A stretch of 64,000 nucleotides of DNA from contig CADCIX010000007.1 in assembly GCA_902801565.1 (NCBI GenBank), positions 62,001 through 126,000 on the forward strand. Reading direction: 5' to 3'. The position numbers were made by a program, and so were the translations under genes. The DNA is from an uncultured Veillonellaceae bacterium. Lineage in GTDB: Bacteria > Bacillota > Negativicutes > Selenomonadales > Selenomonadaceae. Positions within the stretch are counted from its first letter, which is position 1. Each line of letters begins with the position of its first letter. Below are positions 1-64,000 of this stretch, in pieces. The notes under the pieces are model-generated. The model was given only the letters and a program-made list of their open reading frames with translations. It made no database searches and had not been told where the DNA came from.

Positions 1-96
1 CTGTCCGGCATTGCGGAGGGGGACGTGGTGGTCCTCAACAATCAGGACAAACTGAGGAATGGGGATGCAGTGGAACAGGCGGAGGATGCGTCATGA
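1..96 (+). CDS. RND efflux periplasmic adaptor, C-terminal end only
   Basis: Only the last 31 codons of this gene are inside the window. The frame ends in TGA at 94-96 and overlaps the ATG of the RND pump by four bases (ATGA). The visible residues (a GIAEGDVVVLNNQDKLRNG-like tail) resemble the C-terminal end of HlyD/AcrA-type membrane fusion proteins, which link an inner-membrane RND pump to an outer-membrane channel. The assignment rests on this short tail and on the pump directly downstream. The start and most of the gene lie off the left edge. Confidence 0.7.
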   Translation: MSGIAEGDVVVLNNQDKLRNGDAVEQAEDAS

Positions 97-3000
97 ACAT
101 CACTCGCTTTTCCATCCATCGGCCTGTCGGCATCAGCATGATCGTGGCTTTTTTTGTGGTGCTCGGCCTTTACAGCTATTACCGCATCGGTGTCGAATTG
201 CTGCCGGCCCTCAATACCCCCTATGTGACGGTGACGGTGAAATACCCGGGAGCAAGTGCGGAATCTGTGGAGCAGGAAATCGTGAAGCCCGTGGAAGATG
301 CCCTGTCTTCCGTGTCCAACGTGAAGAAGATCACTTCCACGGCGAGCTATGAGCGGGCAAGGGTTGCACTGGAACTGGAATTTGATGCCAATGCGGATAC
401 GGCAGCCATCGAGGCAACGAAAAAGGTGGAGGCCATCAAGAACAGGCTGCCGGATGAGGCGGATTCCCCTGTGGTCATAAAGAGGGACATCAATGCCAAG
501 CCCATCGTGGAGCTGGCTGTCGTGTCGCCCTATTCCCTGGCGGATACCTATTCCTGGACGGAACATGTCTTTCAGGAGGTCATCCAGCAGGCAGGCGGTG
601 TTTCCGAGATTGAGCTCCATGGCGGGCGGGACAAGGAAGTTGCCATAGAGGTCGACCGGGACAAGATGGCGGCCTACAAACTCACACTGCCCCAGATTGC
701 CTCCTCCGTGAAGAATGAGAACCAGCTTTTGCCCTCCGGCTCTGTCTATACCGCGACAACGAAATCCGATGTGCGGGTGATTGCGCAGTATCAGTCCGTG
801 GAAGATATTCGCGGCGTACAGGTGAAGAATGCGGATGGTGCGCTCATTCCCCTTACGGCAGTGGCGGAGGTGCGGGAGCAGGATGCCCGCATAGAGCGCT
901 ATGGCCGCATCAATGGCGAGGATGCCGTGACCATGCTGGTATACAAGAACAGTGATGCCAATGTGGTGGAAACAGCCAACAACATCCTTGCCAATGTGGA
1001 GAGACTGCGCAGGGATTATCCGGAATACCAGTTCATCGTCGTGAGCAACGATGCGGAGTACGTGAGCACTTCCCTGCACAATACCCTTGGGACCCTGGCG
1101 GAAGGGCTCATCACCACGGGGCTGGTTCTCTTCCTGTTCCTTCGCGGCTGGCGCTCCACGGCGGCAGTCATGATTGCCATACCGACCTCGCTGGTTTCTG
1201 TCTTTTTCGTCATGTATGTGGCAGGGTTCACCTTCAACATGATGTCCCTCATGGGCATGACACTCTGCGTGGGCATTCTTGTGGATGACTCCATTGTGGT
1301 GCTGGAGAATATCACCCGTCATCTTCGGATGGGGGAGGATTCCTTTGCGGCAGCGGAGAACGGGCGCATGGAAATCGGTATGGCGGCGGTGGCCATCACC
1401 CTCTGCGATGCGGCGGTCTTTGTGCCCATTGCCTTTATGGAGGGAATGACGGGGCAGTATTTCCGGCAGTTTGGCCTGACCATTGTCTTTGCGGGAGCCT
1501 TTTCCCTGTTTGTCTCCTTTACCCTGACGCCCATGCTGGCGGCGCGTTTTTTCCGGGGAGGATGGAAGCCGGACAGGAAGCCTTTGTGGGAATTCATGGA
1601 CCGCTTGGAAAACAGGGCTGTTGATTCCTATGAAAAAATCCTTCGGTGGAGTCTGGAGCATCAGAAACGGGTGATTCTGACAGGGCTTCTCGTCTTCCTT
1701 GGCATCATGGCATTTGTGCCGCTGGGGCTTGTGGGCATGGAATACATGCCCCAGACGGACGAGAGCAGTTTCACCATCAATATACAGGCGGACCCGGGCA
1801 GTTCGGCGGAGCAGACAAATGCTGTGGCAAAGCGTATCGAGGAGAAATTGGCGGAGATTCCGGAGGTGAAGTATTACCTGACCCATGCGGGAGGATCTTC
1901 TGCCAATGAGGGTCGCATCAAAGTGCAGCTTTATGACAGGCAGGAGCGTTCCCGTTCCGTCTGGGCGGTGGCAAATGAGGTGCGCGATTTTTCTGCCGGC
2001 ATCAGGGAGGCGGAGATCCGTGTGGCGGAGACCCAATCCTCTGTGGCCGGGATATCCGGCGGCGGAGGTCCCCGCAATGGCGGAGGCGCGCTGCAGCTGG
2101 AGCTTCGCGGAAATGACAATGAGGCGTTGATTGCGGCAGAGGAGAAGGTGCAGGAGCTTTTGCGCACGAAGGTGGAGGGACTCTCTGATGTGAACAGCAC
2201 TTATACAGAGGGAATCCCGGAACTGCAGCTTCGGGTGGACAGGGAAAAGCTCAAGACCTACAAGACCTCGCTGGCAGATGTGGACACGGCCTTTTCCTCG
2301 GCGATTTCCGGATTGTCGGCGGGAGCACTCGTGAACGATATCCACAACAACGGTCAGGACACGGATATCAAGGTGCGCTTCAAGAATGCCTATTACTACA
2401 AGGCCTCCGATGTGGTGAAGGTGCCCTTGTCTGCGGGAGGCAGCCTCATCTATCTCGGGGATGTGGCGCAGATCACGAACGGGCGCGGTCCTGTGAACAT
2501 CCGCCGCGTGGACAAGCAGCGCTCGATTGCCATCGGCGCAAATCTCAGCAATGAGCGTCCCATGGGGGATGTGGTGAAGGATGTCAATAGGATCATGAGG
2601 GAAGCTGACCTGGGAGAGGGCATCACCTACAAGTTCAAGGGACAGGCGACCCAGATGGAGGAGACCTTTCAGGAACTCTTGTCCGCGCTCTTTCTGGCCA
2701 TGGTTCTCATCTACATGCTGCTGGCTGTACTCTATGAGTCCACGATCACTCCCTTTATCCGCATGTTTTCCCTGCCTCTTGGGCTGATCGGCTCCATCCT
2801 GCTCCTGTTTCTGACACATAACACCTTGAACCTTTATTCCATGATCGGCATTCTCGTCATGGATGGCATTGTGGCGAAAAACGGCACCCTGCTCATTGAC
2901 TACACACTGACGCTTATGGACAGGGGGAGGTCTGCCCTGGATGCGGTTATTGAGGCGGGGCGGGTGCGCTTGAAGCCTATCGCCATGACCACGATTACCA

Positions 3001-3200
3001 TGATGGCAGGCATGATGCCCACGGCCCTCGCCATGACGGAAGGTTCTGAGACAAGGGTCAGCATGGCATGGGTCATCATTGGCGGGCTTTTGACCTCAAC
3101 GGTTTTTACACTGGTCATCATTCCCATCATCTTCCTGTTCTTTGAAAAACATCCTCCGCGGAGCTGGTTTTCCTTTGTTGCAAAGCGAGCCAATCCTTGA
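93..3200 (+). CDS. RND multidrug efflux pump (HAE1/AcrB family)
   Basis: This 1035-residue protein is a proton-driven inner-membrane efflux pump of the hydrophobe/amphiphile RND family, and its length is normal for AcrB/MexB relatives. The N-terminus (FSIHRPVGISMIVAFFVV) is the usual first membrane helix. Helix 4 carries the paired proton-relay aspartates D398 and D399 in GILVDDSIVVLEN. The two halves repeat the pattern of one helix, a large periplasmic loop and a helix bundle, and the second bundle starts near residue 870. The start overlaps the adaptor stop, so adaptor and pump are cotranscribed. No TolC-like gene follows, so the outer-membrane channel must be encoded elsewhere. The substrate cannot be read from sequence. 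Confidence 0.95.
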   Translation: MNITRFSIHRPVGISMIVAFFVVLGLYSYYRIGVELLPALNTPYVTVTVKYPGASAESVEQEIVKPVEDALSSVSNVKKITSTASYERARVALELEFDANADTAAIEATKKVEAIKNRLPDEADSPVVIKRDINAKPIVELAVVSPYSLADTYSWTEHVFQEVIQQAGGVSEIELHGGRDKEVAIEVDRDKMAAYKLTLPQIASSVKNENQLLPSGSVYTATTKSDVRVIAQYQSVEDIRGVQVKNADGALIPLTAVAEVREQDARIERYGRINGEDAVTMLVYKNSDANVVETANNILANVERLRRDYPEYQFIVVSNDAEYVSTSLHNTLGTLAEGLITTGLVLFLFLRGWRSTAAVMIAIPTSLVSVFFVMYVAGFTFNMMSLMGMTLCVGILVDDSIVVLENITRHLRMGEDSFAAAENGRMEIGMAAVAITLCDAAVFVPIAFMEGMTGQYFRQFGLTIVFAGAFSLFVSFTLTPMLAARFFRGGWKPDRKPLWEFMDRLENRAVDSYEKILRWSLEHQKRVILTGLLVFLGIMAFVPLGLVGMEYMPQTDESSFTINIQADPGSSAEQTNAVAKRIEEKLAEIPEVKYYLTHAGGSSANEGRIKVQLYDRQERSRSVWAVANEVRDFSAGIREAEIRVAETQSSVAGISGGGGPRNGGGALQLELRGNDNEALIAAEEKVQELLRTKVEGLSDVNSTYTEGIPELQLRVDREKLKTYKTSLADVDTAFSSAISGLSAGALVNDIHNNGQDTDIKVRFKNAYYYKASDVVKVPLSAGGSLIYLGDVAQITNGRGPVNIRRVDKQRSIAIGANLSNERPMGDVVKDVNRIMREADLGEGITYKFKGQATQMEETFQELLSALFLAMVLIYMLLAVLYESTITPFIRMFSLPLGLIGSILLLFLTHNTLNLYSMIGILVMDGIVAKNGTLLIDYTLTLMDRGRSALDAVIEAGRVRLKPIAMTTITMMAGMMPTALAMTEGSETRVSMAWVIIGGLLTSTVFTLVIIPIIFLFFEKHPPRSWFSFVAKRANP

Positions 3201-3271
3201 AATAGCTGTGGTCATCTCTTGCGTTTTGTAACGAAATGGCATTGTGAAATTAAGAAAAATCATTTTACCTA

Positions 3272-3300
3272 TTGACACTATAGGTTAATATGTTTATGAT
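3272..3300 (+). promoter_or_regulatory. SigA-type promoter with sulfur-operator-like dyad, nifS unit
   Basis: The -35 TTGACA (3272-3277) is followed after 17 bp by the -10 TATGAT (3295-3300). The 15-bp element at 3279-3293 (TATAGGTTAATATGT) lies between the two boxes and matches the dyad found at five other sulfur promoters in this window. A bound protein at this position would block RNA polymerase. The promoter call is strong; the operator is inferred from repetition of the motif. Confidence 0.7.
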
Positions 3301-3337
3301 AGAGGAGGATAGTGAGAAAAGAGATGGAGGTCATGAT

Positions 3338-4531
3338 ATGATCTATGCGGATAATGCAGCTACGACCAAGATGAGCCAAACGGCTGCGGATGCGATGCTT
3401 TCCTGTATGGGGGAGGCATGGGGGAATGCTTCCAGCCTTTACAAATTCGGGCAGAAGACAGCGGAAACACTGGAGGCGGCAAGGGAAAAAGCAGCTTCCT
3501 GTCTGGGGGTGGCCGACCCCAGGGAAATCTACTTTACTTCCGGCGGCAGCGAGGCAGACAACCAGGCGATTCTCTCCGTGGCCAGAAGCAGTGCGAAACA
3601 GGGGAAGAAACATATCGTTTCCACGGCATTTGAACATCATGCCGTGTTGCACACGCTGAAAAAGCTGGAGAAGGAGGGCTTTGAGGTCGACCTCCTGGAT
3701 GTCCATGAGAACGGGATGATTTCTCCGGAGCAGGTGGCCAAGGCCATCCGGGAAGATACCTGCCTTGTCACTACGATGTATGCCAACAACGAGATTGGCT
3801 CCATCCTGCCCATCGCGGAGATTGGAGCGGTCTGCCGGGAGCGCGGGGTGCTTTTCCACACCGATGCCGTGCAGGCGGCGGGGCATCTCCCCATTGATGT
3901 GCAGAAGGAAAACATCGATCTCTTGTCCCTGTCGGGACATAAATTCCATGGGCCGAAGGGCACAGGCATCTTGTATGCGAAAAAGGGAGTTCCGCTTCTG
4001 AATCTTATCGAGGGCGGCGCCCAGGAGCGAGGCAAACGGGCCGGGACGGAAAATGTTCCCGCCATCGTGGGCATGGCGGCTGCTCTTGAGGAGGCCTGCG
4101 CGAATATGGAAGAGGACACGCGCAAGGTGGTGGCCATGCGGCAGCGGTTGATCGAAGGGCTGTCCAAGATTCCTCATAGTGCCCTGAACGGGGATACGGA
4201 AAGAAGACTGCCGGGCAATGTCAATTTCTGTTTTGAGGGAATCGAGGGGGAAAGCCTGCTGCTGCTCCTGGATGACCGGGGCATCTGCGCATCTTCCGGT
4301 TCGGCCTGCACATCGGGTTCCCTGGACCCCAGCCATGTGCTTTTGTCCATTGGACGGCCCCACGAGGTAGCCCATGGGTCCCTCCGCCTTTCCCTCTGTG
4401 CGGATAACACCGAGGAAGATGTGGATAAGATCCTGCAAGCCGTTCCGGAAGTCGTGTCGTATCTCAGGAGTATATCCCCGTTGTGGAAGGAAAAGGTAAG
4501 CGGCGAGCGTTCGTTTTTGTTGCCAGAGTGA
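3338..4531 (+). CDS. nifS: Cysteine desulfurase, NifS/IscS class
   Basis: This 397-residue PLP enzyme removes sulfur from cysteine as an enzyme persulfide and passes it to a scaffold protein. The PLP lysine is K202 in [13 protein letters not shown], and the mobile-loop cysteine is C324 in [11 protein letters not shown], the class I (NifS/IscS) pattern. I chose ATG 3338 because GGAGG lies 7 bases upstream. The frame opens 16 codons earlier, but that ATG sits inside the promoter -10 region. The IscU-like gene follows 33 bases later, so this is an Fe-S assembly pair. It lacks the long N-terminal extension of the other desulfurase at 10479. Confidence 0.93.
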
Positions 4532-4564
4532 ATCAGAGCGAAAAAGAGAAAGGATGGATAGAAA

Positions 4565-4948
4565 ATGGCATTGTATAGTGAAAAAGTGATGGATCATTTC
4601 CGTCATCCCAGGAATGTGGGAAGCATGGAGGACGCCGATGGGATTGGCGAAGTGGGAAATGCCAAGTGCGGCGATATCATGAAGATCTACCTGAAGATCC
4701 GGGATGACCGGGTGGATGATGTGAAATTTGAGACCTTCGGATGCGGCTCGGCCATTGCGTCGAGCTCCATGGCCACGGAAATGATCAAGGGCAAGCCCCT
4801 CACCGAGGTATTGGAACTGACCAACAAGGCAGTGACCGAGGCTCTGGACGGGCTTCCTGCCCACAAGCTGCACTGTTCCGTGTTGGCGGAACAGGCCATC
4901 CAGGCGGCGGTCAATGATTACTATGCCAAGGCAAAGGCTGCGGGCTGA
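4565..4948 (+). CDS. iscU: Fe-S cluster scaffold protein, IscU/NifU-N type
   Basis: This 127-residue protein is the scaffold on which the NifS-type desulfurase builds Fe-S clusters. The three ligand cysteines are C35 (with the conserved D37, KCGD), C60 (FGCGSA) and C104 (LHCSVLA). The length matches single-domain IscU/NifU-N proteins; the NifU central ferredoxin and C-terminal Nfu domains are absent. It follows nifS in the same direction with AAAGGATGG as ribosome binding site, and a hairpin follows the stop. Confidence 0.93.
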   Translation: MALYSEKVMDHFRHPRNVGSMEDADGIGEVGNAKCGDIMKIYLKIRDDRVDDVKFETFGCGSAIASSSMATEMIKGKPLTEVLELTNKAVTEALDGLPAHKLHCSVLAEQAIQAAVNDYYAKAKAAG

Positions 4949-4971
4949 ACATTTTGTAGTATCCGAAGAAT

Positions 4972-5001
4972 AAGGCGCATGGTTTCTCCACCATGCGCCT
5001 T
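4972..5001 (+). terminator. Hairpin terminator or attenuator after iscU
   Basis: An 11-bp perfect stem (AAGGCGCATGG / CCATGCGCCTT) with an 8-base loop is followed by a weak T-rich stretch (GATTTAT). The poor U tract suggests incomplete termination. The next gene has no obvious promoter of its own, so read-through is likely. Confidence 0.6.
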
Positions 5002-5049
5002 GATTTATGAAGGCAAGATATCTTGTCAGGACAGAAAGGAAGAGAGATT

Positions 5050-6189
5050 ATGAAAGATTTTACATTGGAAGTCCATGGGGGGCATTCTTACGATCAGACA
5101 GGCGCCATCAGCGAGCCCATCTACCTTTCTGCCACGTTTCGCCATCCGGGATTCGGGCAGAGCACCGGCTATGACTATGGACGGGTGGCGAATCCGACAC
5201 GGAACGCCCTGGAAAGATCCATTGCCTTGCTGGAGAAGGGCGGGCGGAGCTGGGCCCTTTCCTCCGGCATGGCGGCCATCAATCTGGTCATGATCCTGCT
5301 GGATTCGGGAGACCATGTACTGCTGTCAGAGGATCTTTATGGCGGAACGGTGAGGCTGGCGAATGAGATCTATGGGCATTATGGCGTTGAATTCGAGTAT
5401 ATCGATACCACGAATCTGGATCTGGTGCGCCGGAAAATGCGTCCCAATACCCGGATGATCTTCATTGAGACGCCATCGAATCCCATGATGCATATCAGCG
5501 ATATTGAGGCACTCTCCGGGATTGCCCATGAGAAAGATGCTTTGCTGGTGGTGGACAATACCTTCCTTTCGCCCCACTTCCAGAAACCTTTGACCCTTGG
5601 GGCGGATATCGTGGTGCATAGCGGCACGAAGTATATTTGCGGCCACAATGATGTCATAGCGGGCTTCCTTGTGGTGAAGGATGGGGAATCGAGCCTTGCA
5701 GAGCGCATCGAGCTTTTGGTGAAGTCCGAGGGGCCGAATCTTTCCAGCATGGATGCATGGCTGATGCTTCGGAGCTTGAAGACCCTTGGGCTGCGGGTGG
5801 AAAGGCAGGCGGGGAATGCTTTGGCGATTGCCGAATGGCTGAGGACGCAGCCACAGGTGACACAGGTCTACTACCCCGGCCTTCCCTCGCATCCGGGCTT
5901 TGCCCTGCAGCAAAAGCAAGCCACGGGAAATGGAGGCATGATCTCCTTCAAGGTAACTTCCCCGGAACTGGCGAAGGCGACGTTGGGAAGACTGAAGCTT
6001 ATTGCCTTTGCGGAAAGCCTTGGCGGGGTGGAGAGCCTTCTGACCTATCCCATTGCCCAGACACATGCGGAAATGCCGAGAGAGTTGATTGCCCGCACCG
6101 GGCTGGATGATACTCTTTTGCGCCTTTCCGTTGGCATTGAGGATGTGGAGGATTTGAAGGAGGATCTGCTGCAAGCAATGCAGGGATGA
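5050..6189 (+). CDS. Cys/Met-metabolism PLP enzyme (cystathionine gamma-synthase/lyase family)
   Basis: This 379-residue protein belongs to the Cys/Met metabolism PLP family, which includes cystathionine gamma-synthase, beta- and gamma-lyases and methionine gamma-lyase. Visible family features are YDYGRVANPTRNALE near residue 45, ALSSGMAAI, DNTFLSP and the PLP lysine K194 in VHSGTKYICGHND. Sequence alone does not separate synthase from lyase. The position behind nifS-iscU and next to cysteine synthesis genes favours transsulfuration or homocysteine/cysteine interconversion. ATG 5050 was chosen because AAGGAAG lies just upstream; an in-frame TTG 27 bases earlier has no ribosome binding site. 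Confidence 0.85.
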   Translation: MKDFTLEVHGGHSYDQTGAISEPIYLSATFRHPGFGQSTGYDYGRVANPTRNALERSIALLEKGGRSWALSSGMAAINLVMILLDSGDHVLLSEDLYGGTVRLANEIYGHYGVEFEYIDTTNLDLVRRKMRPNTRMIFIETPSNPMMHISDIEALSGIAHEKDALLVVDNTFLSPHFQKPLTLGADIVVHSGTKYICGHNDVIAGFLVVKDGESSLAERIELLVKSEGPNLSSMDAWLMLRSLKTLGLRVERQAGNALAIAEWLRTQPQVTQVYYPGLPSHPGFALQQKQATGNGGMISFKVTSPELAKATLGRLKLIAFAESLGGVESLLTYPIAQTHAEMPRELIARTGLDDTLLRLSVGIEDVEDLKEDLLQAMQG

Positions 6190-6245
6190 ACCGATGGGAA
6201 GCTTGCTGAAGCTATTGCGCGTCGGGCAGAAAGGACGGAATCCGT

Positions 6246-6866
6246 ATGAAAAATCCCTTGCGCTATCAGATTTCCGAATATGACTGTGGCCCTACTTCGC
6301 TCTTGAACGCCTTGAGTTTTTTGTTCGAGCGCGAAGAAATCTCGCCGGAAATCATTCGCAACATCATGCTTTACTCTTTGGATTGCTATGAGAGGGGAGG
6401 AACCTTGGGGAAGAGGGGGACTTCCCGTATGGCCATGATGTTTCTCTCAAATTGGCTGGATGGTGTCGGGAGCATGGGCATCCTTCCCGTTGCAAGCCGT
6501 TACTTGTCCGGCGATGCCGTATACATGGGGAAGGGCAGCCCCGTGGTGGAGGCCCTGCATCGGAAGGGCGTTGCCGTGGTGCGGTTGAATTTCGATGGCG
6601 AGCACTATGTCCTGCTCACAGGAGAGCAGGATGGAAATATTTATTTGTTTGACCCTTACTGCCTGGAACATGGTCTGGAAGACAAGGCTATCAAGAGCGT
6701 GGGGGAACACCCCAAGGAATATAACCGCATCGTTCCCTTTGGATGCTTCAACCGCGAAACCGAGGAGCCTTACGCCCTGGGCAGTGTGGACAATCGGGAA
6801 GCCGTCCTTATTTTCAATCGCAGGACCATGCTCACGGCAGATAATACGATTGAGTATTTCATATAA
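6246..6866 (+). CDS. C39-like papain-fold protein, function unknown
   Basis: This 206-residue protein has the start of a C39-type papain fold, with the putative catalytic cysteine C14 in SEYDCGPTSLLNAL. H120 (DGEHYVLLTG) and D136 (YLFDPY) complete a plausible catalytic triad. There is no signal peptide, membrane segment or ABC domain, so it is not a bacteriocin exporter. It is probably a stand-alone cytoplasmic cysteine peptidase or peptidase-like protein. It sits at the end of the nifS unit and just before the encapsulin operon promoter. A role in sulfur metabolism is only suggested by neighbours. Confidence 0.65.
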   Translation: MKNPLRYQISEYDCGPTSLLNALSFLFEREEISPEIIRNIMLYSLDCYERGGTLGKRGTSRMAMMFLSNWLDGVGSMGILPVASRYLSGDAVYMGKGSPVVEALHRKGVAVVRLNFDGEHYVLLTGEQDGNIYLFDPYCLEHGLEDKAIKSVGEHPKEYNRIVPFGCFNRETEEPYALGSVDNREAVLIFNRRTMLTADNTIEYFI

Positions 6867-6887
6867 AATATACTTTTTATATATGTA

Positions 6888-6946
6888 TTGACATTCTTTA
6901 TGAACCATAGTATAATTTGGCCAATAAACACACATACCTAGTATGT
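6888..6946 (+). promoter_or_regulatory. Promoter and operator-like dyad of the encapsulin operon
   Basis: The -35 TTGACA (6888-6893), a 17-bp spacer and the consensus -10 TATAAT (6911-6916) make a very strong SigA-type promoter. Sixteen bases downstream, at 6932-6946, is the dyad ACATACCTAGTATGT with arms ACATA/TATGT, overlapping the expected transcript start region. The same arrangement recurs before metQ, the symporter, sbp and the ThiS-like gene. Such a strong promoter with a downstream dyad fits repression relieved during sulfur limitation (inference). Confidence 0.75.
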
Positions 6947-6958
6947 TTATAATTTGTT

Positions 6959-7127
6959 TAGGGCGTGTTGAAAAACGGAAACTGTGCGCTACAGCGAGAC
7001 AGTTTTTCGTATGACAAGGAAGCGAACCCGCAGTCGTAGCAGAGCTACGTCAACAAGGGTTCGTTGACGCAGACAGACGGAAAAATGGCCGCTGTAGTGC
7101 GCAGGTGGAGTTTTTCAACACGCCCTA
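6959..7127 (+). repeat. MITE-like palindromic element in the encapsulin operon leader
   Basis: The element is bounded by perfect 16-bp inverted ends (GGGCGTGTTGAAAAAC at 6961-6976 and its complement at 7110-7125). TA flanks both ends, as in a TA target duplication. Inside are further imperfect inverted repeats (around GCTGTAG/CTACAGC) and the small palindrome CGTAGC-AGA-GCTACG at 7035-7049. It has no coding capacity. It lies in the 5' leader and its right end is 17 bases before the cysK start, so the transcript would begin with a large hairpin. A 56-bp derivative lies at 34711-34766. Confidence 0.8.
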
Positions 7128-7142
7128 GAGAGGGGGGTGGAG

Positions 7143-8045
7143 ATGAACATTTTTGATGCAGTGGGAAATACACCTCTCTTCAAGCTCCAGCATGTCTACA
7201 GGCCGGAACGCGGCGTTTCTGTCTATGGCAAGGGTGAGTTCCTGAATCCCAGCGGGTCGGTGAAGGACCGGGCGGCCAAGGCGATGCTGCTGGACGGATG
7301 GAACAGCGGCAGGCTGAAGCCGGGCATGGAGATTCTGGATGCCACCAGCGGCAGCACGGGGATTGCCTACGCCATGATGGCGGCACAGCTTGGCTGTTCC
7401 GTGACGCTCTGTATGCCCGCCAATGTCAGCAGGGAGCGCAAACAGATTGTGCATGCCTATGGTGGCAGGATCATCGAGACCAGCCCTTTGGAAGGATCAG
7501 AAGGAGCATTGCAAATAGCAGCCCGGATGGCAGCCGAGGAACCGGGGCGGTATTTCTATCCGGATCAGTACAACAATGAGCAGAACTGGCGGGCGCACTA
7601 TGAAACCACCGCCGAGGAAATATGGGAGCAGGCGGGAGGAGCCGTCACCCATTTCGTCGCCGGGACGGGGACAGCGGGAACTTTTGTGGGAACGCTCCGT
7701 CGCCTGAAAGAGCTCAATCCCAACATCTGCGGCGTTCTCATGCAACCGGACTCGCCCTTTCACGGTTTGGAGGGACTAAGGCATATCGGCACGGCGCAAT
7801 ATACAGGATTTTTTGACGAATCCCTGGCCGATGAGGAACTTGCGGTGGACACGGAGGCAGCCTATGCCATGACCCGCCGCCTCGCCAGGGAGGAAGGCCT
7901 TTTGGTGGGCATCAGCGCAGCCGCCAATGTGCTGGCGACCATTGAGACGGCAAAAAACGCGCCGGATGGTTCCGTCATTGTAACCGTTCTCTGCGATAGC
8001 GGGATTCGCTATCTGGACGAGCCGGTATGGACTATGGAAGGATGA
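7143..8045 (+). CDS. Cysteine synthase (CysK/CysM family)
   Basis: This 300-residue fold-type II PLP enzyme makes cysteine from an activated serine and a sulfur donor. The PLP lysine is K41 in NPSGSVKDRAA, and the substrate/phosphate loop TSGSTG follows near residue 65. The length fits CysK/CysM. The next gene begins with a CysO-like sulfur-carrier domain, so the donor may be a protein thiocarboxylate as in mycobacterial CysM rather than free sulfide (inference). Serine acetyltransferase in the same operon argues that O-acetylserine is the acceptor. Start ATG 7143 follows a GGGGGG/TGGAG tract. Confidence 0.9.
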   Translation: MNIFDAVGNTPLFKLQHVYRPERGVSVYGKGEFLNPSGSVKDRAAKAMLLDGWNSGRLKPGMEILDATSGSTGIAYAMMAAQLGCSVTLCMPANVSRERKQIVHAYGGRIIETSPLEGSEGALQIAARMAAEEPGRYFYPDQYNNEQNWRAHYETTAEEIWEQAGGAVTHFVAGTGTAGTFVGTLRRLKELNPNICGVLMQPDSPFHGLEGLRHIGTAQYTGFFDESLADEELAVDTEAAYAMTRRLAREEGLLVGISAAANVLATIETAKNAPDGSVIVTVLCDSGIRYLDEPVWTMEG

Positions 8046-8052
8046 TTCAGAT

Positions 8053-9507
8053 ATGGCAGCAACGGTACTTATTCCCACAACTCTCCGCAGCTTCACGGGG
8101 AATCGCTCAGAGCTTTCGCTTGCCGGTTCCACGGTGGCACAGCTTCTGGATGCCCTGGTGGAGGAATGTCCGGATGCGAAAAAGGCACTTTTTGACGGGG
8201 AAGGAAAACTGCGTTCCTTTGTGAACGTGTTTGTGGACGGCAGGAATATCAAGGAACTGGCAGGCTTTGCCACAGAGGTGCCCGCAGGGGCAGAGGTCAT
8301 GCTGATTCCCGCCATTGCCGGAGGTTCCGGCAGGGAGAGCGTGATTGAGGAGCGGGATAGCGAAAAGCTGTCAAATGATGAGATTTCCCGCTATAGCAGG
8401 CATTTGCTCTTGAAAGAGGTTGGCCTCAAGGGGCAGCGACGGCTCAAATCGGCCAGGGTGCTGATTGTCGGACTGGGAGGCCTGGGAACCCCTTTGGCCC
8501 AATATCTGGCGGCGGCAGGGGTGGGAACCATCGGGCTCCTGGACTACGATGCTGTGGAAGCATCCAACCTGCAGCGGCAGGTCATCCATCGCACCCGTGA
8601 TGTAGGGCGCCCCAAGGTCGCTTCGGCAAAGGATGCCGTGAAGAACATCAATCCCCTGGTGAAGACTGAGGCATACAATATGCGCCTCACGGCTGAAAAC
8701 GCTTTGGATATCATTGGTGAGTACGACATCGTGGCCGATGCGACGGACAACTACAAGAGCCGCTACCTCATCAATGATGCCTGCGCGATTCTTGGAAAGC
8801 CGGATGTGTTTGGGGCCATGTACCAGTTCGAGGGCCAGGCCTCGGTCTTTTATGCCAGGGAGGGGCCTTGCTATCGCTGTGTCTATCCTTCTCCTCCGCC
8901 GCCCGGGCTTGTTCCATCCTGCGCCCAGGGCGGCGTGGTCGGGGTACTTCCCGGCATCATCGGCACCATCCAGGCCAATGAGGTCATCAAGCTCATTGTC
9001 GGCGGCGGCGAGCCTTTGATTGGGAGGCTGCTGGTATTTGACGCATGGAAGATGAAATTCCGGGAACTGAAAATCGCAAAGAATGAGGATTGCCCGCTTT
9101 GCGGAAAGCAGGCGAACATCACGGAACTGAAGGAATATGACTATGACGAGTTCTGCGGCCTGCGGCAGGAGGAAAAGGAAGAACCCATCGAGGGAATTGA
9201 AGCCAGGGAACTGAAACGGCGCATGGACGCGGGGGAGCCGCTGACCATCGTGGATATCCGCGAGCCCCATGAAAGGGCCATCGTCAAGTTCCCGAAGGCC
9301 GTGGTCATCCCCATCGGACAGCTGGCCCGTCGGCAGGATGAACTGAACCCCAAGGTGGATACGATATTCATCTGCAAGGAAGGAAAGCGGAGCATCCTCG
9401 CCATCCGTACCTTGCGGGAGGCGGGCTATAAAGGCCCCATGTACAACCTGAAAGATGGCATCAATACCTGGGCCAGAGATGTAGACAAGTCTCTTCCCCA
9501 GTATTGA
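8053..9507 (+). CDS. Fused CysO-like sulfur carrier, ThiF/MoeB E1 and rhodanese
   Basis: Three domains are joined in 484 residues. Residues 1-91 are a ubiquitin-like carrier that starts ATVLIPTTLRSFTG and ends IPAIAGG, closely like mycobacterial CysO. Residues 108-360 are an E1 adenylyltransferase with GLGGLGTP (140-147), the zinc cysteines C273/C276 and C347/C350, and TDN near 231. Residues 375-484 are a rhodanese with active C441 in FICKEGKRS. In CysO proteins the terminal Gly-Gly is adenylated and thiocarboxylated. Here G90-G91 is internal and runs straight into SGRES, so it would need cleavage to work. Domains two and three match MoeZ, the CysO activator. The gene lies 7 bases after the cysteine synthase gene. 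Confidence 0.9.
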   Translation: MAATVLIPTTLRSFTGNRSELSLAGSTVAQLLDALVEECPDAKKALFDGEGKLRSFVNVFVDGRNIKELAGFATEVPAGAEVMLIPAIAGGSGRESVIEERDSEKLSNDEISRYSRHLLLKEVGLKGQRRLKSARVLIVGLGGLGTPLAQYLAAAGVGTIGLLDYDAVEASNLQRQVIHRTRDVGRPKVASAKDAVKNINPLVKTEAYNMRLTAENALDIIGEYDIVADATDNYKSRYLINDACAILGKPDVFGAMYQFEGQASVFYAREGPCYRCVYPSPPPPGLVPSCAQGGVVGVLPGIIGTIQANEVIKLIVGGGEPLIGRLLVFDAWKMKFRELKIAKNEDCPLCGKQANITELKEYDYDEFCGLRQEEKEEPIEGIEARELKRRMDAGEPLTIVDIREPHERAIVKFPKAVVIPIGQLARRQDELNPKVDTIFICKEGKRSILAIRTLREAGYKGPMYNLKDGINTWARDVDKSLPQY

Positions 9508-9547
9508 CATATAAACAATCTGTGTAAACATTTTAGGAGGAGTCACA
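9504..9547 (+). promoter_or_regulatory. Possible weak internal promoter before the encapsulin gene
   Basis: TTGACA at 9504-9509 overlaps the stop codon of the fusion gene, but the hexamer 17 bp downstream (AACATT) is a poor -10. The gap then holds a strong ribosome binding site (AGGAGG) seven to eight bases before the encapsulin ATG. Extra transcription would help make the many shell subunits, but the evidence is thin. Confidence 0.25.
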
Positions 9548-10489
9548 ATGGCAGACGAGAAGAAGATCAACGCTTTGGGCAAGGAAGTTGCCTACAATCT
9601 TGCGGATATCACGAAGACGAGGCCGCAGTTCAGGTCCATCACGCCCCGCTGGCTTACGAAGCTCTTGGAGTTCAAGGGACTGGAGTCCGGCATTTACCGG
9701 GTGAACAAGGTAGTGGAGGGCGACACCCCGCTGGATGTTTTGTGCAGCTCGGAGAAGAAGTCGGACATCATTCCCCAGGGCTATGTAGAGTACGAACTCA
9801 AGCCGCGGGAGTACATTCTGAACTCCATTTCCACCATCATCAATGTCAACACGGCGGTGCAGGATGTGTACAGTTCTCCCTATGACCAGGCCAAGGAACA
9901 GCTTTCCCTTGCCATCGAGAGCCTTCGGGAGCGGCAGGAGAGCCAGATCATCAATAACGACGATTATGGTCTCCTCAAGAACGTGGCGGATTCCCAGCGC
10001 ATCCAAACGAGGAATGGCGCGCCCACGCCGGATGATCTCGACGAGCTCATCACGAAGGTGTGGAAGGAGCCTTCCTTCTTCCTGGCACATCCCCGTGCCA
10101 TTGCGGCTTTCGAGCGGGAATGCACGAAGCGCGGCGTACCTCCTGTCACCGTGAACCTTGCCGGGGGTACCTTCATCACCTGGCGGGGCATTCCCCTCAT
10201 TCCCACGAACAAGCTTTTGGTGGATGGCCTCAAGGAACCGAAAAGCCAGAGCGGGAAGACGAACATCCTGCTTCTGCGCACGGGCGAGGCAAAGCGTGGT
10301 GTCGTCGGCCTCTATCAGGCGGGCATGAAGGATGAGGCATCCCGCGGCCTGTCTGTGCGCTATCGCGGCATCGATGACAAGGGCGTCGCATCCTACCTCC
10401 TGTCCCTGTACTGCTCGGCCGCCATTCTGGCAGATGATGCTTTGGCCGTGCTGGAGGATGTGGAGGTAGGTGAGTACTATGATTACTAA
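9548..10489 (+). CDS. Encapsulin shell protein, Family 2A (SrpI-like)
   Basis: This 313-residue protein resembles Family 2A encapsulins, the HK97-fold shells typified by Synechococcus SrpI. The N-terminus (ALGKEVAYNLADITKTRPQF, then SITPRWLTKLLEFKG) and the later SFFLAHPRAIAAFERECTKRG and GIPLIPTNKLLVDG segments are typical of that group. There is no cyclic-nucleotide-binding domain, which separates it from Family 2B, and the length fits 2A. Family 2A shells package a cysteine desulfurase, and such a gene with a cargo-type N-terminus follows with an 11-base overlap. It should therefore form a hollow cytoplasmic particle that holds the desulfurase. The family call is by recognition, not by alignment. 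Confidence 0.88.
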   Translation: MADEKKINALGKEVAYNLADITKTRPQFRSITPRWLTKLLEFKGLESGIYRVNKVVEGDTPLDVLCSSEKKSDIIPQGYVEYELKPREYILNSISTIINVNTAVQDVYSSPYDQAKEQLSLAIESLRERQESQIINNDDYGLLKNVADSQRIQTRNGAPTPDDLDELITKVWKEPSFFLAHPRAIAAFERECTKRGVPPVTVNLAGGTFITWRGIPLIPTNKLLVDGLKEPKSQSGKTNILLLRTGEAKRGVVGLYQAGMKDEASRGLSVRYRGIDDKGVASYLLSLYCSAAILADDALAVLEDVEVGEYYDY

Positions 10490-12062
10490 TCCCGCCATCC
10501 CCGCAGGGCTTCCGACGGAGTCGGAGCTTCTGTCTCTGGCAGGCGAGTTTGAAGCAGAGACCTGCGCCAATGGCATCAACGCCCTTTTGACTGACGGCAA
10601 TCCTCAGGTCATAAGCCAGGCCATCGCGAAAGCGGAATCGGCAGCCGGGTATTATACTCTGGCTGATGCAGACTATGCCGGGCTGATTGACGAGGTGCTG
10701 ACAGCAGGAAATATCGTTGCCCCTGCGGCTGCCGCACTTGCTGAGGAGCCCCCTGCCGGCTACCAGCCTTCCGTCATTTCCGTCAGGGAAGCGGAAAAAG
10801 GCACACAGACAGTGGAAACAGCGCCTTCCGCCAAGTCTGGCAGCATTGTGATCGGCACCAAGTCTCTGGAGGATATCCGCCGTGACTTCCCGATTCTCTC
10901 GGAGAAGATCCATGGGCATGATCTCGTCTGGCTGGACAACGGTGCGACCACTCAGAGGCCCCGGGCGGTCATTGACCGTCTCGTGCATTACTACCTCCAC
11001 GAGAATTCCAATGTCCATCGCGGTGCCCATGAGCTGGCGTCCCGCTCCACGGATGCCTATGAGGGAGCGCGGCAGACCGTAGCGGATTTCATCGGGGCAC
11101 CCTCCAAGGACAATATCGTCTTTGTGCGTGGCACCACGGAGGGCATCAACCTCGTGGCGCAAAGCTATGTCAAGCAATATCTCCAGCCGGGGGATGAGAT
11201 CATCCTGACACTTCTGGAGCATCATGCCAACATTGTTCCCTGGCAGCTCGTTGCACAGGAGACGGGAGCGGTGCTGAAGGTCGCTCCCGTGGATGATCGC
11301 GGGCAGATCATCCTGCCGGAGTATGAAAGGCTCTTTACCCGCCGGACAAAATTTGTTTCGGCCACTCATGTGTCCAATGTTCTCGGCACAATCACCCCTG
11401 TCCATGAGCTGGTACAGATTGCCCATCGCCATGGCGCCCGAATCCTGATTGACGGTGCCCAGTCGGTGGCCCATCTCCCGGTGGACGTGTCTTCCATGGA
11501 TGCGGATTTCTTCGTATTTTCCGGCCACAAGATCTTTGCCCCCACGGGCATTGGCGCGGTCTATGGAAAGAAGGAGGTGCTGGAGGCTGCCAGACCTTAC
11601 CAGGGCGGCGGAAACATGATCAAGGACGTTACCTTTGAACGTACCATCTACAATCCCGCGCCCAACAAGTTCGAGGCAGGGACAGGGAGTATTGCCGATG
11701 CCGTGGGGCTCGGGGCGGCTCTTGAGTACCTGAATGGTATCGGGATGCCCGCCATCAGCCAGTATGAGCACGAGCTGACCGAGTACGCCATGGGGGAACT
11801 GGCGAGTATCCCCGGCCTTACTCTCATCGGCACAGTTCCGGACAAGGCAGGGGTTCTGTCCTTCGTTCTGGAGGGCCAGGACATCGTGAGCGTGGGCGAG
11901 CGCCTGAACCAGTACGGCATCGCCGTTCGCGCAGGACACCATTGCGCACAGCCCATCCTGCGCCATTACGGACTGGAAGGCACGGTGCGCCCCAGTCTGG
12001 CGTTCTACAACTCCCCGGAGGATATTGACGCGCTGGTACGCGCTCTTTATTCCATGGTTTGA
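10479..12062 (+). CDS. Cysteine desulfurase (SufS class) with encapsulin-targeting N-terminal extension
   Basis: This 527-residue protein carries a complete class II cysteine desulfurase from about residue 128, with PLP lysine K351 (FSGHKIFAPTG) and persulfide cysteine C489 (RAGHHCAQP). The preceding 127 residues are absent from ordinary SufS. They begin with a short helical segment (GLPTESELLSLAGEF, 10-24), continue with a small Ala-rich helical region to about 80, and end in a Pro/Ala/Ser/Thr-rich linker. In Family 2A systems such an N-terminus loads the enzyme into the shell. The start overlaps the encapsulin gene by 11 bases. ATG 10479 is preferred; an in-frame GTG lies 9 bases upstream. 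Confidence 0.92.
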   Translation: MITNPAIPAGLPTESELLSLAGEFEAETCANGINALLTDGNPQVISQAIAKAESAAGYYTLADADYAGLIDEVLTAGNIVAPAAAALAEEPPAGYQPSVISVREAEKGTQTVETAPSAKSGSIVIGTKSLEDIRRDFPILSEKIHGHDLVWLDNGATTQRPRAVIDRLVHYYLHENSNVHRGAHELASRSTDAYEGARQTVADFIGAPSKDNIVFVRGTTEGINLVAQSYVKQYLQPGDEIILTLLEHHANIVPWQLVAQETGAVLKVAPVDDRGQIILPEYERLFTRRTKFVSATHVSNVLGTITPVHELVQIAHRHGARILIDGAQSVAHLPVDVSSMDADFFVFSGHKIFAPTGIGAVYGKKEVLEAARPYQGGGNMIKDVTFERTIYNPAPNKFEAGTGSIADAVGLGAALEYLNGIGMPAISQYEHELTEYAMGELASIPGLTLIGTVPDKAGVLSFVLEGQDIVSVGERLNQYGIAVRAGHHCAQPILRHYGLEGTVRPSLAFYNSPEDIDALVRALYSMV

Positions 12063-12085
12063 CGGTTTCATGTACGGTCGGCGAG

Positions 12086-12103
12086 CAGCGGAAACATCCG
12101 CTG
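12086..12103 (+). other. Intercistronic hairpin before serine acetyltransferase
   Basis: A perfect 7-bp stem (CAGCGGA / TCCGCTG) with a 4-base loop lies in the 81-base gap. Outer bases can extend it imperfectly towards GGTCGGC/GCTGGCC, and TTTT follows at 12117. It could lower expression of the last gene by partial termination, or mark an RNA-processing point. No promoter is visible in the gap. Confidence 0.4.
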
Positions 12104-12143
12104 TCTTTGCTGGCCGTTTTGGGATAAGCGAGGAGGTTTTTTT

Positions 12144-13097
12144 GTGTCGGATATGATTTCCAACGGCATCCAGGGGGCTATTCACGGCATCCTGTCGGAT
12201 TATGAGAAAGGGCGCAGCATCGACAAGCTGGATGTGTTCCGTCAGCCGGACCGCCGCATGATCACGGAACTGACGGAGAAGCTGTTCCGCGTGGTGTATC
12301 CCGGTTTCTTCAAGGACAGGTCCTATCGGGTTTACAACGTGAAAAACAACCTTTCCCTGGTCATAGAGGATATTGCGTATCTTCTCAACAAGCAGATTGC
12401 CATTGCCTTGGAATACAACCTGCATTCCGGGGGGGAGAGCGAGGACATCGAGGGGCGTTCCCAGCTCATCACATTGGAATTCTTGAAAAAGATTCCTGCG
12501 ATACGGGAATTCATCGAGACGGATGTCCAGGCGACCATGGACGGCGATCCTGCAGCCTACAGCGAAGATGAGATCATTTTCTCCTATCCCGGCATCCATG
12601 CCATTACGGTGCACCGGCTGGCCCATGCCCTCCATGGCCTCGGGGTGCCGGTGCTTCCCCGCATCATGAGTGAGTATGCCCATAGCCGCACGGGCATTGA
12701 CATCCATCCGGGTGCGAAGATCGGCAAGTTCTTCTTCATTGACCATGGCACGGGTATTGTCATCGGCGAGACCACGACCATCGGGCACCATGTGAAAATC
12801 TATCAGGGGGTCACACTGGGGGCGCTTTCCACAAAGGGCGGACGCCACCTGCGAAGCCTCAAGCGGCATCCCACGATTGAGGACTATGTGACCATCTATT
12901 CCGGCGCCTCCATCCTTGGAGGGAATACTGTCATTGGGGAGGGCGCCATCATCGGCGGCAACGCATTTATCACGAAGTCCGTGGCTCCGGGGACACAGAT
13001 CAGTGTGAAGAACCAGGAGCTTCACTATGACAAGAAGAAGAACATCGTGAACAAAGCGGATTTTGAAGAAGATGAAGCCTGGTTCTATACGATTTGA
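12144..13097 (+). CDS. cysE: Serine O-acetyltransferase (EpsC-type)
   Basis: This 317-residue enzyme makes O-acetylserine, the carbon skeleton for cysteine. The C-terminal half is a left-handed beta-helix of hexapeptide repeats (IHPGAKIGKFFFIDHGTG, then VIGETTTIG and GVTLGALSTKGGRHL), with the active-site histidines in the DIHPGA and DHGTG segments. The long N-terminal helical region matches the EpsC branch rather than short CysE. GTG 12144 has GAGGAGG 7 bases upstream. It closes the encapsulin operon and supplies substrate for the cysteine synthase that opens it. Serine acetyltransferases occur beside Family 2A encapsulins elsewhere. Confidence 0.92.
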   Translation: MSDMISNGIQGAIHGILSDYEKGRSIDKLDVFRQPDRRMITELTEKLFRVVYPGFFKDRSYRVYNVKNNLSLVIEDIAYLLNKQIAIALEYNLHSGGESEDIEGRSQLITLEFLKKIPAIREFIETDVQATMDGDPAAYSEDEIIFSYPGIHAITVHRLAHALHGLGVPVLPRIMSEYAHSRTGIDIHPGAKIGKFFFIDHGTGIVIGETTTIGHHVKIYQGVTLGALSTKGGRHLRSLKRHPTIEDYVTIYSGASILGGNTVIGEGAIIGGNAFITKSVAPGTQISVKNQELHYDKKKNIVNKADFEEDEAWFYTI

Positions 13098-13100
13098 CAA

Positions 13101-13137
13101 GCAAGGCCCTGCCATAACGGCGGGGCTTGACTTTTTC
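13101..13137 (+). terminator. Rho-independent terminator of the encapsulin operon
   Basis: An imperfect GC-rich stem (AAGGCCCTGCC / GGCGGGGCTT) with a short loop is followed by GACTTTTT. It begins a few bases after the acetyltransferase stop and precedes the metQ promoter. Confidence 0.65.
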
Positions 13138-13150
13138 CATTCATCTTGTG

Positions 13151-13207
13151 TTGACAATTATTGATATATGGTGTAGAATACAGTAAATTCATATATATAT
13201 AGTATGC
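13151..13207 (+). promoter_or_regulatory. Promoter and operator-like dyad of the metQ unit
   Basis: The -35 TTGACA (13151-13156), a 17-bp spacer and the -10 TAGAAT (13174-13179) form a good promoter. The element ATATATATAGTATGC at 13193-13207 occupies the same place relative to the -10 as in the encapsulin operon, 14 bases downstream. Its left arm is degenerate and its right arm TATGC is one base off the consensus. Confidence 0.65.
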
Positions 13208-13229
13208 TTTATAAAAGGAGATGTACTTC

Positions 13230-14036
13230 ATGGGAAAAAAATCGCTTACCGTCATTGCTGCAATGGTATCCATGCTGCTCTTGGCCGCAGGGTGTGGTGG
13301 AACAGCGGAAACAGAGAAGGAAATCCGTTTGGGGGCGACTGCCGGTCCACATGCGGAGGTTGCTGAAGCTGTTGCGAGAGAAGCAGGGAAACAGGGAATC
13401 AAGGTGAAGGTTGTTGAGTTTTCGGACTATGTGACGCCGAACCAGGCATTGGCAGATGGGGACCTGGAACTGGACAGCTACCAGCATGAACCGTTCCTTA
13501 GAAATTTCAATAAGGAGAAGGGGACTGACCTCAGCCCCATTGGTACGACCATCCTTATGCGCATGGGCATCTACAGCGACAAGGTACACGATGTTGCATC
13601 GGTGCCGGAGGGGGCAAAAGTGGCAATCCCCAACGACCCTACTAACGGAGGCAGAGGTTTGGTTCTGCTGGAAAAGGCCGGGCTCATCAAACTTCGTGAA
13701 GGTGCCGGCTTCAAGGCGACGGTGCAGGATGTGGTAGAGAACCCCCGGCATCTTCAGTTCGTGGAACTGGAGGCAGCGCAGCTTCCCCGCAGTTTGTCGG
13801 ATGTGGACATAGCTGCCATCACGATGAACTATGTCATGAGTGGCGGGTTGGATGTGGAGAAACAGGGCATTTTCCTGGAGGACAAGAGCGAACCTTTGGC
13901 AGTCATGGTTCTGGCTGCCCGTACGAAGGATAAGGATAAGCCGGAGTACAGGAAAATCGCAGAGATTTTCCATTCGGATGCGGTGAAGGAATTTATTGCA
14001 GAGCAGTACAAGGGCACCATTGTGCCAGCGGAATGA
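13230..14036 (+). CDS. metQ: MetQ/NlpA-type substrate-binding lipoprotein, without its transporter
   Basis: This 268-residue protein is a methionine-type ABC substrate-binding lipoprotein. The signal peptide ends in the lipobox LAAGC with C22 as lipidated residue. The mature part has the NlpA pattern (IRLGATAGPHAEVAE, FSDYVTPNQALADGDLELDSYQHEPFL, AIPNDPTNGGRGL). metN and metI are not adjacent, so it must work with a permease encoded elsewhere or bind its ligand on its own. ATG 13230 lies 9 bases after AAAGGAG; an in-frame ATG 9 bases upstream is too close to that site. The ligand may be methionine, cystine or a derivative. Confidence 0.88.
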   Translation: MGKKSLTVIAAMVSMLLLAAGCGGTAETEKEIRLGATAGPHAEVAEAVAREAGKQGIKVKVVEFSDYVTPNQALADGDLELDSYQHEPFLRNFNKEKGTDLSPIGTTILMRMGIYSDKVHDVASVPEGAKVAIPNDPTNGGRGLVLLEKAGLIKLREGAGFKATVQDVVENPRHLQFVELEAAQLPRSLSDVDIAAITMNYVMSGGLDVEKQGIFLEDKSEPLAVMVLAARTKDKDKPEYRKIAEIFHSDAVKEFIAEQYKGTIVPAE

Positions 14037-14045
14037 GGTGGCGAT

Positions 14046-15224
14046 ATGCAGAAGCTCAGCGAGCGCACCGCACATTTCACGGATTCTGTCATACGGCGCA
14101 TGACGCGCATCGCAAATCTTCACGGGGCAGTCAATCTCTCCCAGGGATTTCCTGATTTTGCGCCTCCGAAGGAAATCACGGAACGACTGGCAGAGGTTGC
14201 GCAAAGCGGCCCACATCAGTATGCGGTCACTTGGGGGGCACAGAATTTTCGGGAAGCCCTGGCCAGAAAGCAGGAGCATTTTTCCGGGCTTGCCGTGAAT
14301 CCAAACGAGGAAATCGTCGTGACCTGCGGCAGCACAGAGGGCATGATGGCGGCGATGATGTCTGTGGTGAATCCGGGGGACAAGGTGGTGGTCTTTTCCC
14401 CATTCTACGAAAACTACGGGGCGGATGCCATCCTTTCCGGAGCGGAGCCTGTCTATGTGCCTCTTGTGCCTCCGGAATTCCTGTTTGATGCGGAAGTGCT
14501 GGAAGATGCATTCCGGCAGGGAGCAAAAGCGCTGATTCTGTGCAATCCCTCCAATCCATGCGGAAAGGTGTTCACCAAGGAGGAACTGGAAGTCATAGCG
14601 AGGCTGGCCAGGAAATACGATGCCTATGTCATTACGGACGAGGTGTATGAGCATATTCTCTATGCACCGCACAGGCATTTGTATCTGGCAGTTCTTCCGG
14701 GCATGAGGGAGCGTACCATCATCGTAAGCTCCCTGTCCAAGACCTACTCCATTACGGGCTGGCGTCTTGGCTACGTTATCGCCCATCCAACGATTATCGA
14801 GAGAGTGAAGAAGGTGCATGATTTCCTGACGGTGGGAGCAGCCGCGCCGCTTATGGAAGCGGCAGTCGTGGGGCTGAATTTCCCGGATGCTTACTATCAG
14901 GAACTGCAAGCCCATTATGCGCATATGAAGGAATTGTTCGTTGGCGGTCTGAAAAGGCTCGGCTTTACAGTAACCGATCCACAGGGAGCCTATTATGTGC
15001 TCATGGATGTGAGCGAGTTCGGCGTTAGGGATGACTACGGTTTTTCCGAATGGCTGGCATCTGAAGTGGGCGTGGCAGCAGTTCCGGGGTCCAGTTTCTT
15101 CCACGAGGATGTGCATCACCTTGTGAGGTTCCATTTTGCCAAGGAGGATGCCACGTTGAACGAGGCACTGAATCGTTTGGAAAATCTGCGGAAAATGGCA
15201 CAGGGGCAAAAGAATTGGAAATGA
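14046..15224 (+). CDS. Class I/II aminotransferase (methionine/aromatic-type)
   Basis: This 392-residue fold-type I PLP aminotransferase has the family signatures NLSQGFPDFAPP near residue 33, CNPSNPCGKVFT, ITDEVYEHI, and the PLP lysine in SSLSKTYSITGWRLGY. The closest recognised groups are methionine/kynurenine-type aminotransferases (YbdL-like). The ATG follows the metQ stop by 9 bases, so both are cotranscribed from the sulfur-type promoter. That favours use of methionine or another sulfur amino acid, or its keto acid. The exact substrate cannot be fixed from sequence. Confidence 0.82.
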   Translation: MQKLSERTAHFTDSVIRRMTRIANLHGAVNLSQGFPDFAPPKEITERLAEVAQSGPHQYAVTWGAQNFREALARKQEHFSGLAVNPNEEIVVTCGSTEGMMAAMMSVVNPGDKVVVFSPFYENYGADAILSGAEPVYVPLVPPEFLFDAEVLEDAFRQGAKALILCNPSNPCGKVFTKEELEVIARLARKYDAYVITDEVYEHILYAPHRHLYLAVLPGMRERTIIVSSLSKTYSITGWRLGYVIAHPTIIERVKKVHDFLTVGAAAPLMEAAVVGLNFPDAYYQELQAHYAHMKELFVGGLKRLGFTVTDPQGAYYVLMDVSEFGVRDDYGFSEWLASEVGVAAVPGSSFFHEDVHHLVRFHFAKEDATLNEALNRLENLRKMAQGQKNWK

Positions 15225-15274
15225 AATAGCCGCCTCTTTAACTGTGCAGATATGTCAATTGGAAGACTTTGCCG

Positions 15275-15335
15275 TTGGCAAAATTTGAACAATGCGTTAT
15301 AATAAATTAGCTATATTCATACATAGCTAGTATGT
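15275..15335 (+). promoter_or_regulatory. Promoter and operator-like dyad of the symporter-larE-metY unit
   Basis: The -35 TTGGCA (15275-15280), a 17-bp spacer and TATAAT (15298-15303) form a strong promoter. The dyad ACATAGCTAGTATGT at 15321-15335 has perfect ACATA/TATGT arms around GCTAG. It lies 18 bases after the -10, matching the layout at the other sulfur promoters. Confidence 0.72.
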
Positions 15336-15366
15336 TTATACTTTTAAAAAGAAGGAAGGAACCTTT

Positions 15367-16677
15367 ATGTCAAATCAAAGAAAAGATGAGGTAAGCGAGG
15401 TTGCCCAAGAGGCGATACAGAAGGCTCAAGGGCAAGGCCGGGGCAGACAGTTTGTGCTGTGGTTTGCAGCGCTCATCTTGGGTGGCGGACTGGGCTGGCT
15501 TGGCATACCGGTGCTCAATGAACTGTTCAATTTCATTGCTGCTGTCTTTACGCGGCTCTTTCAGTTCATTGCCGTGCCGACGATTGCCCTGGCAGTCATC
15601 ACGACGCTGGCAGCCTTGGGGGCAAAAAAGGACACGGGGCGCATTTTTGCCCATGCCGTGACCTACACGATTCTTACAACAATTTCCGCAGCAGCAGTAG
15701 GACTCGTTCTTTATCTCTGGATTGCCCCTGGCAATTTGCCGGCAGAGGTCATCGGGCAGGGGGCAGCGGATGTTCCGCAAAAGCTCGGCTCGTTATCTTA
15801 TTATGACCATATTCTCTCTGTGATACCAAACAATGTCCTTCAGCCCATTTTGGCAGGAAATGTGCTCTCCGTCCTCTTGATTGCTGCTGCTGTAGGCTTG
15901 GGACTGGCCTTTATGCCAAAAACGGAAAACCGGGCCGTCCTGCTGAAAGGAATCTATGGCTTGCAGGAATTGCTCTTCACTTTGATCCGTGCGCTGCTTT
16001 GGGCGCTGCCCGTTGGGATTTTGGCCTTTGCCGGACAACTGAGTGCACAGATTGAGGCGGGTATCATCGTTGGTGCCTTGGGAAAATATACAGCCGTGGT
16101 CATGGGCGGCAACTTTATCCAGTTCTTTTTCGTCCTGCCGTTGTTCATGGTACTGCGTGGAGTGAATCCTCTCCATGTGTTCCGGAAAATGTCTCCGGCG
16201 CTTGCCGTAGCCTTGTTTACGAAAAGTTCCGCCGGTACGCTCCCGGTGACACTGGCTTCGGCAGAAAGGAATCTCAAGGTCAATCCTGCTGTGGCGCGTT
16301 TTGTGTTGCCAATCTGCACTACCATCAACATGAACGGCTGTGCGGCGTTTATTCTCGTTACTTCTCTGTTCGTGATGCAGAATGCGGGTTTTGAGCTTTC
16401 CCTTGGCACGATGATTACCTGGGTGTTCATCTCGGTGCTCGCTGCCGTCGGCAATGCCGGCGTTCCCATGGGATGCTATTTTCTCACCCTTTCCCTCATG
16501 TCCTCTATCGGGGCCCCTGTGGGCTTGATGGGTGTTATCCTGCCCATCTATACCGTGATAGATATGGTGGAGACGGCAGAAAATGTTTGGTCGGATTCTT
16601 CCGTTTGCGCCATGACCGATCATGATTTGGCCGATACGTTGGAAATTTCCAGTGAAGCAACTCCGGCAGCATCCTGA
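15367..16677 (+). CDS. Dicarboxylate/amino acid:cation symporter (TcyP-like, probable cystine uptake)
   Basis: This 436-residue protein is a DAACS/SLC1-family sodium- or proton-coupled symporter with about eight membrane segments and the family's hairpin motifs (KSSAGTLPVTLASAE and the NMNGCAAF segment, the counterpart of the NMDG motif). The first 30 residues are charged and probably cytoplasmic. Family members carry glutamate, C4-dicarboxylates, serine/threonine or cystine. The shared sulfur-type operator and cotranscription with larE and a homocysteine-forming enzyme make L-cystine the best guess (inference). Confidence 0.82.
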   Translation: MSNQRKDEVSEVAQEAIQKAQGQGRGRQFVLWFAALILGGGLGWLGIPVLNELFNFIAAVFTRLFQFIAVPTIALAVITTLAALGAKKDTGRIFAHAVTYTILTTISAAAVGLVLYLWIAPGNLPAEVIGQGAADVPQKLGSLSYYDHILSVIPNNVLQPILAGNVLSVLLIAAAVGLGLAFMPKTENRAVLLKGIYGLQELLFTLIRALLWALPVGILAFAGQLSAQIEAGIIVGALGKYTAVVMGGNFIQFFFVLPLFMVLRGVNPLHVFRKMSPALAVALFTKSSAGTLPVTLASAERNLKVNPAVARFVLPICTTINMNGCAAFILVTSLFVMQNAGFELSLGTMITWVFISVLAAVGNAGVPMGCYFLTLSLMSSIGAPVGLMGVILPIYTVIDMVETAENVWSDSSVCAMTDHDLADTLEISSEATPAAS

Positions 16678-16751
16678 TACAGGGAACGGCTCTTGAAGAA
16701 CTTGACTGGCGAGCTTGCCGGAGCGGCCTCAATGGAATTGGAGGAGACAAA

Positions 16752-17573
16752 ATGGCAATGGACGGATTGCATGAGAAATATGAGCGACTGAAAGCGAACC
16801 TGGCGAGCCTGGAAAGCGTGGCGGTTGCCTTCTCCGGCGGGGTGGACAGCACTTTCCTCTTGAAAACCGCCAACGATGTGCTGGGGGATAAGGCAATCGC
16901 CTTTACGGCAACTTCTGCCTCCTTTCCACAGCGTGAGCTTGACGAGGCCAGGAAGTTTTGTCAGCGGGAGGGAATACGGCAAATCATCTGCGAATCGGAG
17001 GAACTCTCCATCGAGGGCTTCCGCCAAAATCCCAAGAACCGCTGCTATCTCTGCAAGAAAGAACTGTTCCAGAAGTTCAGGAAGATTGCGGAGGAACAGG
17101 GAATTCTTCATGTGGTCGAAGGTTCCAATATGGATGATAACGGGGACTACCGTCCGGGATTGCAGGCAGTGGCAGAGCTTTCCATCGAAAGCCCATTGCG
17201 CAAAGTGGGACTCTGGAAGGAGGAAATCCGTGTCCTGTCCAGGGAATTGGGGCTCCCCACTTGGGAAAAGCCATCGTTTGCCTGTCTGGCCTCCCGGTTC
17301 CCCTACGGTGAAACCATCACCAGGGATAAGCTCTCCATGGTGGAAAAGGCAGAGGATTTTCTGCTCAAGAAGGGATTCCGGCAAGTCCGGGTGCGTATCC
17401 ATGGAACTTTGGCGCGCATAGAGCTCCTGCCCGAAGAATTCCCGAAAGTTTTTGTTGGTGGCCTGCGTGAGGAAATCCTTCATGCATTCAAGTCTTATGG
17501 TTTCATCTATGTCTCCTTGGATTTGGCGGGCTATCGTACCGGAAGCATGAACGAGGTTTTGAGGGATAAGTGA
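16752..17573 (+). CDS. larE: LarE-type ATP-dependent sacrificial sulfur transferase
   Basis: This 273-residue protein is an N-type PP-loop ATP pyrophosphatase of the LarE family. The PP-loop is SGGVDSTF at 28-35, and the family sequence KPSFACLASRFPYG carries C178, the counterpart of the cysteine that LarE gives up as sulfur donor. CYLCKKELF (98-106) is also typical. LarE inserts sulfur into the nickel-pincer cofactor of lactate racemase. None of larA, larB or larC is nearby; instead it lies between a cystine-type symporter and MetY. It may serve a cofactor made elsewhere, or it may be a relative with another sulfur role. ATG 16752 has GGAGGAG upstream. Confidence 0.85.
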   Translation: MAMDGLHEKYERLKANLASLESVAVAFSGGVDSTFLLKTANDVLGDKAIAFTATSASFPQRELDEARKFCQREGIRQIICESEELSIEGFRQNPKNRCYLCKKELFQKFRKIAEEQGILHVVEGSNMDDNGDYRPGLQAVAELSIESPLRKVGLWKEEIRVLSRELGLPTWEKPSFACLASRFPYGETITRDKLSMVEKAEDFLLKKGFRQVRVRIHGTLARIELLPEEFPKVFVGGLREEILHAFKSYGFIYVSLDLAGYRTGSMNEVLRDK

Positions 17574-17601
17574 AGATTTTCGTGGAAAGGGGAGGTCTCT
17601 C

Positions 17602-18831
17602 ATGAGTTATCGATTTGCGACCAGGCTGCTTCATGAAGCGTTTCCGCCCGACAAGGCCACAGGAGCCACAACATCGTCTATTTGCCAAACAGCGGCTTAC
17701 GCCCAGGAAACGGCAGAAGATATGGCAAAGGTTTTTGCCGGAAAAAAATCCGGGTTTGTCTATACCCGCGTGGGAAACCCGACGCTTGCCACCTTTGAGC
17801 GGCGGCTTGCGGCACTGGAAGAAGGTATTGGGGCATTGTCCTTTGCCTCCGGCATGGCAGCGGTTTCCATGTCCATCATGAATATCGTGGGAGCCGGTGA
17901 TGAGATTGCAGCCAGCGGTTCCTTGTTCGGAGGAACAAGCTCTTTGTTTAGAGAGCTTGCAACCTATGGTATCCGTGTGCGCTATACGGAAGAAAACAGT
18001 CCGGATGCATTCGCTGCCTGTCTTACGGAAAAGACAAAACTGATCTACACGGAGACCATCGGCAACCCAAAGCTGGATGTTGCCGACATAGGCGCCTTGG
18101 CAGAACTGGCTCACGCCCATGGATTGCCGCTGTTCGTGGACAACACAGTGACAACACCCTATCTCGTCAGGCCGCTTGCCCTTGGCGCAGATGTGGTCAT
18201 ACACTCAACTTCCAAGGCTATCAACGGCAATGGGAATTCCGTGGGTGGCATTGTGGTGGTTGGAAAATTCCCTTGGAATGCTGAAAAGTTTCCCAAGCTT
18301 GCGGAGTTTTCCGCTTTCGGTCCCATGAGCTACCTTGCCCGTCTCAGTGCGCGTATGAGGGCAGATTTTGGCAGTGCTCTTTCTCCCTTCAACGCTTATC
18401 TGACAGGCATTGGACTGGATACGCTGGCACTCCGCATGGAACGCGCCTGTGAAAATGCCATGGCTCTGGCAAGCTATTGCAGGACGAAAGAGTCTGTGAA
18501 GGTCAATTATCCCGGCTTGCCGGACAGTCCGGAACATGAGCTTGCCCGGCGGCAGTTTGCGGGGCATTACGGCACAATGCTGACGCTTTCACTGGGGAGC
18601 CAGGAAAGAGCCTTTCGTTTTATCAATCATCTTTCCCTTGCACTGAATGTGTCCAATATTGGCGATGCCCGGACGTTGGTCATTCACCCGTGGTCAACGA
18701 TTTTTCTCCATGCCAGCGAGGAGGAAAAGGCACGGGCAGGGGTTACGGATGACCTTGTGCGGGTAAGTGTGGGTATTGAGGATAAAGATGATCTGCTCAA
18801 TGACTTTGGGAACGCTTTGGACAAAGCCTGA
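17602..18831 (+). CDS. O-acetylhomoserine sulfhydrylase-like enzyme (MetY type)
   Basis: This 409-residue Cys/Met-family PLP enzyme has YTRVGNPTLATFERRLA near residue 54, SFASGMAA, DNTVTTPYLVRPL and PLP lysine K205 in IHSTSKAINGNGN. The last motif and the length point to O-acetylhomoserine aminocarboxypropyltransferase (MetY), which joins sulfide or a protein thiocarboxylate to O-acetylhomoserine to give homocysteine. In Wolinella a MetY uses the carrier HcyS as donor; a comparable carrier, E1 and JAMM set lies at 28923-30371. It is the last gene of the symporter-larE unit. Confidence 0.85.
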   Translation: MSYRFATRLLHEAFPPDKATGATTSSICQTAAYAQETAEDMAKVFAGKKSGFVYTRVGNPTLATFERRLAALEEGIGALSFASGMAAVSMSIMNIVGAGDEIAASGSLFGGTSSLFRELATYGIRVRYTEENSPDAFAACLTEKTKLIYTETIGNPKLDVADIGALAELAHAHGLPLFVDNTVTTPYLVRPLALGADVVIHSTSKAINGNGNSVGGIVVVGKFPWNAEKFPKLAEFSAFGPMSYLARLSARMRADFGSALSPFNAYLTGIGLDTLALRMERACENAMALASYCRTKESVKVNYPGLPDSPEHELARRQFAGHYGTMLTLSLGSQERAFRFINHLSLALNVSNIGDARTLVIHPWSTIFLHASEEEKARAGVTDDLVRVSVGIEDKDDLLNDFGNALDKA

Positions 18832-18906
18832 TTTGCAAAAGTACGCTTGTTTTGATAAGCTGTTGAAGGCAATAAGGCGTGTTGAGTAAGACCGATGAAA
18901 TGAGGG

Positions 18907-19130
18907 ATGGATATGAGACGTGAATATCAATGCTGGTTGAGCCAGTATCTGCAGAGAGACATGAGCATCAAGATCTATGGAGAAGGGGGAACCCCGATTC
19001 TGGTGTTCCCTACACAGGATGCCATGAGCGATAATTTCGAGAACTTCGGCATGATCGACACGCTGGCGGGTTATCTGGACAGCGGAAAGATTCAGCTTTT
19101 CTGCATAGATACCGTGGATATCGAAACTCC
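18907..19130 (+). pseudogene. Esterase-family gene remnant (5' end only)
   Basis: The first 70 or so codons (REYQCWLSQYLQRDMSIKIYG, GTPILVFPTQDAMSDNFENF, IQLFCIDTVD) match the N-terminus of alpha/beta-hydrolase esterases of about 250 residues. The catalytic serine, aspartate and histidine regions are missing. At about 19118-19130 the sequence passes into the end of an unrelated ATP-grasp gene in another frame. The esterase frame then stops at 19162-19164. Confidence 0.75.
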
Positions 19131-19631
19131 TACTACACGGCAGCCCATGCGCCGGTGGAACTGAAGGGCGTGGGACGCGCTACCGTCAAGGCCTTTGGCG
19201 TGAGGAGCCGTTTCGTCCATCTGGAGTTCTTCCGTTTGACCAAGGCAAAGCCTGGATTGGGGGAAGTGGGCGATTTCGTGGGGCTGGAGGTCAATATGCG
19301 TCCGGCCGGGGGCTATACGCCGGACATGATTGACTTTGCCCATTCCACGGACGTGTATCAGATCTGGGCAGACATGGTGACCGACAACAAGAGGAAGCTC
19401 CCCGACAGCGGGCAGCATTCCTGCGCTGTCTATGCCAGCAGGCGTGACTGTCACCGCTATGTCCATTCCCATGAGGAGATTTTGGAGCGTTACGGGGAGA
19501 GCATCGTCATGTGCGAGCGCATGCCGGAGATGATGGTGCCCCAGATGGGCAATCAGATGTACACCGCCAAGGTGCCCGATGAGCAGGCGGTGGAAGAGTT
19601 CATCAGGTTTGTGCAGGAAAAAAGAGAATAG
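19119..19631 (+). pseudogene. ATP-grasp protein remnant (3' end only)
   Basis: From about 19125 the frame reads SYYTAAHAPVELKGVGRATV and continues through LEVNMRPAGGYTPDMIDFAH to the stop at 19629-19631. This is the last 165 or so residues of an ATP-grasp (carboxylate-amine ligase) protein; the nucleotide-binding N-terminal part is gone. It has no start codon and no ribosome binding site of its own. A single deletion that removed the esterase 3' part and the ATP-grasp 5' part explains both remnants. Confidence 0.72.
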
Positions 19632-19639
19632 GGGCAAGG

Positions 19640-19668
19640 GGAAGGCTCTAAGACAGCCTTCCTTTTTT
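19640..19668 (+). terminator. Rho-independent terminator
   Basis: A perfect 8-bp stem (GGAAGGCT / AGCCTTCC) with a 7-base loop is followed by six T residues. It separates the pseudogene from the sulfate operon. Confidence 0.88.
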
Positions 19669-19721
19669 GTTAGCATATTTTTATTAACATATTATTTTTA
19701 TAAGAAATATATGCTATTTTG

Positions 19722-19791
19722 TTGACAAAGCTATTGCCATCATCTATAATAACGGAAGTATTGTTTTGTAAAACATATATGTTAGCTATGT
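19722..19791 (+). promoter_or_regulatory. Promoter and operator-like dyad of the sulfate assimilation operon
   Basis: TTGACA (19722-19727), a 17-bp spacer and TATAAT (19745-19750) form a consensus promoter. Downstream are the perfect palindrome AACATATATGTT (19772-19783) and the overlapping ATATGTTAGCTATGT (19777-19791). An AAATATATG sequence also occurs just upstream of the -35 (19706-19714), as it does before the ThiS-like gene. These are the likely sites of the shared sulfur regulator. Confidence 0.75.
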
Positions 19792-19808
19792 ATTCGGAGG
19801 TGGCAATC

Positions 19809-20837
19809 ATGAAAATGAAGCAGATTCTCAGTCTGGCATTGGGTGCTCTTTTTGTTGCGGGGGTGATGGCCGGGTGCGGCACGGAGGAAAAAACCGGTGC
19901 CGGCAGCGAAGGCGCCAAAGAATTCCTCAACGTATCCTATGACCCGACGCGGGAACTTTACGCCGAATTCAACAAGGAATTCACGAAGGTGTGGAAGGAG
20001 CGTTCCGGCAAGGATATGACATTCACCCAGTCCAACGGCGGTTCCGGAAAACAGGCCCGCTCCGTTATCGAAGGGCTGGAGGCGGATGTTGTGACACTGG
20101 CGCTGGCTTACGATGTGGATGAGATCGCTCAGGCGGGACTCATCAAGGGGGATTGGCTCAAGAAATTCCCCGACAATTCCGCTCCCTATACTTCCACGAT
20201 TGTTTTTCTTGTCCGCAAGGGAAATCCAAAGAACATCAAGGATTGGGATGATCTGGTGCGTGACGATGTGGCCATCGTGACGCCAAACCCCAAGACTTCC
20301 GGCGGCGCACGTTGGAACTATCTGGCGGCATGGGAATTTGCCCGCAGGAAATTTGGCGGGAACGAGGCGGAAGTAAAGGAATTCATCAAGAAGCTCTTCA
20401 AGAATGTAGTGGTCCTGGACTCCGGCGCACGAGGCGCAACCACCAGTTTTGTTCAGCGTGGGCAGGGAGATGTGCTCATTGCCTGGGAGAACGAGGCACT
20501 CATAACCCTCAAGGATTCCCCGGACTATGAGATTGTGGCTCCTTCCCTTTCCATCCTTGCCGAGCCTTCTGTGGCTGTTGTGGATGAGGTTGTGGACCGC
20601 AAGGGAACACGTGAGGTGGCGGAAGCCTACATCAAATATCTCTACGAGCCGGGCGGACAGGAAATCGCCGCCAAGAATTTCTATCGTCCGCGCAACAAGG
20701 AAATCCTCGCAAAATATAAGTCCCAGTTCCCTGAAATCACGCTTTTCACCATTGACGAGGCATTTGGCGGCTGGTCAAAGGCTCAGAAGGAACACTTTGC
20801 CGACGGCGGCACCTTCGACCAGATCTATCAAAAGTAG
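19809..20837 (+). CDS. sbp: Sulfate/thiosulfate-binding lipoprotein of an ABC importer
   Basis: This 342-residue protein captures sulfate outside the inner membrane for the CysTWA importer. Its signal peptide ends in a lipobox (VMAGC), so it is membrane-anchored, unlike the free periplasmic Sbp/CysP of enterobacteria. Typical Sbp segments follow: [43 protein letters not shown], and [19 protein letters not shown] 19809 was chosen because GGAGGTGG lies just upstream; the frame is open further upstream but runs through the promoter region. It is the first gene of the sulfate operon. Confidence 0.93.
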
Positions 20838-20862
20838 ATTTCATAGTGGCAAGGAGGTTTTT

Positions 20863-21687
20863 ATGGGCAGTTCAGGCAAGGTTATCCCTGGTTTTCATTT
20901 TACCATGGGCATCACTTTTTTCTATCTTTCCCTGATATTTCTCCTGCCGCTGGTTGCCTTCGTGTTCTTTGCCAGCGGCATGGGATGGGAGAAGTTTATT
21001 GACAAGGCTTTTGAATACCGGATTGTGCATGGATATTGGATGAGTTTTTCCTGTGCCTTGGCAGCCGCCGTCATCAACAGTTTTTTTGGTCTGCTCCTGG
21101 CTTGGATATTGGTGCGCTATGATTTTCCGGGCAAGCGCATCATGGACGGGCTCATCGATCTTCCCTTTGCGCTTCCGACGGCGGTGGCCGGTATTGCGCT
21201 TACCACGCTTTATGTGGAAACCGGCTGGATGGGACAATTCCTTTATGCTCTTGGCATCCCCTCTGCTTTTTCGGCAGTGGGGATTACCATCGCCTTGGTT
21301 TTTGTGGGCATTCCCTTTGTGACGCGCAGCGTCCAGCCCGTACTCAAGGATCTGGAACCTGAGATTGAGGAGGCAGCAGCCATTTTGGGCGCAGGGAAAT
21401 GGCTCACGTTCCGCAAAGTCATTTTCCCGGAACTTGTGGCACCCCTGCTTACCGGGTTTGCCCTGGCATTTGCCAGGGGAATCGGCGAGTATGGCAGCGT
21501 GGTATTCATTGCCGGCAATACTCCCTTTGAGACGGAAATCGCTCCGCTCCTTATCATGACGGAGCTGGAGCAATTCGACTATCAGGCGGCGGCAGCGATT
21601 GCCATCGTGATGCTGGTGCTTTCCTTCCTTATCTTGCTTAGCATCAACGGTTATCAGCGTTATCGGATCAGAAAGCAGGGGGTGTGA
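20863..21687 (+). CDS. cysT: Sulfate ABC transporter permease CysT
   Basis: This 274-residue inner-membrane protein is one half of the sulfate channel. Six hydrophobic segments are visible. The cytoplasmic EAA loop that docks on the ATPase reads EIEEAAAILGAGKWLTFRKV near residues 167-186. FARGIGEYGSVVFIAGN after it is typical of CysT/CysU. ATG 20863 lies 7 bases after AAGGAGG; the frame is open far upstream inside sbp, but that part is out of frame with sbp and is not coding. Confidence 0.94.
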   Translation: MGSSGKVIPGFHFTMGITFFYLSLIFLLPLVAFVFFASGMGWEKFIDKAFEYRIVHGYWMSFSCALAAAVINSFFGLLLAWILVRYDFPGKRIMDGLIDLPFALPTAVAGIALTTLYVETGWMGQFLYALGIPSAFSAVGITIALVFVGIPFVTRSVQPVLKDLEPEIEEAAAILGAGKWLTFRKVIFPELVAPLLTGFALAFARGIGEYGSVVFIAGNTPFETEIAPLLIMTELEQFDYQAAAAIAIVMLVLSFLILLSINGYQRYRIRKQGV

Positions 21688-21690
21688 CAC

Positions 21691-22593
21691 ATGGCAGTAA
21701 GCGTAACGCGAAACAGGTTCCTTTCCGCGGATTTCGAGGCGAAACAGCAAAGAACATCCGTGTCTTCGGAGATTTTTGTGAAATGGCTGCTCATTTTCCT
21801 GGGTGCGGCGTTCCTTTTCGTCATGCTCATCCTGCCGCTCGTCCTGGTGGGATTTGAGGCTCTTGCCAAGGGGTGGGATGCTTATCTGGCAGCGCTCACG
21901 GAACCCTTTGCCAGAAAAGCTTTTCTTCTTACGGCAGAGGCAACGGTGATTGCCGTTCTGCTCAATGTTGTTTTCGGCCTGGCTTCGGCCTGGCTGTTGA
22001 CGAAGTTTGACTTTCGGGGCAAGGCCGTACTCGGCTCCCTGATTGATCTGCCTTTTGCCATTTCCCCTGTGGTAGCGGGATTGTTCTTCATCATGCTCTT
22101 TGGCCGCATGAGTCCCATTTACCAGACGCTCCAGGATTTGCACGTGGCCGTTGTCTTTGCGGTTCCAGGCATCATCCTCGCTACGGTATTCGTTACATTC
22201 CCCTTTATCACACGGGAACTTGTTCCTGTGATGGAGGCACAGGGGCGCTCTGAGGAAGAAGCTGCGGCCACCATGGGAGCCGGGGGCTGGACAATCTTTC
22301 GCCGGGTCACCCTTCCCAATATCAAATGGGGGCTCATCTACGGCATCATTCTTTGCACCGCCAGAGCCATGGGGGAATTCGGCGCTGTGTCCGTGGTATC
22401 GGGGCATATTCGCGGCAAGACGAACACCTTGCCCCTTCATATCGAGATTCTTTACAACGAATACAATTTCACGGCGGCCTTTGCCGTGGCCTCCATTCTG
22501 GTATTTCTCGCTATCCTCATCCTGGTATTGCGTAATCTAGTGGAATGGAAGTTAGAAAGGAAGTCAGAAAGGAGCGGCAATCATGGCTTATGA
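21691..22593 (+). CDS. cysW: Sulfate ABC transporter permease CysW
   Basis: This 300-residue membrane protein is the partner permease of CysT and follows it after 3 bases. It has the EAA loop SEEEAAATMGAGGWTIFRRV and the CysW signature ARAMGEFGAVSVVSGHIRGKTNTLPL. A soluble stretch of about 30 residues precedes the first membrane segment. Its 3' end overlaps cysA by 11 bases, which suggests translational coupling. Confidence 0.94.
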   Translation: MAVSVTRNRFLSADFEAKQQRTSVSSEIFVKWLLIFLGAAFLFVMLILPLVLVGFEALAKGWDAYLAALTEPFARKAFLLTAEATVIAVLLNVVFGLASAWLLTKFDFRGKAVLGSLIDLPFAISPVVAGLFFIMLFGRMSPIYQTLQDLHVAVVFAVPGIILATVFVTFPFITRELVPVMEAQGRSEEEAAATMGAGGWTIFRRVTLPNIKWGLIYGIILCTARAMGEFGAVSVVSGHIRGKTNTLPLHIEILYNEYNFTAAFAVASILVFLAILILVLRNLVEWKLERKSERSGNHGL

Positions 22594-23650
22594 GGTAGAA
22601 CTCAGGAATATCGATAAGCATTACGGTGATTTCAAGGCATCGGATCATGTGAATTTTGGGGTGAACCGGGGGAGGCTCATCGGGCTTCTTGGGCCATCCG
22701 GCAGCGGAAAGACAACCATACTGCGCATGATTGCCGGGCTGGAGAGACCGGACAGCGGCGACATATTGATTGACGGGCAGCGGGTGAACAATCTCGCCCC
22801 CGGCAAACGCGGCATAGGTTTTGTCTTTCAAAACTACGCTCTCTTTCGCCATATGACCGTCAGGGAAAACATCGCCTTTGGGCTGAAAGTCCAGAAAGAA
22901 GGCAAGCAGAAGATACGCAGCCGCGTGGATGAGCTCACGCATCTCATCGGCCTTGACAAGTTCGCCGACCGTTATCCCATGCAGCTGTCCGTCGGCCAGA
23001 GACAGCGCGTTGCCTTTGCGCGGGCACTGGCGCCAAGCCCCCGCTTGCTGCTTTTGGATGAGCCCTTTGCCGCCATTGACGCAAAGGTGCGCAAGGAACT
23101 CCGTGGCTGGCTCAGGGAAACCATCCACAAGCTCGGCATCACCAGTATTTTTGTGACACATGACCAGGATGAGGCCGTGGAGGTGGCGGATGACATCATC
23201 ATTACCAACAAAGGCCGCGTGGAGCAGACGGGAACTCCCGCCGAAATCTACCAGTTGCCCCGCACGCCTTTTGTGGCAGATTTCATCGGCGAGTCCGTCC
23301 ATGTGCCGGATTACACCGTATTCAAAGGCTTTGAGGCAGGGGAAGATGGCGCACACCCCGGAATCATCCGTCCGGAATTTGTCGAGATAGGATTGAATGA
23401 CAAGGAAATCGCCATGCCTCTGGCTGCAGAGCATGGCATTGTACGGGCGACCTATTTCCGCGGGAGCAGCGTGGAGGCTCATGTAGAGGTCAAGGGGCAG
23501 ATATTGAAAGCGGGCCGGAGCCTTGAAAAACCTCCTTTGCAGGAGGGGGCGGAAGTCCGTGTGCTCATTCATCGCATCCTGAGTTTTGGGGACGGGAAGG
23601 CAGAGACTGTCGAAAACAAGTCCAAGAGGAAGGAGTCCGTTGTCATCTGA
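22583..23650 (+). CDS. cysA: Sulfate ABC transporter ATPase CysA
   Basis: This 355-residue protein powers sulfate import. Walker A is GPSGSGKTT (about residues 37-45), the Q-loop is in FVFQNYALF, Walker B is LLLLDEPFAAID, and the switch histidine is in IFVTHDQDEA. The signature motif reads LSVGQRQRVAFARAL, with valine in place of the first glycine of LSGGQ, an uncommon but tolerable change. The C-terminal 120 residues form the regulatory TOBE-like domain usual for CysA. It overlaps cysW. Confidence 0.94.
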   Translation: MAYEVELRNIDKHYGDFKASDHVNFGVNRGRLIGLLGPSGSGKTTILRMIAGLERPDSGDILIDGQRVNNLAPGKRGIGFVFQNYALFRHMTVRENIAFGLKVQKEGKQKIRSRVDELTHLIGLDKFADRYPMQLSVGQRQRVAFARALAPSPRLLLLDEPFAAIDAKVRKELRGWLRETIHKLGITSIFVTHDQDEAVEVADDIIITNKGRVEQTGTPAEIYQLPRTPFVADFIGESVHVPDYTVFKGFEAGEDGAHPGIIRPEFVEIGLNDKEIAMPLAAEHGIVRATYFRGSSVEAHVEVKGQILKAGRSLEKPPLQEGAEVRVLIHRILSFGDGKAETVENKSKRKESVVI

Positions 23651-23665
23651 CGGAAAAGGAATGAC

Positions 23666-25348
23666 ATGAAAACACTGAGAAAACAAGCGGATATCCTTAT
23701 CATTGGCGGAGGCGCTGCCGGATGCTATGCGGCCATCACGCTTTCCGAGAAGTATCCGGGAATGTCCGTGCTGCTGGCAGACAAGGCAAACATCAAGCGA
23801 AGCGGCTGCCTGGCGGCCGGAGTCAACGCACTGAATGCCTATATCACGCCCGGACATTCCCCCATGGATTATGTCCGTTATGCCGAAAAGGATGCGGAGG
23901 GGATTGTGCGGGGCGACCTCTTGCTTTCCATTGCGCAGGGACTGAACCGGGTAACTGAGAAGATGGAGAAGCTGGGGCTTGTGATCCTGAAAAATCCTGA
24001 CGGGAGCTATGCTGCCCGTGGGGGGCGAAATATCAAGATCAATGGGGAGAACATCAAGCCTTTGCTGGCAGAGGCCGTGAACCGGGCGCGAAATGTCGAG
24101 GTCATGAATCACCTGAACATCGTGGGTTATTTGCAGGAAGAGGACGGGACGGTGATTGGTGCGTGGGGCATTGATGTGAAGCAGGAACTTCTGTGCTTTC
24201 TGACAGCGCGTTCCGTTATCTGCGCCACGGGCGGCGCGGCAGGGATTTATCTGCCGAACCATCCCGGCACATCCCGCCATAAGATGTGGTACAGCCCCTT
24301 CAACACAGGGGCAGGATATGCTATGGGTCTTTTGGCCGGAGCGGAAATGACCACATTCGAGATGCGGTTCATCGCTCTTCGGTGCAAGGACACCATCGCT
24401 CCGACGGGAACCCTGGCACAGGGAATCGGCGCTGCCCAGATCAATGCGCGCGGCGAGGAGTATCAGGCTGCTTATGGCAATACCACATCGGAACGGTTGC
24501 ATGCGGTTGTCTCTGAGAATCTTGCGGGAAGGGGGCCGTGCTGCCTGAAAACAACAGGAATCACAGAAGCAGAGGAGGAGTCCCTGGAAAAGGCCTATCT
24601 CAATATGTCCCCGGCACAGACCATGCGTTGGCGCGAGACACGGCTTGGCCCGTCACAGCAGGATGTGGAGATTGAGGGAACAGAGCCTTATATCGTTGGC
24701 GGCCACACGGCCAGCGGCTATTGGGTGAATGATGAGAGAGGAACGACGCTTCGGGGGCTTTTTGCGGCAGGGGATGTAGCAGGAGGCGCTCCGCAAAAAT
24801 ATGTGACGGGGGCCTTTGTCGAGGGGGAGATCGCTGCGGAGGCTGCGGCAGAATTTGCCAGGCACAGGGACGATCCCTTTTTGCCACAGGAAACCATGGA
24901 GAAAATTGTGCAGTGGACAGAGCATTTCCTGAACCAAACAAAGGACGGGAACTCCGTATATGATACCGATGCACTGGAAGATGCCATGCAGCAGACGATG
25001 GATGAATATGCCGGAGGCATTCGGACCGGCTACCGCTATACAGAGGCGCAGCTTGCCCAGGCGGAAAAGCATATAGAGCGTATCGCAGGGCTTTCTGAGT
25101 CCCTTCATGCCGATGACTTTTACGGGCTCATGAAAATCTTTGAGCTCAGGGAACGCCTTGTGGTCGCTCAAGCGCTCATCGCTCACTTGAGGGCAAGGAA
25201 AGAGACACGCTGGCATTCCTTTGCGGAAAACCTCGACTATCCCGAAAAAGATGCCGCCTATGAAAAATACATCAATTCTCGTCTGGAAGACGGCAATGTG
25301 AAAATCCTTTGCCGTCCTATCGTGAAGGCAGGGAGTGATACGGCATGA
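23666..25348 (+). CDS. aprA: Adenylylsulfate reductase alpha subunit (AprA-like flavoprotein)
   Basis: This 560-residue FAD protein belongs to the fumarate reductase/AprA flavoprotein family, with the dinucleotide-binding motif IIGGGAAGCYAAITL near residue 11. RSGCLAAGVNALNAYI follows, and GLFAAGDVAGGAPQKYVTGAFVEG is near residue 365. In this family AprA reduces adenosine 5'-phosphosulfate to sulfite and AMP. It lies between the sulfate importer and CysDN with a ferredoxin-type partner, and no cysH or cysC is present. It therefore takes the place of the thioredoxin-dependent reductase in an assimilatory pathway. It is shorter than dissimilatory AprA (about 620-660 residues). Confidence 0.85.
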   Translation: MKTLRKQADILIIGGGAAGCYAAITLSEKYPGMSVLLADKANIKRSGCLAAGVNALNAYITPGHSPMDYVRYAEKDAEGIVRGDLLLSIAQGLNRVTEKMEKLGLVILKNPDGSYAARGGRNIKINGENIKPLLAEAVNRARNVEVMNHLNIVGYLQEEDGTVIGAWGIDVKQELLCFLTARSVICATGGAAGIYLPNHPGTSRHKMWYSPFNTGAGYAMGLLAGAEMTTFEMRFIALRCKDTIAPTGTLAQGIGAAQINARGEEYQAAYGNTTSERLHAVVSENLAGRGPCCLKTTGITEAEEESLEKAYLNMSPAQTMRWRETRLGPSQQDVEIEGTEPYIVGGHTASGYWVNDERGTTLRGLFAAGDVAGGAPQKYVTGAFVEGEIAAEAAAEFARHRDDPFLPQETMEKIVQWTEHFLNQTKDGNSVYDTDALEDAMQQTMDEYAGGIRTGYRYTEAQLAQAEKHIERIAGLSESLHADDFYGLMKIFELRERLVVAQALIAHLRARKETRWHSFAENLDYPEKDAAYEKYINSRLEDGNVKILCRPIVKAGSDTA

Positions 25349-25656
25349 GCATATTCATTGAACGGGAAAAATGCGTTGGTTGCGGAAGATGTGCCGAAGT
25401 CTGTCCGGGCAATCTCCTCATCCTGAGAGATGGAAGAGCGCAGATTCGTGATGTGCGCGATTGCTGGGGCTGCACTGCCTGCGTGAAGGAATGCCCGAGG
25501 GAAGCCATTTTCTATTATCTGGCAGCAGACCTTGGCGGTGCGGGCGGGCGGCTCTATGCCAGGGACACGCAGGATTCCCTCAACTGGGTCATGAAATGGC
25601 CAGATGGCAGCGAGGACAGCATTCTGGTGAACAAGAAAAAAGCAAATGAGTATTAG
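25345..25656 (+). CDS. aprB: Adenylylsulfate reductase beta subunit, 2[4Fe-4S] ferredoxin (AprB-like)
   Basis: This 103-residue protein carries two cysteine clusters, CVGCGRCAEVCPG and CWGCTACVKECPR, each suited to a [4Fe-4S] centre. It delivers electrons to AprA, whose gene it overlaps by four bases. It is shorter than dissimilatory AprB (about 150 residues), having lost most of the C-terminal arm that wraps around AprA. This again fits the compact assimilatory type. Confidence 0.88.
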   Translation: MSIFIEREKCVGCGRCAEVCPGNLLILRDGRAQIRDVRDCWGCTACVKECPREAIFYYLAADLGGAGGRLYARDTQDSLNWVMKWPDGSEDSILVNKKKANEY

Positions 25657-25667
25657 GAAGTGAAACT

Positions 25668-26468
25668 ATGGAGCATTTGGACAAACTGGAGGCCGAGAGC
25701 ATCTATATTCTGCGGGAGGCATACAAAAAGCTCGGGAAGCTTGGTATGTTGTGGTCCATCGGCAAGGATTCGACGGTGCTGCTCTGGCTGGCGAAAAAAG
25801 CGTTTTACGGACATGTCCCCTTTCCTTTCATACATGTCGATACGAAGCGCAAGATACCGGAGATGATTGCCTATCGTGACAAGATTGCCAAGGAGCTGTC
25901 CCTGGATCTCATCGTCCACACCAACCAGGAGGCCATAGATGCAGGCATCGGCCCGGAAAGCGGGCGGCTTGCCTGTTGCAGGGCGCTCAAGACAGAGGGA
26001 TTGAAGCAGGTTGTGCATCAGTATGGATTTGACGGACTTATCGTGGGAGTGCGTCGTGACGAGGAAGGTTCCCGATCCAAGGAGCGTGTTTTCAGCGAGC
26101 GCAAGGAGGATGATGCCTGGGATTACAGAAACCAGCCGCCGGAACTTTGGGACCAGTTCAAGACGGATTTTCCCAAGGGACATCATATCCGTGTCCATCC
26201 TTTGCTGGCGTGGAATGAGATTGATATCTGGGAATACATCCGCCGGGAGCATATTCCCATCATCGACCTTTATTTCGCCAAGAACGGCAAGCGGTATCGC
26301 AGTCTGGGATGCGCCTGCTGCACAGGACAGATTGATTCCGATGCGGATACGCTGGACAAGATCATCGAGGAACTCAAAACAACGAAGACCAATGAACGTG
26401 CGGGGCGCAAACAGGACCAGGAGGATTCCTATGCCATGCAGAAGCTCAGGAAGGAGGGATACATGTGA
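25668..26468 (+). CDS. cysD: Sulfate adenylyltransferase subunit 2 (CysD)
   Basis: This 266-residue PP-loop protein makes adenosine 5'-phosphosulfate from ATP and sulfate, driven by the GTPase CysN. The PP-loop SIGKDST is near residue 30, followed by FPFIHVDTKRKIPEM. The GVRRDEEGSRSKERVFSE stretch and the C-terminal CACCTGQIDSDADTL segment are diagnostic of CysD. Length is slightly below the roughly 300 of E. coli CysD. Its stop overlaps the GTG of cysN. Confidence 0.95.
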   Translation: MEHLDKLEAESIYILREAYKKLGKLGMLWSIGKDSTVLLWLAKKAFYGHVPFPFIHVDTKRKIPEMIAYRDKIAKELSLDLIVHTNQEAIDAGIGPESGRLACCRALKTEGLKQVVHQYGFDGLIVGVRRDEEGSRSKERVFSERKEDDAWDYRNQPPELWDQFKTDFPKGHHIRVHPLLAWNEIDIWEYIRREHIPIIDLYFAKNGKRYRSLGCACCTGQIDSDADTLDKIIEELKTTKTNERAGRKQDQEDSYAMQKLRKEGYM

Positions 26469-27865
26469 CGCAAAAGCAGGAGGAGATGAATATCGTGGTG
26501 GTAGGCCACGTGGACCATGGGAAATCCACGGTGCTGGGGCGGCTGCTCTACGACACTCACTCGCTTCCCTTGGGAGCAGTGGAAAAGGTGAAGAAAATCG
26601 CCCACGATACGGGCAAGCCCTTTGAGTACGCGTATCTTCTGGATGCCTTTGAGGAGGAGCAGAAACAAGGCATTACCATCGATACGACACGGATCCAGTT
26701 TTTCACGAAAAAGCGGGAATACATCATCATTGATGCTCCCGGCCACAAGGAATTCCTGAAGAACATGATTTCCGGCGCGGCAAGCGCGGAGGCGGCGCTT
26801 CTGGTGGTGGATGCCCATGAGGGTGTGCAGGAACAGTCGAGGCGCCACGCCTATATGCTGAGTCTTTTGGGCATCCGGAAGGTCTATGTGCTGGTCAATA
26901 AAATGGACCTGGTGGACTATCGGGAGGAACCTTTTCAGGAGATTGTGGAAAAACTGGGGGCATTCCTGGAAGAGCTTGACGTGCATCCCCTTGACTATCT
27001 GCCTGTTTCGGGATTCCAGGGCGATAATATTGCGGAAAAATCAGGGAATATGCCATGGTACCAGGGCAAAAGCCTTCTGGAAGCATTGGATTTCATTGAA
27101 GGAGAGGAGGCGGCAGAAAATAAGTCCCTGCGTTTTCCCATTCAGGATGTCTACAAGTTCGATGACCGGCGCATCATCGCGGGGCGCATTGAGGCAGGCC
27201 ATTTGGCCCAGGGAGACGAAATTGCCATCTATCCCGGCGGGCGCAAGACGTCGATTACGGCCATCGCCTATTGGCAGGACAAGGACAAGCGGAGTGAGGC
27301 TCATACAGGGGAATCCACGGGCATTCAGGTGCGGGATGAATTTTTCAACCAGCGGGGCGAAATCGTAACCCGTGCAGGGGATACGCCGCCATTGACAGCA
27401 AGCAGGTTCCGGGCCTCCATCTTCTGGATGGGAAAGGAACCCTTGAGATTCCATAAGAAATACAAGCTGAAACTTGCCACACAGGAAGTGGAGGCAGAGC
27501 TTGCCGCCATCACGAAGATCATAGATGCAGCGGAGCTGACCAGCCGTGAGGAAGCAGAGGAAGTCCGTATCAATGATGTGGCCGAGGTCATCCTGCAGAC
27601 GAAGGATGAGATTGCCTTTGACCTCTTTCGCGACTGCCAGGCCACAGGGCGTTTCGTTATCGTGGACGGCTACGATGTGGCAGGAGGCGGCATCGTCATT
27701 TCGGCGGAAGAGGAAGAAGGTTTCAGCGAGAAAACCATGCGTTATATCATGGAACACTTGCCGTATAATGGCGAGCTCACTGTAGTGGTGAAGAACGGCA
27801 AAGTGGACCGGCTGGAACGGATTGAAAAGGAAATCTTTTTGGGAATTGACGGCGAAGGAATTTGA
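26465..27865 (+). CDS. cysN: Sulfate adenylyltransferase subunit 1, GTPase (CysN)
   Basis: This 466-residue elongation-factor-like GTPase couples GTP hydrolysis to APS formation by CysD. G1 is GHVDHGKST (about residues 14-22), G3 is DAPGHKEF, G4 is NKMD, and EF-Tu-type beta-barrel domains follow. There is no C-terminal APS kinase domain, so APS is not phosphorylated by a fused CysC, which agrees with direct APS reduction by AprAB. The start is GTG 26465, overlapping the cysD TGA; no better start lies inside. Confidence 0.95.
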   Translation: MTQKQEEMNIVVVGHVDHGKSTVLGRLLYDTHSLPLGAVEKVKKIAHDTGKPFEYAYLLDAFEEEQKQGITIDTTRIQFFTKKREYIIIDAPGHKEFLKNMISGAASAEAALLVVDAHEGVQEQSRRHAYMLSLLGIRKVYVLVNKMDLVDYREEPFQEIVEKLGAFLEELDVHPLDYLPVSGFQGDNIAEKSGNMPWYQGKSLLEALDFIEGEEAAENKSLRFPIQDVYKFDDRRIIAGRIEAGHLAQGDEIAIYPGGRKTSITAIAYWQDKDKRSEAHTGESTGIQVRDEFFNQRGEIVTRAGDTPPLTASRFRASIFWMGKEPLRFHKKYKLKLATQEVEAELAAITKIIDAAELTSREEAEEVRINDVAEVILQTKDEIAFDLFRDCQATGRFVIVDGYDVAGGGIVISAEEEEGFSEKTMRYIMEHLPYNGELTVVVKNGKVDRLERIEKEIFLGIDGEGI

Positions 27866-27867
27866 AC

Positions 27868-28743
27868 ATGGGGGAAAACACGATGGCGATAGATTACAAG
27901 GAACTGAAAAAAGGCGGCTTCATGCGGCAGAAGCAGAAGGACTGCTTTTCCATGCGCCTCAAGTCTGTGGGAGGGCACTTCACGGCGGCGCAGCTCGGCA
28001 CAGTGCAGAAGGTGGCAGAGGAGTTTGGCGAGGGCTACATCCATCTGACCTCGCGGCAGGGAATCGAGATTCCCTTTATCAAAGCAGAGGACATCGGCGC
28101 TGTGAAAAAAGTGCTTTCGGATGGCGGCGTTTCCGTTGGTGTCTGTGGGCCCCGTGTCCGTACCATTACCGCCTGCCAGGGAAATGCTGTCTGTCCGTCG
28201 GGGCTCATCGATACCGTGGAACTGGCGAAGGAATTCGACAAGCGCTACGGAGGGCGGGAACTGCCCCACAAGTTCAAGTTTGGCTTCACCGGCTGCCATA
28301 ACAACTGCCTGAAGGCCGAGGAAAATGACATGGGCATCAAGGGCGGGATGCTTCCTTCCTGGAACAAGGATGCCTGCATCTATTGCGGTGTGTGCGAGGC
28401 CGCCTGTCGCGATCATGCCATACAGGTGGACAAGGAAGCAAAGGCGGTGTTCCTCGACAAGGACAAATGCGTTTATTGCGGCCGTTGCGTGAAGAGCTGC
28501 CCTGTGGATGCATGGCAGGGCAAGTCAGGGTTTGTCATCTCCTTTGGGGGATTGTATGGCAATCGCATTGCGGTGGGGAAAACAATCCTTCCCATCGTGT
28601 TCGAGGAGAGCAAGCTTTACAAGATCGTGGAGGTGGCTTTGGATTTCTTCGAAAAGAATGCCAAACCCGGTGAACGGTTCCGGAGCATGCTGGATCGTAT
28701 AGGATGGGAGGGGTTCCGGAAAGAACTGGAAGCTGTATCATAA
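27868..28743 (+). CDS. Siroheme sulfite reductase with ferredoxin domain
   Basis: This 291-residue protein has the compact sulfite reductase layout. The siroheme/[4Fe-4S] motifs are TACQGNAVCPSG (C-x5-C) and FTGCHNNCLKA (C-x3-C). Between them and the C-terminus lie two ferredoxin clusters, CIYCGVCEAACRD and CVYCGRCVKSCPV. Small siroheme reductases of this kind (AsrC/Fsr-related) reduce sulfite to sulfide with ferredoxin-type electrons. It is the last gene of the sulfate operon and provides the sulfide for the carrier genes downstream. ATG 27868 was chosen over TTG 27862 because GAAGGA lies 8 bases before it; ATG 27883 is possible. Confidence 0.88.
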   Translation: MGENTMAIDYKELKKGGFMRQKQKDCFSMRLKSVGGHFTAAQLGTVQKVAEEFGEGYIHLTSRQGIEIPFIKAEDIGAVKKVLSDGGVSVGVCGPRVRTITACQGNAVCPSGLIDTVELAKEFDKRYGGRELPHKFKFGFTGCHNNCLKAEENDMGIKGGMLPSWNKDACIYCGVCEAACRDHAIQVDKEAKAVFLDKDKCVYCGRCVKSCPVDAWQGKSGFVISFGGLYGNRIAVGKTILPIVFEESKLYKIVEVALDFFEKNAKPGERFRSMLDRIGWEGFRKELEAVS

Positions 28744-28764
28744 ATATTGAGTGCGGATGATTTT

Positions 28765-28798
28765 ATGACCACCGGAGATGTTTCCCGGTGGTCATTTT
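28765..28798 (+). terminator. Rho-independent terminator of the sulfate operon
   Basis: An 11-bp perfect stem (ATGACCACCGG / CCGGTGGTCAT) with a 9-base loop ends in TTTT. It lies 21 bases after the sulfite reductase stop and before the next sulfur promoter. Confidence 0.82.
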
Positions 28799-28839
28799 AT
28801 ATATCATACTAATTAACTATGAAATATATGAAAAACTTG

Positions 28840-28905
28840 TTGACAAAGATGTGTTGCAGCTATATAATGATGACAGTAAAAGTTAAACATATATGTTAAA
28901 TATGA
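28840..28905 (+). promoter_or_regulatory. Promoter and operator-like dyad of the ThiS-like carrier operon
   Basis: TTGACA (28840-28845), a 17-bp spacer and TATAAT (28863-28868) form a consensus promoter. The perfect palindrome AACATATATGTT (28886-28897), overlapped by ATATGTTAAATATGA (28891-28905), is almost identical to the copy in the sbp leader (14 shared bases, AAACATATATGTTA). A further AAATATATG lies just upstream of the -35. Confidence 0.75.
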
Positions 28906-28922
28906 ATTTAGGAGGAATTGCT

Positions 28923-29132
28923 GTGAAAGTGACGGTAAATGGAGAAGAGCTGGCCCTGGAAAAGCCGGTGAATATCAAGGAGCTTTTGGTGATTGCCAAG
29001 GCAGAGCAGCCGGACTATGTGACGGTACAGAAGAATGATGCGTTTGTCGATCATGCAGAATTTGAAGACACCTTCGTGGCAGATGGCGACGCCATCGAGT
29101 TCTTGTATTTCATGGGAGGCGGCAGCAGATGA
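28923..29132 (+). CDS. ThiS/HcyS-like ubiquitin-fold sulfur carrier protein
   Basis: This 69-residue beta-grasp protein (KVTVNGEELAL start, VADGDAIEFLYFMGG end) belongs to the ThiS/MoaD carriers, whose terminal Gly-Gly is adenylated and turned into a thiocarboxylate. The gene does not stop after Gly-Gly: the tail is GGGSR. Extra residues must be removed before activation, as HcyD does for HcyS-Ala in Wolinella, and a JAMM protease gene lies two genes downstream. GTG 28923 has GGAGG 7 bases upstream. The 3' end overlaps the E1 gene by four bases. The context favours homocysteine or cysteine synthesis over thiamin; no thiG or other thi gene is near. Confidence 0.85.
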   Translation: MKVTVNGEELALEKPVNIKELLVIAKAEQPDYVTVQKNDAFVDHAEFEDTFVADGDAIEFLYFMGGGSR

Positions 29133-29953
29133 GTTTGACGAATGAGCAATTGGAACGCTACTCCCGCCATATCATCCTGAAGCAGGTGGGAGGCAAGGGA
29201 CAGGAAAAGATTCTCTCCGGCAAGGTGCTGGTGATCGGCACCGGCGGACTGGGAGCACCGGCGGCCATGTATCTGGCAGCGGCAGGAGTCGGCACCATCG
29301 GCCTGGTGGACTTCGATGTGGTGGATCTCTCGAACCTCCAGCGGCAGATCATCCATCAGACACAGGATGTTGGCAAGGCGAAGGTCGATTCCGGCAGGGA
29401 GACCATTGCGGCAATGAACCCCGATGTGAAGGTGCATACCTACAACGAGCTGGTAACGGCGGCGAATATCAAAGACATCATCCGCGATCAGGACTATGAC
29501 TTCATACTGGACGGCACGGACAATTTCCCCGCCAAGTTCCTGATCAATGATGCCTGTGTCCTTTCTGAAAAGCCATTCTCCCATGCCGGGATCATCCGTT
29601 TTCAGGGGCAGACCATGACTTATGTGCCGGGAGAGGGACCATGCTATCGATGTGTGTTCAAGGAACCCCCGCCGAAGGATGCTGTTCCTACTTGCCGTCA
29701 GGCGGGAGTCCTGGGCGTCATGGGAGGGATTCTTGGCACGCTGCAGGCAACGGAAGCGCTCAAGTATCTCTTGGGCGTAGGGGAGCTTCTGACAGGACAT
29801 CTTCTGACCTATGATGCACTCTCTATGACCTTCCGCAAGGTCAGGCTGCCCCGAAACGAGAACTGCGCTGTATGTGGGAAGCATCCCTCCATAACGGAGC
29901 TTTTTGACTATGAGCAGCCGACCTGTGACTTGCGCAATACGGGAGCCAGGTGA
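29129..29953 (+). CDS. E1-like carrier-activating enzyme (ThiF/MoeB/HcyF family)
   Basis: This 274-residue protein adenylates the Gly-Gly end of the upstream carrier. It has the nucleotide loop GTGGLGAPAAMYL near residue 37, VDFDVVDLSNLQRQIIHQ, GTDN near residue 130, and zinc cysteines in GPCYRCVF and NCAVCGK. Unlike the E1 at 8053 it has no rhodanese and no fused carrier. It starts inside the carrier gene (ATGA overlap), which argues for a dedicated pair. Confidence 0.92.
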   Translation: MSLTNEQLERYSRHIILKQVGGKGQEKILSGKVLVIGTGGLGAPAAMYLAAAGVGTIGLVDFDVVDLSNLQRQIIHQTQDVGKAKVDSGRETIAAMNPDVKVHTYNELVTAANIKDIIRDQDYDFILDGTDNFPAKFLINDACVLSEKPFSHAGIIRFQGQTMTYVPGEGPCYRCVFKEPPPKDAVPTCRQAGVLGVMGGILGTLQATEALKYLLGVGELLTGHLLTYDALSMTFRKVRLPRNENCAVCGKHPSITELFDYEQPTCDLRNTGAR

Positions 29954-29957
29954 TAGT

Positions 29958-30371
29958 ATGATTATACTGACGAGAGAGCAGTATGATTCCATCGTGGAAC
30001 ATGCCAAAAAGCATGCGCCTTTGGAAGCCTGCGGTCTTATCGGCGGCAGGACAGAGGGCGAGACCAGGACGGTGGACAAGGTCTATTTTCTGACGAACAC
30101 GGATGCCAGTGCCGAGCATTTTTCCATGGATCCCAATGAACAGTTTGCGGCAGTCAAGGATATGCGGTCAAGAGGGATTGGGCTTCTGGGCAATTTCCAC
30201 AGCCATCCGGAGACTCCCTCCCGCCCATCGGAGGAGGACAAGAGGCTGGCCTACGATACCAAGGCAAGCTATCTCATCCTGTCCCTGGCGGGGGAAGAAC
30301 CTGTTTTGAACAGTTTCCGCATTGACGGAGAAAAGAATGTCACAAGGGAAGAATTGAAGATTATCGAATAA
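29958..30371 (+). CDS. JAMM/MPN+ metalloprotease (Mec/HcyD-like)
   Basis: This 137-residue protein is a minimal JAMM zinc peptidase. The metal motif H-x-H-x7-S-x2-D is complete (H81, H83, S91, D94 in NFHSHPETPSRPSEED), with the catalytic glutamate E23 in PLEACGLIGG. Mec frees cysteine from the CysO-cysteine adduct in mycobacteria. HcyD both trims the carrier tail and frees homocysteine in Wolinella. It could do the same here for the GGGSR carrier, and possibly also cut the internal GGS of the fusion at 8053. ATG 29958 was chosen since the frame upstream lies within the E1 gene. Confidence 0.9.
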   Translation: MIILTREQYDSIVEHAKKHAPLEACGLIGGRTEGETRTVDKVYFLTNTDASAEHFSMDPNEQFAAVKDMRSRGIGLLGNFHSHPETPSRPSEEDKRLAYDTKASYLILSLAGEEPVLNSFRIDGEKNVTREELKIIE

Positions 30372-30385
30372 AGGAGTCGATTTCT

Positions 30386-30628
30386 ATGAGCATCTCAGCT
30401 AATGAATTCATTGATATCACGGATGTGACCTGCCCCATCACCTTTGTCAAGACGAAGGTGGCCTTGGAGGACATGGAGGACGGGCAAATCCTGGAAGTCC
30501 ATCTGAACGATGGGGAGCCGGTGCAGAATGTGCCCCGCAGCCTCAAGGACGAGGGGCATAAGGTGCTGGACCTCATAAAGAAATCGGATGGCACGTATAC
30601 TCTTTTTGTAGAAAAGCATGATTCATAG
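30386..30628 (+). CDS. TusA/SirA-family sulfur transferase
   Basis: This 80-residue protein has the TusA fold signature DVTCPITFVKTKVALEDM, where C16 followed by proline carries a persulfide, and a second half typical of the family (GQILEVHLNDGEPVQNVPRSL). TusA proteins relay sulfur from desulfurases to acceptors. It follows the JAMM gene by 14 bases and has a clear AAAGGAG site, so it probably brings sulfur to the carrier/E1 pair. The specific partner is inferred. Confidence 0.88.
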   Translation: MSISANEFIDITDVTCPITFVKTKVALEDMEDGQILEVHLNDGEPVQNVPRSLKDEGHKVLDLIKKSDGTYTLFVEKHDS

Positions 30629-30666
30629 AAGAATATTCTCCATTTTATGGGGCATGCCTTTGTTCG

Positions 30667-30689
30667 GGAGCAGGAAGATTTCCTGCTCC
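30667..30689 (+). other. Strong intercistronic hairpin without U tract
   Basis: A perfect 10-bp stem (GGAGCAGGAA / TTCCTGCTCC) with a 3-base loop sits in the 91-base gap after the TusA-like gene. No T run follows, so it is more likely an RNA-stability or processing structure than a terminator. Confidence 0.4.
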
Positions 30690-30719
30690 GCAGTATATGC
30701 GTACAAATGAGGTGAGAGC

Positions 30720-31859
30720 ATGGACGAATCGGCAATAAAAGCCTTCATCGAAGAAACATTTACCTGGCTTCACTCCCACCCGGAGCTTTCCTATGAGGAG
30801 CATGAAACCACAGCACAATTGAAGAAGATACTTTCCAAGGAGCAGATTCGTCTCCTGGAACTCCCTCTGGCTACCGGGGCTGTAGCTGAGATTGGTGATG
30901 GAAGCAAACCGGTCATAGCTCTTCGGGCAGACATAGATGCACTGCCCATTGAGGAGGACATGGGCCTTTCCTATGCTTCAAGATTCAAGGGGAAAATGCA
31001 TGCCTGTGGCCATGATTTCCACACAGCCGCGGTATTGGGCGCCGCCTTGCTGCTGAAGGAAAAAGCATCTTCCCTCCCCGGCAGAGTGCGAATCGTTTTC
31101 CAGCCTGCAGAAGAAGCACCGGGCGGGGCACAGAAAGTGCTTGAGACAGGAGTTCTGGATGAGGCGCAGGCAATTTTTGCGATTCATACCTCGCCACTTC
31201 TTCCTGTGGGCAGTTTGGGCTTAAGCCCCGGTCCCGTGATGGCGGCAGTGGACAGTTTTATCCTGCGCTTTCAGGGAAAGGGTTGTCATGCAGCTCATCC
31301 GGATCGGGGGGTGGATATTATCCCTCTCATCGCCCATTTCATCAGCATGGCACAGACCATCGTGAGCCGCAATTCGAATCCTTTTGCCGCAAATCTCCTC
31401 AGCATAACAAGGGTGGAGGCAGGCAATACCTGGAATGTGCTGCCGGAAACGGCAGAATTGGATGGCACCGCCCGCAGCCTGACACTGGAGGACAGGCTGC
31501 TGATAAAGGACAGGCTTTATGCTCTGGCCCGGGGAGCAGCAGATGCCTTTGGAGCATCCGTGGCCATCGACTGGCATCAAGGACCTCCGCCCACCATTAA
31601 TGATGCCTTTTGGACAGAGTTCGTTCTGGATACAGCAGGAAAGCAGGGGTTTATCCTGCAGGAAGCCCCGAAGTCACTGGGCGGGGAAGATTTTTCCTAT
31701 TATCAGGAGAAGCTTCCCGGCGTGTTCGCTTCCATAGGAACCGGGCTTTCCGCCCCAAATCACAGTCCCGAATTCAGAGCCGATCCCGCAGCCCTGCTGC
31801 CTGCCGCGAAGTTCCTGGCAGCAATTGCCGAAGGCGCACTGAGGAAACTGGCGACGTGA
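30720..31859 (+). CDS. M20-family amidohydrolase (N-acyl amino acid deacylase)
   Basis: This 379-residue metal-dependent hydrolase has the family motifs ALRADIDALPIEE near residue 65, HACGHDFHTAAVLGAA near residue 97, and FQPAEEAPGGAQ. These contain the bimetal ligands of the HipO/carboxypeptidase Ss1-type M20 group. Such enzymes remove acyl groups from amino acids. Its neighbour is a PatB-type C-S lyase, and both lie in the sulfur-carrier operon. Deacetylation of N-acetyl-cysteine derivatives before C-S cleavage is therefore plausible, as in Bacillus sulfur-salvage operons. The substrate is an inference. Confidence 0.85.
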   Translation: MDESAIKAFIEETFTWLHSHPELSYEEHETTAQLKKILSKEQIRLLELPLATGAVAEIGDGSKPVIALRADIDALPIEEDMGLSYASRFKGKMHACGHDFHTAAVLGAALLLKEKASSLPGRVRIVFQPAEEAPGGAQKVLETGVLDEAQAIFAIHTSPLLPVGSLGLSPGPVMAAVDSFILRFQGKGCHAAHPDRGVDIIPLIAHFISMAQTIVSRNSNPFAANLLSITRVEAGNTWNVLPETAELDGTARSLTLEDRLLIKDRLYALARGAADAFGASVAIDWHQGPPPTINDAFWTEFVLDTAGKQGFILQEAPKSLGGEDFSYYQEKLPGVFASIGTGLSAPNHSPEFRADPAALLPAAKFLAAIAEGALRKLAT

Positions 31860-31890
31860 GGCCGCATGCTTGCGGAGAAAGGATGAATCC

Positions 31891-33096
31891 ATGGAAAACT
31901 TTGATGAAGTCATTGAGCGGCGGGGAACTTCCTGTCTGAAATACGATTTTGCTGTCTCTCGCGGCTTGCCGGAAGATGTGCTGCCCTTCTGGGTGGCGGA
32001 CATGGATTTCCGGACACCCGGGCCGGTCATTGAGGAGCTCACGCGCCGCAGCCGTCACGGGATTTTCGGGTATACGGACGTGGAAGAGGACTATCGGTCC
32101 GTGCTTTCTGCCTGGTTTCGGTCGCGCCATGACTGGGAGCCGGATATGGAAGCGATGGTCATTACGCCGGGGGTGGTTTTTGCTATCTGCACGGCCATTC
32201 GTGCCCTGACAAAAGCGGGAGATGCTGTGCTGCTCTGCCCGCCGGTCTATTATCCATTTTCGGCCTCGATCCTTGAAAACCGGCGCAAGCTGGTGGAAAG
32301 CCCTCTCGTCCTGCGGGAAGGGAAGCAAGGGAAACCTGTCTATGAAATCGACTTTGAGGATTTTGAAAACAAGATTCGGGAACATCAAGTAAAACTCTTT
32401 TTGCTGTGCAGTCCCCACAATCCGGTGGGGCGTGTTTGGCGCAGGGAGGAACTTGCCCGTATTGGGGAAATTTGTCGGCGTCATCAGGTGGTCGTGGTGG
32501 CCGATGAGATCCATCAGGACTTTGTCCGTGAGGGATTCCACCACACAGTATTTGCAAGCCTTTCCCCTGAAATCGACGACCTCACCATTACCTGCACCAG
32601 TCCCAGCAAGACCTTCAATCTGGCCGGTCTGCAAATTTCCCATATATTTATCCGGAACGTCAAGCTGCGCCAAAGATTTCGCAGGGAGCTCTCCGCCGCC
32701 GGTTACAGTCAGCCGAATGCCCTTGGCCTTTTTGCGGCGCGGGCGGCTTACCGTCACGGCGAGTCCTGGCTGAAAGAGCTTCTTGTCTATCTGGAGGCGA
32801 ATCTTGAGCGAACCCGTGCATTTTTGGAGGAACACCTGCCCTTGGTCCGTCTGGTCGAACCGGAAGGCACCTACCTTTTGTGGCTGGATTTTTCGCGTTA
32901 TGGTTTTACGGACAAGGAGCTTGATGATATTATCATTCATCAGGGAAAACTTTGGCTGGACAGCGGGGCTATTTTCGGCACTGGCGGCCAGGGATTCCAG
33001 CGCATCAATATCGCCTGTCCCTGGACTACACTGCAGGAGGGGCTTGCCCGGTTGGCAGACTGCCTTGGATCTTCGGGCAGAAGAGGTGAATCCTGA
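31891..33096 (+). CDS. PatB/MalY-type C-S lyase (cystathionine beta-lyase)
   Basis: This 401-residue fold-type I PLP enzyme has the PatB/MalY features FWVADMDFRTPGPV near residue 30, HNPVGRVWRREEL, VADEIHQDF, and the PLP lysine in TSPSKTFNLAGLQ. These enzymes cleave cystathionine or S-alkylcysteines to give homocysteine or a thiol plus pyruvate and ammonia. It ends the sulfur island. ATG 31891 follows GAAAGGATGA; the frame is open 21 bases upstream to a TTG without a ribosome binding site. Confidence 0.88.
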   Translation: MENFDEVIERRGTSCLKYDFAVSRGLPEDVLPFWVADMDFRTPGPVIEELTRRSRHGIFGYTDVEEDYRSVLSAWFRSRHDWEPDMEAMVITPGVVFAICTAIRALTKAGDAVLLCPPVYYPFSASILENRRKLVESPLVLREGKQGKPVYEIDFEDFENKIREHQVKLFLLCSPHNPVGRVWRREELARIGEICRRHQVVVVADEIHQDFVREGFHHTVFASLSPEIDDLTITCTSPSKTFNLAGLQISHIFIRNVKLRQRFRRELSAAGYSQPNALGLFAARAAYRHGESWLKELLVYLEANLERTRAFLEEHLPLVRLVEPEGTYLLWLDFSRYGFTDKELDDIIIHQGKLWLDSGAIFGTGGQGFQRINIACPWTTLQEGLARLADCLGSSGRRGES

Positions 33097-33141
33097 TACA
33101 TAATGAGAAGATTTCTAAAATGATATGGACTTTTCGGTGAT

Positions 33142-33169
33142 GGCTGCCAATTGGCGGCCTTTTGTTTTG
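33142..33169 (+). terminator. Rho-independent terminator after the C-S lyase gene
   Basis: A 7-bp stem with one G-T pair (GGCTGCC / GGCGGCC) around AATT is followed by TTTTGTTTT. It lies between convergent genes. Confidence 0.8.
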
Positions 33170-33205
33170 TCCGGAAATTTGGGGCAGAAGGTACATGATG
33201 CAGGG

Positions 33206-34474
33206 CTATTTACAAGATAGGGCGGCTGAGAAACTCAGTCGTTTATGCAGGAAAGGAGAGCTTATATAGCGCACAGGGATGGGCGGAGAAAGAATCGTGG
33301 ACTCTGGCGACATAGGGATTTTTTTTGCCGGTGCAAGGGTACGGGTGAAATCTGTCGTATCCGTGCTGATCTGCAGGGCTGCTTTCCCGGTCTGCCCATT
33401 CACCATGACACGAACCAGGCTGTTTCCATCTGCCGGAAGGAACTCCAGCGAATATATGGGGAGCAGCACCAGGCCATAGGTGTGTTGCCTGAGGTCGCGG
33501 GATATCCAGCGAAGTTGCACCCAATCAAGTCCAAAGGCCTCTTTGAGTCGACGGGGTGCCGTTCTCTGGAGCATCCAGTTGGGGATTTTTCTCTGCCATT
33601 CTCCCAGATTTTCTGAAGCCAAAAGCTGTATATTTCCTTCCAGGTAGGCGGGCTTTAGGGCGGTCAACTCGCCATAGTTCCAGGGAGCCAGCTCATCCAA
33701 CAGATACATGTCATAGATGATCGATCGGGGCCAGGCCCAATCCAGGCATTCCTGATAGTACCAGAATGTCCCCTGCTCGCATTCGGCCTGCATTTTCCAG
33801 CGGAGATCTGCCAATTGCACCGGGATATAGGTTGCAATCAGCTCCTTTTCGGCCTGACGGGTCAGGTCTTCTGTCTGCATATTGTGCAGATCTTCTGCAA
33901 AGTACCGTGCCAGCTCCTGTACCTTCCTCAGGGCTGCTTCTCGTGGAAGCGCAAAGGGCAGACAGGAACTGTAAAGATTGAGTTTTCGTCCAATCACCAG
34001 CCGTTCATCATATTTTCCGGTAGCGATCTGCTCCTGTTCGCCAAATTTATTGTTGCAATAGGGGCAGGTGAAGATGCCTTCGGCCAGAAGGACTCTCAGA
34101 TGTTGGCCGCAGTGGGGGCAGGTCAGCTCATAGCAGCGTTGGTCATGTATGGCATGGTAGGCCTCGGCATCCCTGGACAGGATCTTCAGGTCAGGCGCCA
34201 ACAGTCGTCGGGTGCGCTCATCCTGAGGCGGGGGATCAAGGGCGTCCTTATCCTCTATAGCGACATGGCCCAGTTTCAGCATATCATCCACGATTTCCAC
34301 CGGCTTATGACGGAATTTTACTGGCGGTGCGAAGTCCTCGAAGGTCACGGCAAAGGGATGAAAATTGTCACAGTAAAGGCAGCGAAAACCGCCGAGTTTC
34401 ATATCAGGATACATGGGTGCTCCGCAGTTTTCGCAGGCCAGCACCGAAATCCTGATCCTTGATCTTTCTGGCAT
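33206..34474 (-). CDS. Multi-zinc-ribbon protein, function unknown
   Basis: This 422-residue cytoplasmic protein starts with one zinc ribbon (CENCGAP...CLYCDN) and has a second near residue 118 (CPHCGQH...CPYCNN). The middle is rich in aromatic residues (WKMQAECEQGTFWYYQECLDW), and the end carries the GQTGKAAL element seen in the TFIIB-type zinc-ribbon hypothetical proteins of Firmicutes. No enzyme motif is visible. The last 40 residues are of low complexity and may differ from relatives. ATG with GGAGG six bases upstream supports this start. It faces away from the diguanylate cyclase gene and is alone on its strand here. Confidence 0.75.
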   Translation of the reverse strand: MPERSRIRISVLACENCGAPMYPDMKLGGFRCLYCDNFHPFAVTFEDFAPPVKFRHKPVEIVDDMLKLGHVAIEDKDALDPPPQDERTRRLLAPDLKILSRDAEAYHAIHDQRCYELTCPHCGQHLRVLLAEGIFTCPYCNNKFGEQEQIATGKYDERLVIGRKLNLYSSCLPFALPREAALRKVQELARYFAEDLHNMQTEDLTRQAEKELIATYIPVQLADLRWKMQAECEQGTFWYYQECLDWAWPRSIIYDMYLLDELAPWNYGELTALKPAYLEGNIQLLASENLGEWQRKIPNWMLQRTAPRRLKEAFGLDWVQLRWISRDLRQHTYGLVLLPIYSLEFLPADGNSLVRVMVNGQTGKAALQISTDTTDFTRTLAPAKKIPMSPESTILSPPIPVRYISSPFLHKRLSFSAALSCK

Positions 34475-34710
34475 GGTAAGTCCTCCGTCTTCATATCATA
34501 TTATTATTGTATCATGTTTTGGATAATAAGGGGGAGCCGTATAGCTCAAAAATATCGGGGTGGGGTAACATCAAAAAATTTTGAATCTTAGCAGGAATAA
34601 TGAAAATCACATAGAAGTATGGAAATATAGTGGAGTGTGTCATAAAATGAACGGATTGGGACATAAATCAAAGGTCCTAAGGAAATGCTAAGCTTCTGGT
34701 GTTACATAAC
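34475..34710. other. AT-rich intergenic stretch with no gene found
   Basis: This stretch separates the zinc-ribbon gene (reading left) from repeat copy B. It holds scattered AT-rich -10-like sequences (TATCATATTATTATTG near 34493) but no promoter pair I would defend. No RNA gene or open frame of note was seen. Confidence 0.5.
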
Positions 34711-34766
34711 GGGGATGTTGAAAAATGGCCGTTGTAGTGTGCTGGCGGAGTTTTTCAACACGCTCC
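34711..34766 (+). repeat. Internally deleted copy of the MITE-like element
   Basis: The sequence joins the left end (GATGTTGAAAAA) directly to the right end (AAAAATGGCCGTTGTAGTG ... GAGTTTTTCAACACGC) of the element at 6961-7125, with a few mismatches. Its terminal repeats still pair to form a hairpin. As with the full copy, its right end lies about 20 bases before a start codon, here that of the diguanylate cyclase. Confidence 0.75.
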
Positions 34767-34785
34767 AGGTGAAAAGGTGATTATT

Positions 34786-36192
34786 ATGGCAAGCAAAAGG
34801 ATCCAAAAACCTTTAAAAAGAAGTGTTGAAATAGGATGTATTTCGTTTGTATTGGTACTGTGCCTGTGCCTTGGTGTCAGCATATATTTCAGTTATAGAG
34901 ATTTCTTTTTTAAACAGAGCGAGGAACATATAAGAAACATCATTACTTATGTAATTGGTTATATTGATAATGATGACTTGAAACATTGTGCAGAAACGAA
35001 AGTAGAAAGCGAAAAATATAAAAAATTGATGGCCTTCATGGATGATGTCAAGGAAGATTTTAATCCGCAGTATCTTTATATCATAAGGCCATTAAAAGAA
35101 AATGGCGGAAATCATGTCATGATACTTCTGAGTGCCGAAAACAATTATGACCGCTATGAAAACACAGAAGGAAATCTGTATCTTGGCGATATAACAGAAG
35201 ACGAATATACAAAAGAAGAAGTGGATATTTATCATAATGTTATGGGTGAAAAAGACATAGTTTTCATGGAAAGCAACACCTATTGGGGGCGTTCCTATTG
35301 TGGTTTCTATGCTCTGCGTGATTCTACAGGAGCTCCCTATGCGATTTTGGGTGTCGATATCGACCTGACACAGATGTATCATGATATCCTGGATAAAACG
35401 ATTAATGTTCTTTTGATCATCATTGTCATTGGTGCGATATTCATTTATGTATTTCTCATCTGGACATCAAAGAATATAACAGGTCCTATTGAATTGCTGG
35501 AAAAAAGTGCTATTAGATACATTGAACATAGCAAGCATGTAAGTTCACCCGATAAACTTGACTTTGAAAAACCAAATCTTGATATAGAGAATGAAGTCGA
35601 GTCTTTAAGCAATACGATAGGCCAAATGACAGAAAATATAAAAGACTACATGTTGCAGGTTATTTCTGCAGAAAAAGAGACGGCTTACATGAAACAACTT
35701 GCAAATACCGATTCTCTTACCGGTGTAAGAAATAAATTTGCATATGACGAGAGAGTGGAAAATCTCAATGAAAAGATATCAAAGGATCGCATAGATAATT
35801 TTGGCATCCTTATGATGGACCTTAATTTCTTAAAGAAGATAAATGATACCTATGGTCATGAGTATGGGGATATGCTTATCCAGAATTTCTGCGGTGTTGC
35901 ATGCGATGTGTTTGCTCATTCTCCTATATACAGGACAGGCGGTGATGAATTTGTAGTCATTCTCCAGAAAAGGGACCTGGAAAATGTTGATCAGTTACTT
36001 TCAGATTTTGAGGGAAATTTAAGCAGACTTTCCAGCAAGGAAAACGCCAAGCCTTGGGAAGCGCCTTCTGTCGCTGTAGGAAAGGCTTATTTTGATAGAA
36101 ATACGGATTCCTGCGTAGAAGATGTATTCCGCCGTGCAGATGACGCCATGTATAAAAGAAAAAAAGAAATGAAGGCTGAACGTACTGACTAG
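34786..36192 (+). CDS. Membrane-bound diguanylate cyclase (GGDEF)
   Basis: This 468-residue protein makes the second messenger c-di-GMP. It has an N-terminal membrane helix (about 16-38), an extracytoplasmic sensor region (about 40-200, PAS/Cache-like in layout), a second helix (about 205-228) and a HAMP-like/coiled linker. The GGDEF domain has TDSLTGVRNKFAYDE and an intact RTGGDEFVVI active site near residue 385. The signal is unknown. The gene is clearly more AT-rich than its neighbours, with many AAA/ATA/GAA codons, and lies between two repeat fragments, both consistent with transfer from elsewhere. ATG 34786 follows AAAGGTGA. Confidence 0.93.
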   Translation: MASKRIQKPLKRSVEIGCISFVLVLCLCLGVSIYFSYRDFFFKQSEEHIRNIITYVIGYIDNDDLKHCAETKVESEKYKKLMAFMDDVKEDFNPQYLYIIRPLKENGGNHVMILLSAENNYDRYENTEGNLYLGDITEDEYTKEEVDIYHNVMGEKDIVFMESNTYWGRSYCGFYALRDSTGAPYAILGVDIDLTQMYHDILDKTINVLLIIIVIGAIFIYVFLIWTSKNITGPIELLEKSAIRYIEHSKHVSSPDKLDFEKPNLDIENEVESLSNTIGQMTENIKDYMLQVISAEKETAYMKQLANTDSLTGVRNKFAYDERVENLNEKISKDRIDNFGILMMDLNFLKKINDTYGHEYGDMLIQNFCGVACDVFAHSPIYRTGGDEFVVILQKRDLENVDQLLSDFEGNLSRLSSKENAKPWEAPSVAVGKAYFDRNTDSCVEDVFRRADDAMYKRKKEMKAERTD

Positions 36193-36239
36193 TGCAACAG
36201 ATTTTAAATACCTTACTGCCTCACTTGTTCAGATTTCCA

Positions 36240-36300
36240 TCTGTTGCGTTGTCGTTCGCTTGACGTAGCTCTGCTACGCCTGCGCTCCAGATGACTGCAT
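36240..36300 (+). repeat. Repeat fragment sharing a palindromic core with the MITE-like element
   Basis: TTGACGTAGCTCTGCTACG at 36260-36278 is the exact complement of 19 bases inside the full element (7035-7053), including the CGTAGC/GCTACG palindrome. Flanking bases (GTTCGC on one side, CCTGCGC on the other) are also similar. The terminal GTGTTGAAAAA sequences are missing, so this is either a fragment or a separate family with the same core. It lies between the diguanylate cyclase and the AGCS symporter; nothing else was seen in this 190-base gap. Confidence 0.6.
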
Positions 36301-36382
36301 ATCGGGCAATTATTATGGATATGAACGAGGCGGGACACTAGAAGTGCCATAAGTCAGCGATGATGGAGAAAGTGGGGATAAA

Positions 36383-37816
36383 ATGGAGTCATTTGCGGAA
36401 TTCTTGTTTGCTGTGGATGAGGCCGTATGGGGAACGCCCATGACCGTGATCCTGATTGGCACGGGCATTCTTCTGTCTGTGCGGTTTGGGTTTCGCTATC
36501 AGAGAATGGTCATGTTCAATGCCCGACATACCTTTGGCAAGATATGGGGAAAAGACCAGGATGAGGGCGAGGGCACGATTTCCGGGTTCCGTGCGGCCTG
36601 CACAGCCTTGGCGAATACTGTGGGAACGGGAAATATCAGCGGCGTGGCAACGGCCATTGTGAGCGGCGGGCCGGGAGCCTTGTTCTGGATGTGGTTTTCC
36701 GCCTTTTTTGGCATGTCCACCAAAGCCTGTGAGATCATTATTGGACAGCGATACCGCGAGCATTACAAGAATTCCATGGATGAGTATGTTTGCGATCGCT
36801 CCTTTGTGCTGAAGAATGCCTTTGGCTGGAAGCGGGGGGCAGTACTCCTGGCGGTGTTCTGCTTTGTGTTCGGCCCATGGACCTGCTGTGTGCAGACGGA
36901 GGCCGTGGTCGGGTCCATCGGGGAGGCTTTCGGGCTTTCCGGTTTTGTTGTGGCGGCCATCATTGGGGTTACCTGCCTGGTCACGATATGGGGCGGCCTG
37001 CGGCGCATTTCCGAGGTGATGGGAAAAGCGGTGCCGATCATGGCGGCAGCCTATATCCTCATGGGCATGGGCATTATAATCCTTCATTGGCGGGAAATCC
37101 CTGATGTTTTGTCCCTCATCTTTGTCAGTGCATTCTCTCCAACCGCCGCAGCGGGTGGGTTTGCCGGTGCCACGGTACGGGATGCGATCCAGTATGGCGT
37201 CGCCCGCGGTATCTATTCCAACGATGTGGGAACGGGCTATGGCATGATTGCCCATGCCAGTGCCAAGGTGGATCATCCGGTGCGCCAGTCCCTGTGGGGA
37301 TGGGGCGAGGTCTTTCTCGATACGATGATCATTTGTTCCATCACGGCATTCACCATCATCATCACGGGAGCGTACTATACGAGTGACGCGACTTCGGGAA
37401 CGCTCACGACGGTGGCTTTCAGCAACATATACGGGAGCCTGGGCGGGCAGCTGACCGCAGTTGTCATAGCGGTGCTGGCCTGGACGACCATCATTGGCAT
37501 GTATTATACCTGCGAGAAATCCGTGAACTATGCCTTCGGGGATACGGCGGCAAACAAGAAATTCATGCCGCTGTACAAGATCTACTATCTTCTGCCATGC
37601 GTGGTCTTTTATGATGTGCAGGCTGATGTGCTCTGGGCCTTTACGGATATCCTCTCTGCTTTGTACGTCGCCATTACGATTTTTATCATCGTGGCCAAGC
37701 GCAAGGAAATCTTCCGTGTCTTTGATGATTTTTGGAAGCGCTACCTGCCGGCGAAGGAACGGGGGGAGAACCCGCCGATGGTGTCATTTGATTGTGGAAA
37801 AGGAGAGAAATCATGA
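36383..37816 (+). CDS. AGCS-family sodium:amino acid symporter
   Basis: This 477-residue protein is an alanine/glycine:cation symporter with 10-11 hydrophobic segments. Characteristic stretches are FRAACTALANTVGTGNISGVATAI near residue 70, GPGALFWMWFSAFFGMSTKACE, and GTGYGMIAHASAKVDHP. It imports an amino acid with sodium. Its stop overlaps the start of the homocysteine methyltransferase gene, so the substrate may be methionine-related (S-methylmethionine or methionine) rather than alanine. That is inference from context only. Confidence 0.9.
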   Translation: MESFAEFLFAVDEAVWGTPMTVILIGTGILLSVRFGFRYQRMVMFNARHTFGKIWGKDQDEGEGTISGFRAACTALANTVGTGNISGVATAIVSGGPGALFWMWFSAFFGMSTKACEIIIGQRYREHYKNSMDEYVCDRSFVLKNAFGWKRGAVLLAVFCFVFGPWTCCVQTEAVVGSIGEAFGLSGFVVAAIIGVTCLVTIWGGLRRISEVMGKAVPIMAAAYILMGMGIIILHWREIPDVLSLIFVSAFSPTAAAGGFAGATVRDAIQYGVARGIYSNDVGTGYGMIAHASAKVDHPVRQSLWGWGEVFLDTMIICSITAFTIIITGAYYTSDATSGTLTTVAFSNIYGSLGGQLTAVVIAVLAWTTIIGMYYTCEKSVNYAFGDTAANKKFMPLYKIYYLLPCVVFYDVQADVLWAFTDILSALYVAITIFIIVAKRKEIFRVFDDFWKRYLPAKERGENPPMVSFDCGKGEKS

Positions 37817-38754
37817 ACTGCATTGAGGAAATTCTGGCAAAATATCCCATGGTTGTTCTGGACGGGGCCTTTGCAACCGAGCTTGAGGCGAGGGGATTCG
37901 ATATCAATGATGCACTGTGGTCAGCGAAAGCCTTGCACGAACGGCCCGATTTGGTGAAAGAGGTGCATCTGGATTACCTTCGTGCGGGAGCCGATGTGGT
38001 GGAGAGCGCCAGTTATCAGGCCACGGTGGAAGGATTCCTGCGCATAGGGCTGACAAAGGAACGGGCAGAGGAATTGATCCGGCTCTCTGTGAAACTGGCA
38101 AGAGAGGCGAGGGATGAGTTCCTGGAGGAAATGGGTGAGGGACGCCCAAGGCCTCTTGTGGCAGCATCGGTGGGACCCTATGGCGCATTTCTGGCGGATG
38201 GATCGGAGTATCGCGGTGAATATGGTCTGGAGGAGGATGCTCTGGTTCGTTTCCACGCGGACAGGATGCAGATGCTGGCGGAGGCGGGGGCCGATCTTCT
38301 TGCTGTGGAGACGCTGCCCTGTCTGGTGGAGGCAAAGGCGGTTGTTCACGCCGTACGGGAGAAGCGGATTGCTGTTCCTCTTTGGGTGTCCTTTTCCTGC
38401 AAGGACGAGAAGCATATCAGTGATGGAACGGAAATCTCTGCCTGTGCTGCCTGGCTGAACCAGGCGCAGGAAGTGGCTGCTGTCGGCCTGAACTGTACGG
38501 CGCCGCAATATGTCGTTTCCTTGATTCAGGAGATCAAGGCGCATACGGACAAGCCTGTTGTGGTCTATCCGAATTCGGGTGAGACCTACGATCCCGCATC
38601 GAAAACATGGCAGGGCGCGGCAGTGGGCTTTGCAGAGCGGGCCGAGGAATGGTATAGGGCCGGAGCGAGGCTGATCGGCGGCTGCTGCCGGACAAAACCC
38701 AGGGATATCTGGGAGATTGCCTGCATGAGAGAAAGAGCAGCAAGGAACTCTTGA
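37813..38754 (+). CDS. mmuM: Homocysteine S-methyltransferase (MmuM type)
   Basis: This 313-residue zinc enzyme transfers a methyl group from S-methylmethionine (or S-adenosylmethionine) to homocysteine to give methionine. The start VVLDGAFATELEARG, ASYQATVEGFL, and the zinc-ligand cysteines in GLNCTAP and GGCCRTKP are all present. It is cobalamin-independent and lacks the folate and B12 domains of MetH. The ATG overlaps the symporter stop (ATGA). E. coli pairs mmuM with an APC-family permease; here the partner is of the AGCS family. Confidence 0.92.
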   Translation: MNCIEEILAKYPMVVLDGAFATELEARGFDINDALWSAKALHERPDLVKEVHLDYLRAGADVVESASYQATVEGFLRIGLTKERAEELIRLSVKLAREARDEFLEEMGEGRPRPLVAASVGPYGAFLADGSEYRGEYGLEEDALVRFHADRMQMLAEAGADLLAVETLPCLVEAKAVVHAVREKRIAVPLWVSFSCKDEKHISDGTEISACAAWLNQAQEVAAVGLNCTAPQYVVSLIQEIKAHTDKPVVVYPNSGETYDPASKTWQGAAVGFAERAEEWYRAGARLIGGCCRTKPRDIWEIACMRERAARNS

Positions 38755-38788
38755 TGGGGAGACCAATGAAAGGAGGTTCCATGGTTGC

Positions 38789-38817
38789 TTGACGTGCAGG
38801 AGAATATGTGGTAAAGT
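38789..38817 (+). promoter_or_regulatory. Promoter of the pyrimidine operon
   Basis: TTGACG (38789-38794), a 17-bp spacer and TAAAGT (38812-38817) lie just before the PyrR-type leader. They would start transcription about 20 bases ahead of the PyrR-binding sequence. Confidence 0.6.
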
Positions 38818-38845
38818 AGTCTGAAAGAGCATATTACCTTTAATT

Positions 38846-38948
38846 ACAGTCCTGCGAGGCTGAAAGGAAACTTTTTGGGATGCACGCTTCCTGCTAAGAC
38901 TAGGATAAGTGGAGCTTTCTTGTGCCTGCGCATGAGAAAGCTCTTTTT
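38846..38948 (+). promoter_or_regulatory. PyrR-type RNA attenuator of the pyr operon
   Basis: ACAGTCCTGCGAGGCTGAAAGG at 38846-38867 (written in two parts: ACAGTCCTGCGAGG and CTGAAAGG) matches the PyrR-binding loop of Gram-positive pyr leaders (AGTCC...GAGGCT...AAGG). Downstream is the terminator at 38912-38948. In the known mechanism, PyrR with UMP stabilises this loop and lets the terminator form when pyrimidines are plentiful. No pyrR gene is in the window. Confidence 0.85.
38912..38948 (+). terminator. Attenuator terminator of the pyr leader
   Basis: A perfect 9-bp stem (GAGCTTTCT / AGAAAGCTC) extends inwards through TTGTGC/GCATGA and is followed by TTTTT. It is the expected regulated terminator of the PyrR leader, but the next gene is now a transposase. 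Confidence 0.85.
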
Positions 38949-38989
38949 GTGTTGTGATGTGATTCTAAACCACACGCCTTAACGGCACC

Positions 38990-40480
38990 ATCATAAACGA
39001 AACCCCCTCCAGTTGTGGTACAATATAGCTAGACGTTACAAGGTCGATCTCTTTTTGAGACTCGAACTCGTGTTCTAAACTGATCTGGCCTCTTTTTTGC
39101 ACCACATTTTGTTCCTACGAGGACGTATAGTAAAATGAGCAAATCATAAGAGGCCACGTCGTACAGTTACTGGAGGTGGACTTCATGGAAGTGTTGTACG
39201 AACGTTGCTGTGGGATTGATGTGCACAAACGAATCGTGGTTGCTTGCTTGAAATGTGGCAAAAAGCAGGAACTCCGTGAGTTTGGCACTACGACAGAGGA
39301 ACTTCGTTCCCTTACCGAATGGCTCTTGAACAACGGCTGCCAGATGATTGCCATGGAAAGCACGGGGTCCTATTGGAAGCCGCTCTATAATATCTTTGAG
39401 CTTTCCGCCTTGGATGCCATGGTAGTCAATGCCCGCGACATGAGGAACGTCCCCGGTCGCAAGACGGATGTCAAGGATGCCGAATGGATTGCTGATCTTT
39501 TGCAGCACGGCCTTCTCCGTGCCAGCTATATCCCGACCAGGGAACAGCGCGAGCTTCGCGAGTTGTCCCGTTACAGGAAAAGCCTCATTGAAGAGCGTGC
39601 TCGCGAGCTGAACCGTCTCCAGAAAATGTTGGAAGGCGGCAACATCAAGCTGGCCAGCGTGGTGTCCAACATCAACGGCAGAAGCGCACGGAACCTATTG
39701 GCACATATGCTAAAGCATGACACGTCCCTGACCAAGGAAGAAGTTTCTGCCATGATACATGGCCGTTTGCGCCATAAGGTAGAAGCTATTATGAAGGCAA
39801 TGGATGGATTTCTCACGCCGTTACAAAAGCAGTTGATGCTTAAAGTTGTCGACCACATCGATGACATGACCAGGCGAATTGGGGAAATGGACGACATGAT
39901 GAACCAGTACCTCTCGGAATACCATGAGGCAATCCAGAAACTGGACGAAATCCCTGGCATTGGTCGCCAGAGTGCTGAGACCATCTTGGCGGAGACAGGG
40001 CTTGACATGAGCCGTTTCCCTACAGCGAAACATTTCTCCAGTTGGGCAGGCTTGGCTCCGGGCAACAATGAAAGCGCAAAGAAGCGACGGCATGGAAGAA
40101 CAACCAAAGGGAATATCACCCTGAAAACAACATTGATTCAATGCGCCAAAGCTGCGGCCAAGAAAGCTGATTCCTTCCTTTCGGCACAATACCAGAGGCT
40201 TGTCGTCCGACGAGGGGCAAACCGTGCTACGGTTGCTGTCGCCCACACGATGCTTATAGCGATTTACCACATGCTCAAAAACAACGTCCCGTTTTCTGAC
40301 CTTGGCGCGAATTATTACAATCAGTTCAACACACAAAGCAAGGTCAACCATTACTTGAAAAAACTCAGACAATTGGGCTGGGAGCCAGATACTGCCACTA
40401 TTCCGGCTGCAGCTGTATAGTGAAAAAATGTTTTTTTCAGCTATAGGGACTTTTTGCGCTTTTTTAGGGACTTCGTACTA
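38990..40480 (+). mobile_element. IS110-family insertion sequence (ends approximate)
   Basis: A single transposase gene with about 200 bases of non-coding sequence before it and some 60-80 after it lies between the pyr attenuator and pyrB, where other genomes have a short gap. The left part contains a GGCCTCTT ... AAGAGGCC inverted pair (39087-39094 and 39148-39155). IS110 elements lack long terminal repeats and often make no target duplication, so exact ends cannot be read from this one copy. Confidence 0.75.
39185..40420 (+). CDS. IS110-family DEDD transposase
   Basis: This 411-residue protein has the two halves of IS110/IS116/IS902 transposases. The N-terminal DEDD domain has CGIDVHKRIVVAC, AMESTGSYW and KTDVKDAEWIADLL. 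The C-terminal domain has the helix-hairpin-helix-like IPGIGRQSAETILAE, SSWAGLAPGNNESA, RRHGRTTKGN and the family serine region. It looks full length with no frameshift, so the element may still be mobile. ATG 39185 has GGAGG 8 bases upstream. Confidence 0.93.
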   Translation: MEVLYERCCGIDVHKRIVVACLKCGKKQELREFGTTTEELRSLTEWLLNNGCQMIAMESTGSYWKPLYNIFELSALDAMVVNARDMRNVPGRKTDVKDAEWIADLLQHGLLRASYIPTREQRELRELSRYRKSLIEERARELNRLQKMLEGGNIKLASVVSNINGRSARNLLAHMLKHDTSLTKEEVSAMIHGRLRHKVEAIMKAMDGFLTPLQKQLMLKVVDHIDDMTRRIGEMDDMMNQYLSEYHEAIQKLDEIPGIGRQSAETILAETGLDMSRFPTAKHFSSWAGLAPGNNESAKKRRHGRTTKGNITLKTTLIQCAKAAAKKADSFLSAQYQRLVVRRGANRATVAVAHTMLIAIYHMLKNNVPFSDLGANYYNQFNTQSKVNHYLKKLRQLGWEPDTATIPAAAV

Positions 40481-40507
40481 AGGTTTCATAATAAAGGAGT
40501 GGTCGGT

Positions 40508-41455
40508 TTGGGTAAAAACAGTGTTTCCCTTAGGGGCAGGAATGTCCTTGCCCTGGAGGACTTTTCCGCCGAGGAGATCCGGTTGGTGCTGGAGACCGCA
40601 AAGGGAATGAAGGACATCATCCATCGCGATATCAAGAAAGTTCCGGCACTGCGCGGAAAATCCATCGTGACGCTTTTCTATGAGCCGAGCACCCGCACAC
40701 GCACCTCCTTCGAGCTTGCAGGCAAATACCTTGGGGCGGATGTGGTGAATATCACCGCAGGAACCAGCAGCATCGTGAAGGGGGAGAGCCTTCGGGATAC
40801 CCTTTACACCGTGGAGGCGATGGGCGTGGATGCCATCGTCATGCGCCATAAGGCAGAGGGCGCCGCTGCCTATGCTTCCAAGGTGGTGAAACCTGTGATA
40901 CTCAATGCGGGGGATGGCGCCCATGCACATCCTTCCCAGGGACTCCTGAATCTCTTTACCATCCAGCAGCACAAGGGTCATCTGGAAGGGCTGAAGGTTG
41001 CGATTCTTGGGGATGTGCTTCACAGCCGCGTGGCCCGTTCGGATATCCAGGGCATGCGGAAGATGGGAATGGAGGTTCACATTGCCGGGCCCGGGACGCT
41101 CCTGCCACGGTTCCTTTCCGAGGAACCCGGGGTTGTCCTTCACGACAGGATAGAGGATGCCATTGAGGGGGCGGATGTCATTGAGGTGCTTCGCATCCAG
41201 CTGGAACGCATGAAGGGCGGACTTTTCCCCACGACACGGGAGTATGCCCGCGTTTTTGGGCTGAATCGCGAGAGATTGGGATTGGCCAGGAAAGATGTTC
41301 TGGTCCTGCATCCAGGTCCCATGAACAAGGGATGGGAAATCTCGCCGGAGGTCGCCTACTGCGGCAACTCCGCCATTCAGGAAGAGGTACAGAATGGTGT
41401 GGCAGTCCGCATGGCACTCTTTACTTTGGTTTTGACGGGAGGCAGGCAGGAATGA
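40508..41455 (+). CDS. pyrB: Aspartate carbamoyltransferase catalytic chain
   Basis: This 315-residue enzyme joins carbamoyl phosphate and aspartate in the first committed pyrimidine step. The carbamoyl-phosphate loop STRTRTSFELA is near residue 60, HPSQGLLNLFTI near 140, and LHPGPMNKGWEI near the end. The start is TTG 40508 with AAAGGAG 8 bases upstream; the open frame reaches 18 codons further, into insertion-sequence flank. No pyrI follows, as usual in Firmicutes. Expression must now pass through or start from the inserted IS110 element. Confidence 0.95.
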   Translation: MGKNSVSLRGRNVLALEDFSAEEIRLVLETAKGMKDIIHRDIKKVPALRGKSIVTLFYEPSTRTRTSFELAGKYLGADVVNITAGTSSIVKGESLRDTLYTVEAMGVDAIVMRHKAEGAAAYASKVVKPVILNAGDGAHAHPSQGLLNLFTIQQHKGHLEGLKVAILGDVLHSRVARSDIQGMRKMGMEVHIAGPGTLLPRFLSEEPGVVLHDRIEDAIEGADVIEVLRIQLERMKGGLFPTTREYARVFGLNRERLGLARKDVLVLHPGPMNKGWEISPEVAYCGNSAIQEEVQNGVAVRMALFTLVLTGGRQE

Positions 41456-42741
41456 AGATTCTGTTGAAAAATGGCCGGGTCATCGATCCGAAGAACCAGA
41501 TAGATAAATGCCTTGATGTGCTCATCGAGGATGGGAAGATTGCCAGTGTCGGCAAGGGGCTTCCTGAGGCAGGGGCAGAGGTCTTTGACGTGTCGGGCAA
41601 GGTTGTGGCACCGGGGCTGATCGATATGCATGTGCACCTTCGTGAACCCGGGCAGGAGGCGAAGGAGGATTTCGTCTCGGGCTCTATGGCGGCTGCGGCA
41701 GGCGGTTATACGAGGGTTGCCACGATGCCGAACACGAAGCCTGTGGTGGACAACGCCGCTCTTGTGCGTTCCCTGAAGCGCAGGGCGGAAAGCGAAGGAA
41801 TTGTCCATATTGAGATCATTGGTGCCCTCTCCAAGGGACAGAAGGGCGAGGAACTTGCAGAAGTCGGAGATATGGCAGAAGCAGGGGCGGTGGCCTTTTC
41901 CGATGATGGCCATTTCGTGGATTCGGCAAGACTTTTGCTGAATGGGTTTGATTACCTTCGCAGCTTCGACAAGATCATCATCAACCATGACGAGGAAACC
42001 TCTCTTGTGGAGGATGGCGCCATGAATGAGGGACACAGGAGCGCCATGCTTGGGATAAAGGGGCGGCCGGCCGTGGCAGAGGATATCGCCGTCATGCGGG
42101 ATATCATGCTGGCGGAGTATGCGGATGCCAAGGTTCATGTGGCACATATCAGCTCGGGGCGTGCCGTGGATATCGTGCGTCAGGCAAAGGCCCGCGGTGT
42201 CAAGGTCACGGCAGAGGCCACGCCGCATCATCTGACCATGACGGAGGACCTTGTGGACTTTACGGATACCTCAACGAAGGTTAACCCGCCTTTGCGCACG
42301 AAGGCGGATGTGGAGGCTGTCCTGGAAGGCATCAAGGACGGCACCATTGACATGATCGTGACGGACCATTCCCCCCATGCCCAGGAGGAAAAGGACAGGG
42401 AATACATCTATGCGCCCAGCGGATTTCCGGGACTGGAGACCTCTCTTGGGGTTCTTCTTACCGATCTTTATCATGGAGGAAAGATTGAGCTTCCCTTCCT
42501 GATCGAGAGAATGACCTATGCGCCGGCGAAGATCTTTGGCTTTGAGGCAGGAAGCATCGAGGCTGGGATGCCTGCGGATGTGGTGGTCATTGATACGGAG
42601 CTGGAATGGACTGTGGACGAAAAGGCCTTCTATACGAAAGGCTCCCATTCCCCCTTTGCAGGGAGGAAGCTCAAAGGACGTGCCGTTATGACTCTCGTGG
42701 ATGGCAGGATTGTCATGCGGGATGGCAAGGTTGTGGAATAA
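41452..42741 (+). CDS. pyrC: Dihydroorotase
   Basis: This 429-residue amidohydrolase closes carbamoyl aspartate to dihydroorotate. Zinc ligands H60 and H62 lie in DMHVHLREPG, the bridging-lysine region is replaced by the class I pattern (ATMPNTKPVVDN), and later ligands lie in INHDEE, HVAHISS and MIVTDHSPHA. It is the class I (long) type found in Gram-positive operons. The start overlaps the pyrB stop by four bases. Confidence 0.95.
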   Translation: MKILLKNGRVIDPKNQIDKCLDVLIEDGKIASVGKGLPEAGAEVFDVSGKVVAPGLIDMHVHLREPGQEAKEDFVSGSMAAAAGGYTRVATMPNTKPVVDNAALVRSLKRRAESEGIVHIEIIGALSKGQKGEELAEVGDMAEAGAVAFSDDGHFVDSARLLLNGFDYLRSFDKIIINHDEETSLVEDGAMNEGHRSAMLGIKGRPAVAEDIAVMRDIMLAEYADAKVHVAHISSGRAVDIVRQAKARGVKVTAEATPHHLTMTEDLVDFTDTSTKVNPPLRTKADVEAVLEGIKDGTIDMIVTDHSPHAQEEKDREYIYAPSGFPGLETSLGVLLTDLYHGGKIELPFLIERMTYAPAKIFGFEAGSIEAGMPADVVVIDTELEWTVDEKAFYTKGSHSPFAGRKLKGRAVMTLVDGRIVMRDGKVVE

Positions 42742-42757
42742 GGCAGGAGGTGTCATT

Positions 42758-43831
42758 TTGAAAGGCAAGCTGATTTTAGAAGATGGCAGCGAGTTCCATG
42801 GGACTTTGCTGAATGACAGCAAGGCGACCGGCGAGGTGGTATTCAATACGGGAATGACGGGATATCAGGAAATCCTTACGGACCCATCCTACTGCCGGCA
42901 GATCGTGACACTTACCTATCCCATGGTGGGAAATTACGGCATAGCGGATGTGTTTATGCAGTCCCGCAAGTCCTTTGTGAATGGCTTCATCATCGGGGAG
43001 CTTTGTGAGCATGGGAGCAACTGGCATTATGAGAAATCCCTGGCAGAATTCCTTGGGGAGCAGGGCATTCCCTGCCTCTATAATGTGGATACCCGTGCGG
43101 TGACGCGGAAGATCCGCTCCGCAGGGACGATGAAAGGAATCATTGTCGCTGCCGATGCCTCCAGGGAGGAGATTGACGGGCTGTTTTCCGTTCCCATCAA
43201 GACGGATGTGGTACAGGAGGTCACGACTCCGGAAGTCTATACGATGAATGATGAAAAGGCAGATGCGCCCCATGTGGTCTGCATGGATTTCGGCGTGAAG
43301 CAGAATATATTGAATTCCCTGTGCCAGATGGGGTGCAGGCTCACTGTGGTTCCGGCCTGGACGAAGGCAGAGGAGATCCTGGCAATGGATCCCGATGGGG
43401 TATTCCTCTCCAATGGGCCGGGAGATCCGAAGGATGTTCTGGATGCCGTGGAGGAAGTGAAGAAGCTCGTGGGCAAGAAACCGATGTTTGGCATCTGTCT
43501 GGGGCACCAGCTTCTTTCCCTGGCCTTTGGCGCGGATACCTACAAGCTGAAATTCGGCCATCGCGGCTCGAACCAGCCGGTGAAGAACCTGAAATCCGGG
43601 CGTGTCCATATTTCCTCCCAGAACCATGGGTATGCTGTGGACGAAAGATCCTTGAAGAATCTTCCGCTGGAAGTCACTCATATTTCCGTCAATGACGGCA
43701 CGGTGGAGGGCGTTCGCCATACGAGCCTTCCCATCTTTTCCGTGCAGTATCATCCGGAGGCATCGCCGGGGCCGGATGACAATATGTATTTGTTCGATGA
43801 GTTTTGGGACATGCTGAACGAGGGGGTGTGA
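42758..43831 (+). CDS. carA: Carbamoyl-phosphate synthase small (glutaminase) subunit
   Basis: This 357-residue subunit hydrolyses glutamine and passes ammonia to CarB. The N-terminal CarA domain (LILEDGSEFHGTLL, NTGMTGYQEILTDPSY) is followed by a class I amidotransferase domain with the nucleophile in FGICLGHQLL and the His/Glu pair in VQYHPEASPG. TTG 42758, with AGGAGG 7 bases upstream, is the best start; no ATG fits. It lies between pyrC and carB in the operon. Confidence 0.95.
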   Translation: MKGKLILEDGSEFHGTLLNDSKATGEVVFNTGMTGYQEILTDPSYCRQIVTLTYPMVGNYGIADVFMQSRKSFVNGFIIGELCEHGSNWHYEKSLAEFLGEQGIPCLYNVDTRAVTRKIRSAGTMKGIIVAADASREEIDGLFSVPIKTDVVQEVTTPEVYTMNDEKADAPHVVCMDFGVKQNILNSLCQMGCRLTVVPAWTKAEEILAMDPDGVFLSNGPGDPKDVLDAVEEVKKLVGKKPMFGICLGHQLLSLAFGADTYKLKFGHRGSNQPVKNLKSGRVHISSQNHGYAVDERSLKNLPLEVTHISVNDGTVEGVRHTSLPIFSVQYHPEASPGPDDNMYLFDEFWDMLNEGV

Positions 43832-43834
43832 TCT

Positions 43835-46800
43835 GTGCCAAAAAAAGAAAATCTGAAAAAAGTCATCGTCATCGGTTCCGGCCCGATCATCATTGGCCAG
43901 GCAGCAGAGTTTGACTATGCAGGCTCCCAGGCATGCCGCGCACTGAAAGAGGAAGGTCTTGAGGTCGTGCTGGTGAACAGCAACCCGGCTACCATCATGA
44001 CCGATACCCATATTGCGGACCGGGTTTACATTGAGCCCTTGACGGTGGAGTTCCTGGAGGAAATCATTTCGAAAGAGAAGCCGGACGGGCTTCTTGCCAC
44101 TCTCGGCGGACAGGCGGGACTGAACCTTGCGGTGCAGCTTGCCGAGAAGGGAATCCTTGAGAAATACAACGTGGAGCTTCTTGGAACGCCTCTGAAGGCC
44201 ATCGAGAAGGCAGAGGACAGGGAACTGTTCAAGGAGACGATGCAGAAGCTGGGAGAGCCGATTCCCGAGAGCACGATTGTGGAGGATGTCCACTCTGCCA
44301 TCGAGTTCGCCAATGATATCGGCTATCCCATCATCGTGCGCCCTGCCTATACCATGGGCGGCACCGGCGGAGGCATCGCCGAAAATGAGGAAGAGCTCAT
44401 TGAGATCGTCATCAAGGGCCTGAAATACAGCATGATCGGCCAGGTGCTCATCGAGCGCAGCGTGGCGGGCTGGAAGGAAATCGAATACGAGGTCATGCGG
44501 GACGGCAACGACAACTGCATCACCGTCTGCAACATGGAGAACTTCGATCCCGTGGGAGTCCATACGGGGGACAGCATCGTGGTGGCGCCCTCACAGACTC
44601 TTACCGACCATGAGTACCAGATGCTTCGGAGCGCGAGCCTTCGCATCATACGGGAACTGGGTATCGAGGGCGGCTGCAATGCGCAGTATGCCCTGGATCC
44701 GAACAGCAACCAGTATTATGTCATTGAGGTCAACCCCCGTGTGAGCCGTTCCTCGGCACTGGCCTCCAAGGCAACGGGATATCCCATTGCCAAGGTTTCC
44801 GCGAAGATTGCCATTGGATATTCTCTGGATGAGATCACGAATGCCGTCACCCAGAAGACGAAGGCCTGTTTTGAGCCTGCTCTTGACTACTGTGTCGTGA
44901 AGTTCCCGCGCTGGCCCTTCGATAAGTTCGTCTATGCCGACCATACTCTCGGCACGCAGATGAAGGCCACGGGCGAGGTCATGTCCATCGACAGGAATTT
45001 CGAGGGCGCAATCCTGAAGGCCCTGCGTTCCCTGGAGATCGGCGTCCATCGTCTGCACATGGAGAAGATGGATGCATGGGACGATGCACGGGTAAAGAAG
45101 AACCTTTCCCGCATCAACGACGAGCGGATCTTCGTGATTGCCGAGGCCTTGCGCCGTGGGCTTGCAGATGTGGATGAAATCCACGAGATCACGAAAATCG
45201 ACAAATGGTTCATCCATAAGCTCAAGAACATCACGGATATCGAACTTCGCATCAAAGGCGAGGAACTTACGCCGAAGCTTCTGAGGTCCGCAAAGGATGT
45301 GGGACTTTCCGACCGTTCCATCGCCGAGCTTTCCGGCAAGACCACGGATGAGATCCGCACACTGCGGAAGACCATGGATATCCTGCCCTGCTACAAGATG
45401 GTGGACACCTGCGCTGCGGAGTTCGAGGCAGCAACACCCTACTATTACTCAACCTTCCATGCACAGGAGGACGAGGTGAAGGTCTCCAATGCCCGCAAGG
45501 TTGTGGTTCTGGGATCCGGCCCCATCCGCATCGGCCAGGGTGTGGAGTTCGACTACTGCTCGGTCCACTCCGTCTGGGCCCTGCGGGAGATGGGCATCGA
45601 GGCGATCATCATCAACAACAATCCGGAGACGGTTTCGACGGACTTCGACATTTCCGACCGGCTCTATTTCGAGCCTCTGACCACGGAGGATGTCCTCAAC
45701 ATCATCGACAAGGAGAAGCCGGAGGGCGTCATTGTCCAGTTCGGTGGCCAGACGGCCATCAATCTGGCAGAATCCCTGCAGAAGGCCGGGGTGAAGGTAT
45801 TCGGCACCTCTGTGGATGATATCGACAGGGCAGAGGACAGGGAGCGTTTCGATGAGGTGCTGACGCAGACGAAGATTCCCCGCCCGAAAGGCATCAGCGT
45901 CACGAATCTGGAAGACGCCATCCATGGGGCAGAGGACATCGGTTATCCTGTCATGGTGCGCCCGTCCTATGTCCTGGGCGGCAGGGCCATGGAAATCGTC
46001 TATAACGAGGCGGAGCTTCGGGATTACATGAGCCGTGCGGTCAAGGTCACGCCGGATCATCCAGTGCTGGTTGACCGTTATATGCAGGGCACCGAAGTGG
46101 AGGTCGATGGCATTTCCGATGGCGTCGATGTGGTGATTCCCGGCATCATGGAGCATGTGGAGCGTGCCGGTGTCCATTCCGGTGACAGTATCGCCGTCTA
46201 TCCGCCTCAGACGCTTTCCTCGAAAATCATCTTCACCATCATCGACTATACGAAGCGGCTTGCCCTTGCCCTTCATGTCAAGGGACTGCTCAACATCCAG
46301 TTCGTTGTTGCCAATGATGAAGTCTTCATCATCGAGGTGAACCCCAGGTCTTCCCGCACGGTTCCCTTCCTTTCCAAGGTCACGGACGTGAAGATGGTGA
46401 ACGTGGCCACCCGTGTTGCCCTGGGCAGCACGCTCAAGGAATTGGGCTATCATTCCGGACTTGTGCCGCCGAAGCCCTATGTGGCTGTGAAAGCGCCTGT
46501 GTTCTCCTTTGCGAAGATGCAGGATGTGGATATTGCCCTGGGGCCTGAGATGAAGTCCACCGGCGAGGTCATGGGCATCGATTATCATTATGCAAGGGCG
46601 CTTTACAAGGCGATTGTGGGTTCCGGCACGAATGTGCCGACCAACGGCTGCATCCTCTTCACTGTTGCCGACAAGGACAAGGAGGAGATGAAGCAGCTGG
46701 CCAAGGCTTTCTATGAGCTTGGATTCCGCCTTGTTGCCACCAGCGGCACGGCAAAGGCCATCCAGTCCATGGGCATCGATGCGGATGTCGTCGGCAAAGT

Positions 46801-47062
46801 GCATGAGCGCAGCACGGACATCATCCAGATGATCAAGACGGGAAAGATCCATATGGTCATCAACACGCTGACCCAGGGAAGGCATTCTGCCAAGGACGGC
46901 TTCAAGATCCGCCGCGCCACGGTGGAGCATGGTATTGCCTGTCTGACCTCGCTGGATACGGCATGGGAGGTCCTTCGGGTGCTTTCCTTCATGCGGGAGC
47001 GGAGGCTTGTCTATTCCCTGGCAATCCAGGACTATGTGGGCGGCGGTGATGGCCTTGCCTAA
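43835..47062 (+). CDS. carB: Carbamoyl-phosphate synthase large subunit
   Basis: This 1075-residue subunit makes carbamoyl phosphate from bicarbonate, ammonia and two ATP. Two homologous ATP-grasp halves are visible, each opening with GSGPI.IGQ..EFDY (near residues 13 and 560). The C-terminal MGS-like regulatory domain has [18 protein letters not shown] and [15 protein letters not shown]. Length is standard. GTG 43835 follows the carA stop by 3 bases. With carA inside the pyr operon, this is probably the pyrimidine-regulated synthase. Confidence 0.97.
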
Positions 47063-47813
47063 ACTTTCCTTGGATGCCCCAATCCTGGCACAGGAGAAAA
47101 TGGCCGATGCCGTCTATCGCATGACCGTGCACTGCCCCGGCATCGCTGCCCAGGCACAGCCCGGAAGTTTTGTCCAGATACGCCTTTTGGGAGGGGATAT
47201 CCTCCTGCGCCGTCCCCTCGGCATTGCGGATGCCGATGCCGAAAAGGGAACGATCACCTTTATCTATCGCATCCTGGGAAAGGGAACCTCGGCGTTTTCC
47301 AATCTTTGCACAGATGACAAGGTGAATGTCCTGGGGCCTTTGGGACACGGTTTTTCCCAGAATTTCAAGAAGCCCCTGATTGTCGGTGGGGGCATGGGAC
47401 TTTCTCCCTTGCTTTTCTATGCCAAGGCCATGGGGAAGAAGGCGGATGTCCTCATGGGTGGAAAGACTGCCTCGGAGATGTTCTGGGCAAAGCTGTTTGA
47501 GCCCCATGTATCCAAGGCATATATCACGACGGATGACGGCTCTCTTGGCACGAAGGGATTTACCGTATCCCTTCTGCCGGAGCTTCTGGAAGAGGGCTCC
47601 TATGATGCGGTTATCGTATGCGGGCCGGAAATCATGATGCGGAAGACTGCGGAACTGGCAAGGGAAGCGGGGATTTCCTGCCAGGTATCCCTGGAGAAGC
47701 GCATGGCCTGCGGTCTTGGCGCATGCCTTTCCTGCTCCATTGATGCAACGGACGGTACCCGCAGGAAGGTCTGCAAGGACGGCCCGGTGTTCTGGGCGGA
47801 GGAGGTGTTTTGA
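47049..47813 (+). CDS. pyrK: Dihydroorotate dehydrogenase electron-transfer subunit
   Basis: This 254-residue flavo-iron-sulfur protein links PyrD to NAD. It has the FAD region ([10 protein letters not shown]), an NAD-binding region ([18 protein letters not shown]) and the [2Fe-2S] cluster cysteines in [11 protein letters not shown] and KVCKDGP. ATG 47049 overlaps the carB end by 14 bases; a GTG three bases earlier is possible. With the next gene it forms the class 1B dihydroorotate dehydrogenase. Confidence 0.94.
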
Positions 47814-48730
47814 TGAGCAGTGAGCGCTTGAAAACCGAGATCGCGGGAATTCCCATGAATACTCCGGTTCTCACGGCATCGGGCACTTTCGGTTTCGGTG
47901 AGGAATTTGCCGATTTCGTGGATCTTTCCCTTTTGGGCGGCGTCATGGTCAAGGGAACCACCTTGAAGCCAAGGCGGGGAAATGACGGTGTGCGCATCAC
48001 GGAAACTCCTTCCGGTATGCTCAACTGCATCGGGCTGGAGAATCCCGGTGTAGAGGTTTTCCTGCGGGAAACCCTGCCGCGGATTTCCAGGCACCATATG
48101 AATGTCATCGTCAACATCTCCGGCAGCACGGTGGAGGAGTATGGCGTCCTTGCAGAGATGCTGGATGTTCCGGGGGTTGCGGCCATTGAGCTCAATGTGT
48201 CCTGTCCCAATGTGAAGGAAGGCGGCATCGTCTTTGGCACAGATCCGAAGGCTGCCTCCGATGTGGTAAGGGCGGCGAAGAAGTGGACGAAAAAGCCTGT
48301 CATATTGAAGCTCTCCCCGAATGTCACGGATATTGTGCTTATGGCAAAGGCCGTGGAGGAGGCGGGAGCCGATGCCATTTCCCTCATCAACACCCTCATG
48401 GGCATGGAGATCAACATCCATACATGGAAGCCGACCCTTGGCAATATCACAGGGGGGCTTTCCGGTCCCTGCATCAAGCCCGTGGCCTTGAGAATGGTGT
48501 GGCAGGTGGCGAGGCAGGTGAAGATTCCCGTCATTGGCATGGGGGGGATTGCCTCCTGGCAGGATGCCGTGGAGTTTTTCCTGGCAGGCGCCAGTGCGGT
48601 GGCTGTGGGAACGGCGAATTTCGTCCATCCCGGTGTTACCATGGATATCATTCGAGGATTGGAACAATATCTTCAGGAGAAAGGTCTCGCGAATATCCGC
48701 GAGCTGGTCGGGAAAGTGGAATGCGGATGA
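47813..48730 (+). CDS. pyrD: Dihydroorotate dehydrogenase B, catalytic subunit
   Basis: This 305-residue FMN protein oxidises dihydroorotate to orotate. Visible signatures are [17 protein letters not shown] near residue 15, [25 protein letters not shown] with the class 1 active-site cysteine in the preceding loop region, and [18 protein letters not shown] near residue 240. Its ATG overlaps the last base of the pyrK stop. Dependence on PyrK makes it NAD-linked, suitable for anaerobic growth. Confidence 0.95.
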
Positions 48731-48745
48731 GGGAGCGTGGGGAAT

Positions 48746-49459
48746 ATGCACGATGATCGACTGATTGTGGCCTTGGATGTACATGCCATGGAGGATGTGG
48801 AATCCCTTGTGGAAACCCTGGGAGACAGTGTGACCCACTATAAGGTAGGGATGGAGCTCTTCTACAGTGTGGGTGCCTCTGTGGTTTCCTATCTCAAGGA
48901 GAAGGGGAAGCAGGTTTTTTTGGACCTGAAGCTTCATGATATTCCCAATACGGTGGCAGGGGGGCTTTGCTCCCTCATGGGATTGGGCGCGGATATCCTG
49001 AACATCCATGCCAGTGGCGGCTATACCATGATGAAGAAATCTGCGGAAGCCCTTCGTGCCGCAGCGGAAAAGCAGGGAATTGCCTGCCCGAAGCTCATTG
49101 CCGTCACGGTGCTGACCAGCATCAATGCGGAGGAATGGGCTGAAATGGGACATACGGGAGACATCGGCGAACAGGTCATCCGCCTGGCTGAACTGGCAAA
49201 GAAGGCGGGTCTTGACGGTGTTGTGGCATCGCCACAGGAAGCTGCTGCCATAAGGAAGGCCTGCGGGGAGGATTTCCTCATCGTGACGCCTGGGATTCGC
49301 CCGGCAGGTTCCTCCCTGGATGACCAGAGCCGTATCTCCACGCCCTCGGCGGCATTGAGGAACGGGGCAACCCATCTGGTGGTGGGAAGGCCTGTTCGTT
49401 CCGCAGAGGACCCGAGAGCGGCGGCGGAGAAGATTGTAAAGGAAATGGGGGAAGCATAA
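48746..49459 (+). CDS. pyrF: Orotidine 5'-phosphate decarboxylase
   Basis: This 237-residue TIM-barrel enzyme converts OMP to UMP. The catalytic DxKxxD element is in VFLDLKLHDIPNTV near residue 60, and the phosphate-binding end is VTPGIRP...VVGRPV. ATG 48746 is preferred; a GTG 9 bases earlier is close to a GGGAG and cannot be excluded. Confidence 0.95.
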   Translation: MHDDRLIVALDVHAMEDVESLVETLGDSVTHYKVGMELFYSVGASVVSYLKEKGKQVFLDLKLHDIPNTVAGGLCSLMGLGADILNIHASGGYTMMKKSAEALRAAAEKQGIACPKLIAVTVLTSINAEEWAEMGHTGDIGEQVIRLAELAKKAGLDGVVASPQEAAAIRKACGEDFLIVTPGIRPAGSSLDDQSRISTPSAALRNGATHLVVGRPVRSAEDPRAAAEKIVKEMGEA

Positions 49460-50034
49460 TGACGGAACAGGAAGTCAAGGAACTGCTCATCGAGACGAAT
49501 GCCATCATGAACGGGCATTTTCTTCTGACCTCGGGGCTTCATAGCCCCCACTATGTGGAGAAGTTCAATGTATTGCAGCATCCGAAGTATACTCAGCGCC
49601 TCTGTGAGGCTATGGCGGAAAAGTTCAAGGATGCAGAGATCGAGACCGTGGTCGGCCCGGTCACGGGCGGCGTGCTTCTTGCCCACGAAACAGGCAAGGC
49701 TCTGGGAACCCGTGCCATCTTCACGGAACGGGAAAACGGGAAGATGACCTTTCGCAGGGGCTTTTCCCTTCATCCCGGGGAGCGGGTGCTCATCGTGGAG
49801 GATATCGTGACCACCGGCGGCTCCATCCGCGAGGTCATTGATGTGGTGAAGGAGCATGGGGGAGTCCCTGTGGCCGTGAGCATGCTCGTGGATCGCAGCG
49901 GGGGCAAGGCGGATTTTGGTGATGTCCCCAGCACGGCCTTGCTGCACATGGATGTGGAAACCTATTCCCCGGAGGAATGTCCCCTCTGCAAGCAGGGCAT
50001 TCCAATGACAAAGCGGGGAAGGACCGGAAAATAA
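49459..50034 (+). CDS. pyrE: Orotate phosphoribosyltransferase
   Basis: This 191-residue enzyme adds ribose phosphate to orotate. The PRPP loop is VLIVEDIVTTGGS near residue 115, and GPVTGGVLLAHETGKALG precedes it. The C-terminal CPLCKQG looks like half of a metal-binding knuckle found in the longer PyrE group. The ATG overlaps the pyrF stop by one base. It is the last gene of the pyr operon. Confidence 0.95.
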   Translation: MTEQEVKELLIETNAIMNGHFLLTSGLHSPHYVEKFNVLQHPKYTQRLCEAMAEKFKDAEIETVVGPVTGGVLLAHETGKALGTRAIFTERENGKMTFRRGFSLHPGERVLIVEDIVTTGGSIREVIDVVKEHGGVPVAVSMLVDRSGGKADFGDVPSTALLHMDVETYSPEECPLCKQGIPMTKRGRTGK

Positions 50035-50040
50035 AAGAAC

Positions 50041-50084
50041 AAACAAGAAGGCTCCCGTCGGATATGGCGGGAGCCTTCTTGTTT
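50041..50084. terminator. Bidirectional terminator between pyrE and the GlcF-like gene
   Basis: A perfect 17-bp stem (AAACAAGAAGGCTCCCG and its complement) with a 10-base loop has T-rich sequence on each strand. It serves both converging transcripts. Confidence 0.92.
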
Positions 50085-50089
50085 GTGCC

Positions 50090-51400
50090 TTATTTCTTGT
50101 AATTACGGTAGGATTCAGCTAAAACCTGAATCGGGTGATATACCACCTGTGGCATTTTGTTCTGGTACAGGCCGTCGGTGATATGCATGCGACAGCTGGG
50201 GCAGCTGGCCGTAACGTAATCAGCATTGGTCTTCTTGATATTTGCGCACTTGCGGTCATTGATCTGGCGGGACAGTTCATAGTGAGCAAGACTGAAAGAT
50301 CCGCCGGAGCCGCAACAGCGGTCCGCTTCGTTCATCTCGATGAACTCAACCCCTGGAATGGACTTCAAGATTTCACGCGGCTGCTTTGTTACCTTGATGC
50401 CGCGCACCATGTGGCAGGGATCGTGCATGGTGATCTTCTTGTTCACAGGCCCCATGATATCCTTCTTGTAGCCGACTTCCACAAGGAATTCGCTGATCTC
50501 GCGTACCTTGACGGCTACCTTTTCCGCACGTGCCTTCCATTCCGGATCATCCTTCAGCCACTCGGGATAGGTCTTCAGGGCTTCCACGCAGGAGCCGCAG
50601 GCGCCGATGATGTACTGCACATCAAGATTCTCAAAGGTCTTGATAGTGTTCTGCGCCATTTCATTGGCCAGGTCGAAACATCCGGAGACATGGACCGGCG
50701 TTGCGCAGCAGTGCTGCTTGGGAGGGATGACGATCTCGATGTCATTCGCCTTCAGGACCTCGATCACGGCCTCGCCCATGTCCGTATACATATAGTTGAT
50801 GGTGCATCCGGTGAAGAATGCCACGCGCATCCTGGCGTTGGGCACTTTGATGACTTCCGGGTACTTGCTCCGGAGCGGCGTGGATGCAAGAGGAGCCGTA
50901 GCGCGGTTGGGATCCATGCCGGGAGCGGGGAAACGGGAAAGAACAGCGTTCTTGTCGGGAATCTCCTTGAAGGTAAGCCAGCCGAACATGCCGCCCATGC
51001 GGAGAACTGCATTGAAAAGGGGACGGTTGCTCAGGAGTCGGAACACATTCTTCTTGATGGGATGAAGCCCACGCGCCTTGACGGCAGCATTGCGGCCACG
51101 CAGGATGAGGTCGTCGGCCTTTACGCCGCAAGGGCAGTTCGCCGAGCAGGTCTTGCAGTTCAGGCACTGCGCCATGATATGGTCGAATTCTTCGGAAATG
51201 GGAAGCTTGCCGCTCAGGATACCCTGCATCAGCGATATCTTGCCGCGAGCGACAGAAAATTCCTTGCGCGTTTCCCGGTAAATGGGGCAGCCTGCCTGGC
51301 AGTTGCCGCATTTCATGCAGTTTGCTAAAGCATCATCAATATCGGCAAGAAGTGTGGCATCATGTTTATTCAACGCTTCAGCCGTAAGTTCATTTGCCAT
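50090..51400 (-). CDS. Glycolate/D-lactate oxidase Fe-S subunit (GlcF-like)
   Basis: This 436-residue protein begins with two [4Fe-4S] clusters (CMKCGNCQAGCPIY near residue 28 and CLNCKTCSANCPCG near 80). It ends with two cysteine-rich CCG domains (FFTGCTINYMY...CCATPVH and DPCHMVRG...DRCCGSGGSF). This is the layout of the GlcF/heterodisulfide-reductase-type subunit that accepts electrons from a GlcD flavoprotein. It directly follows the FAD subunit gene (3-base gap) on the minus strand. The hydroxy acid (glycolate, D-lactate or another) is not determined. Confidence 0.9.
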   Translation of the reverse strand: MANELTAEALNKHDATLLADIDDALANCMKCGNCQAGCPIYRETRKEFSVARGKISLMQGILSGKLPISEEFDHIMAQCLNCKTCSANCPCGVKADDLILRGRNAAVKARGLHPIKKNVFRLLSNRPLFNAVLRMGGMFGWLTFKEIPDKNAVLSRFPAPGMDPNRATAPLASTPLRSKYPEVIKVPNARMRVAFFTGCTINYMYTDMGEAVIEVLKANDIEIVIPPKQHCCATPVHVSGCFDLANEMAQNTIKTFENLDVQYIIGACGSCVEALKTYPEWLKDDPEWKARAEKVAVKVREISEFLVEVGYKKDIMGPVNKKITMHDPCHMVRGIKVTKQPREILKSIPGVEFIEMNEADRCCGSGGSFSLAHYELSRQINDRKCANIKKTNADYVTASCPSCRMHITDGLYQNKMPQVVYHPIQVLAESYRNYKK

Positions 51401-51403
51401 TTA

Positions 51404-52789
51404 TTAACACTCTCCTAACAGCTTGCCGGGATTCAAGATGAGATTCGGGTCAAGGGCACGTTTGATGTTCCTCATGGCTTCCATGCCCTGCTTGCCATGC
51501 TGCAGTTCCATCCACGGCAGCTTGCCGAGGCCAATGCCATGTTCGCCTGAGAGGGTGCCGCCCAATTCCACGGCGCCGCGGAAAATATCATCCATTGCCT
51601 TATGGACCCGCTTCATCTCTTCTTCGTCGCGGATATCGCAGACGATGGTCGGGTGCATATTGCCATCCCCTGCATGTCCAAAGGTGCCGATGGTGACATT
51701 GTGGTCCTTGGCGGCCTTCTTTACCACGTTGAGGAAAGCAGGGATCTTGCTGCGGGGAACCGTTGCATCCTCGACGAAGGTGGTCGGACGCAGCTTGGCC
51801 AGGCAGGGCAGCGCCATGCGGCGGGCCGTCCAGAGCTGGTTCTTGTGTTCGGCGGATTTTGCCATCGTGACTTCACGGGCATTGTTGTCCTGCAGGACCT
51901 TCATGACCTTGTCTGCTTCATCCTTTACGATGATCGGATGACCGTCAACCTCGATCAGAAGGATGGCATCGGCATCCACCGGGAGACCAACATGCATGAA
52001 GTCTTCTACCGTGCGGATGGAAGCATTGTCCAGAATTTCCAGGGTAGCAGGAATGATCTTTGCGGCAATGATGCCGGAAACTGCGCGGCCTGCATCCTCG
52101 ATCGTATCAAAGACAGCCATCATGCTCTTCGTGGCTTCCGGTGCCGGCACCAGCTTCAGGAAGGCCTTGGTCACGACACCCAGCGTGCCTTCTGCGCCGG
52201 TGAACAGTTTCGTCATATCATAGCCGGATACGTCCTTGACGTTCTTGCCGCCGGTATGGATGATATCGCCATTGGCCAGGACGACTTCCAGTCCCTGGAC
52301 GTAATTCTTGGTGATGCCGTATTTCAGCCCGCGCAGACCGCCGGCATTCTCGGAAATCGTTCCGCCGAGGCTGGCCGTCTTTACCGTGCCGGGATCCGGC
52401 GGATAGATGAGCCCGTACTGTGCGATGTGATCGTTGATGTCCTGTACAACCACGCCGACTTCCACTTCGGCAATGAGGTTTTCCAGGTCGACATCCAGTA
52501 TCTTGTTGAAGCGGAGCATCAAAAGGACAATACCGCCCTTCAATGGGGCAGTGCCTGCCGAGAGATTTGTTCCGGAACCACGAGGATACACAGGAATCTT
52601 ATTGGCATTCGCAAGCTTCAATACCTCTGAAACCTCTTGTGCATTGCCGGGGCTTACCACTGCATCCGGCGAATAAAGATGTCCAGGCGTGGCATCGTAG
52701 GAATACTCGTACAACGCTTCGGGGGAAGTCAGTACATTTTCTTCGCCTACGATTTTTTTCAATTCATCAATCATTTGCGCTTTATCCAA
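51404..52789 (-). CDS. FAD-linked glycolate/D-lactate oxidase subunit (GlcD-like)
   Basis: This 461-residue protein has the FAD-binding PCMH domain (VSPGNAQEVSEVLKLAN, then YPRGSGTNLSAG and GGTISENAGGLRGLKYG) and the C-terminal oxidase domain (FGHAGDGNMHP, SGEHGIGLGK). It oxidises a 2-hydroxy acid and passes electrons to the Fe-S subunit. I place the start at TTG 52789, about 9 bases after AAAGGAG; ATG 52774 is the alternative but is too far from that site. A good promoter lies at 52952-52979 on this strand. Confidence 0.9.
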   Translation of the reverse strand: MDKAQMIDELKKIVGEENVLTSPEALYEYSYDATPGHLYSPDAVVSPGNAQEVSEVLKLANANKIPVYPRGSGTNLSAGTAPLKGGIVLLMLRFNKILDVDLENLIAEVEVGVVVQDINDHIAQYGLIYPPDPGTVKTASLGGTISENAGGLRGLKYGITKNYVQGLEVVLANGDIIHTGGKNVKDVSGYDMTKLFTGAEGTLGVVTKAFLKLVPAPEATKSMMAVFDTIEDAGRAVSGIIAAKIIPATLEILDNASIRTVEDFMHVGLPVDADAILLIEVDGHPIIVKDEADKVMKVLQDNNAREVTMAKSAEHKNQLWTARRMALPCLAKLRPTTFVEDATVPRSKIPAFLNVVKKAAKDHNVTIGTFGHAGDGNMHPTIVCDIRDEEEMKRVHKAMDDIFRGAVELGGTLSGEHGIGLGKLPWMELQHGKQGMEAMRNIKRALDPNLILNPGKLLGEC

Positions 52790-52831
52790 TCCTGCTCTCT
52801 CCTTTGTTAAAAATTTAACATAGTAACATCT

Positions 52832-53194
52832 CATGAGCACCAGACATAGCGGACGGAGTCTATTTGACATTTGCATGGAAATAAAAATATCTCCGACATC
52901 CCGAAATATTATAAAAATTCTGTCGGCAACTATGATGGCCTCTAAAATGATATTCTACACTTTAGGGATTAAATGTCAAGTTTTTATACTTATTATTTAT
53001 ACTTATCATGTTTATAGTCTATGTTTCGGTACATCTTGCCGATAAGATATGGAAAAATTTCGCATAAATTTTTTTTGTGGCAGGAATAAGGAATTCCCTT
53101 GTCGAATCAAGGCTACAACGGATACAGCAATAGATGCGTCCAGTAGTGCAAGCCTCTGTCTGGCTTGCGGCATTAACGAAAGGGGATAACTCTC
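52832..53194. other. AT-rich divergent intergenic region between glcD-like gene and hup
   Basis: This gap of about 360 bases holds the minus-strand promoter of the oxidase genes and the untranslated leader of the HU gene on the plus strand. The hup ribosome binding site is AAAGGGGAT at about 53179. I could not find a convincing plus-strand promoter pair, and no RNA gene or open frame was recognised. Confidence 0.5.
52952..52979 (-). promoter_or_regulatory. Promoter of the GlcDF-type genes
   Basis: Read on the minus strand, TTGACA (52979-52974), a 16-bp spacer and TAGAAT (52957-52952) form a good SigA-type promoter, giving a leader of about 150 bases. Confidence 0.65.
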
Positions 53195-53494
53195 ATGGCA
53201 AAAAAAGTCGCAAAGAAAAAGGAAAAAGAAATCATCAGCAAGACCGCACTGGTTGACAAGATTGCTTCTTCCACAGACGGCATCACCAAGAAAGACATCG
53301 CTGCCGTGGTAAATGCATTCATGTCCACGGTTGTGGAGACGGTACGTCAGGGTGATGAAGTCAGGCTCATCGGGTTTGGTACCTTCAAGACCGCGCATCG
53401 CAATGCGCGTACCGGTCGCAATCCCCAGACGGGAGACGAGATCAAGATCAAGGCCAGCGATTCTTTTGCTTTCAAGTCGAATATCAAGTTCTGA
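53195..53494 (+). CDS. HU-family DNA-binding protein with lysine-rich N-terminus
   Basis: This 99-residue histone-like protein bends and compacts DNA. The HU core is complete: SKTALVDKIASSTDGITKKDIAAVVNAF, VRLIGFGTFKTAHRNARTGRNPQTG (the DNA-binding arm) and the IKASDSFAFKSN end. The first ten residues (AKKVAKKKEKE) are an added lysine-rich stretch not found in the usual 90-residue HU. It is a single gene with its own terminator. Confidence 0.95.
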   Translation: MAKKVAKKKEKEIISKTALVDKIASSTDGITKKDIAAVVNAFMSTVVETVRQGDEVRLIGFGTFKTAHRNARTGRNPQTGDEIKIKASDSFAFKSNIKF

Positions 53495-53506
53495 CAGATT
53501 TCCCTG

Positions 53507-53534
53507 GGCGCTGTGTTTGCAGCGCCTTTTTTTT
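53507..53534 (+). terminator. Rho-independent terminator of hup
   Basis: A perfect 7-bp GC stem (GGCGCTG / CAGCGCC) with a 6-base loop is followed by eight T residues. Confidence 0.93.
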
Positions 53535-53606
53535 GTTGTTGTCTTTGTCCGTTGTTTGAGGTATGATGAAAAGATAACAGCAGAAACGTGAAGGGGAAGG
53601 ATCGGC

Positions 53607-54299
53607 TTGAAAGACGAGACAAAGGAGCGTGTGGAAAAGGAGATTTCCGGATGGGAATATCTTGAGGCGCTTCCGGAGGAATGGTTTGGCTTCCGGTTGC
53701 AGAAGGATTTGTGTGTCAATGGCGATATGTATGATATTTACAGCTATGCGAAGGATTCCGTGCACCGCAGCATCACTTCCTATTTCCATGAGGAAACCAA
53801 AGAGTACAAGGTGCGGGTGCAGATCGGGCTGGTGGAGTTCTGCCATATCGAGTTCGTCACAGGGGATTTCGTGACCTTTGAGAAGCTGTTGAAGCAGCAT
53901 TTTGAAACGGTTCTCCATGATCTGGCGGAGTTCAATCCTGGGACCGTCACCAGTCTGCTGCTCGATAAGGGCATCATGGAATGGGACTATGGGAAGAAGC
54001 TGCCAGAGGAGCTGGAGGGGTTCCGGCTCTTCATCCGTCCATCGGAACCTGTCCGCATCACCAATGGTTCCTATATCATTTTTGACTATATCGATTTTGA
54101 CATCTCCAGCAATTTTGATATCTATTACAATATCTTTCGGGATGAGTTCTTCGGGGAGTCGCGCATCCGCAACATTCCCGTCGTGACGTATTCCTTTGAT
54201 TCGGGGGATCTGGCGGAGCTGGAAACGAAGCTGGAGGCTCACATGCTGCCGTATTTGCAAGAAATCCGCAGGAAGGCGGAAGGGGAGGAAGCGAAGTGA
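53607..54299 (+). CDS. Conserved-looking protein of unknown function
   Basis: This 230-residue soluble protein is acidic and rich in aromatic residues. It has an alternating strand/helix pattern and no signal peptide or membrane segment. Two similar-looking segments (EEWFGFRLQKDLCVNGDMYDIYSY and a later EELEGFRLFIRPSEPVRITNG-like part, quoted here loosely) suggest an internal duplication. I do not recognise the family. TTG 53607 has AAGGGGAAGG 6 bases upstream. The gene overlaps the NdpA-like gene by four bases, so the two are cotranscribed. Confidence 0.6.
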   Translation: MKDETKERVEKEISGWEYLEALPEEWFGFRLQKDLCVNGDMYDIYSYAKDSVHRSITSYFHEETKEYKVRVQIGLVEFCHIEFVTGDFVTFEKLLKQHFETVLHDLAEFNPGTVTSLLLDKGIMEWDYGKKLPEELEGFRLFIRPSEPVRITNGSYIIFDYIDFDISSNFDIYYNIFRDEFFGESRIRNIPVVTYSFDSGDLAELETKLEAHMLPYLQEIRRKAEGEEAK

Positions 54300-55297
54300 T
54301 TGTCATTGACAAGGCTGTTCTGCATATCCTGGACTTCAATTCCGGTGTGACGGTGTATTCCGATGCAGAGCTTGACATGCAGGACAGTATCCGGGAGTTT
54401 TTGCTGAAGCATATCGAGAAATCCCTGGCCAGCCAGGAGGCAAAGCCGGGGACCTTTTACGAGGACAGCTCCTTTAAGGCGTCCTTGGAAGGGTATGTCA
54501 GGGAGGACATGGATTTCATAGCCTTTTCCAAGGAGATTGTCCATACCCTGGAGGAAGCATATACCCATTCCGAGGAAATGGCGTCCTCGGATATCATCCT
54601 TTGCGACCTCCGGGTGGATGAGGTGCGGAAGATTGCCCTGTTCAAGTGCAGCAGCCATACGGGGTATGTGCATCAGGTCAACCAGACGGAGACCGGGGTG
54701 CGGAACGAGATCATCCACCACTATTCCATCCTGCCGAATCTCAGCCAAAAGATGGATGAATTCGCTTTCGTCGATGTGGAAAGCCAGGCGGTTTCCTTTG
54801 TGGGAAAACGATATACCATCGACGGGAACAGCATCTATGTCTTTCCTGAAATCCTGCTGGAGTGCAGCCAGGCCCCATCGCCAAAGGAGGCCATGAAGGG
54901 CATTGCCAAGGCTGCAGCGAAGGTGGCCGAGGCCTATGGGCAGGATGAGGTTGCTACGGCTGCCGCAGTGAAAAGCTATATCGCGGAGAACATGGAGCAT
55001 TCGGAAAGCCTGGACCTTCAGGAGGCGGGGCGGCAGATTTTTCGGGACAATCCATCCATGCAGGCGGACTACGAGGCGCAGATACAGGAAGCTGGTTTCA
55101 CGGAGCCGGTGCTCATGGACAAGGAAGCGACACTCAAGAAGGTGTGCAGGCACAAGCTAAAGACGGATACTGGCATTGAGCTTACAATTCCCACGGACTA
55201 TTTCGACAACACGGAGTATGTGGAATTCAACAACAATGAGGACGGCACCTTGTCCATCACCCTCAAGCACATCTCCAATATCGTCAACCGTGCCTGA
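54296..55297 (+). CDS. NdpA/YejK-like nucleoid-associated protein
   Basis: This 333-residue protein matches the nucleoid-associated protein family of E. coli YejK (37-kDa nucleoid-associated protein). It starts with KAVLHILDFNSGVTVYSD and has KIALFKCSSHTGYVHQV, NLSQKMDEFAFVD, and a C-terminal half with TDTGIELTIPTDYFDN. The family binds DNA or the nucleoid, but its biochemical role is poorly defined. GTG 54296 overlaps the upstream unknown gene. A Firmicutes member next to an unknown partner is worth noting. Confidence 0.75.
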   Translation: MIVIDKAVLHILDFNSGVTVYSDAELDMQDSIREFLLKHIEKSLASQEAKPGTFYEDSSFKASLEGYVREDMDFIAFSKEIVHTLEEAYTHSEEMASSDIILCDLRVDEVRKIALFKCSSHTGYVHQVNQTETGVRNEIIHHYSILPNLSQKMDEFAFVDVESQAVSFVGKRYTIDGNSIYVFPEILLECSQAPSPKEAMKGIAKAAAKVAEAYGQDEVATAAAVKSYIAENMEHSESLDLQEAGRQIFRDNPSMQADYEAQIQEAGFTEPVLMDKEATLKKVCRHKLKTDTGIELTIPTDYFDNTEYVEFNNNEDGTLSITLKHISNIVNRA

Positions 55298-55323
55298 ATT
55301 GCAGATTGAAACGAGGTGATGGC

Positions 55324-57132
55324 ATGAAGGTATCTGGTGAGCTCGACAATATCAAAGCCTACATCCTGGAACAGCTGCAGTCCCTTTACGAGCTTTCCGT
55401 GCCTTCTTCACAGCTTTCCACCCATGAGCTGAACCAGCGCATGCTGGACATCACCATGGTCCTGGGGCGGGAGGTCGCGGTCTACATCAATCGCCAGGGG
55501 AAGGTTGCGGAGGTGTCCGTGGGGGATATCGGCACGGTGGAACTGCCGGAGTTCAAGGCGCGTTCCGAACAGCGGCTTTCCGGCATCCGTTGCATCCATA
55601 CCCATCCCAGCGGGGATGTGCTCTTGAGTGACCCGGATATCTCATCCTTGCGGCGGCTGCGGTTCGATGTGATGGCCGCAATCGGCACGCAGGGCAAGGA
55701 TATTGTTGGCTGTATGGGCTTTTTCACCGGGGAGCTGCAGCCTGACGGGACACCGGAGGTTCAATGCTTCGGACCGGTCAAGGAAGCGATCCTCCATAAG
55801 GTGAGCATGGTGCAGCTCGTCACGCTCATCAACAAGAAGCTGGGCCGTCATACCATGAAGGACACGAAGGAAGACGAGGAAAGAGCCATTCTGGCAGGAA
55901 TCGAGAGCATGGGAGCTCCAAGGGCCGGAGCCCCGGGAGAGTCCATGGAGGAACTGGAGCGTTTGGCACAGACGGCCGGAGCGACGGTGGTTGGGAAGTT
56001 CACACAGCGCAAGGAACGGCCGGATACTGCCTTCTTCCTTGGAAAAGGGAAGATTGAGGAGATTGGCATGGCCGTGCAGAATCTGGATGCCAATCTGCTC
56101 ATCCTCGATGATGAGCTTACCCCATCCCAGCAGCGCAATCTGGAACAGGGCCTTGGCATCAAGGTCATTGACAGGACGGCACTCATTCTCGACATCTTTG
56201 CGCAACGGGCGCGTTCCCGGGAAGGCAAGCTTCAGGTGGAGCTCGCGCAGATGAAATATCATCTGCCACGCCTTGGCGGGCAGGGGCTTGTGCTTTCCCG
56301 TCTCGGCGGCGGCATCGGAACGCGGGGGCCCGGCGAGACAAAACTGGAAGTGGACCGGCGGCGCATCCGCAACAAGATCCACGATATCGAGAGACAGATT
56401 GAGGACATACGACGCAGCCGAAAATTGCATCGCAGCCGGCGCAAGGAGTCGAGCATTCCCATGGCGGCCCTCGTGGGATATACGAATGCGGGGAAATCCA
56501 CCCTTCTGAATGCACTGACAGGTTCGGAAGTCTATGCGGAAGACCAGCTTTTTGCCACACTTGACCCAACGACACGAAAACTGGAGCTTTCCCATAACCA
56601 GGAAATCCTGCTGACGGATACGGTGGGATTCATCCAGAAGCTTCCCCATATGCTGGTGTCTGCTTTTCGGGCAACCCTGGAGGAAGTGCAGGAAGCGGAT
56701 ATGCTTCTCCATGTGGTGGATTGCAGCAACAAGGAGGCGGAGCATCAGATTGCCTCTGTCATAGAGGTGCTGAAGGAACTCAAAGCGGAGGCGAAGCCGA
56801 CCCTCTATGTGTTCAACAAGTCGGATTGCCTGACGGATGAAAAAGCAAGGGAACAGCTTTTGCGGGGCAGGGAGGGGATCTTTGTTTCGGCGCGGGATGG
56901 GGCAAATCTGGAGGAACTCAAGAAGAAGATCGAGGCCTTCTTCCTGGATGCCCAGGTGAGGATGAAGGTCCTTGTTCCCTTCCATGACGGGCGTGTGGTC
57001 ACCGCACTGCATGACCTGAACGCCATCCGCTTGACAGAATATACGCCGGAGGGAACCCTCATGGAGGTGCAGATCCCAAGTTCCAGGAAGGACGAGTTCA
57101 TGAAATACAGGATAGAGGAGCAGGATGTATGA
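55324..57132 (+). CDS. hflX: GTPase HflX with N-terminal JAMM-like domain
   Basis: This 602-residue protein carries a full HflX from about residue 195: GTP-binding N domain (ATVVGKFTQRKERPDTAFFLGKG), the conserved GGIGTRGPGETKLE, and the G domain with Walker A GYTNAGKST near residue 385, DTVGF and NKSD. HflX splits stalled ribosomes. The first 190 residues are extra and contain the exact JAMM metal motif H92-x-H94-x7-S102-x2-D105 (IHTHPSGDVLLSDPD, RadC-like), with E50 as a possible catalytic glutamate. ATG 55324 follows GAGGTGAT. The next gene overlaps by four bases. Confidence 0.92.
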   Translation: MKVSGELDNIKAYILEQLQSLYELSVPSSQLSTHELNQRMLDITMVLGREVAVYINRQGKVAEVSVGDIGTVELPEFKARSEQRLSGIRCIHTHPSGDVLLSDPDISSLRRLRFDVMAAIGTQGKDIVGCMGFFTGELQPDGTPEVQCFGPVKEAILHKVSMVQLVTLINKKLGRHTMKDTKEDEERAILAGIESMGAPRAGAPGESMEELERLAQTAGATVVGKFTQRKERPDTAFFLGKGKIEEIGMAVQNLDANLLILDDELTPSQQRNLEQGLGIKVIDRTALILDIFAQRARSREGKLQVELAQMKYHLPRLGGQGLVLSRLGGGIGTRGPGETKLEVDRRRIRNKIHDIERQIEDIRRSRKLHRSRRKESSIPMAALVGYTNAGKSTLLNALTGSEVYAEDQLFATLDPTTRKLELSHNQEILLTDTVGFIQKLPHMLVSAFRATLEEVQEADMLLHVVDCSNKEAEHQIASVIEVLKELKAEAKPTLYVFNKSDCLTDEKAREQLLRGREGIFVSARDGANLEELKKKIEAFFLDAQVRMKVLVPFHDGRVVTALHDLNAIRLTEYTPEGTLMEVQIPSSRKDEFMKYRIEEQDV

Positions 57133-58373
57133 CGTTTTCAAAGAAATTGTTGGATTTGAAGCAGCAGGTTCTGGAGGAATCTGCGCCCTTCTTTCACCGG
57201 ATCGAGGGAATTGCCGAGGAAAATACGCTGAAGGTGCTGGATGCCATGCGCGAGTGCAAGGTGTCGGATGCTCATTTCAATACGACGTCGGGCTATGCCT
57301 ACGATGACATCGGGAGGGGAAAGCTGGAGGAACTTTACGCCCGCATCTTTGCGGCGGAGAGGGCATTGGTGCGCACGCAGTTTGTTTCCGGCACCCATGC
57401 CCTTGCCACGGTGCTCTTTGGCATCCTGCGCCCCGGGGATGAACTGGTATCCTTGACGGGAAAGCCCTACGACACCATGCAGACGGTCATCGGCTACGAC
57501 AATCCGAGTCTCGGGTCGTTGAAGGAATTCGGCATTCTTTATGATGAGCTTCCCATGGCAGATGGGAAGGTGGACATCAAAGGGATTGCCGGCAAATTGA
57601 AATCCAATACCAGGATGGTGCTCATCCAGCGTTCCAGGGGCTACAGCATGCGTTCTCCCCTTTCCATCGGGGATATCAGGGAAATTACGGCAGAGGTGAA
57701 ACGCGTCAAGCCCGACTGTATCTGCTTTGTCGATAATTGCTATGGGGAATTTGTGGATGTGGAGGAGCCGACGCAGGCAGGCGTGGATATCATGGCAGGT
57801 TCCCTCATCAAGAATCCCGGTGGTGGCATTGCGCCCACCGGTGGATACATCGTTGGGAAAAAGGAGCTTGTAGAGCTGGCATCCTACCGTCTGACTGCTC
57901 CCGGTATGGGGGATGAGCTGGGGGCAAGCCTTTCCAACAACCGCCTTTTGTTCCAGGGGCTGTTCCTTGCGCCTCATGTGGTGTCCCAGGCCATCAAGGG
58001 GGCTGTTTTTGCGGCGGGGATGTTTGACAGGCTCGGTTACAAGACACTTCCATTGCCTTCGGAGGAAAGAGGGGATATCATTCAGGCCATCGAACTTGGC
58101 TCGGCAGAAAAATTGAAGGCCTTCTGCGGTGGCATACAAAAGTATTCCCCGGTGGATTCCTTTGCCGCACCGGAGCCCTGGGATATGCCGGGCTATGCCG
58201 ACCAGGTCATCATGGCGGCAGGGACCTTCGTTCAGGGCGCTTCCATTGAGTTCAGCGCCGATGGCCCCCTGCGCCCCCCCTACAATGTGTATCTTCAGGG
58301 CGGGCTGACCTTTGAGCATGCGGTCATCGGCATTTTGGGCGCGGCGCAGGCAATTGAGGATTTGAATTCATGA
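57129..58373 (+). CDS. Methionine-gamma-lyase-family (aluminium resistance) PLP protein
   Basis: This 414-residue protein belongs to the PLP family once named aluminium resistance protein (YnbB-like). It has the distinctive TTSGYAYDDIGRGKLEELYARIF near residue 50, QFVSGTHALATVLFGIL, FVDNCYGEFVD, and the PLP lysine in AGSLIKNPGGGIAPTGGY. The family is related to methionine gamma-lyase and cystathionine enzymes, but its true reaction is unproven. It commonly follows hflX in Firmicutes, as here with an ATGA overlap. Confidence 0.9.
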   Translation: MTFSKKLLDLKQQVLEESAPFFHRIEGIAEENTLKVLDAMRECKVSDAHFNTTSGYAYDDIGRGKLEELYARIFAAERALVRTQFVSGTHALATVLFGILRPGDELVSLTGKPYDTMQTVIGYDNPSLGSLKEFGILYDELPMADGKVDIKGIAGKLKSNTRMVLIQRSRGYSMRSPLSIGDIREITAEVKRVKPDCICFVDNCYGEFVDVEEPTQAGVDIMAGSLIKNPGGGIAPTGGYIVGKKELVELASYRLTAPGMGDELGASLSNNRLLFQGLFLAPHVVSQAIKGAVFAAGMFDRLGYKTLPLPSEERGDIIQAIELGSAEKLKAFCGGIQKYSPVDSFAAPEPWDMPGYADQVIMAAGTFVQGASIEFSADGPLRPPYNVYLQGGLTFEHAVIGILGAAQAIEDLNS

Positions 58374-58379
58374 ATGCAA

Positions 58380-58409
58380 AAAACTGGAACCGGCGATGGT
58401 TCCAGTTTT
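58380..58409. terminator. Bidirectional terminator between the PLP gene and lexA
   Basis: A perfect 12-bp stem (AAAACTGGAACC / GGTTCCAGTTTT) with a 6-base loop lies between convergent genes. Its own A/T ends provide U tracts in both directions. Confidence 0.88.
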
Positions 58410-58419
58410 CTACGTATAA

Positions 58420-59034
58420 TTATAATTGACGGTATACGCCGATTACCTTGCCAAGAACGGTAACGTTCTCTTCATAAAATGGTTCCATGGTGTCGTTTTC
58501 CGGCTGCAGGCGGATGCAGTTCTTCTCCCGGAAGAATCGCTTCACCGTGGCGGTGTCATCATTGACGAGAGCCACGACGATCTCGCCATCCTTGGCATCG
58601 TCCTGCTGCCTGACCAATATGAAATCCCCATCATAGATGCCGGCGTTGATCATGCTGTCTCCCTGTACCTTGAGCATGAAGGTCTTGTCCTGGGTGCCGA
58701 TGAGTCCCTGTGGGAAGGAGAATATCTCCTCGATGTTTTCCTCAGCGAGAATCGGGACACCGGCGGTCACTGTGCCGACGAGTGGGACGGGGGTATTCTT
58801 TCCCCAGGGTTTCTCGTCGAGGATGTCGATGGCGCGCGGCTTGGTGGGGTCGCGTTTGATCAGCCCGCTTGATTCCAGCTTTTCCAGATAGCCATGAACG
58901 GTGGAACTGGACTTCAGCCCCACAGCGTTTCCGATTTCACGGACGGAAGGAGGATACCCTTTCTCCAGAAGGAATTCCTTGATGTACTGGAAGATTTCCT
59001 GTTGTCGTTCACTGGCATGACGATTGTGTCGCAT
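58420..59034 (-). CDS. lexA: SOS repressor LexA
   Basis: This 204-residue repressor has the winged-helix DNA-binding domain (QQEIFQYIKEFLLEKGYPPSVREI...SSSTVHGYLEKLE, residues 11-55). It also has the self-cleavage domain: cleavage site A91-G92, catalytic S127 (GDSM) and K165. ATG 59034 was chosen because GGAGGTG lies 8 bases upstream; the open frame extends further but through the promoter region. A CGAACATA half-match to the Gram-positive SOS box lies upstream. Confidence 0.96.
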   Translation of the reverse strand: MRHNRHASERQQEIFQYIKEFLLEKGYPPSVREIGNAVGLKSSSTVHGYLEKLESSGLIKRDPTKPRAIDILDEKPWGKNTPVPLVGTVTAGVPILAEENIEEIFSFPQGLIGTQDKTFMLKVQGDSMINAGIYDGDFILVRQQDDAKDGEIVVALVNDDTATVKRFFREKNCIRLQPENDTMEPFYEENVTVLGKVIGVYRQL

Positions 59035-59071
59035 TTCATACACCTCCAAATATATATTCGGTTCTTTTCCA

Positions 59072-59100
59072 AGTATACCACATGTATGTTCGATAATAAA
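59072..59100 (-). promoter_or_regulatory. Likely lexA promoter with a degenerate SOS-box half site
   Basis: On the minus strand a -10 TATACT (59077-59072) is preceded by CGAACATACATGTG, whose first eight bases match the Gram-positive LexA box CGAACATATGTTCG while the second arm does not. The -35 (TTTATT) is poor. Autoregulation is expected of lexA, but this site alone does not prove it. Confidence 0.35.
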
Positions 59101-59238
59101 GAGGATTCCAAAAAATTTTCGCAAGGAAGTGTCAGGGAAATGTATCGTGGGACAACATCGAAGGAATATTGATTTCAAGATGCCAAGATGGTACAATTTA
59201 TACAAGGATTTTACCAAAACTGAAATGGGGTGTATGAT

Positions 59239-59646
59239 ATGCGCATCGGTTCCTTATCCACAGACAAAGACCATATACAGTTCCTTTACCAGATTTCCAG
59301 CTGGCAGAAGGACAAGGACATCTTCCAGTGGCTCTTTCAGACGATAAACTCCGGGCTGTTCAAGATCCGCCAGGTTGCCTGCCGTGACACCTGGTTCATT
59401 GAGGTGAAAGACAAACAGGCGGGAACCTTCCCGAAAGAAAGCCTCAAGTCCCAGGAAGCCTTCATCAAGAGATGTATTGCGATGGAAGGCAATGACTACT
59501 ATTTCATGGGACAGTACGATAAAAAGGATATTGTGATTGGAATCAATCTCAATGAGAAGTATATTTATCTGACGCGGCGCACGGCGGATACCGGCCTTCA
59601 TGAAGTCATCGAGGAGAAATTAAAGCTGGCGGAGCCTTTGGAATAA
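59239..59646 (+). CDS. Small protein of unknown function
   Basis: This 135-residue soluble protein begins MRIGSLSTDKDHIQFLYQIS. It looks alpha/beta with no signal peptide, zinc motif or known catalytic motif. Charged and aromatic residues are evenly spread, and the C-terminus is helical (HEVIEEKLKLAEPLE). ATG 59239 lies 7 bases after GGGGTG; a GTG 9 bases upstream is the alternative. It is read away from lexA and towards nth, and might be expressed with nth. Confidence 0.6.
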   Translation: MRIGSLSTDKDHIQFLYQISSWQKDKDIFQWLFQTINSGLFKIRQVACRDTWFIEVKDKQAGTFPKESLKSQEAFIKRCIAMEGNDYYFMGQYDKKDIVIGINLNEKYIYLTRRTADTGLHEVIEEKLKLAEPLE

Positions 59647-59689
59647 GGATTCGATTGAGATATGCACCGGGGGATGCGGGGGATTTTGC

Positions 59690-60325
59690 GTGCGTGTGAC
59701 CAAAAAGATAAAGGAACAGCAGATTGCCGTATTGGAGGACACATATAGGGGAGTCAAGCCGGCTTTGGTTTTCCGCAACCCCTTTGAACTTCTCATAGCG
59801 GTCATCTTGTCGGCACAGTGTACGGACAAGCGCGTCAATGTCACGACAGATCGGCTTTTCGCCCGCGCTGCAACGCCGGAGGCGATTGTTTCCATGGGGC
59901 TTTCGGAGTTGGAGGAGGAAATCCGGGATTGCGGGCTTTTCCGCAACAAGGCGAAGAATATTTTGGCTACCTGTCAGCTCCTCTGTGAGAAGTACAGAGG
60001 CGAGGTGCCGGAGGATTTTGAGGAGCTGCAGAAATTGCCCGGCGTGGGACGGAAGACCGCCAATGTGGTCATGAGTGTGGCCTTCCATCATCCTGCGATT
60101 GCCGTGGATACCCACGTGTTCCGCGTGGCGAATCGCCTGCATCTCGCCGTGGGAGAGACTCCTCTGGAGGTAGAGAAGGGGTTGCAGAGAGCCATTCCCA
60201 GGGAGAAATGGTCCGATGCCCATCATTGGCTCATATGGCATGGGCGGAAGGTCTGCAAATCGAGGAAGCCGCTCTGCCTTGAGTGCCCCTTGCGGGAGAT
60301 TTGCCCGGGCAAGGGAAAGGAATGA
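59690..60325 (+). CDS. nth: Endonuclease III
   Basis: This 211-residue DNA glycosylase/AP lyase removes oxidised pyrimidines. The helix-hairpin-helix LPGVGRKTAN contains catalytic K122, the aspartate is D140 (VDTHVFR), and the [4Fe-4S] ligands are C189, C196, C199 and C205 in the standard C-x6-C-x2-C-x5-C spacing. GTG 59690 has GGGGG 7 bases upstream. All key residues are intact. Confidence 0.97.
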   Translation: MRVTKKIKEQQIAVLEDTYRGVKPALVFRNPFELLIAVILSAQCTDKRVNVTTDRLFARAATPEAIVSMGLSELEEEIRDCGLFRNKAKNILATCQLLCEKYRGEVPEDFEELQKLPGVGRKTANVVMSVAFHHPAIAVDTHVFRVANRLHLAVGETPLEVEKGLQRAIPREKWSDAHHWLIWHGRKVCKSRKPLCLECPLREICPGKGKE

Positions 60326-60338
60326 GGTGTGTATAAGT

Positions 60339-60836
60339 ATGGAGTACAGGAAACCCATCTTTGACGATATTGAGGATATCTACAAGCTCGTCATGGAATA
60401 TGCCAAGGAAGGCGTTATGCTCGCCCGTTCCCGTAATACCCTCTACGAGACCATCCGTGACATGATTGTGGCGGTGGATGAAAACAACAGGGTTGTTGGA
60501 GTAGGGGCGCTCCACATCATCTGGGCGGAACTGGCAGAAGTTCGGACGATGGCGGTTTCTCCTTCGGCGATCCGGCAGGGCATTGGTGCGGAAATCGTCC
60601 GCCGTTTGCTGGAGGAGGGAAGGAGCCTGGGGGTGAAGAAGTTCTTCACCCTGACCTACAAGCCGGGCTTTTTCCAGACCCTGGGATTCAGGACAATCAC
60701 CAAGAATGACCTGCCTCACAAGGTATGGAAGGATTGCATCGAATGCCCCAAATTTCCCAATTGCGACGAGATTGCCATGGAACTGGATGAGTCGGGGGAG
60801 ATTGGAAGCATAGCAGAGGTACAATGGGAGATTTGA
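60339..60836 (+). CDS. GNAT-family N-acetyltransferase (ArgA-like)
   Basis: This 165-residue acetyltransferase has the GNAT core with acetyl-CoA loop SPSAIRQGIGAEIVRRL near residue 70 and the C-terminal block FFQTLGFRTITKNDLPHKVW. The following DCIECPKFPNCDEIAM is the signature of the stand-alone ArgA-type N-acetylglutamate synthases found in some Firmicutes and Proteobacteria. N-acetylglutamate synthesis for arginine is the likely role, but no arg gene lies nearby. ATG 60339 lies just after AGGTGTG. Confidence 0.8.
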   Translation: MEYRKPIFDDIEDIYKLVMEYAKEGVMLARSRNTLYETIRDMIVAVDENNRVVGVGALHIIWAELAEVRTMAVSPSAIRQGIGAEIVRRLLEEGRSLGVKKFFTLTYKPGFFQTLGFRTITKNDLPHKVWKDCIECPKFPNCDEIAMELDESGEIGSIAEVQWEI

Positions 60837-60837
60837 G

Positions 60838-60877
60838 GATGCCATCGTTCGAGGGTTTCAGCGATGGCATCGTTTTT
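60838..60877 (+). terminator. Rho-independent terminator before priA
   Basis: A perfect 10-bp stem (GATGCCATCG / CGATGGCATC) with a 14-base loop is followed by GTTTTT. It starts at the acetyltransferase stop, so priA probably has its own promoter or relies on read-through. Confidence 0.82.
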
Positions 60878-60897
60878 CGCAGGGGGCAGGGAAAAGA

Positions 60898-63348
60898 GTG
60901 CTGACAGCAGATGTGTTTGTGAATATACCTGTGAAAAGCATTGCAAAGGCATATACCTACCGCGTGCCAGACGCGCTTTCCCATGTGGGAGCCGGATGGC
61001 GCGTTTTTGTGCCCTTTGGCGGCCGGAAAGTGGAAGGATTTGTCCTGTCCGTGGCGGAGACGGATGGGGGGGATATCGCACTCAAGGATATACTTGCAGC
61101 TGTGGATGATGAGGCATGGTTCACGGAGGAGATGATCGCTGCCGCAAGGTGGCTGTCGGAGTTCTATCTCTGTTCCCTTGCGGAGATGATGCGGCTTTTC
61201 ATGCCCGGAAAAAGCGGATTGAAGATATCCGTAAGCTATGCGCCGAGGGAAGAGGCACGGGAGCATGTGCTGCTGGGGATGGAACTTTGCCGCAAGGTCT
61301 ATGAGCTGCTTCTTGAAAAAGGAGCCATGACGAGGCAGGCCATCAGGAAAGCCCTGCCGGAATCCGGGGATCTGCTGGATGGAATACTGGACAAGCTCCT
61401 GCATCACAGGGTGATAGAAAAGAGGTACGATGCAGAGAAGCGTGCATCGGCGCAATATGAGAAGTATGTCATTCTTACGGGGAAGGTGACGGAGGAACTT
61501 CTGGAATCCTTCCATCGCTGCAAGGCACAGCGGCGCCTTTTGGAACTTTTGCGGGAAAAGCCGGAGCAATCCATGGCGGAGCTGAAGACACAGAAGGTTT
61601 CTCCGGCAGTGGTGAAAGCGCTTTGCGAAACAGGCCTGGCAGAGATCTGTCAGAGGCGCGTCCTGCGGGACAGTTACCGGGATCTTGGGACAAAGCATTC
61701 TGCAGTCGTGCTTACAAGGGAGCAGGAGAAGGCACTGGAGAATATCTTTCCTTATATGGAACACCGGGAATATCATGGATTCCTGCTCCATGGGGTCACG
61801 GGGAGCGGGAAAACGCAGGTTTATATCGAGGCGGCCTCCAGGGCACGGGATATGGGACGGACGGTCATTGTTCTCGTGCCGGAGATTGCCCTGACCGGGC
61901 AGCTTGTCATGGCATTCAAGGCGTATTTTCGGCAGGACATCATTGTCATGCACAGCCGTCTGTCCCTTGCCGAGCGCAACGATGCCATCCTGCGGGTGCG
62001 GCGGGGAGAGGCGGGAATCATCATCGGTGCCCGTTCGGCCTTGTTTACCCCGGCGGAAAACATCGGCCTCATCATTCTCGATGAGGAACAGGACATGTCC
62101 TATAAGCAGGACGAGTCTCCGCGATACCATGCACGGGTTGTGGCGGAGAAACTGGCGCAGCTTCATCATGGGATATTGATTCTCGGAAGCGCCACGCCGT
62201 CCCTGGAAACCTTTCATCGGGCGAAAACAGGGAAACTGTCCCTGCTTTCCATGCCGGAGCGCATCGGAGGCTTGTCTCTTCCGGAAGTGAAGTGCGTTGA
62301 TATGCGGCAGGAGATGAAACAGGGCAACCGCCATATTGTTTCCCGTGCGCTGGAGCGGTTGATCGGGCAGACACTGGCGGAGCATCAGCAGCTCATCATC
62401 ATGCTGAACCGGCGGGGATTTTCCACGTTTGTCATGTGCCGCTCCTGCGGTACGGTCCTCAAGTGCCGGTTCTGCGGGCTGCCTCTGGTCTATCATAAAA
62501 ACGGAAGGCTTTGCTGCCATCACTGCGATGTCCAGGAGGAAGTCCCTTCTACCTGTCCTAAATGCGGCAGCCGTTACATCAAGTACTTTGGCTCCGGCAC
62601 GGAGAAACTGGAACAGGAGCTTCACATGCTTGCACCGGAAGCGAGAGTTGTCCGCATGGACAGGGACACGACGGGGAAAAAGTTCGCCCATCAGGAGATC
62701 TTGGGAAAGTTCCGGCGAGGGGAGTACGATATCCTTCTCGGGACACAGATGGTGGCGAAAGGGCATGACATTCCCAATGTCACTGCCGTTGGGATCATAA
62801 GTGCGGATTCCAGTCTTCACATGCCGGATTTTCGGGCGGCAGAGCGATGTTTCATGCTCATCACCCAGACAGCAGGCCGTGCAGGACGGCATTCCGTCAA
62901 GGAGCCACACGATATGGAGGGCGGTGGAACAGAGTCTTGCGGCCATGTGGTTGTCCAGAGCTACAATCCGGAACATTATGCCGTGACCTGTGGCATCGCA
63001 CAGGATTATGAGGGGTTCTATGCACAGGAGATTGCCATGCGGAAGAAACTCTTCTATCCCCCGTTCAGCCGTCTGGTAAAACTCCTTTTCCAGCATGGGG
63101 AGGAGGAGACGGCAAGGGAACATGCTGCGGGATTCGTCGAACGCTTTCGCAAGCACTTTGCCGGGGAGGAAAAACAGCAAGTCATAGGGCCATCCCCTGC
63201 CATGATTTCCAACTTTCGCGGAATCTTTCGATTCGTTGTCCTCATCAAGACTGCGGTCCTTGGGGATGTGCAGTCCTTTCTTCGACAGGAAGGGCTGCAG
63301 ACGAGAACAGATGTGGCAATTGATATCGATCCGATAACGATGATGTAA
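60898..63348 (+). CDS. priA: Primosomal replication restart helicase PriA
   Basis: This 816-residue helicase reloads the replisome at stalled forks. It has the N-terminal DNA-binding domain (ADVFVNIPVKSIAKAYTY), Walker A HGVTGSGKTQV near residue 302, DEEQDMSYKQ, and the zinc-binding cysteines in CRSCGTVLKCRFCG and CCHHCD...CPKCGS. Helicase motifs V-VI follow (LGTQMVAKGHD, QTAGRAGR). Length is slightly above E. coli PriA. The start is GTG 60898 after a GGGGGCAGGGA tract. Confidence 0.96.
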   Translation: MLTADVFVNIPVKSIAKAYTYRVPDALSHVGAGWRVFVPFGGRKVEGFVLSVAETDGGDIALKDILAAVDDEAWFTEEMIAAARWLSEFYLCSLAEMMRLFMPGKSGLKISVSYAPREEAREHVLLGMELCRKVYELLLEKGAMTRQAIRKALPESGDLLDGILDKLLHHRVIEKRYDAEKRASAQYEKYVILTGKVTEELLESFHRCKAQRRLLELLREKPEQSMAELKTQKVSPAVVKALCETGLAEICQRRVLRDSYRDLGTKHSAVVLTREQEKALENIFPYMEHREYHGFLLHGVTGSGKTQVYIEAASRARDMGRTVIVLVPEIALTGQLVMAFKAYFRQDIIVMHSRLSLAERNDAILRVRRGEAGIIIGARSALFTPAENIGLIILDEEQDMSYKQDESPRYHARVVAEKLAQLHHGILILGSATPSLETFHRAKTGKLSLLSMPERIGGLSLPEVKCVDMRQEMKQGNRHIVSRALERLIGQTLAEHQQLIIMLNRRGFSTFVMCRSCGTVLKCRFCGLPLVYHKNGRLCCHHCDVQEEVPSTCPKCGSRYIKYFGSGTEKLEQELHMLAPEARVVRMDRDTTGKKFAHQEILGKFRRGEYDILLGTQMVAKGHDIPNVTAVGIISADSSLHMPDFRAAERCFMLITQTAGRAGRHSVKEPHDMEGGGTESCGHVVVQSYNPEHYAVTCGIAQDYEGFYAQEIAMRKKLFYPPFSRLVKLLFQHGEEETAREHAAGFVERFRKHFAGEEKQQVIGPSPAMISNFRGIFRFVVLIKTAVLGDVQSFLRQEGLQTRTDVAIDIDPITMM

Positions 63349-63376
63349 GATGCTGTAAGCAAGGAGGAATTTTTTC

Positions 63377-64000
63377 GTGTCATATAAAGTAGACATTTTA
63401 GGTGTTCAGGTGGATTCCCTGACGATGGCGGAAGCAGTTGACAAGGCAGATCAGTTTATGGAGGAAAAGGCGTGCGTCCTGATTGCTACGGCGAATGCGG
63501 AAATGATCATGCGGGCAACCCATGACAAGGAACTCAGGGACATCCTGAATGCAGCCGCCCTGGTTGTGCCGGACGGGGCAGGCACGGTATGGGCGGCGCA
63601 TCATCTGGGATATCAGATGCCGGAACGGGTGGCAGGCTATGACCTTGCCCAGGAACTCATGCGGCTGGCACCGGCAAGGAAACGCCGCATATACTTTTTC
63701 GGGTCTGCGCCCGGAGTTGCTGACAAGGCGAAGAAAAAGGCGGAAGAACTCTATCCGGGCATTGAGATCGTTGGCACAAGAAACGGATATTTCAAGGAGG
63801 CGGACGAGCCTGCAATCATTGCGGACATCAAGGAAAAGAAGCCCGACCTCCTGCTGGCGGCCCTTGGCGTTCCCAAGCAGGAAAAGTGGCTGAATGCCCA
63901 CAAGGAAGAGCTGGGTGTCCCTCTCTCCATTGGCGTCGGCGGAACGCTGGATGTCATGGCAGGGGTCATGAAACGCGCTCCGCGATGGATGCAGAAGGCA
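63377..64000 (+). CDS. WecG/TagA/CpsF-family glycosyltransferase (3' end cut)
   Basis: The first 208 codons are present and the frame runs off the right edge. The protein starts SYKVDILGVQVDSLTMAEAV and has ATANAEMIMRA, VVPDGAGTVWAA, FFGSAPGVADKA and ALGVPKQEKWL, then GGTLDVMAGVMKRAPRWMQ. All are hallmarks of the GT26 WecG/TagA/CpsF family, which adds N-acetylmannosamine or a related sugar to a lipid carrier for cell-surface polymers. GTG 63377 has AAGGAGG about nine bases upstream. Confidence 0.94.
   Translation, partial: MSYKVDILGVQVDSLTMAEAVDKADQFMEEKACVLIATANAEMIMRATHDKELRDILNAAALVVPDGAGTVWAAHHLGYQMPERVAGYDLAQELMRLAPARKRRIYFFGSAPGVADKAKKKAEELYPGIEIVGTRNGYFKEADEPAIIADIKEKKPDLLLAALGVPKQEKWLNAHKEELGVPLSIGVGGTLDVMAGVMKRAPRWMQKA

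What the first reader, a model, noticed from the sequence alone, without database searches (positions are those of the whole stretch)
8053..9507. CysO-like carrier fused upstream of its own E1, with an internal Gly-Gly
The carrier domain ends AIAGG at residue 91 and continues without a break into the E1. Carrier activation needs a free C-terminal Gly-Gly. Either a protease cuts after GG (GGS context), or the fusion is a dead or novel cis-acting form. The stand-alone carrier at 28923 also has GG followed by S, and a JAMM protease gene is present.
Basis: partly seen in the sequence, partly recalled or inferred. Interest (0 to 1): 0.78.

Follow-up and report, generated by a model that had tools for sequence, protein, structure and literature searches.

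The report
Sulfur-carrier/E1 fusion with internal Gly-Gly
A rumen-type bacterium joins a small ubiquitin-like sulfur carrier head-to-tail to the enzyme that activates it, burying the carrier's working Gly-Gly end inside one chain; conserved sequence and gene neighbours suggest that a JAMM protease cuts the chain to switch the carrier on, though no cut has been shown yet.

Summary
It lies between a CysM-like gene and a family 2A encapsulin operon. It is not a sequencing error: seven distinct genomes carry the same fusion, as one clade among unfused relatives. In the fused clade the operon's own JAMM is gone; the remaining JAMM belongs to a second carrier cluster that lies nearby wherever the context can be read. 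A second, separate group of carrier-E1 fusions in other Bacillota also keeps the internal GG, with JAMM in the same gene run. In 398 sampled genomes JAMM occurs in 70, but in 11 of 11 with a fusion. The GG is invariant in 16 of 16 fusions, the linker drifts, and the carrier is under purifying selection. Best reading: a pro-form cut after GG by a JAMM, like MoaX or MoaD-MoaE. Cleavage itself is inferred. A new variant of a known kind.

The parts
7137..8045 (+). CysM-like PLP cysteine synthase, first gene of the run; carrier-dependent cysteine synthase by inference
   Evidence: Pfam PALP 1.5e-64; NCBIfam cysM 321 bits, under the cut-off of 394; conserved neighbour in unfused relatives
8053..8325 (+). 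CysO/MoaD-type sulfur carrier domain, residues 1-91
   Evidence: ThiS 1.8e-10; Mtb CysO 3dwg 9e-11 and 4n6e 3.5e-11; dN/dS 0.08-0.15 in the three close pairs
8320..8325 (+). internal Gly90-Gly91, proposed cleavage site after Gly91
   Evidence: invariant in 16 of 16 carrier-E1 fusions; stretch 87-93 of the model has pLDDT below 50
8326..8361 (+). linker, residues 92-103; contains one possible internal GTG start (8341-8343)
   Evidence: 0 of 12 positions invariant in the seven Selenomonad fusions; the start codon is not conserved
8392..9096 (+). MoeB/MoeZ-type E1 adenylyltransferase domain
   Evidence: ThiF 3.5e-84; E. coli MoeB 1jw9 5.9e-61 and Uba4 6yub 3.4e-62; R113, R116, D166, R175, K188, D232, C273 and C276 invariant
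9202..9477 (+). rhodanese domain with C441 in CKEGKRS
   Evidence: Rhodanese 4.8e-12; C441, G444, R446, S447 nearly invariant
9548..10489 (+). family 2A encapsulin shell protein
   Evidence: NF041162 491.8 bits against cut-off 380; directly downstream of all seven Selenomonad fusions
10470..12062 (+). encapsulin cargo cysteine desulfurase with N-terminal extension
   Evidence: NF041166 778.7 bits, just under the cut-off of 800; SufS family over its cut-off
12144..13097 (+). serine O-acetyltransferase (CysE-like)
   Evidence: cysE 165 bits, under cut-off 210; EpsC 150.7 against cut-off 150
28923..29132 (+). second, stand-alone carrier ending GGGSR (ATG 28893 possible)
   Evidence: ThiS TIGR01683 3.3e-15; capped GGG homologues
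29129..29953 (+). E1 of the second cluster, no rhodanese domain
   Evidence: ThiF 4.8e-84; separate branch of the E1 tree
29958..30371 (+). JAMM metalloprotease of the second cluster; the only Prok-JAB over the cut-off in the genome; proposed to cut after Gly91
   Evidence: Prok-JAB 2.4e-26; one hit over the cut-off in the genome; E23, H81, H83, S91, D94 invariant
30386..30628 (+). TusA/SirA-like sulfurtransferase of the second cluster
   Evidence: TusA 2.3e-20
27862..28743 (+). sulfite reductase-like protein upstream of the second cluster
   Evidence: NIR_SIR 1.5e-30 and 4Fe-4S domains

Best explanation
The gene encodes a pro-form in which a CysO-type sulfur carrier is made in one chain with its own E1 and rhodanese domain. 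The C-terminal Gly-Gly is masked by the peptide bond to residue 92. A JAMM metalloprotease cuts after Gly91 and frees the carrier; the E1 domain then adenylates Gly91, the rhodanese domain supplies sulfur to form the thiocarboxylate, and the adjacent CysM-like enzyme uses it to make cysteine. In this genome the only strong JAMM is the one at 29958-30371 in the second carrier cluster, so it would serve both carriers. The fusion arose when two overlapping genes merged; the carrier already had a cap after GG that had to be removed, so the E1 became the cap. Shown: architecture, conservation of GG, selection on the carrier, capped unfused relatives with an adjacent JAMM, absence of the operon's own JAMM, and co-occurrence with JAMM. 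Inferred: cleavage, the protease, the sulfur donor (perhaps the encapsulated desulfurase), and the product.
For: Unfused relatives have CysM-JAMM-CysO-E1/rhodanese-encapsulin-desulfurase order, with CysO caps such as GG|TSEAE, GG|SGPR, GG|AS and the E1 start overlapping or next to the carrier stop in another frame. The E1 tree puts the seven Selenomonad fusions in one clade (100/99) inside this group, and a second group of nine fusions elsewhere; the best tree needs four label changes and the starred branches force at least three. GG is invariant in 16 of 16 fusions; the residue after it is S, A or Q. Among the Selenomonad fusions the carrier shows dN/dS 0.08-0.15 in the close pairs while no linker position is invariant. 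JAMM is found in 70 of 398 Bacillota genomes but in 11 of 11 with a fusion (Fisher 2.5e-9; 6 of 6 families against 33 of about 140, p = 1.2e-4); it is in the same short gene run in the nine outside the family. In Selenomonads the JAMM lies about 3-20 kb away in five genomes and in the same gene run in a sixth, across a 141-nt contig overlap. E1 and JAMM catalytic residues are intact. The junction 87-93 is a low-confidence stretch of the model. Precedents: MoaX is cut between Gly82 and Ser83 and needs it for activity (PMC4326299); DRJAMM cuts a MoaD-MoaE fusion (PMC8832034); capped carriers need a protease such as QbsD (PMC6006322).
Against: No cleavage data. The JAMM dedicated to this operon in relatives is missing from all fused loci whose context is readable, and the remaining JAMM is only 28-35% identical to those, so its acceptance of this site is assumed. 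No JAMM was found in G069, which has the fusion (incomplete, 85%). Capped or fused carriers also occur in genomes without a strong JAMM (G286, G322, G452, G571, and a MoaD-MoaE fusion in G395), so another protease may exist. Carrier constraint is weaker than that of the E1. Unfused operons of this type carry JAMM too, so co-occurrence shows retention, not a link peculiar to the fusion.
Confidence: 0.7

Rival explanations
1. The fused carrier domain is retired or structural: after the operon's JAMM was lost it could not be unmasked, and the E1/rhodanese now serves other carriers in trans, such as the one at 28923. The N-terminal domain remains as a docking or stability module.
For: The operon's own JAMM is absent from the Selenomonad fused loci; the genome has two other carriers; the carrier domain evolves faster than the E1.
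Against: GG is invariant while the linker next to it drifts; carrier dN/dS is 0.08-0.15 in close pairs; the second group of fusions keeps JAMM in the same gene run; CysM is retained next to the fusion in several loci.
Confidence: 0.13
2. Cleavage happens after GG, but by a protease other than the cluster-2 JAMM.
For: The protease of MoaX was unidentified (PMC4326299); G069 has the fusion with no JAMM found; capped or fused carriers exist in genomes without a strong JAMM.
Against: JAMM in 11 of 11 fusion genomes of the sample and close to the fusion wherever context is readable.
Confidence: 0.1
3. The fusion works uncut in cis by a new chemistry, or the GG of one chain is presented to the other chain of an E1 dimer without hydrolysis.
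For: The linker is short, with only two residues before the E1 start in L094, so the carrier is held close to an E1.
Against: Known E1 chemistry adenylates a free C-terminal glycine carboxylate (established knowledge); MoaX uncut is inactive.
Confidence: 0.04
4. A second product, E1/rhodanese alone, is made by internal initiation at GTG 8341, so the fusion is partly bypassed.
For: A GTG with an AGGGA upstream lies in the linker of the window; L007 has GTG with AGGA.
Against: L009 has GTA at that codon; the other fusions lack a Shine-Dalgarno-like match there. It would not free the carrier.
Confidence: 0.03

Closest known systems
CysO-CysM-Mec cysteine pathway of Mycobacterium tuberculosis, with MoeZ as E1 (general knowledge; MoeZR in PMC3227635, only its listing seen)
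   Same: CysO-type carrier, CysM-like enzyme, E1 with rhodanese domain, JAMM protease in relatives
   Different: carrier and E1 are one chain with an internal GG; operon's own JAMM missing; linked to an encapsulin
MoaX of M. tuberculosis and MoaD-MoaE of Deinococcus (PMC4326299, PMC8832034)
   Same: carrier fused to its partner through an internal GG (GG|S in MoaX); cleavage needed; JAMM cuts the Deinococcus form
   Different: the partner here is the activating E1, not MoaE; cleavage not shown here
ThiS-ThiF and Ubl-E1-TBP fusions (Iyer 2006, PMC1779556; PMC2948915)
   Same: ubiquitin-like domain N-terminal to an E1
   Different: Iyer describes the domain in certain ThiF proteins as distinct from ThiS; the passages read do not discuss a junction GG; here GG is kept and a rhodanese follows
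Capped sulfur carriers processed by QbsD-type JAMM (PMC6006322)
   Same: residues after GG that must be removed; JAMM gene clustered with the carrier
   Different: cap is a whole enzyme instead of one or two residues
Family 2A encapsulin / cysteine desulfurase operons (PMC8346489, PMC8049743)
   Same: shell, cysteine desulfurase cargo, serine acetyltransferase, rhodanese domain
   Different: the rhodanese is part of a carrier-E1 fusion, with CysM upstream; searches of both papers' main text for ThiF (and of PMC8346489 for MoaD, MoeZ, CysO) found nothing

Membership tests
CysO-type sulfur carrier | ThiS/MoaD beta-grasp domain ending in Gly-Gly | tested here: met
CysO-type sulfur carrier | free C-terminal Gly-Gly in the encoded protein | tested here: not met
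   GG at 90-91 of 484; a free end could only follow cleavage
CysO-type sulfur carrier | thiocarboxylate formation and use by CysM | not testable with these tools
   biochemical
MoeZ-type E1 with rhodanese | ThiF domain followed by rhodanese domain, catalytic residues present | tested here: met
   but NCBIfam MoeZ PRK07878 gives 440 bits, under its cut-off of 647, so MoeZ-like rather than MoeZ
JAMM-processed carrier fusion (MoaX/MoaD-MoaE kind) | internal GG conserved at the junction across homologues | tested here: met
   16 of 16
JAMM-processed carrier fusion (MoaX/MoaD-MoaE kind) | JAMM with intact MPN+ residues in the genome | tested here: met
   not found in G069, incomplete
JAMM-processed carrier fusion (MoaX/MoaD-MoaE kind) | cleavage after GG | not testable with these tools
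   needs mass spectrometry
Family 2A encapsulin operon | F2A shell protein | tested here: met
   NF041162 491.8 bits, cut-off 380
Family 2A encapsulin operon | F2A cargo cysteine desulfurase | tested here: inconclusive
   NF041166 778.7 bits, just under the cut-off of 800; position next to the shell fits

The most novel reading that the evidence does not exclude
A single-chain, cleavage-activated carrier/E1/sulfurtransferase that takes sulfur from an encapsulated cysteine desulfurase and hands it to CysM, with its activation gated by a JAMM borrowed from a second carrier pathway, so that one protease couples two sulfur branches.
Probability: 0.2. Interest if true: 0.7.

Novelty: new variant of a known kind. 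Interest (0 to 1): 0.5.

Why it matters
It offers a natural, testable case of a ubiquitin-like carrier fused to its own E1 and unmasked by proteolysis, seen in two separate groups of an E1 tree. It also ties family 2A encapsulins, whose sulfur acceptor was left open in the paper read here (PMC8049743), to a carrier-E1-rhodanese-CysM gene set that could be that acceptor.

Tried and rejected
Sequencing frameshift: rejected, seven distinct genomes share the fusion. Internal start of the E1 as a conserved device: not supported. 'GG-S conserved': weakened, 12 of 16. Cap presence as a strict marker of JAMM: not upheld; one-residue caps occur in G286, G322, G452 and G571, whose only Prok-JAB matches are weak (E 6.5e-7 or worse; what they are was not resolved). 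The cap-versus-JAMM comparison used 30 loci returned by rank, so it is not a random sample. The order search returned the same 189 genomes as the family search and added nothing. The Wolinella HcyS/HcyD paper (PMC3089676) is not held. The structure model gives no domain arrangement (pTM 0.60) and was not searched against folds.

Full report
WHAT IS THERE. Window 8053-9507 is a single 484-aa ORF with a ThiS/MoaD-type carrier at 5-91, a ThiF-type E1 at 114-348 and a rhodanese domain at 384-475. The E1 matches E. coli MoeB and Uba4 structures and the carrier matches Mtb CysO. The glycines are residues 90-91, and the chain continues SGRESVIEERDSEKLSNDEISRYSRH. Upstream is a CysM-like gene; downstream are a family 2A encapsulin shell, its likely cysteine desulfurase cargo and a CysE-like gene. 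About 20 kb away is a second cluster: a carrier ending GGGSR, its E1, a JAMM and a TusA. The genome has three ThiS-family matches and one Prok-JAB match over the cut-off.

NOT AN ERROR. The same in-frame fusion is in seven distinct genomes: six of the 189 searched in the family, and L007, a contig labelled Thermoguttaceae that probably is misbinned. All 189 belong to one family; the order search returned the same set.

WHERE IT CAME FROM. Unfused relatives in Synergistaceae, Treponema, Peptococcaceae and Clostridiales Family XIII have the order CysM-JAMM-CysO-E1/rhodanese-encapsulin-desulfurase, six of ten followed by CysE; some contigs end earlier. In the ten such loci examined, CysO carries 2-16 residues after GG, and the E1 lies in another frame with its likely start overlapping or next to the carrier's stop. 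A small indel there would join the genes; that step is inference. In the E1 tree the seven Selenomonad fusions form one clade (100/99) within this group; nine further fusions from five other families sit elsewhere, with two unfused rows among them. The best tree needs four changes of the label and the well-supported branches force at least three, which may include losses. In the fused Selenomonad loci no JAMM lies between the carrier and the gene upstream of it where that is readable; the window's JAMM is 69-88% identical to three other cluster-2 JAMMs, 64% to the Selenomonas ones, and 28-35% to the operon JAMMs of the relatives.

THE JUNCTION. GG is invariant in all 16 fusions; the next residue is S in 12, A in 3, Q in 1. 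Across the seven Selenomonad fusions no position of the 12-residue linker is invariant. Pairwise dN/dS of the carrier is 0.08, 0.10 and 0.15 in the three closest informative pairs and 0.12-0.26 in more distant ones, many of which are saturated; the E1 gives 0.04-0.06 in the close pairs. These are simple NG86 estimates without a formal test. The AlphaFold2 model (mean pLDDT 84.3, pTM 0.60, 30 sequences) has pLDDT below 50 at 87-93, consistent with a flexible junction. A possible internal GTG start at 8341 is not conserved.

JAMM CO-OCCURRENCE. In an even draw of 398 genomes of the phylum, 11 have a carrier-E1 fusion at the threshold used and 70 have a Prok-JAB match at E 1e-10; all 11 are among the 70 (Fisher 2.5e-9). 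Related genomes are not independent; at family level 6 of 6 against 33 of about 140 gives 1.2e-4. Because unfused operons of this type also carry JAMM, this supports retention of JAMM, not a link peculiar to the fusion. In the nine outside the family, JAMM is in the same short gene run, with CysM beside it in five. Among Selenomonads the JAMM is about 2.8 kb (L007), 3.5 kb (L010, L011), 14.5 kb (G187) and 20 kb (window) from the fusion, and in G123 it is in the same run across two contigs that share exactly 141 nt; reading that overlap as adjacency is an inference from assembly practice. In G069 the contig ends and no JAMM was found; that genome is 85% complete.

EXCEPTIONS. One-residue caps occur in G286, G322, G452 and G571, and G395 has a MoaD-MoaE fusion with internal GG. 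At a looser threshold these genomes show only weak Prok-JAB matches, the best at 6.5e-7 and 4.8e-6. I did not establish what those proteins are. They may be distant JAMMs, or another protease may act.

LITERATURE. MoaX is cut between Gly82 and Ser83 by an unidentified protease and needs this for activity (PMC4326299). DRJAMM cuts a MoaD-MoaE fusion (PMC8832034). Carriers with residues after GG typically need a protease such as QbsD (PMC6006322). Iyer et al. 2006 listed the operon with carrier, E1-rhodanese, JAB and cysteine synthase, the sulfur-metabolism operon like cluster 2, and ThiS-ThiF fusions (PMC1779556); Ubl-E1-TBP is reported in Thaumarchaeota (PMC2948915). Family 2A encapsulin operons are reported enriched in rhodaneses and serine acetyltransferases (PMC8346489). 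Only passages found by term were read in these papers, so beyond the terms searched, absence of a topic there is not shown.

VERDICT. The gene most likely makes a pro-form whose carrier is released by a JAMM after Gly91 and then works in CysO-type cysteine synthesis. Cleavage, the identity of the protease and the sulfur source are inferences. It is a new variant of a known kind.

Noticed in passing
window 7137-13097: CysM / carrier-E1-rhodanese / family 2A encapsulin / desulfurase cargo / CysE run, with similar order in Synergistaceae, Treponema, Peptococcaceae and Clostridiales XIII, links the encapsulin to a carrier-based cysteine pathway.
   Followed up: partly
L007 1-16378: Contig labelled Thermoguttaceae (Planctomycetota) carries Selenomonad-like clusters, with 74-95% identity to the window in most of these genes; probably misbinned.
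   Followed up: no
L118, L126, L142, L116: Carriers with one residue after GG (L, R, R, C) in genomes without a strong JAMM match.
   Followed up: partly
L149: MoaD-MoaE fusion with internal PPVAGG|NGAHG in G395, a genome without a strong JAMM match.
   Followed up: partly
L094: Carrier-E1 fusion in which only two residues separate GG from the E1 start (GG-SN-LTPEQVERYSRH).
   Followed up: no
L010, L011: Two CysE-like genes flank the fusion-encapsulin-desulfurase block in Selenomonas; the CysM-like gene is not seen next to the fusion there.
   Followed up: no
window 6246-6866: Uncharacterised ORF between the cystathionine-synthase-like gene and CysM; not scanned.
   Followed up: no
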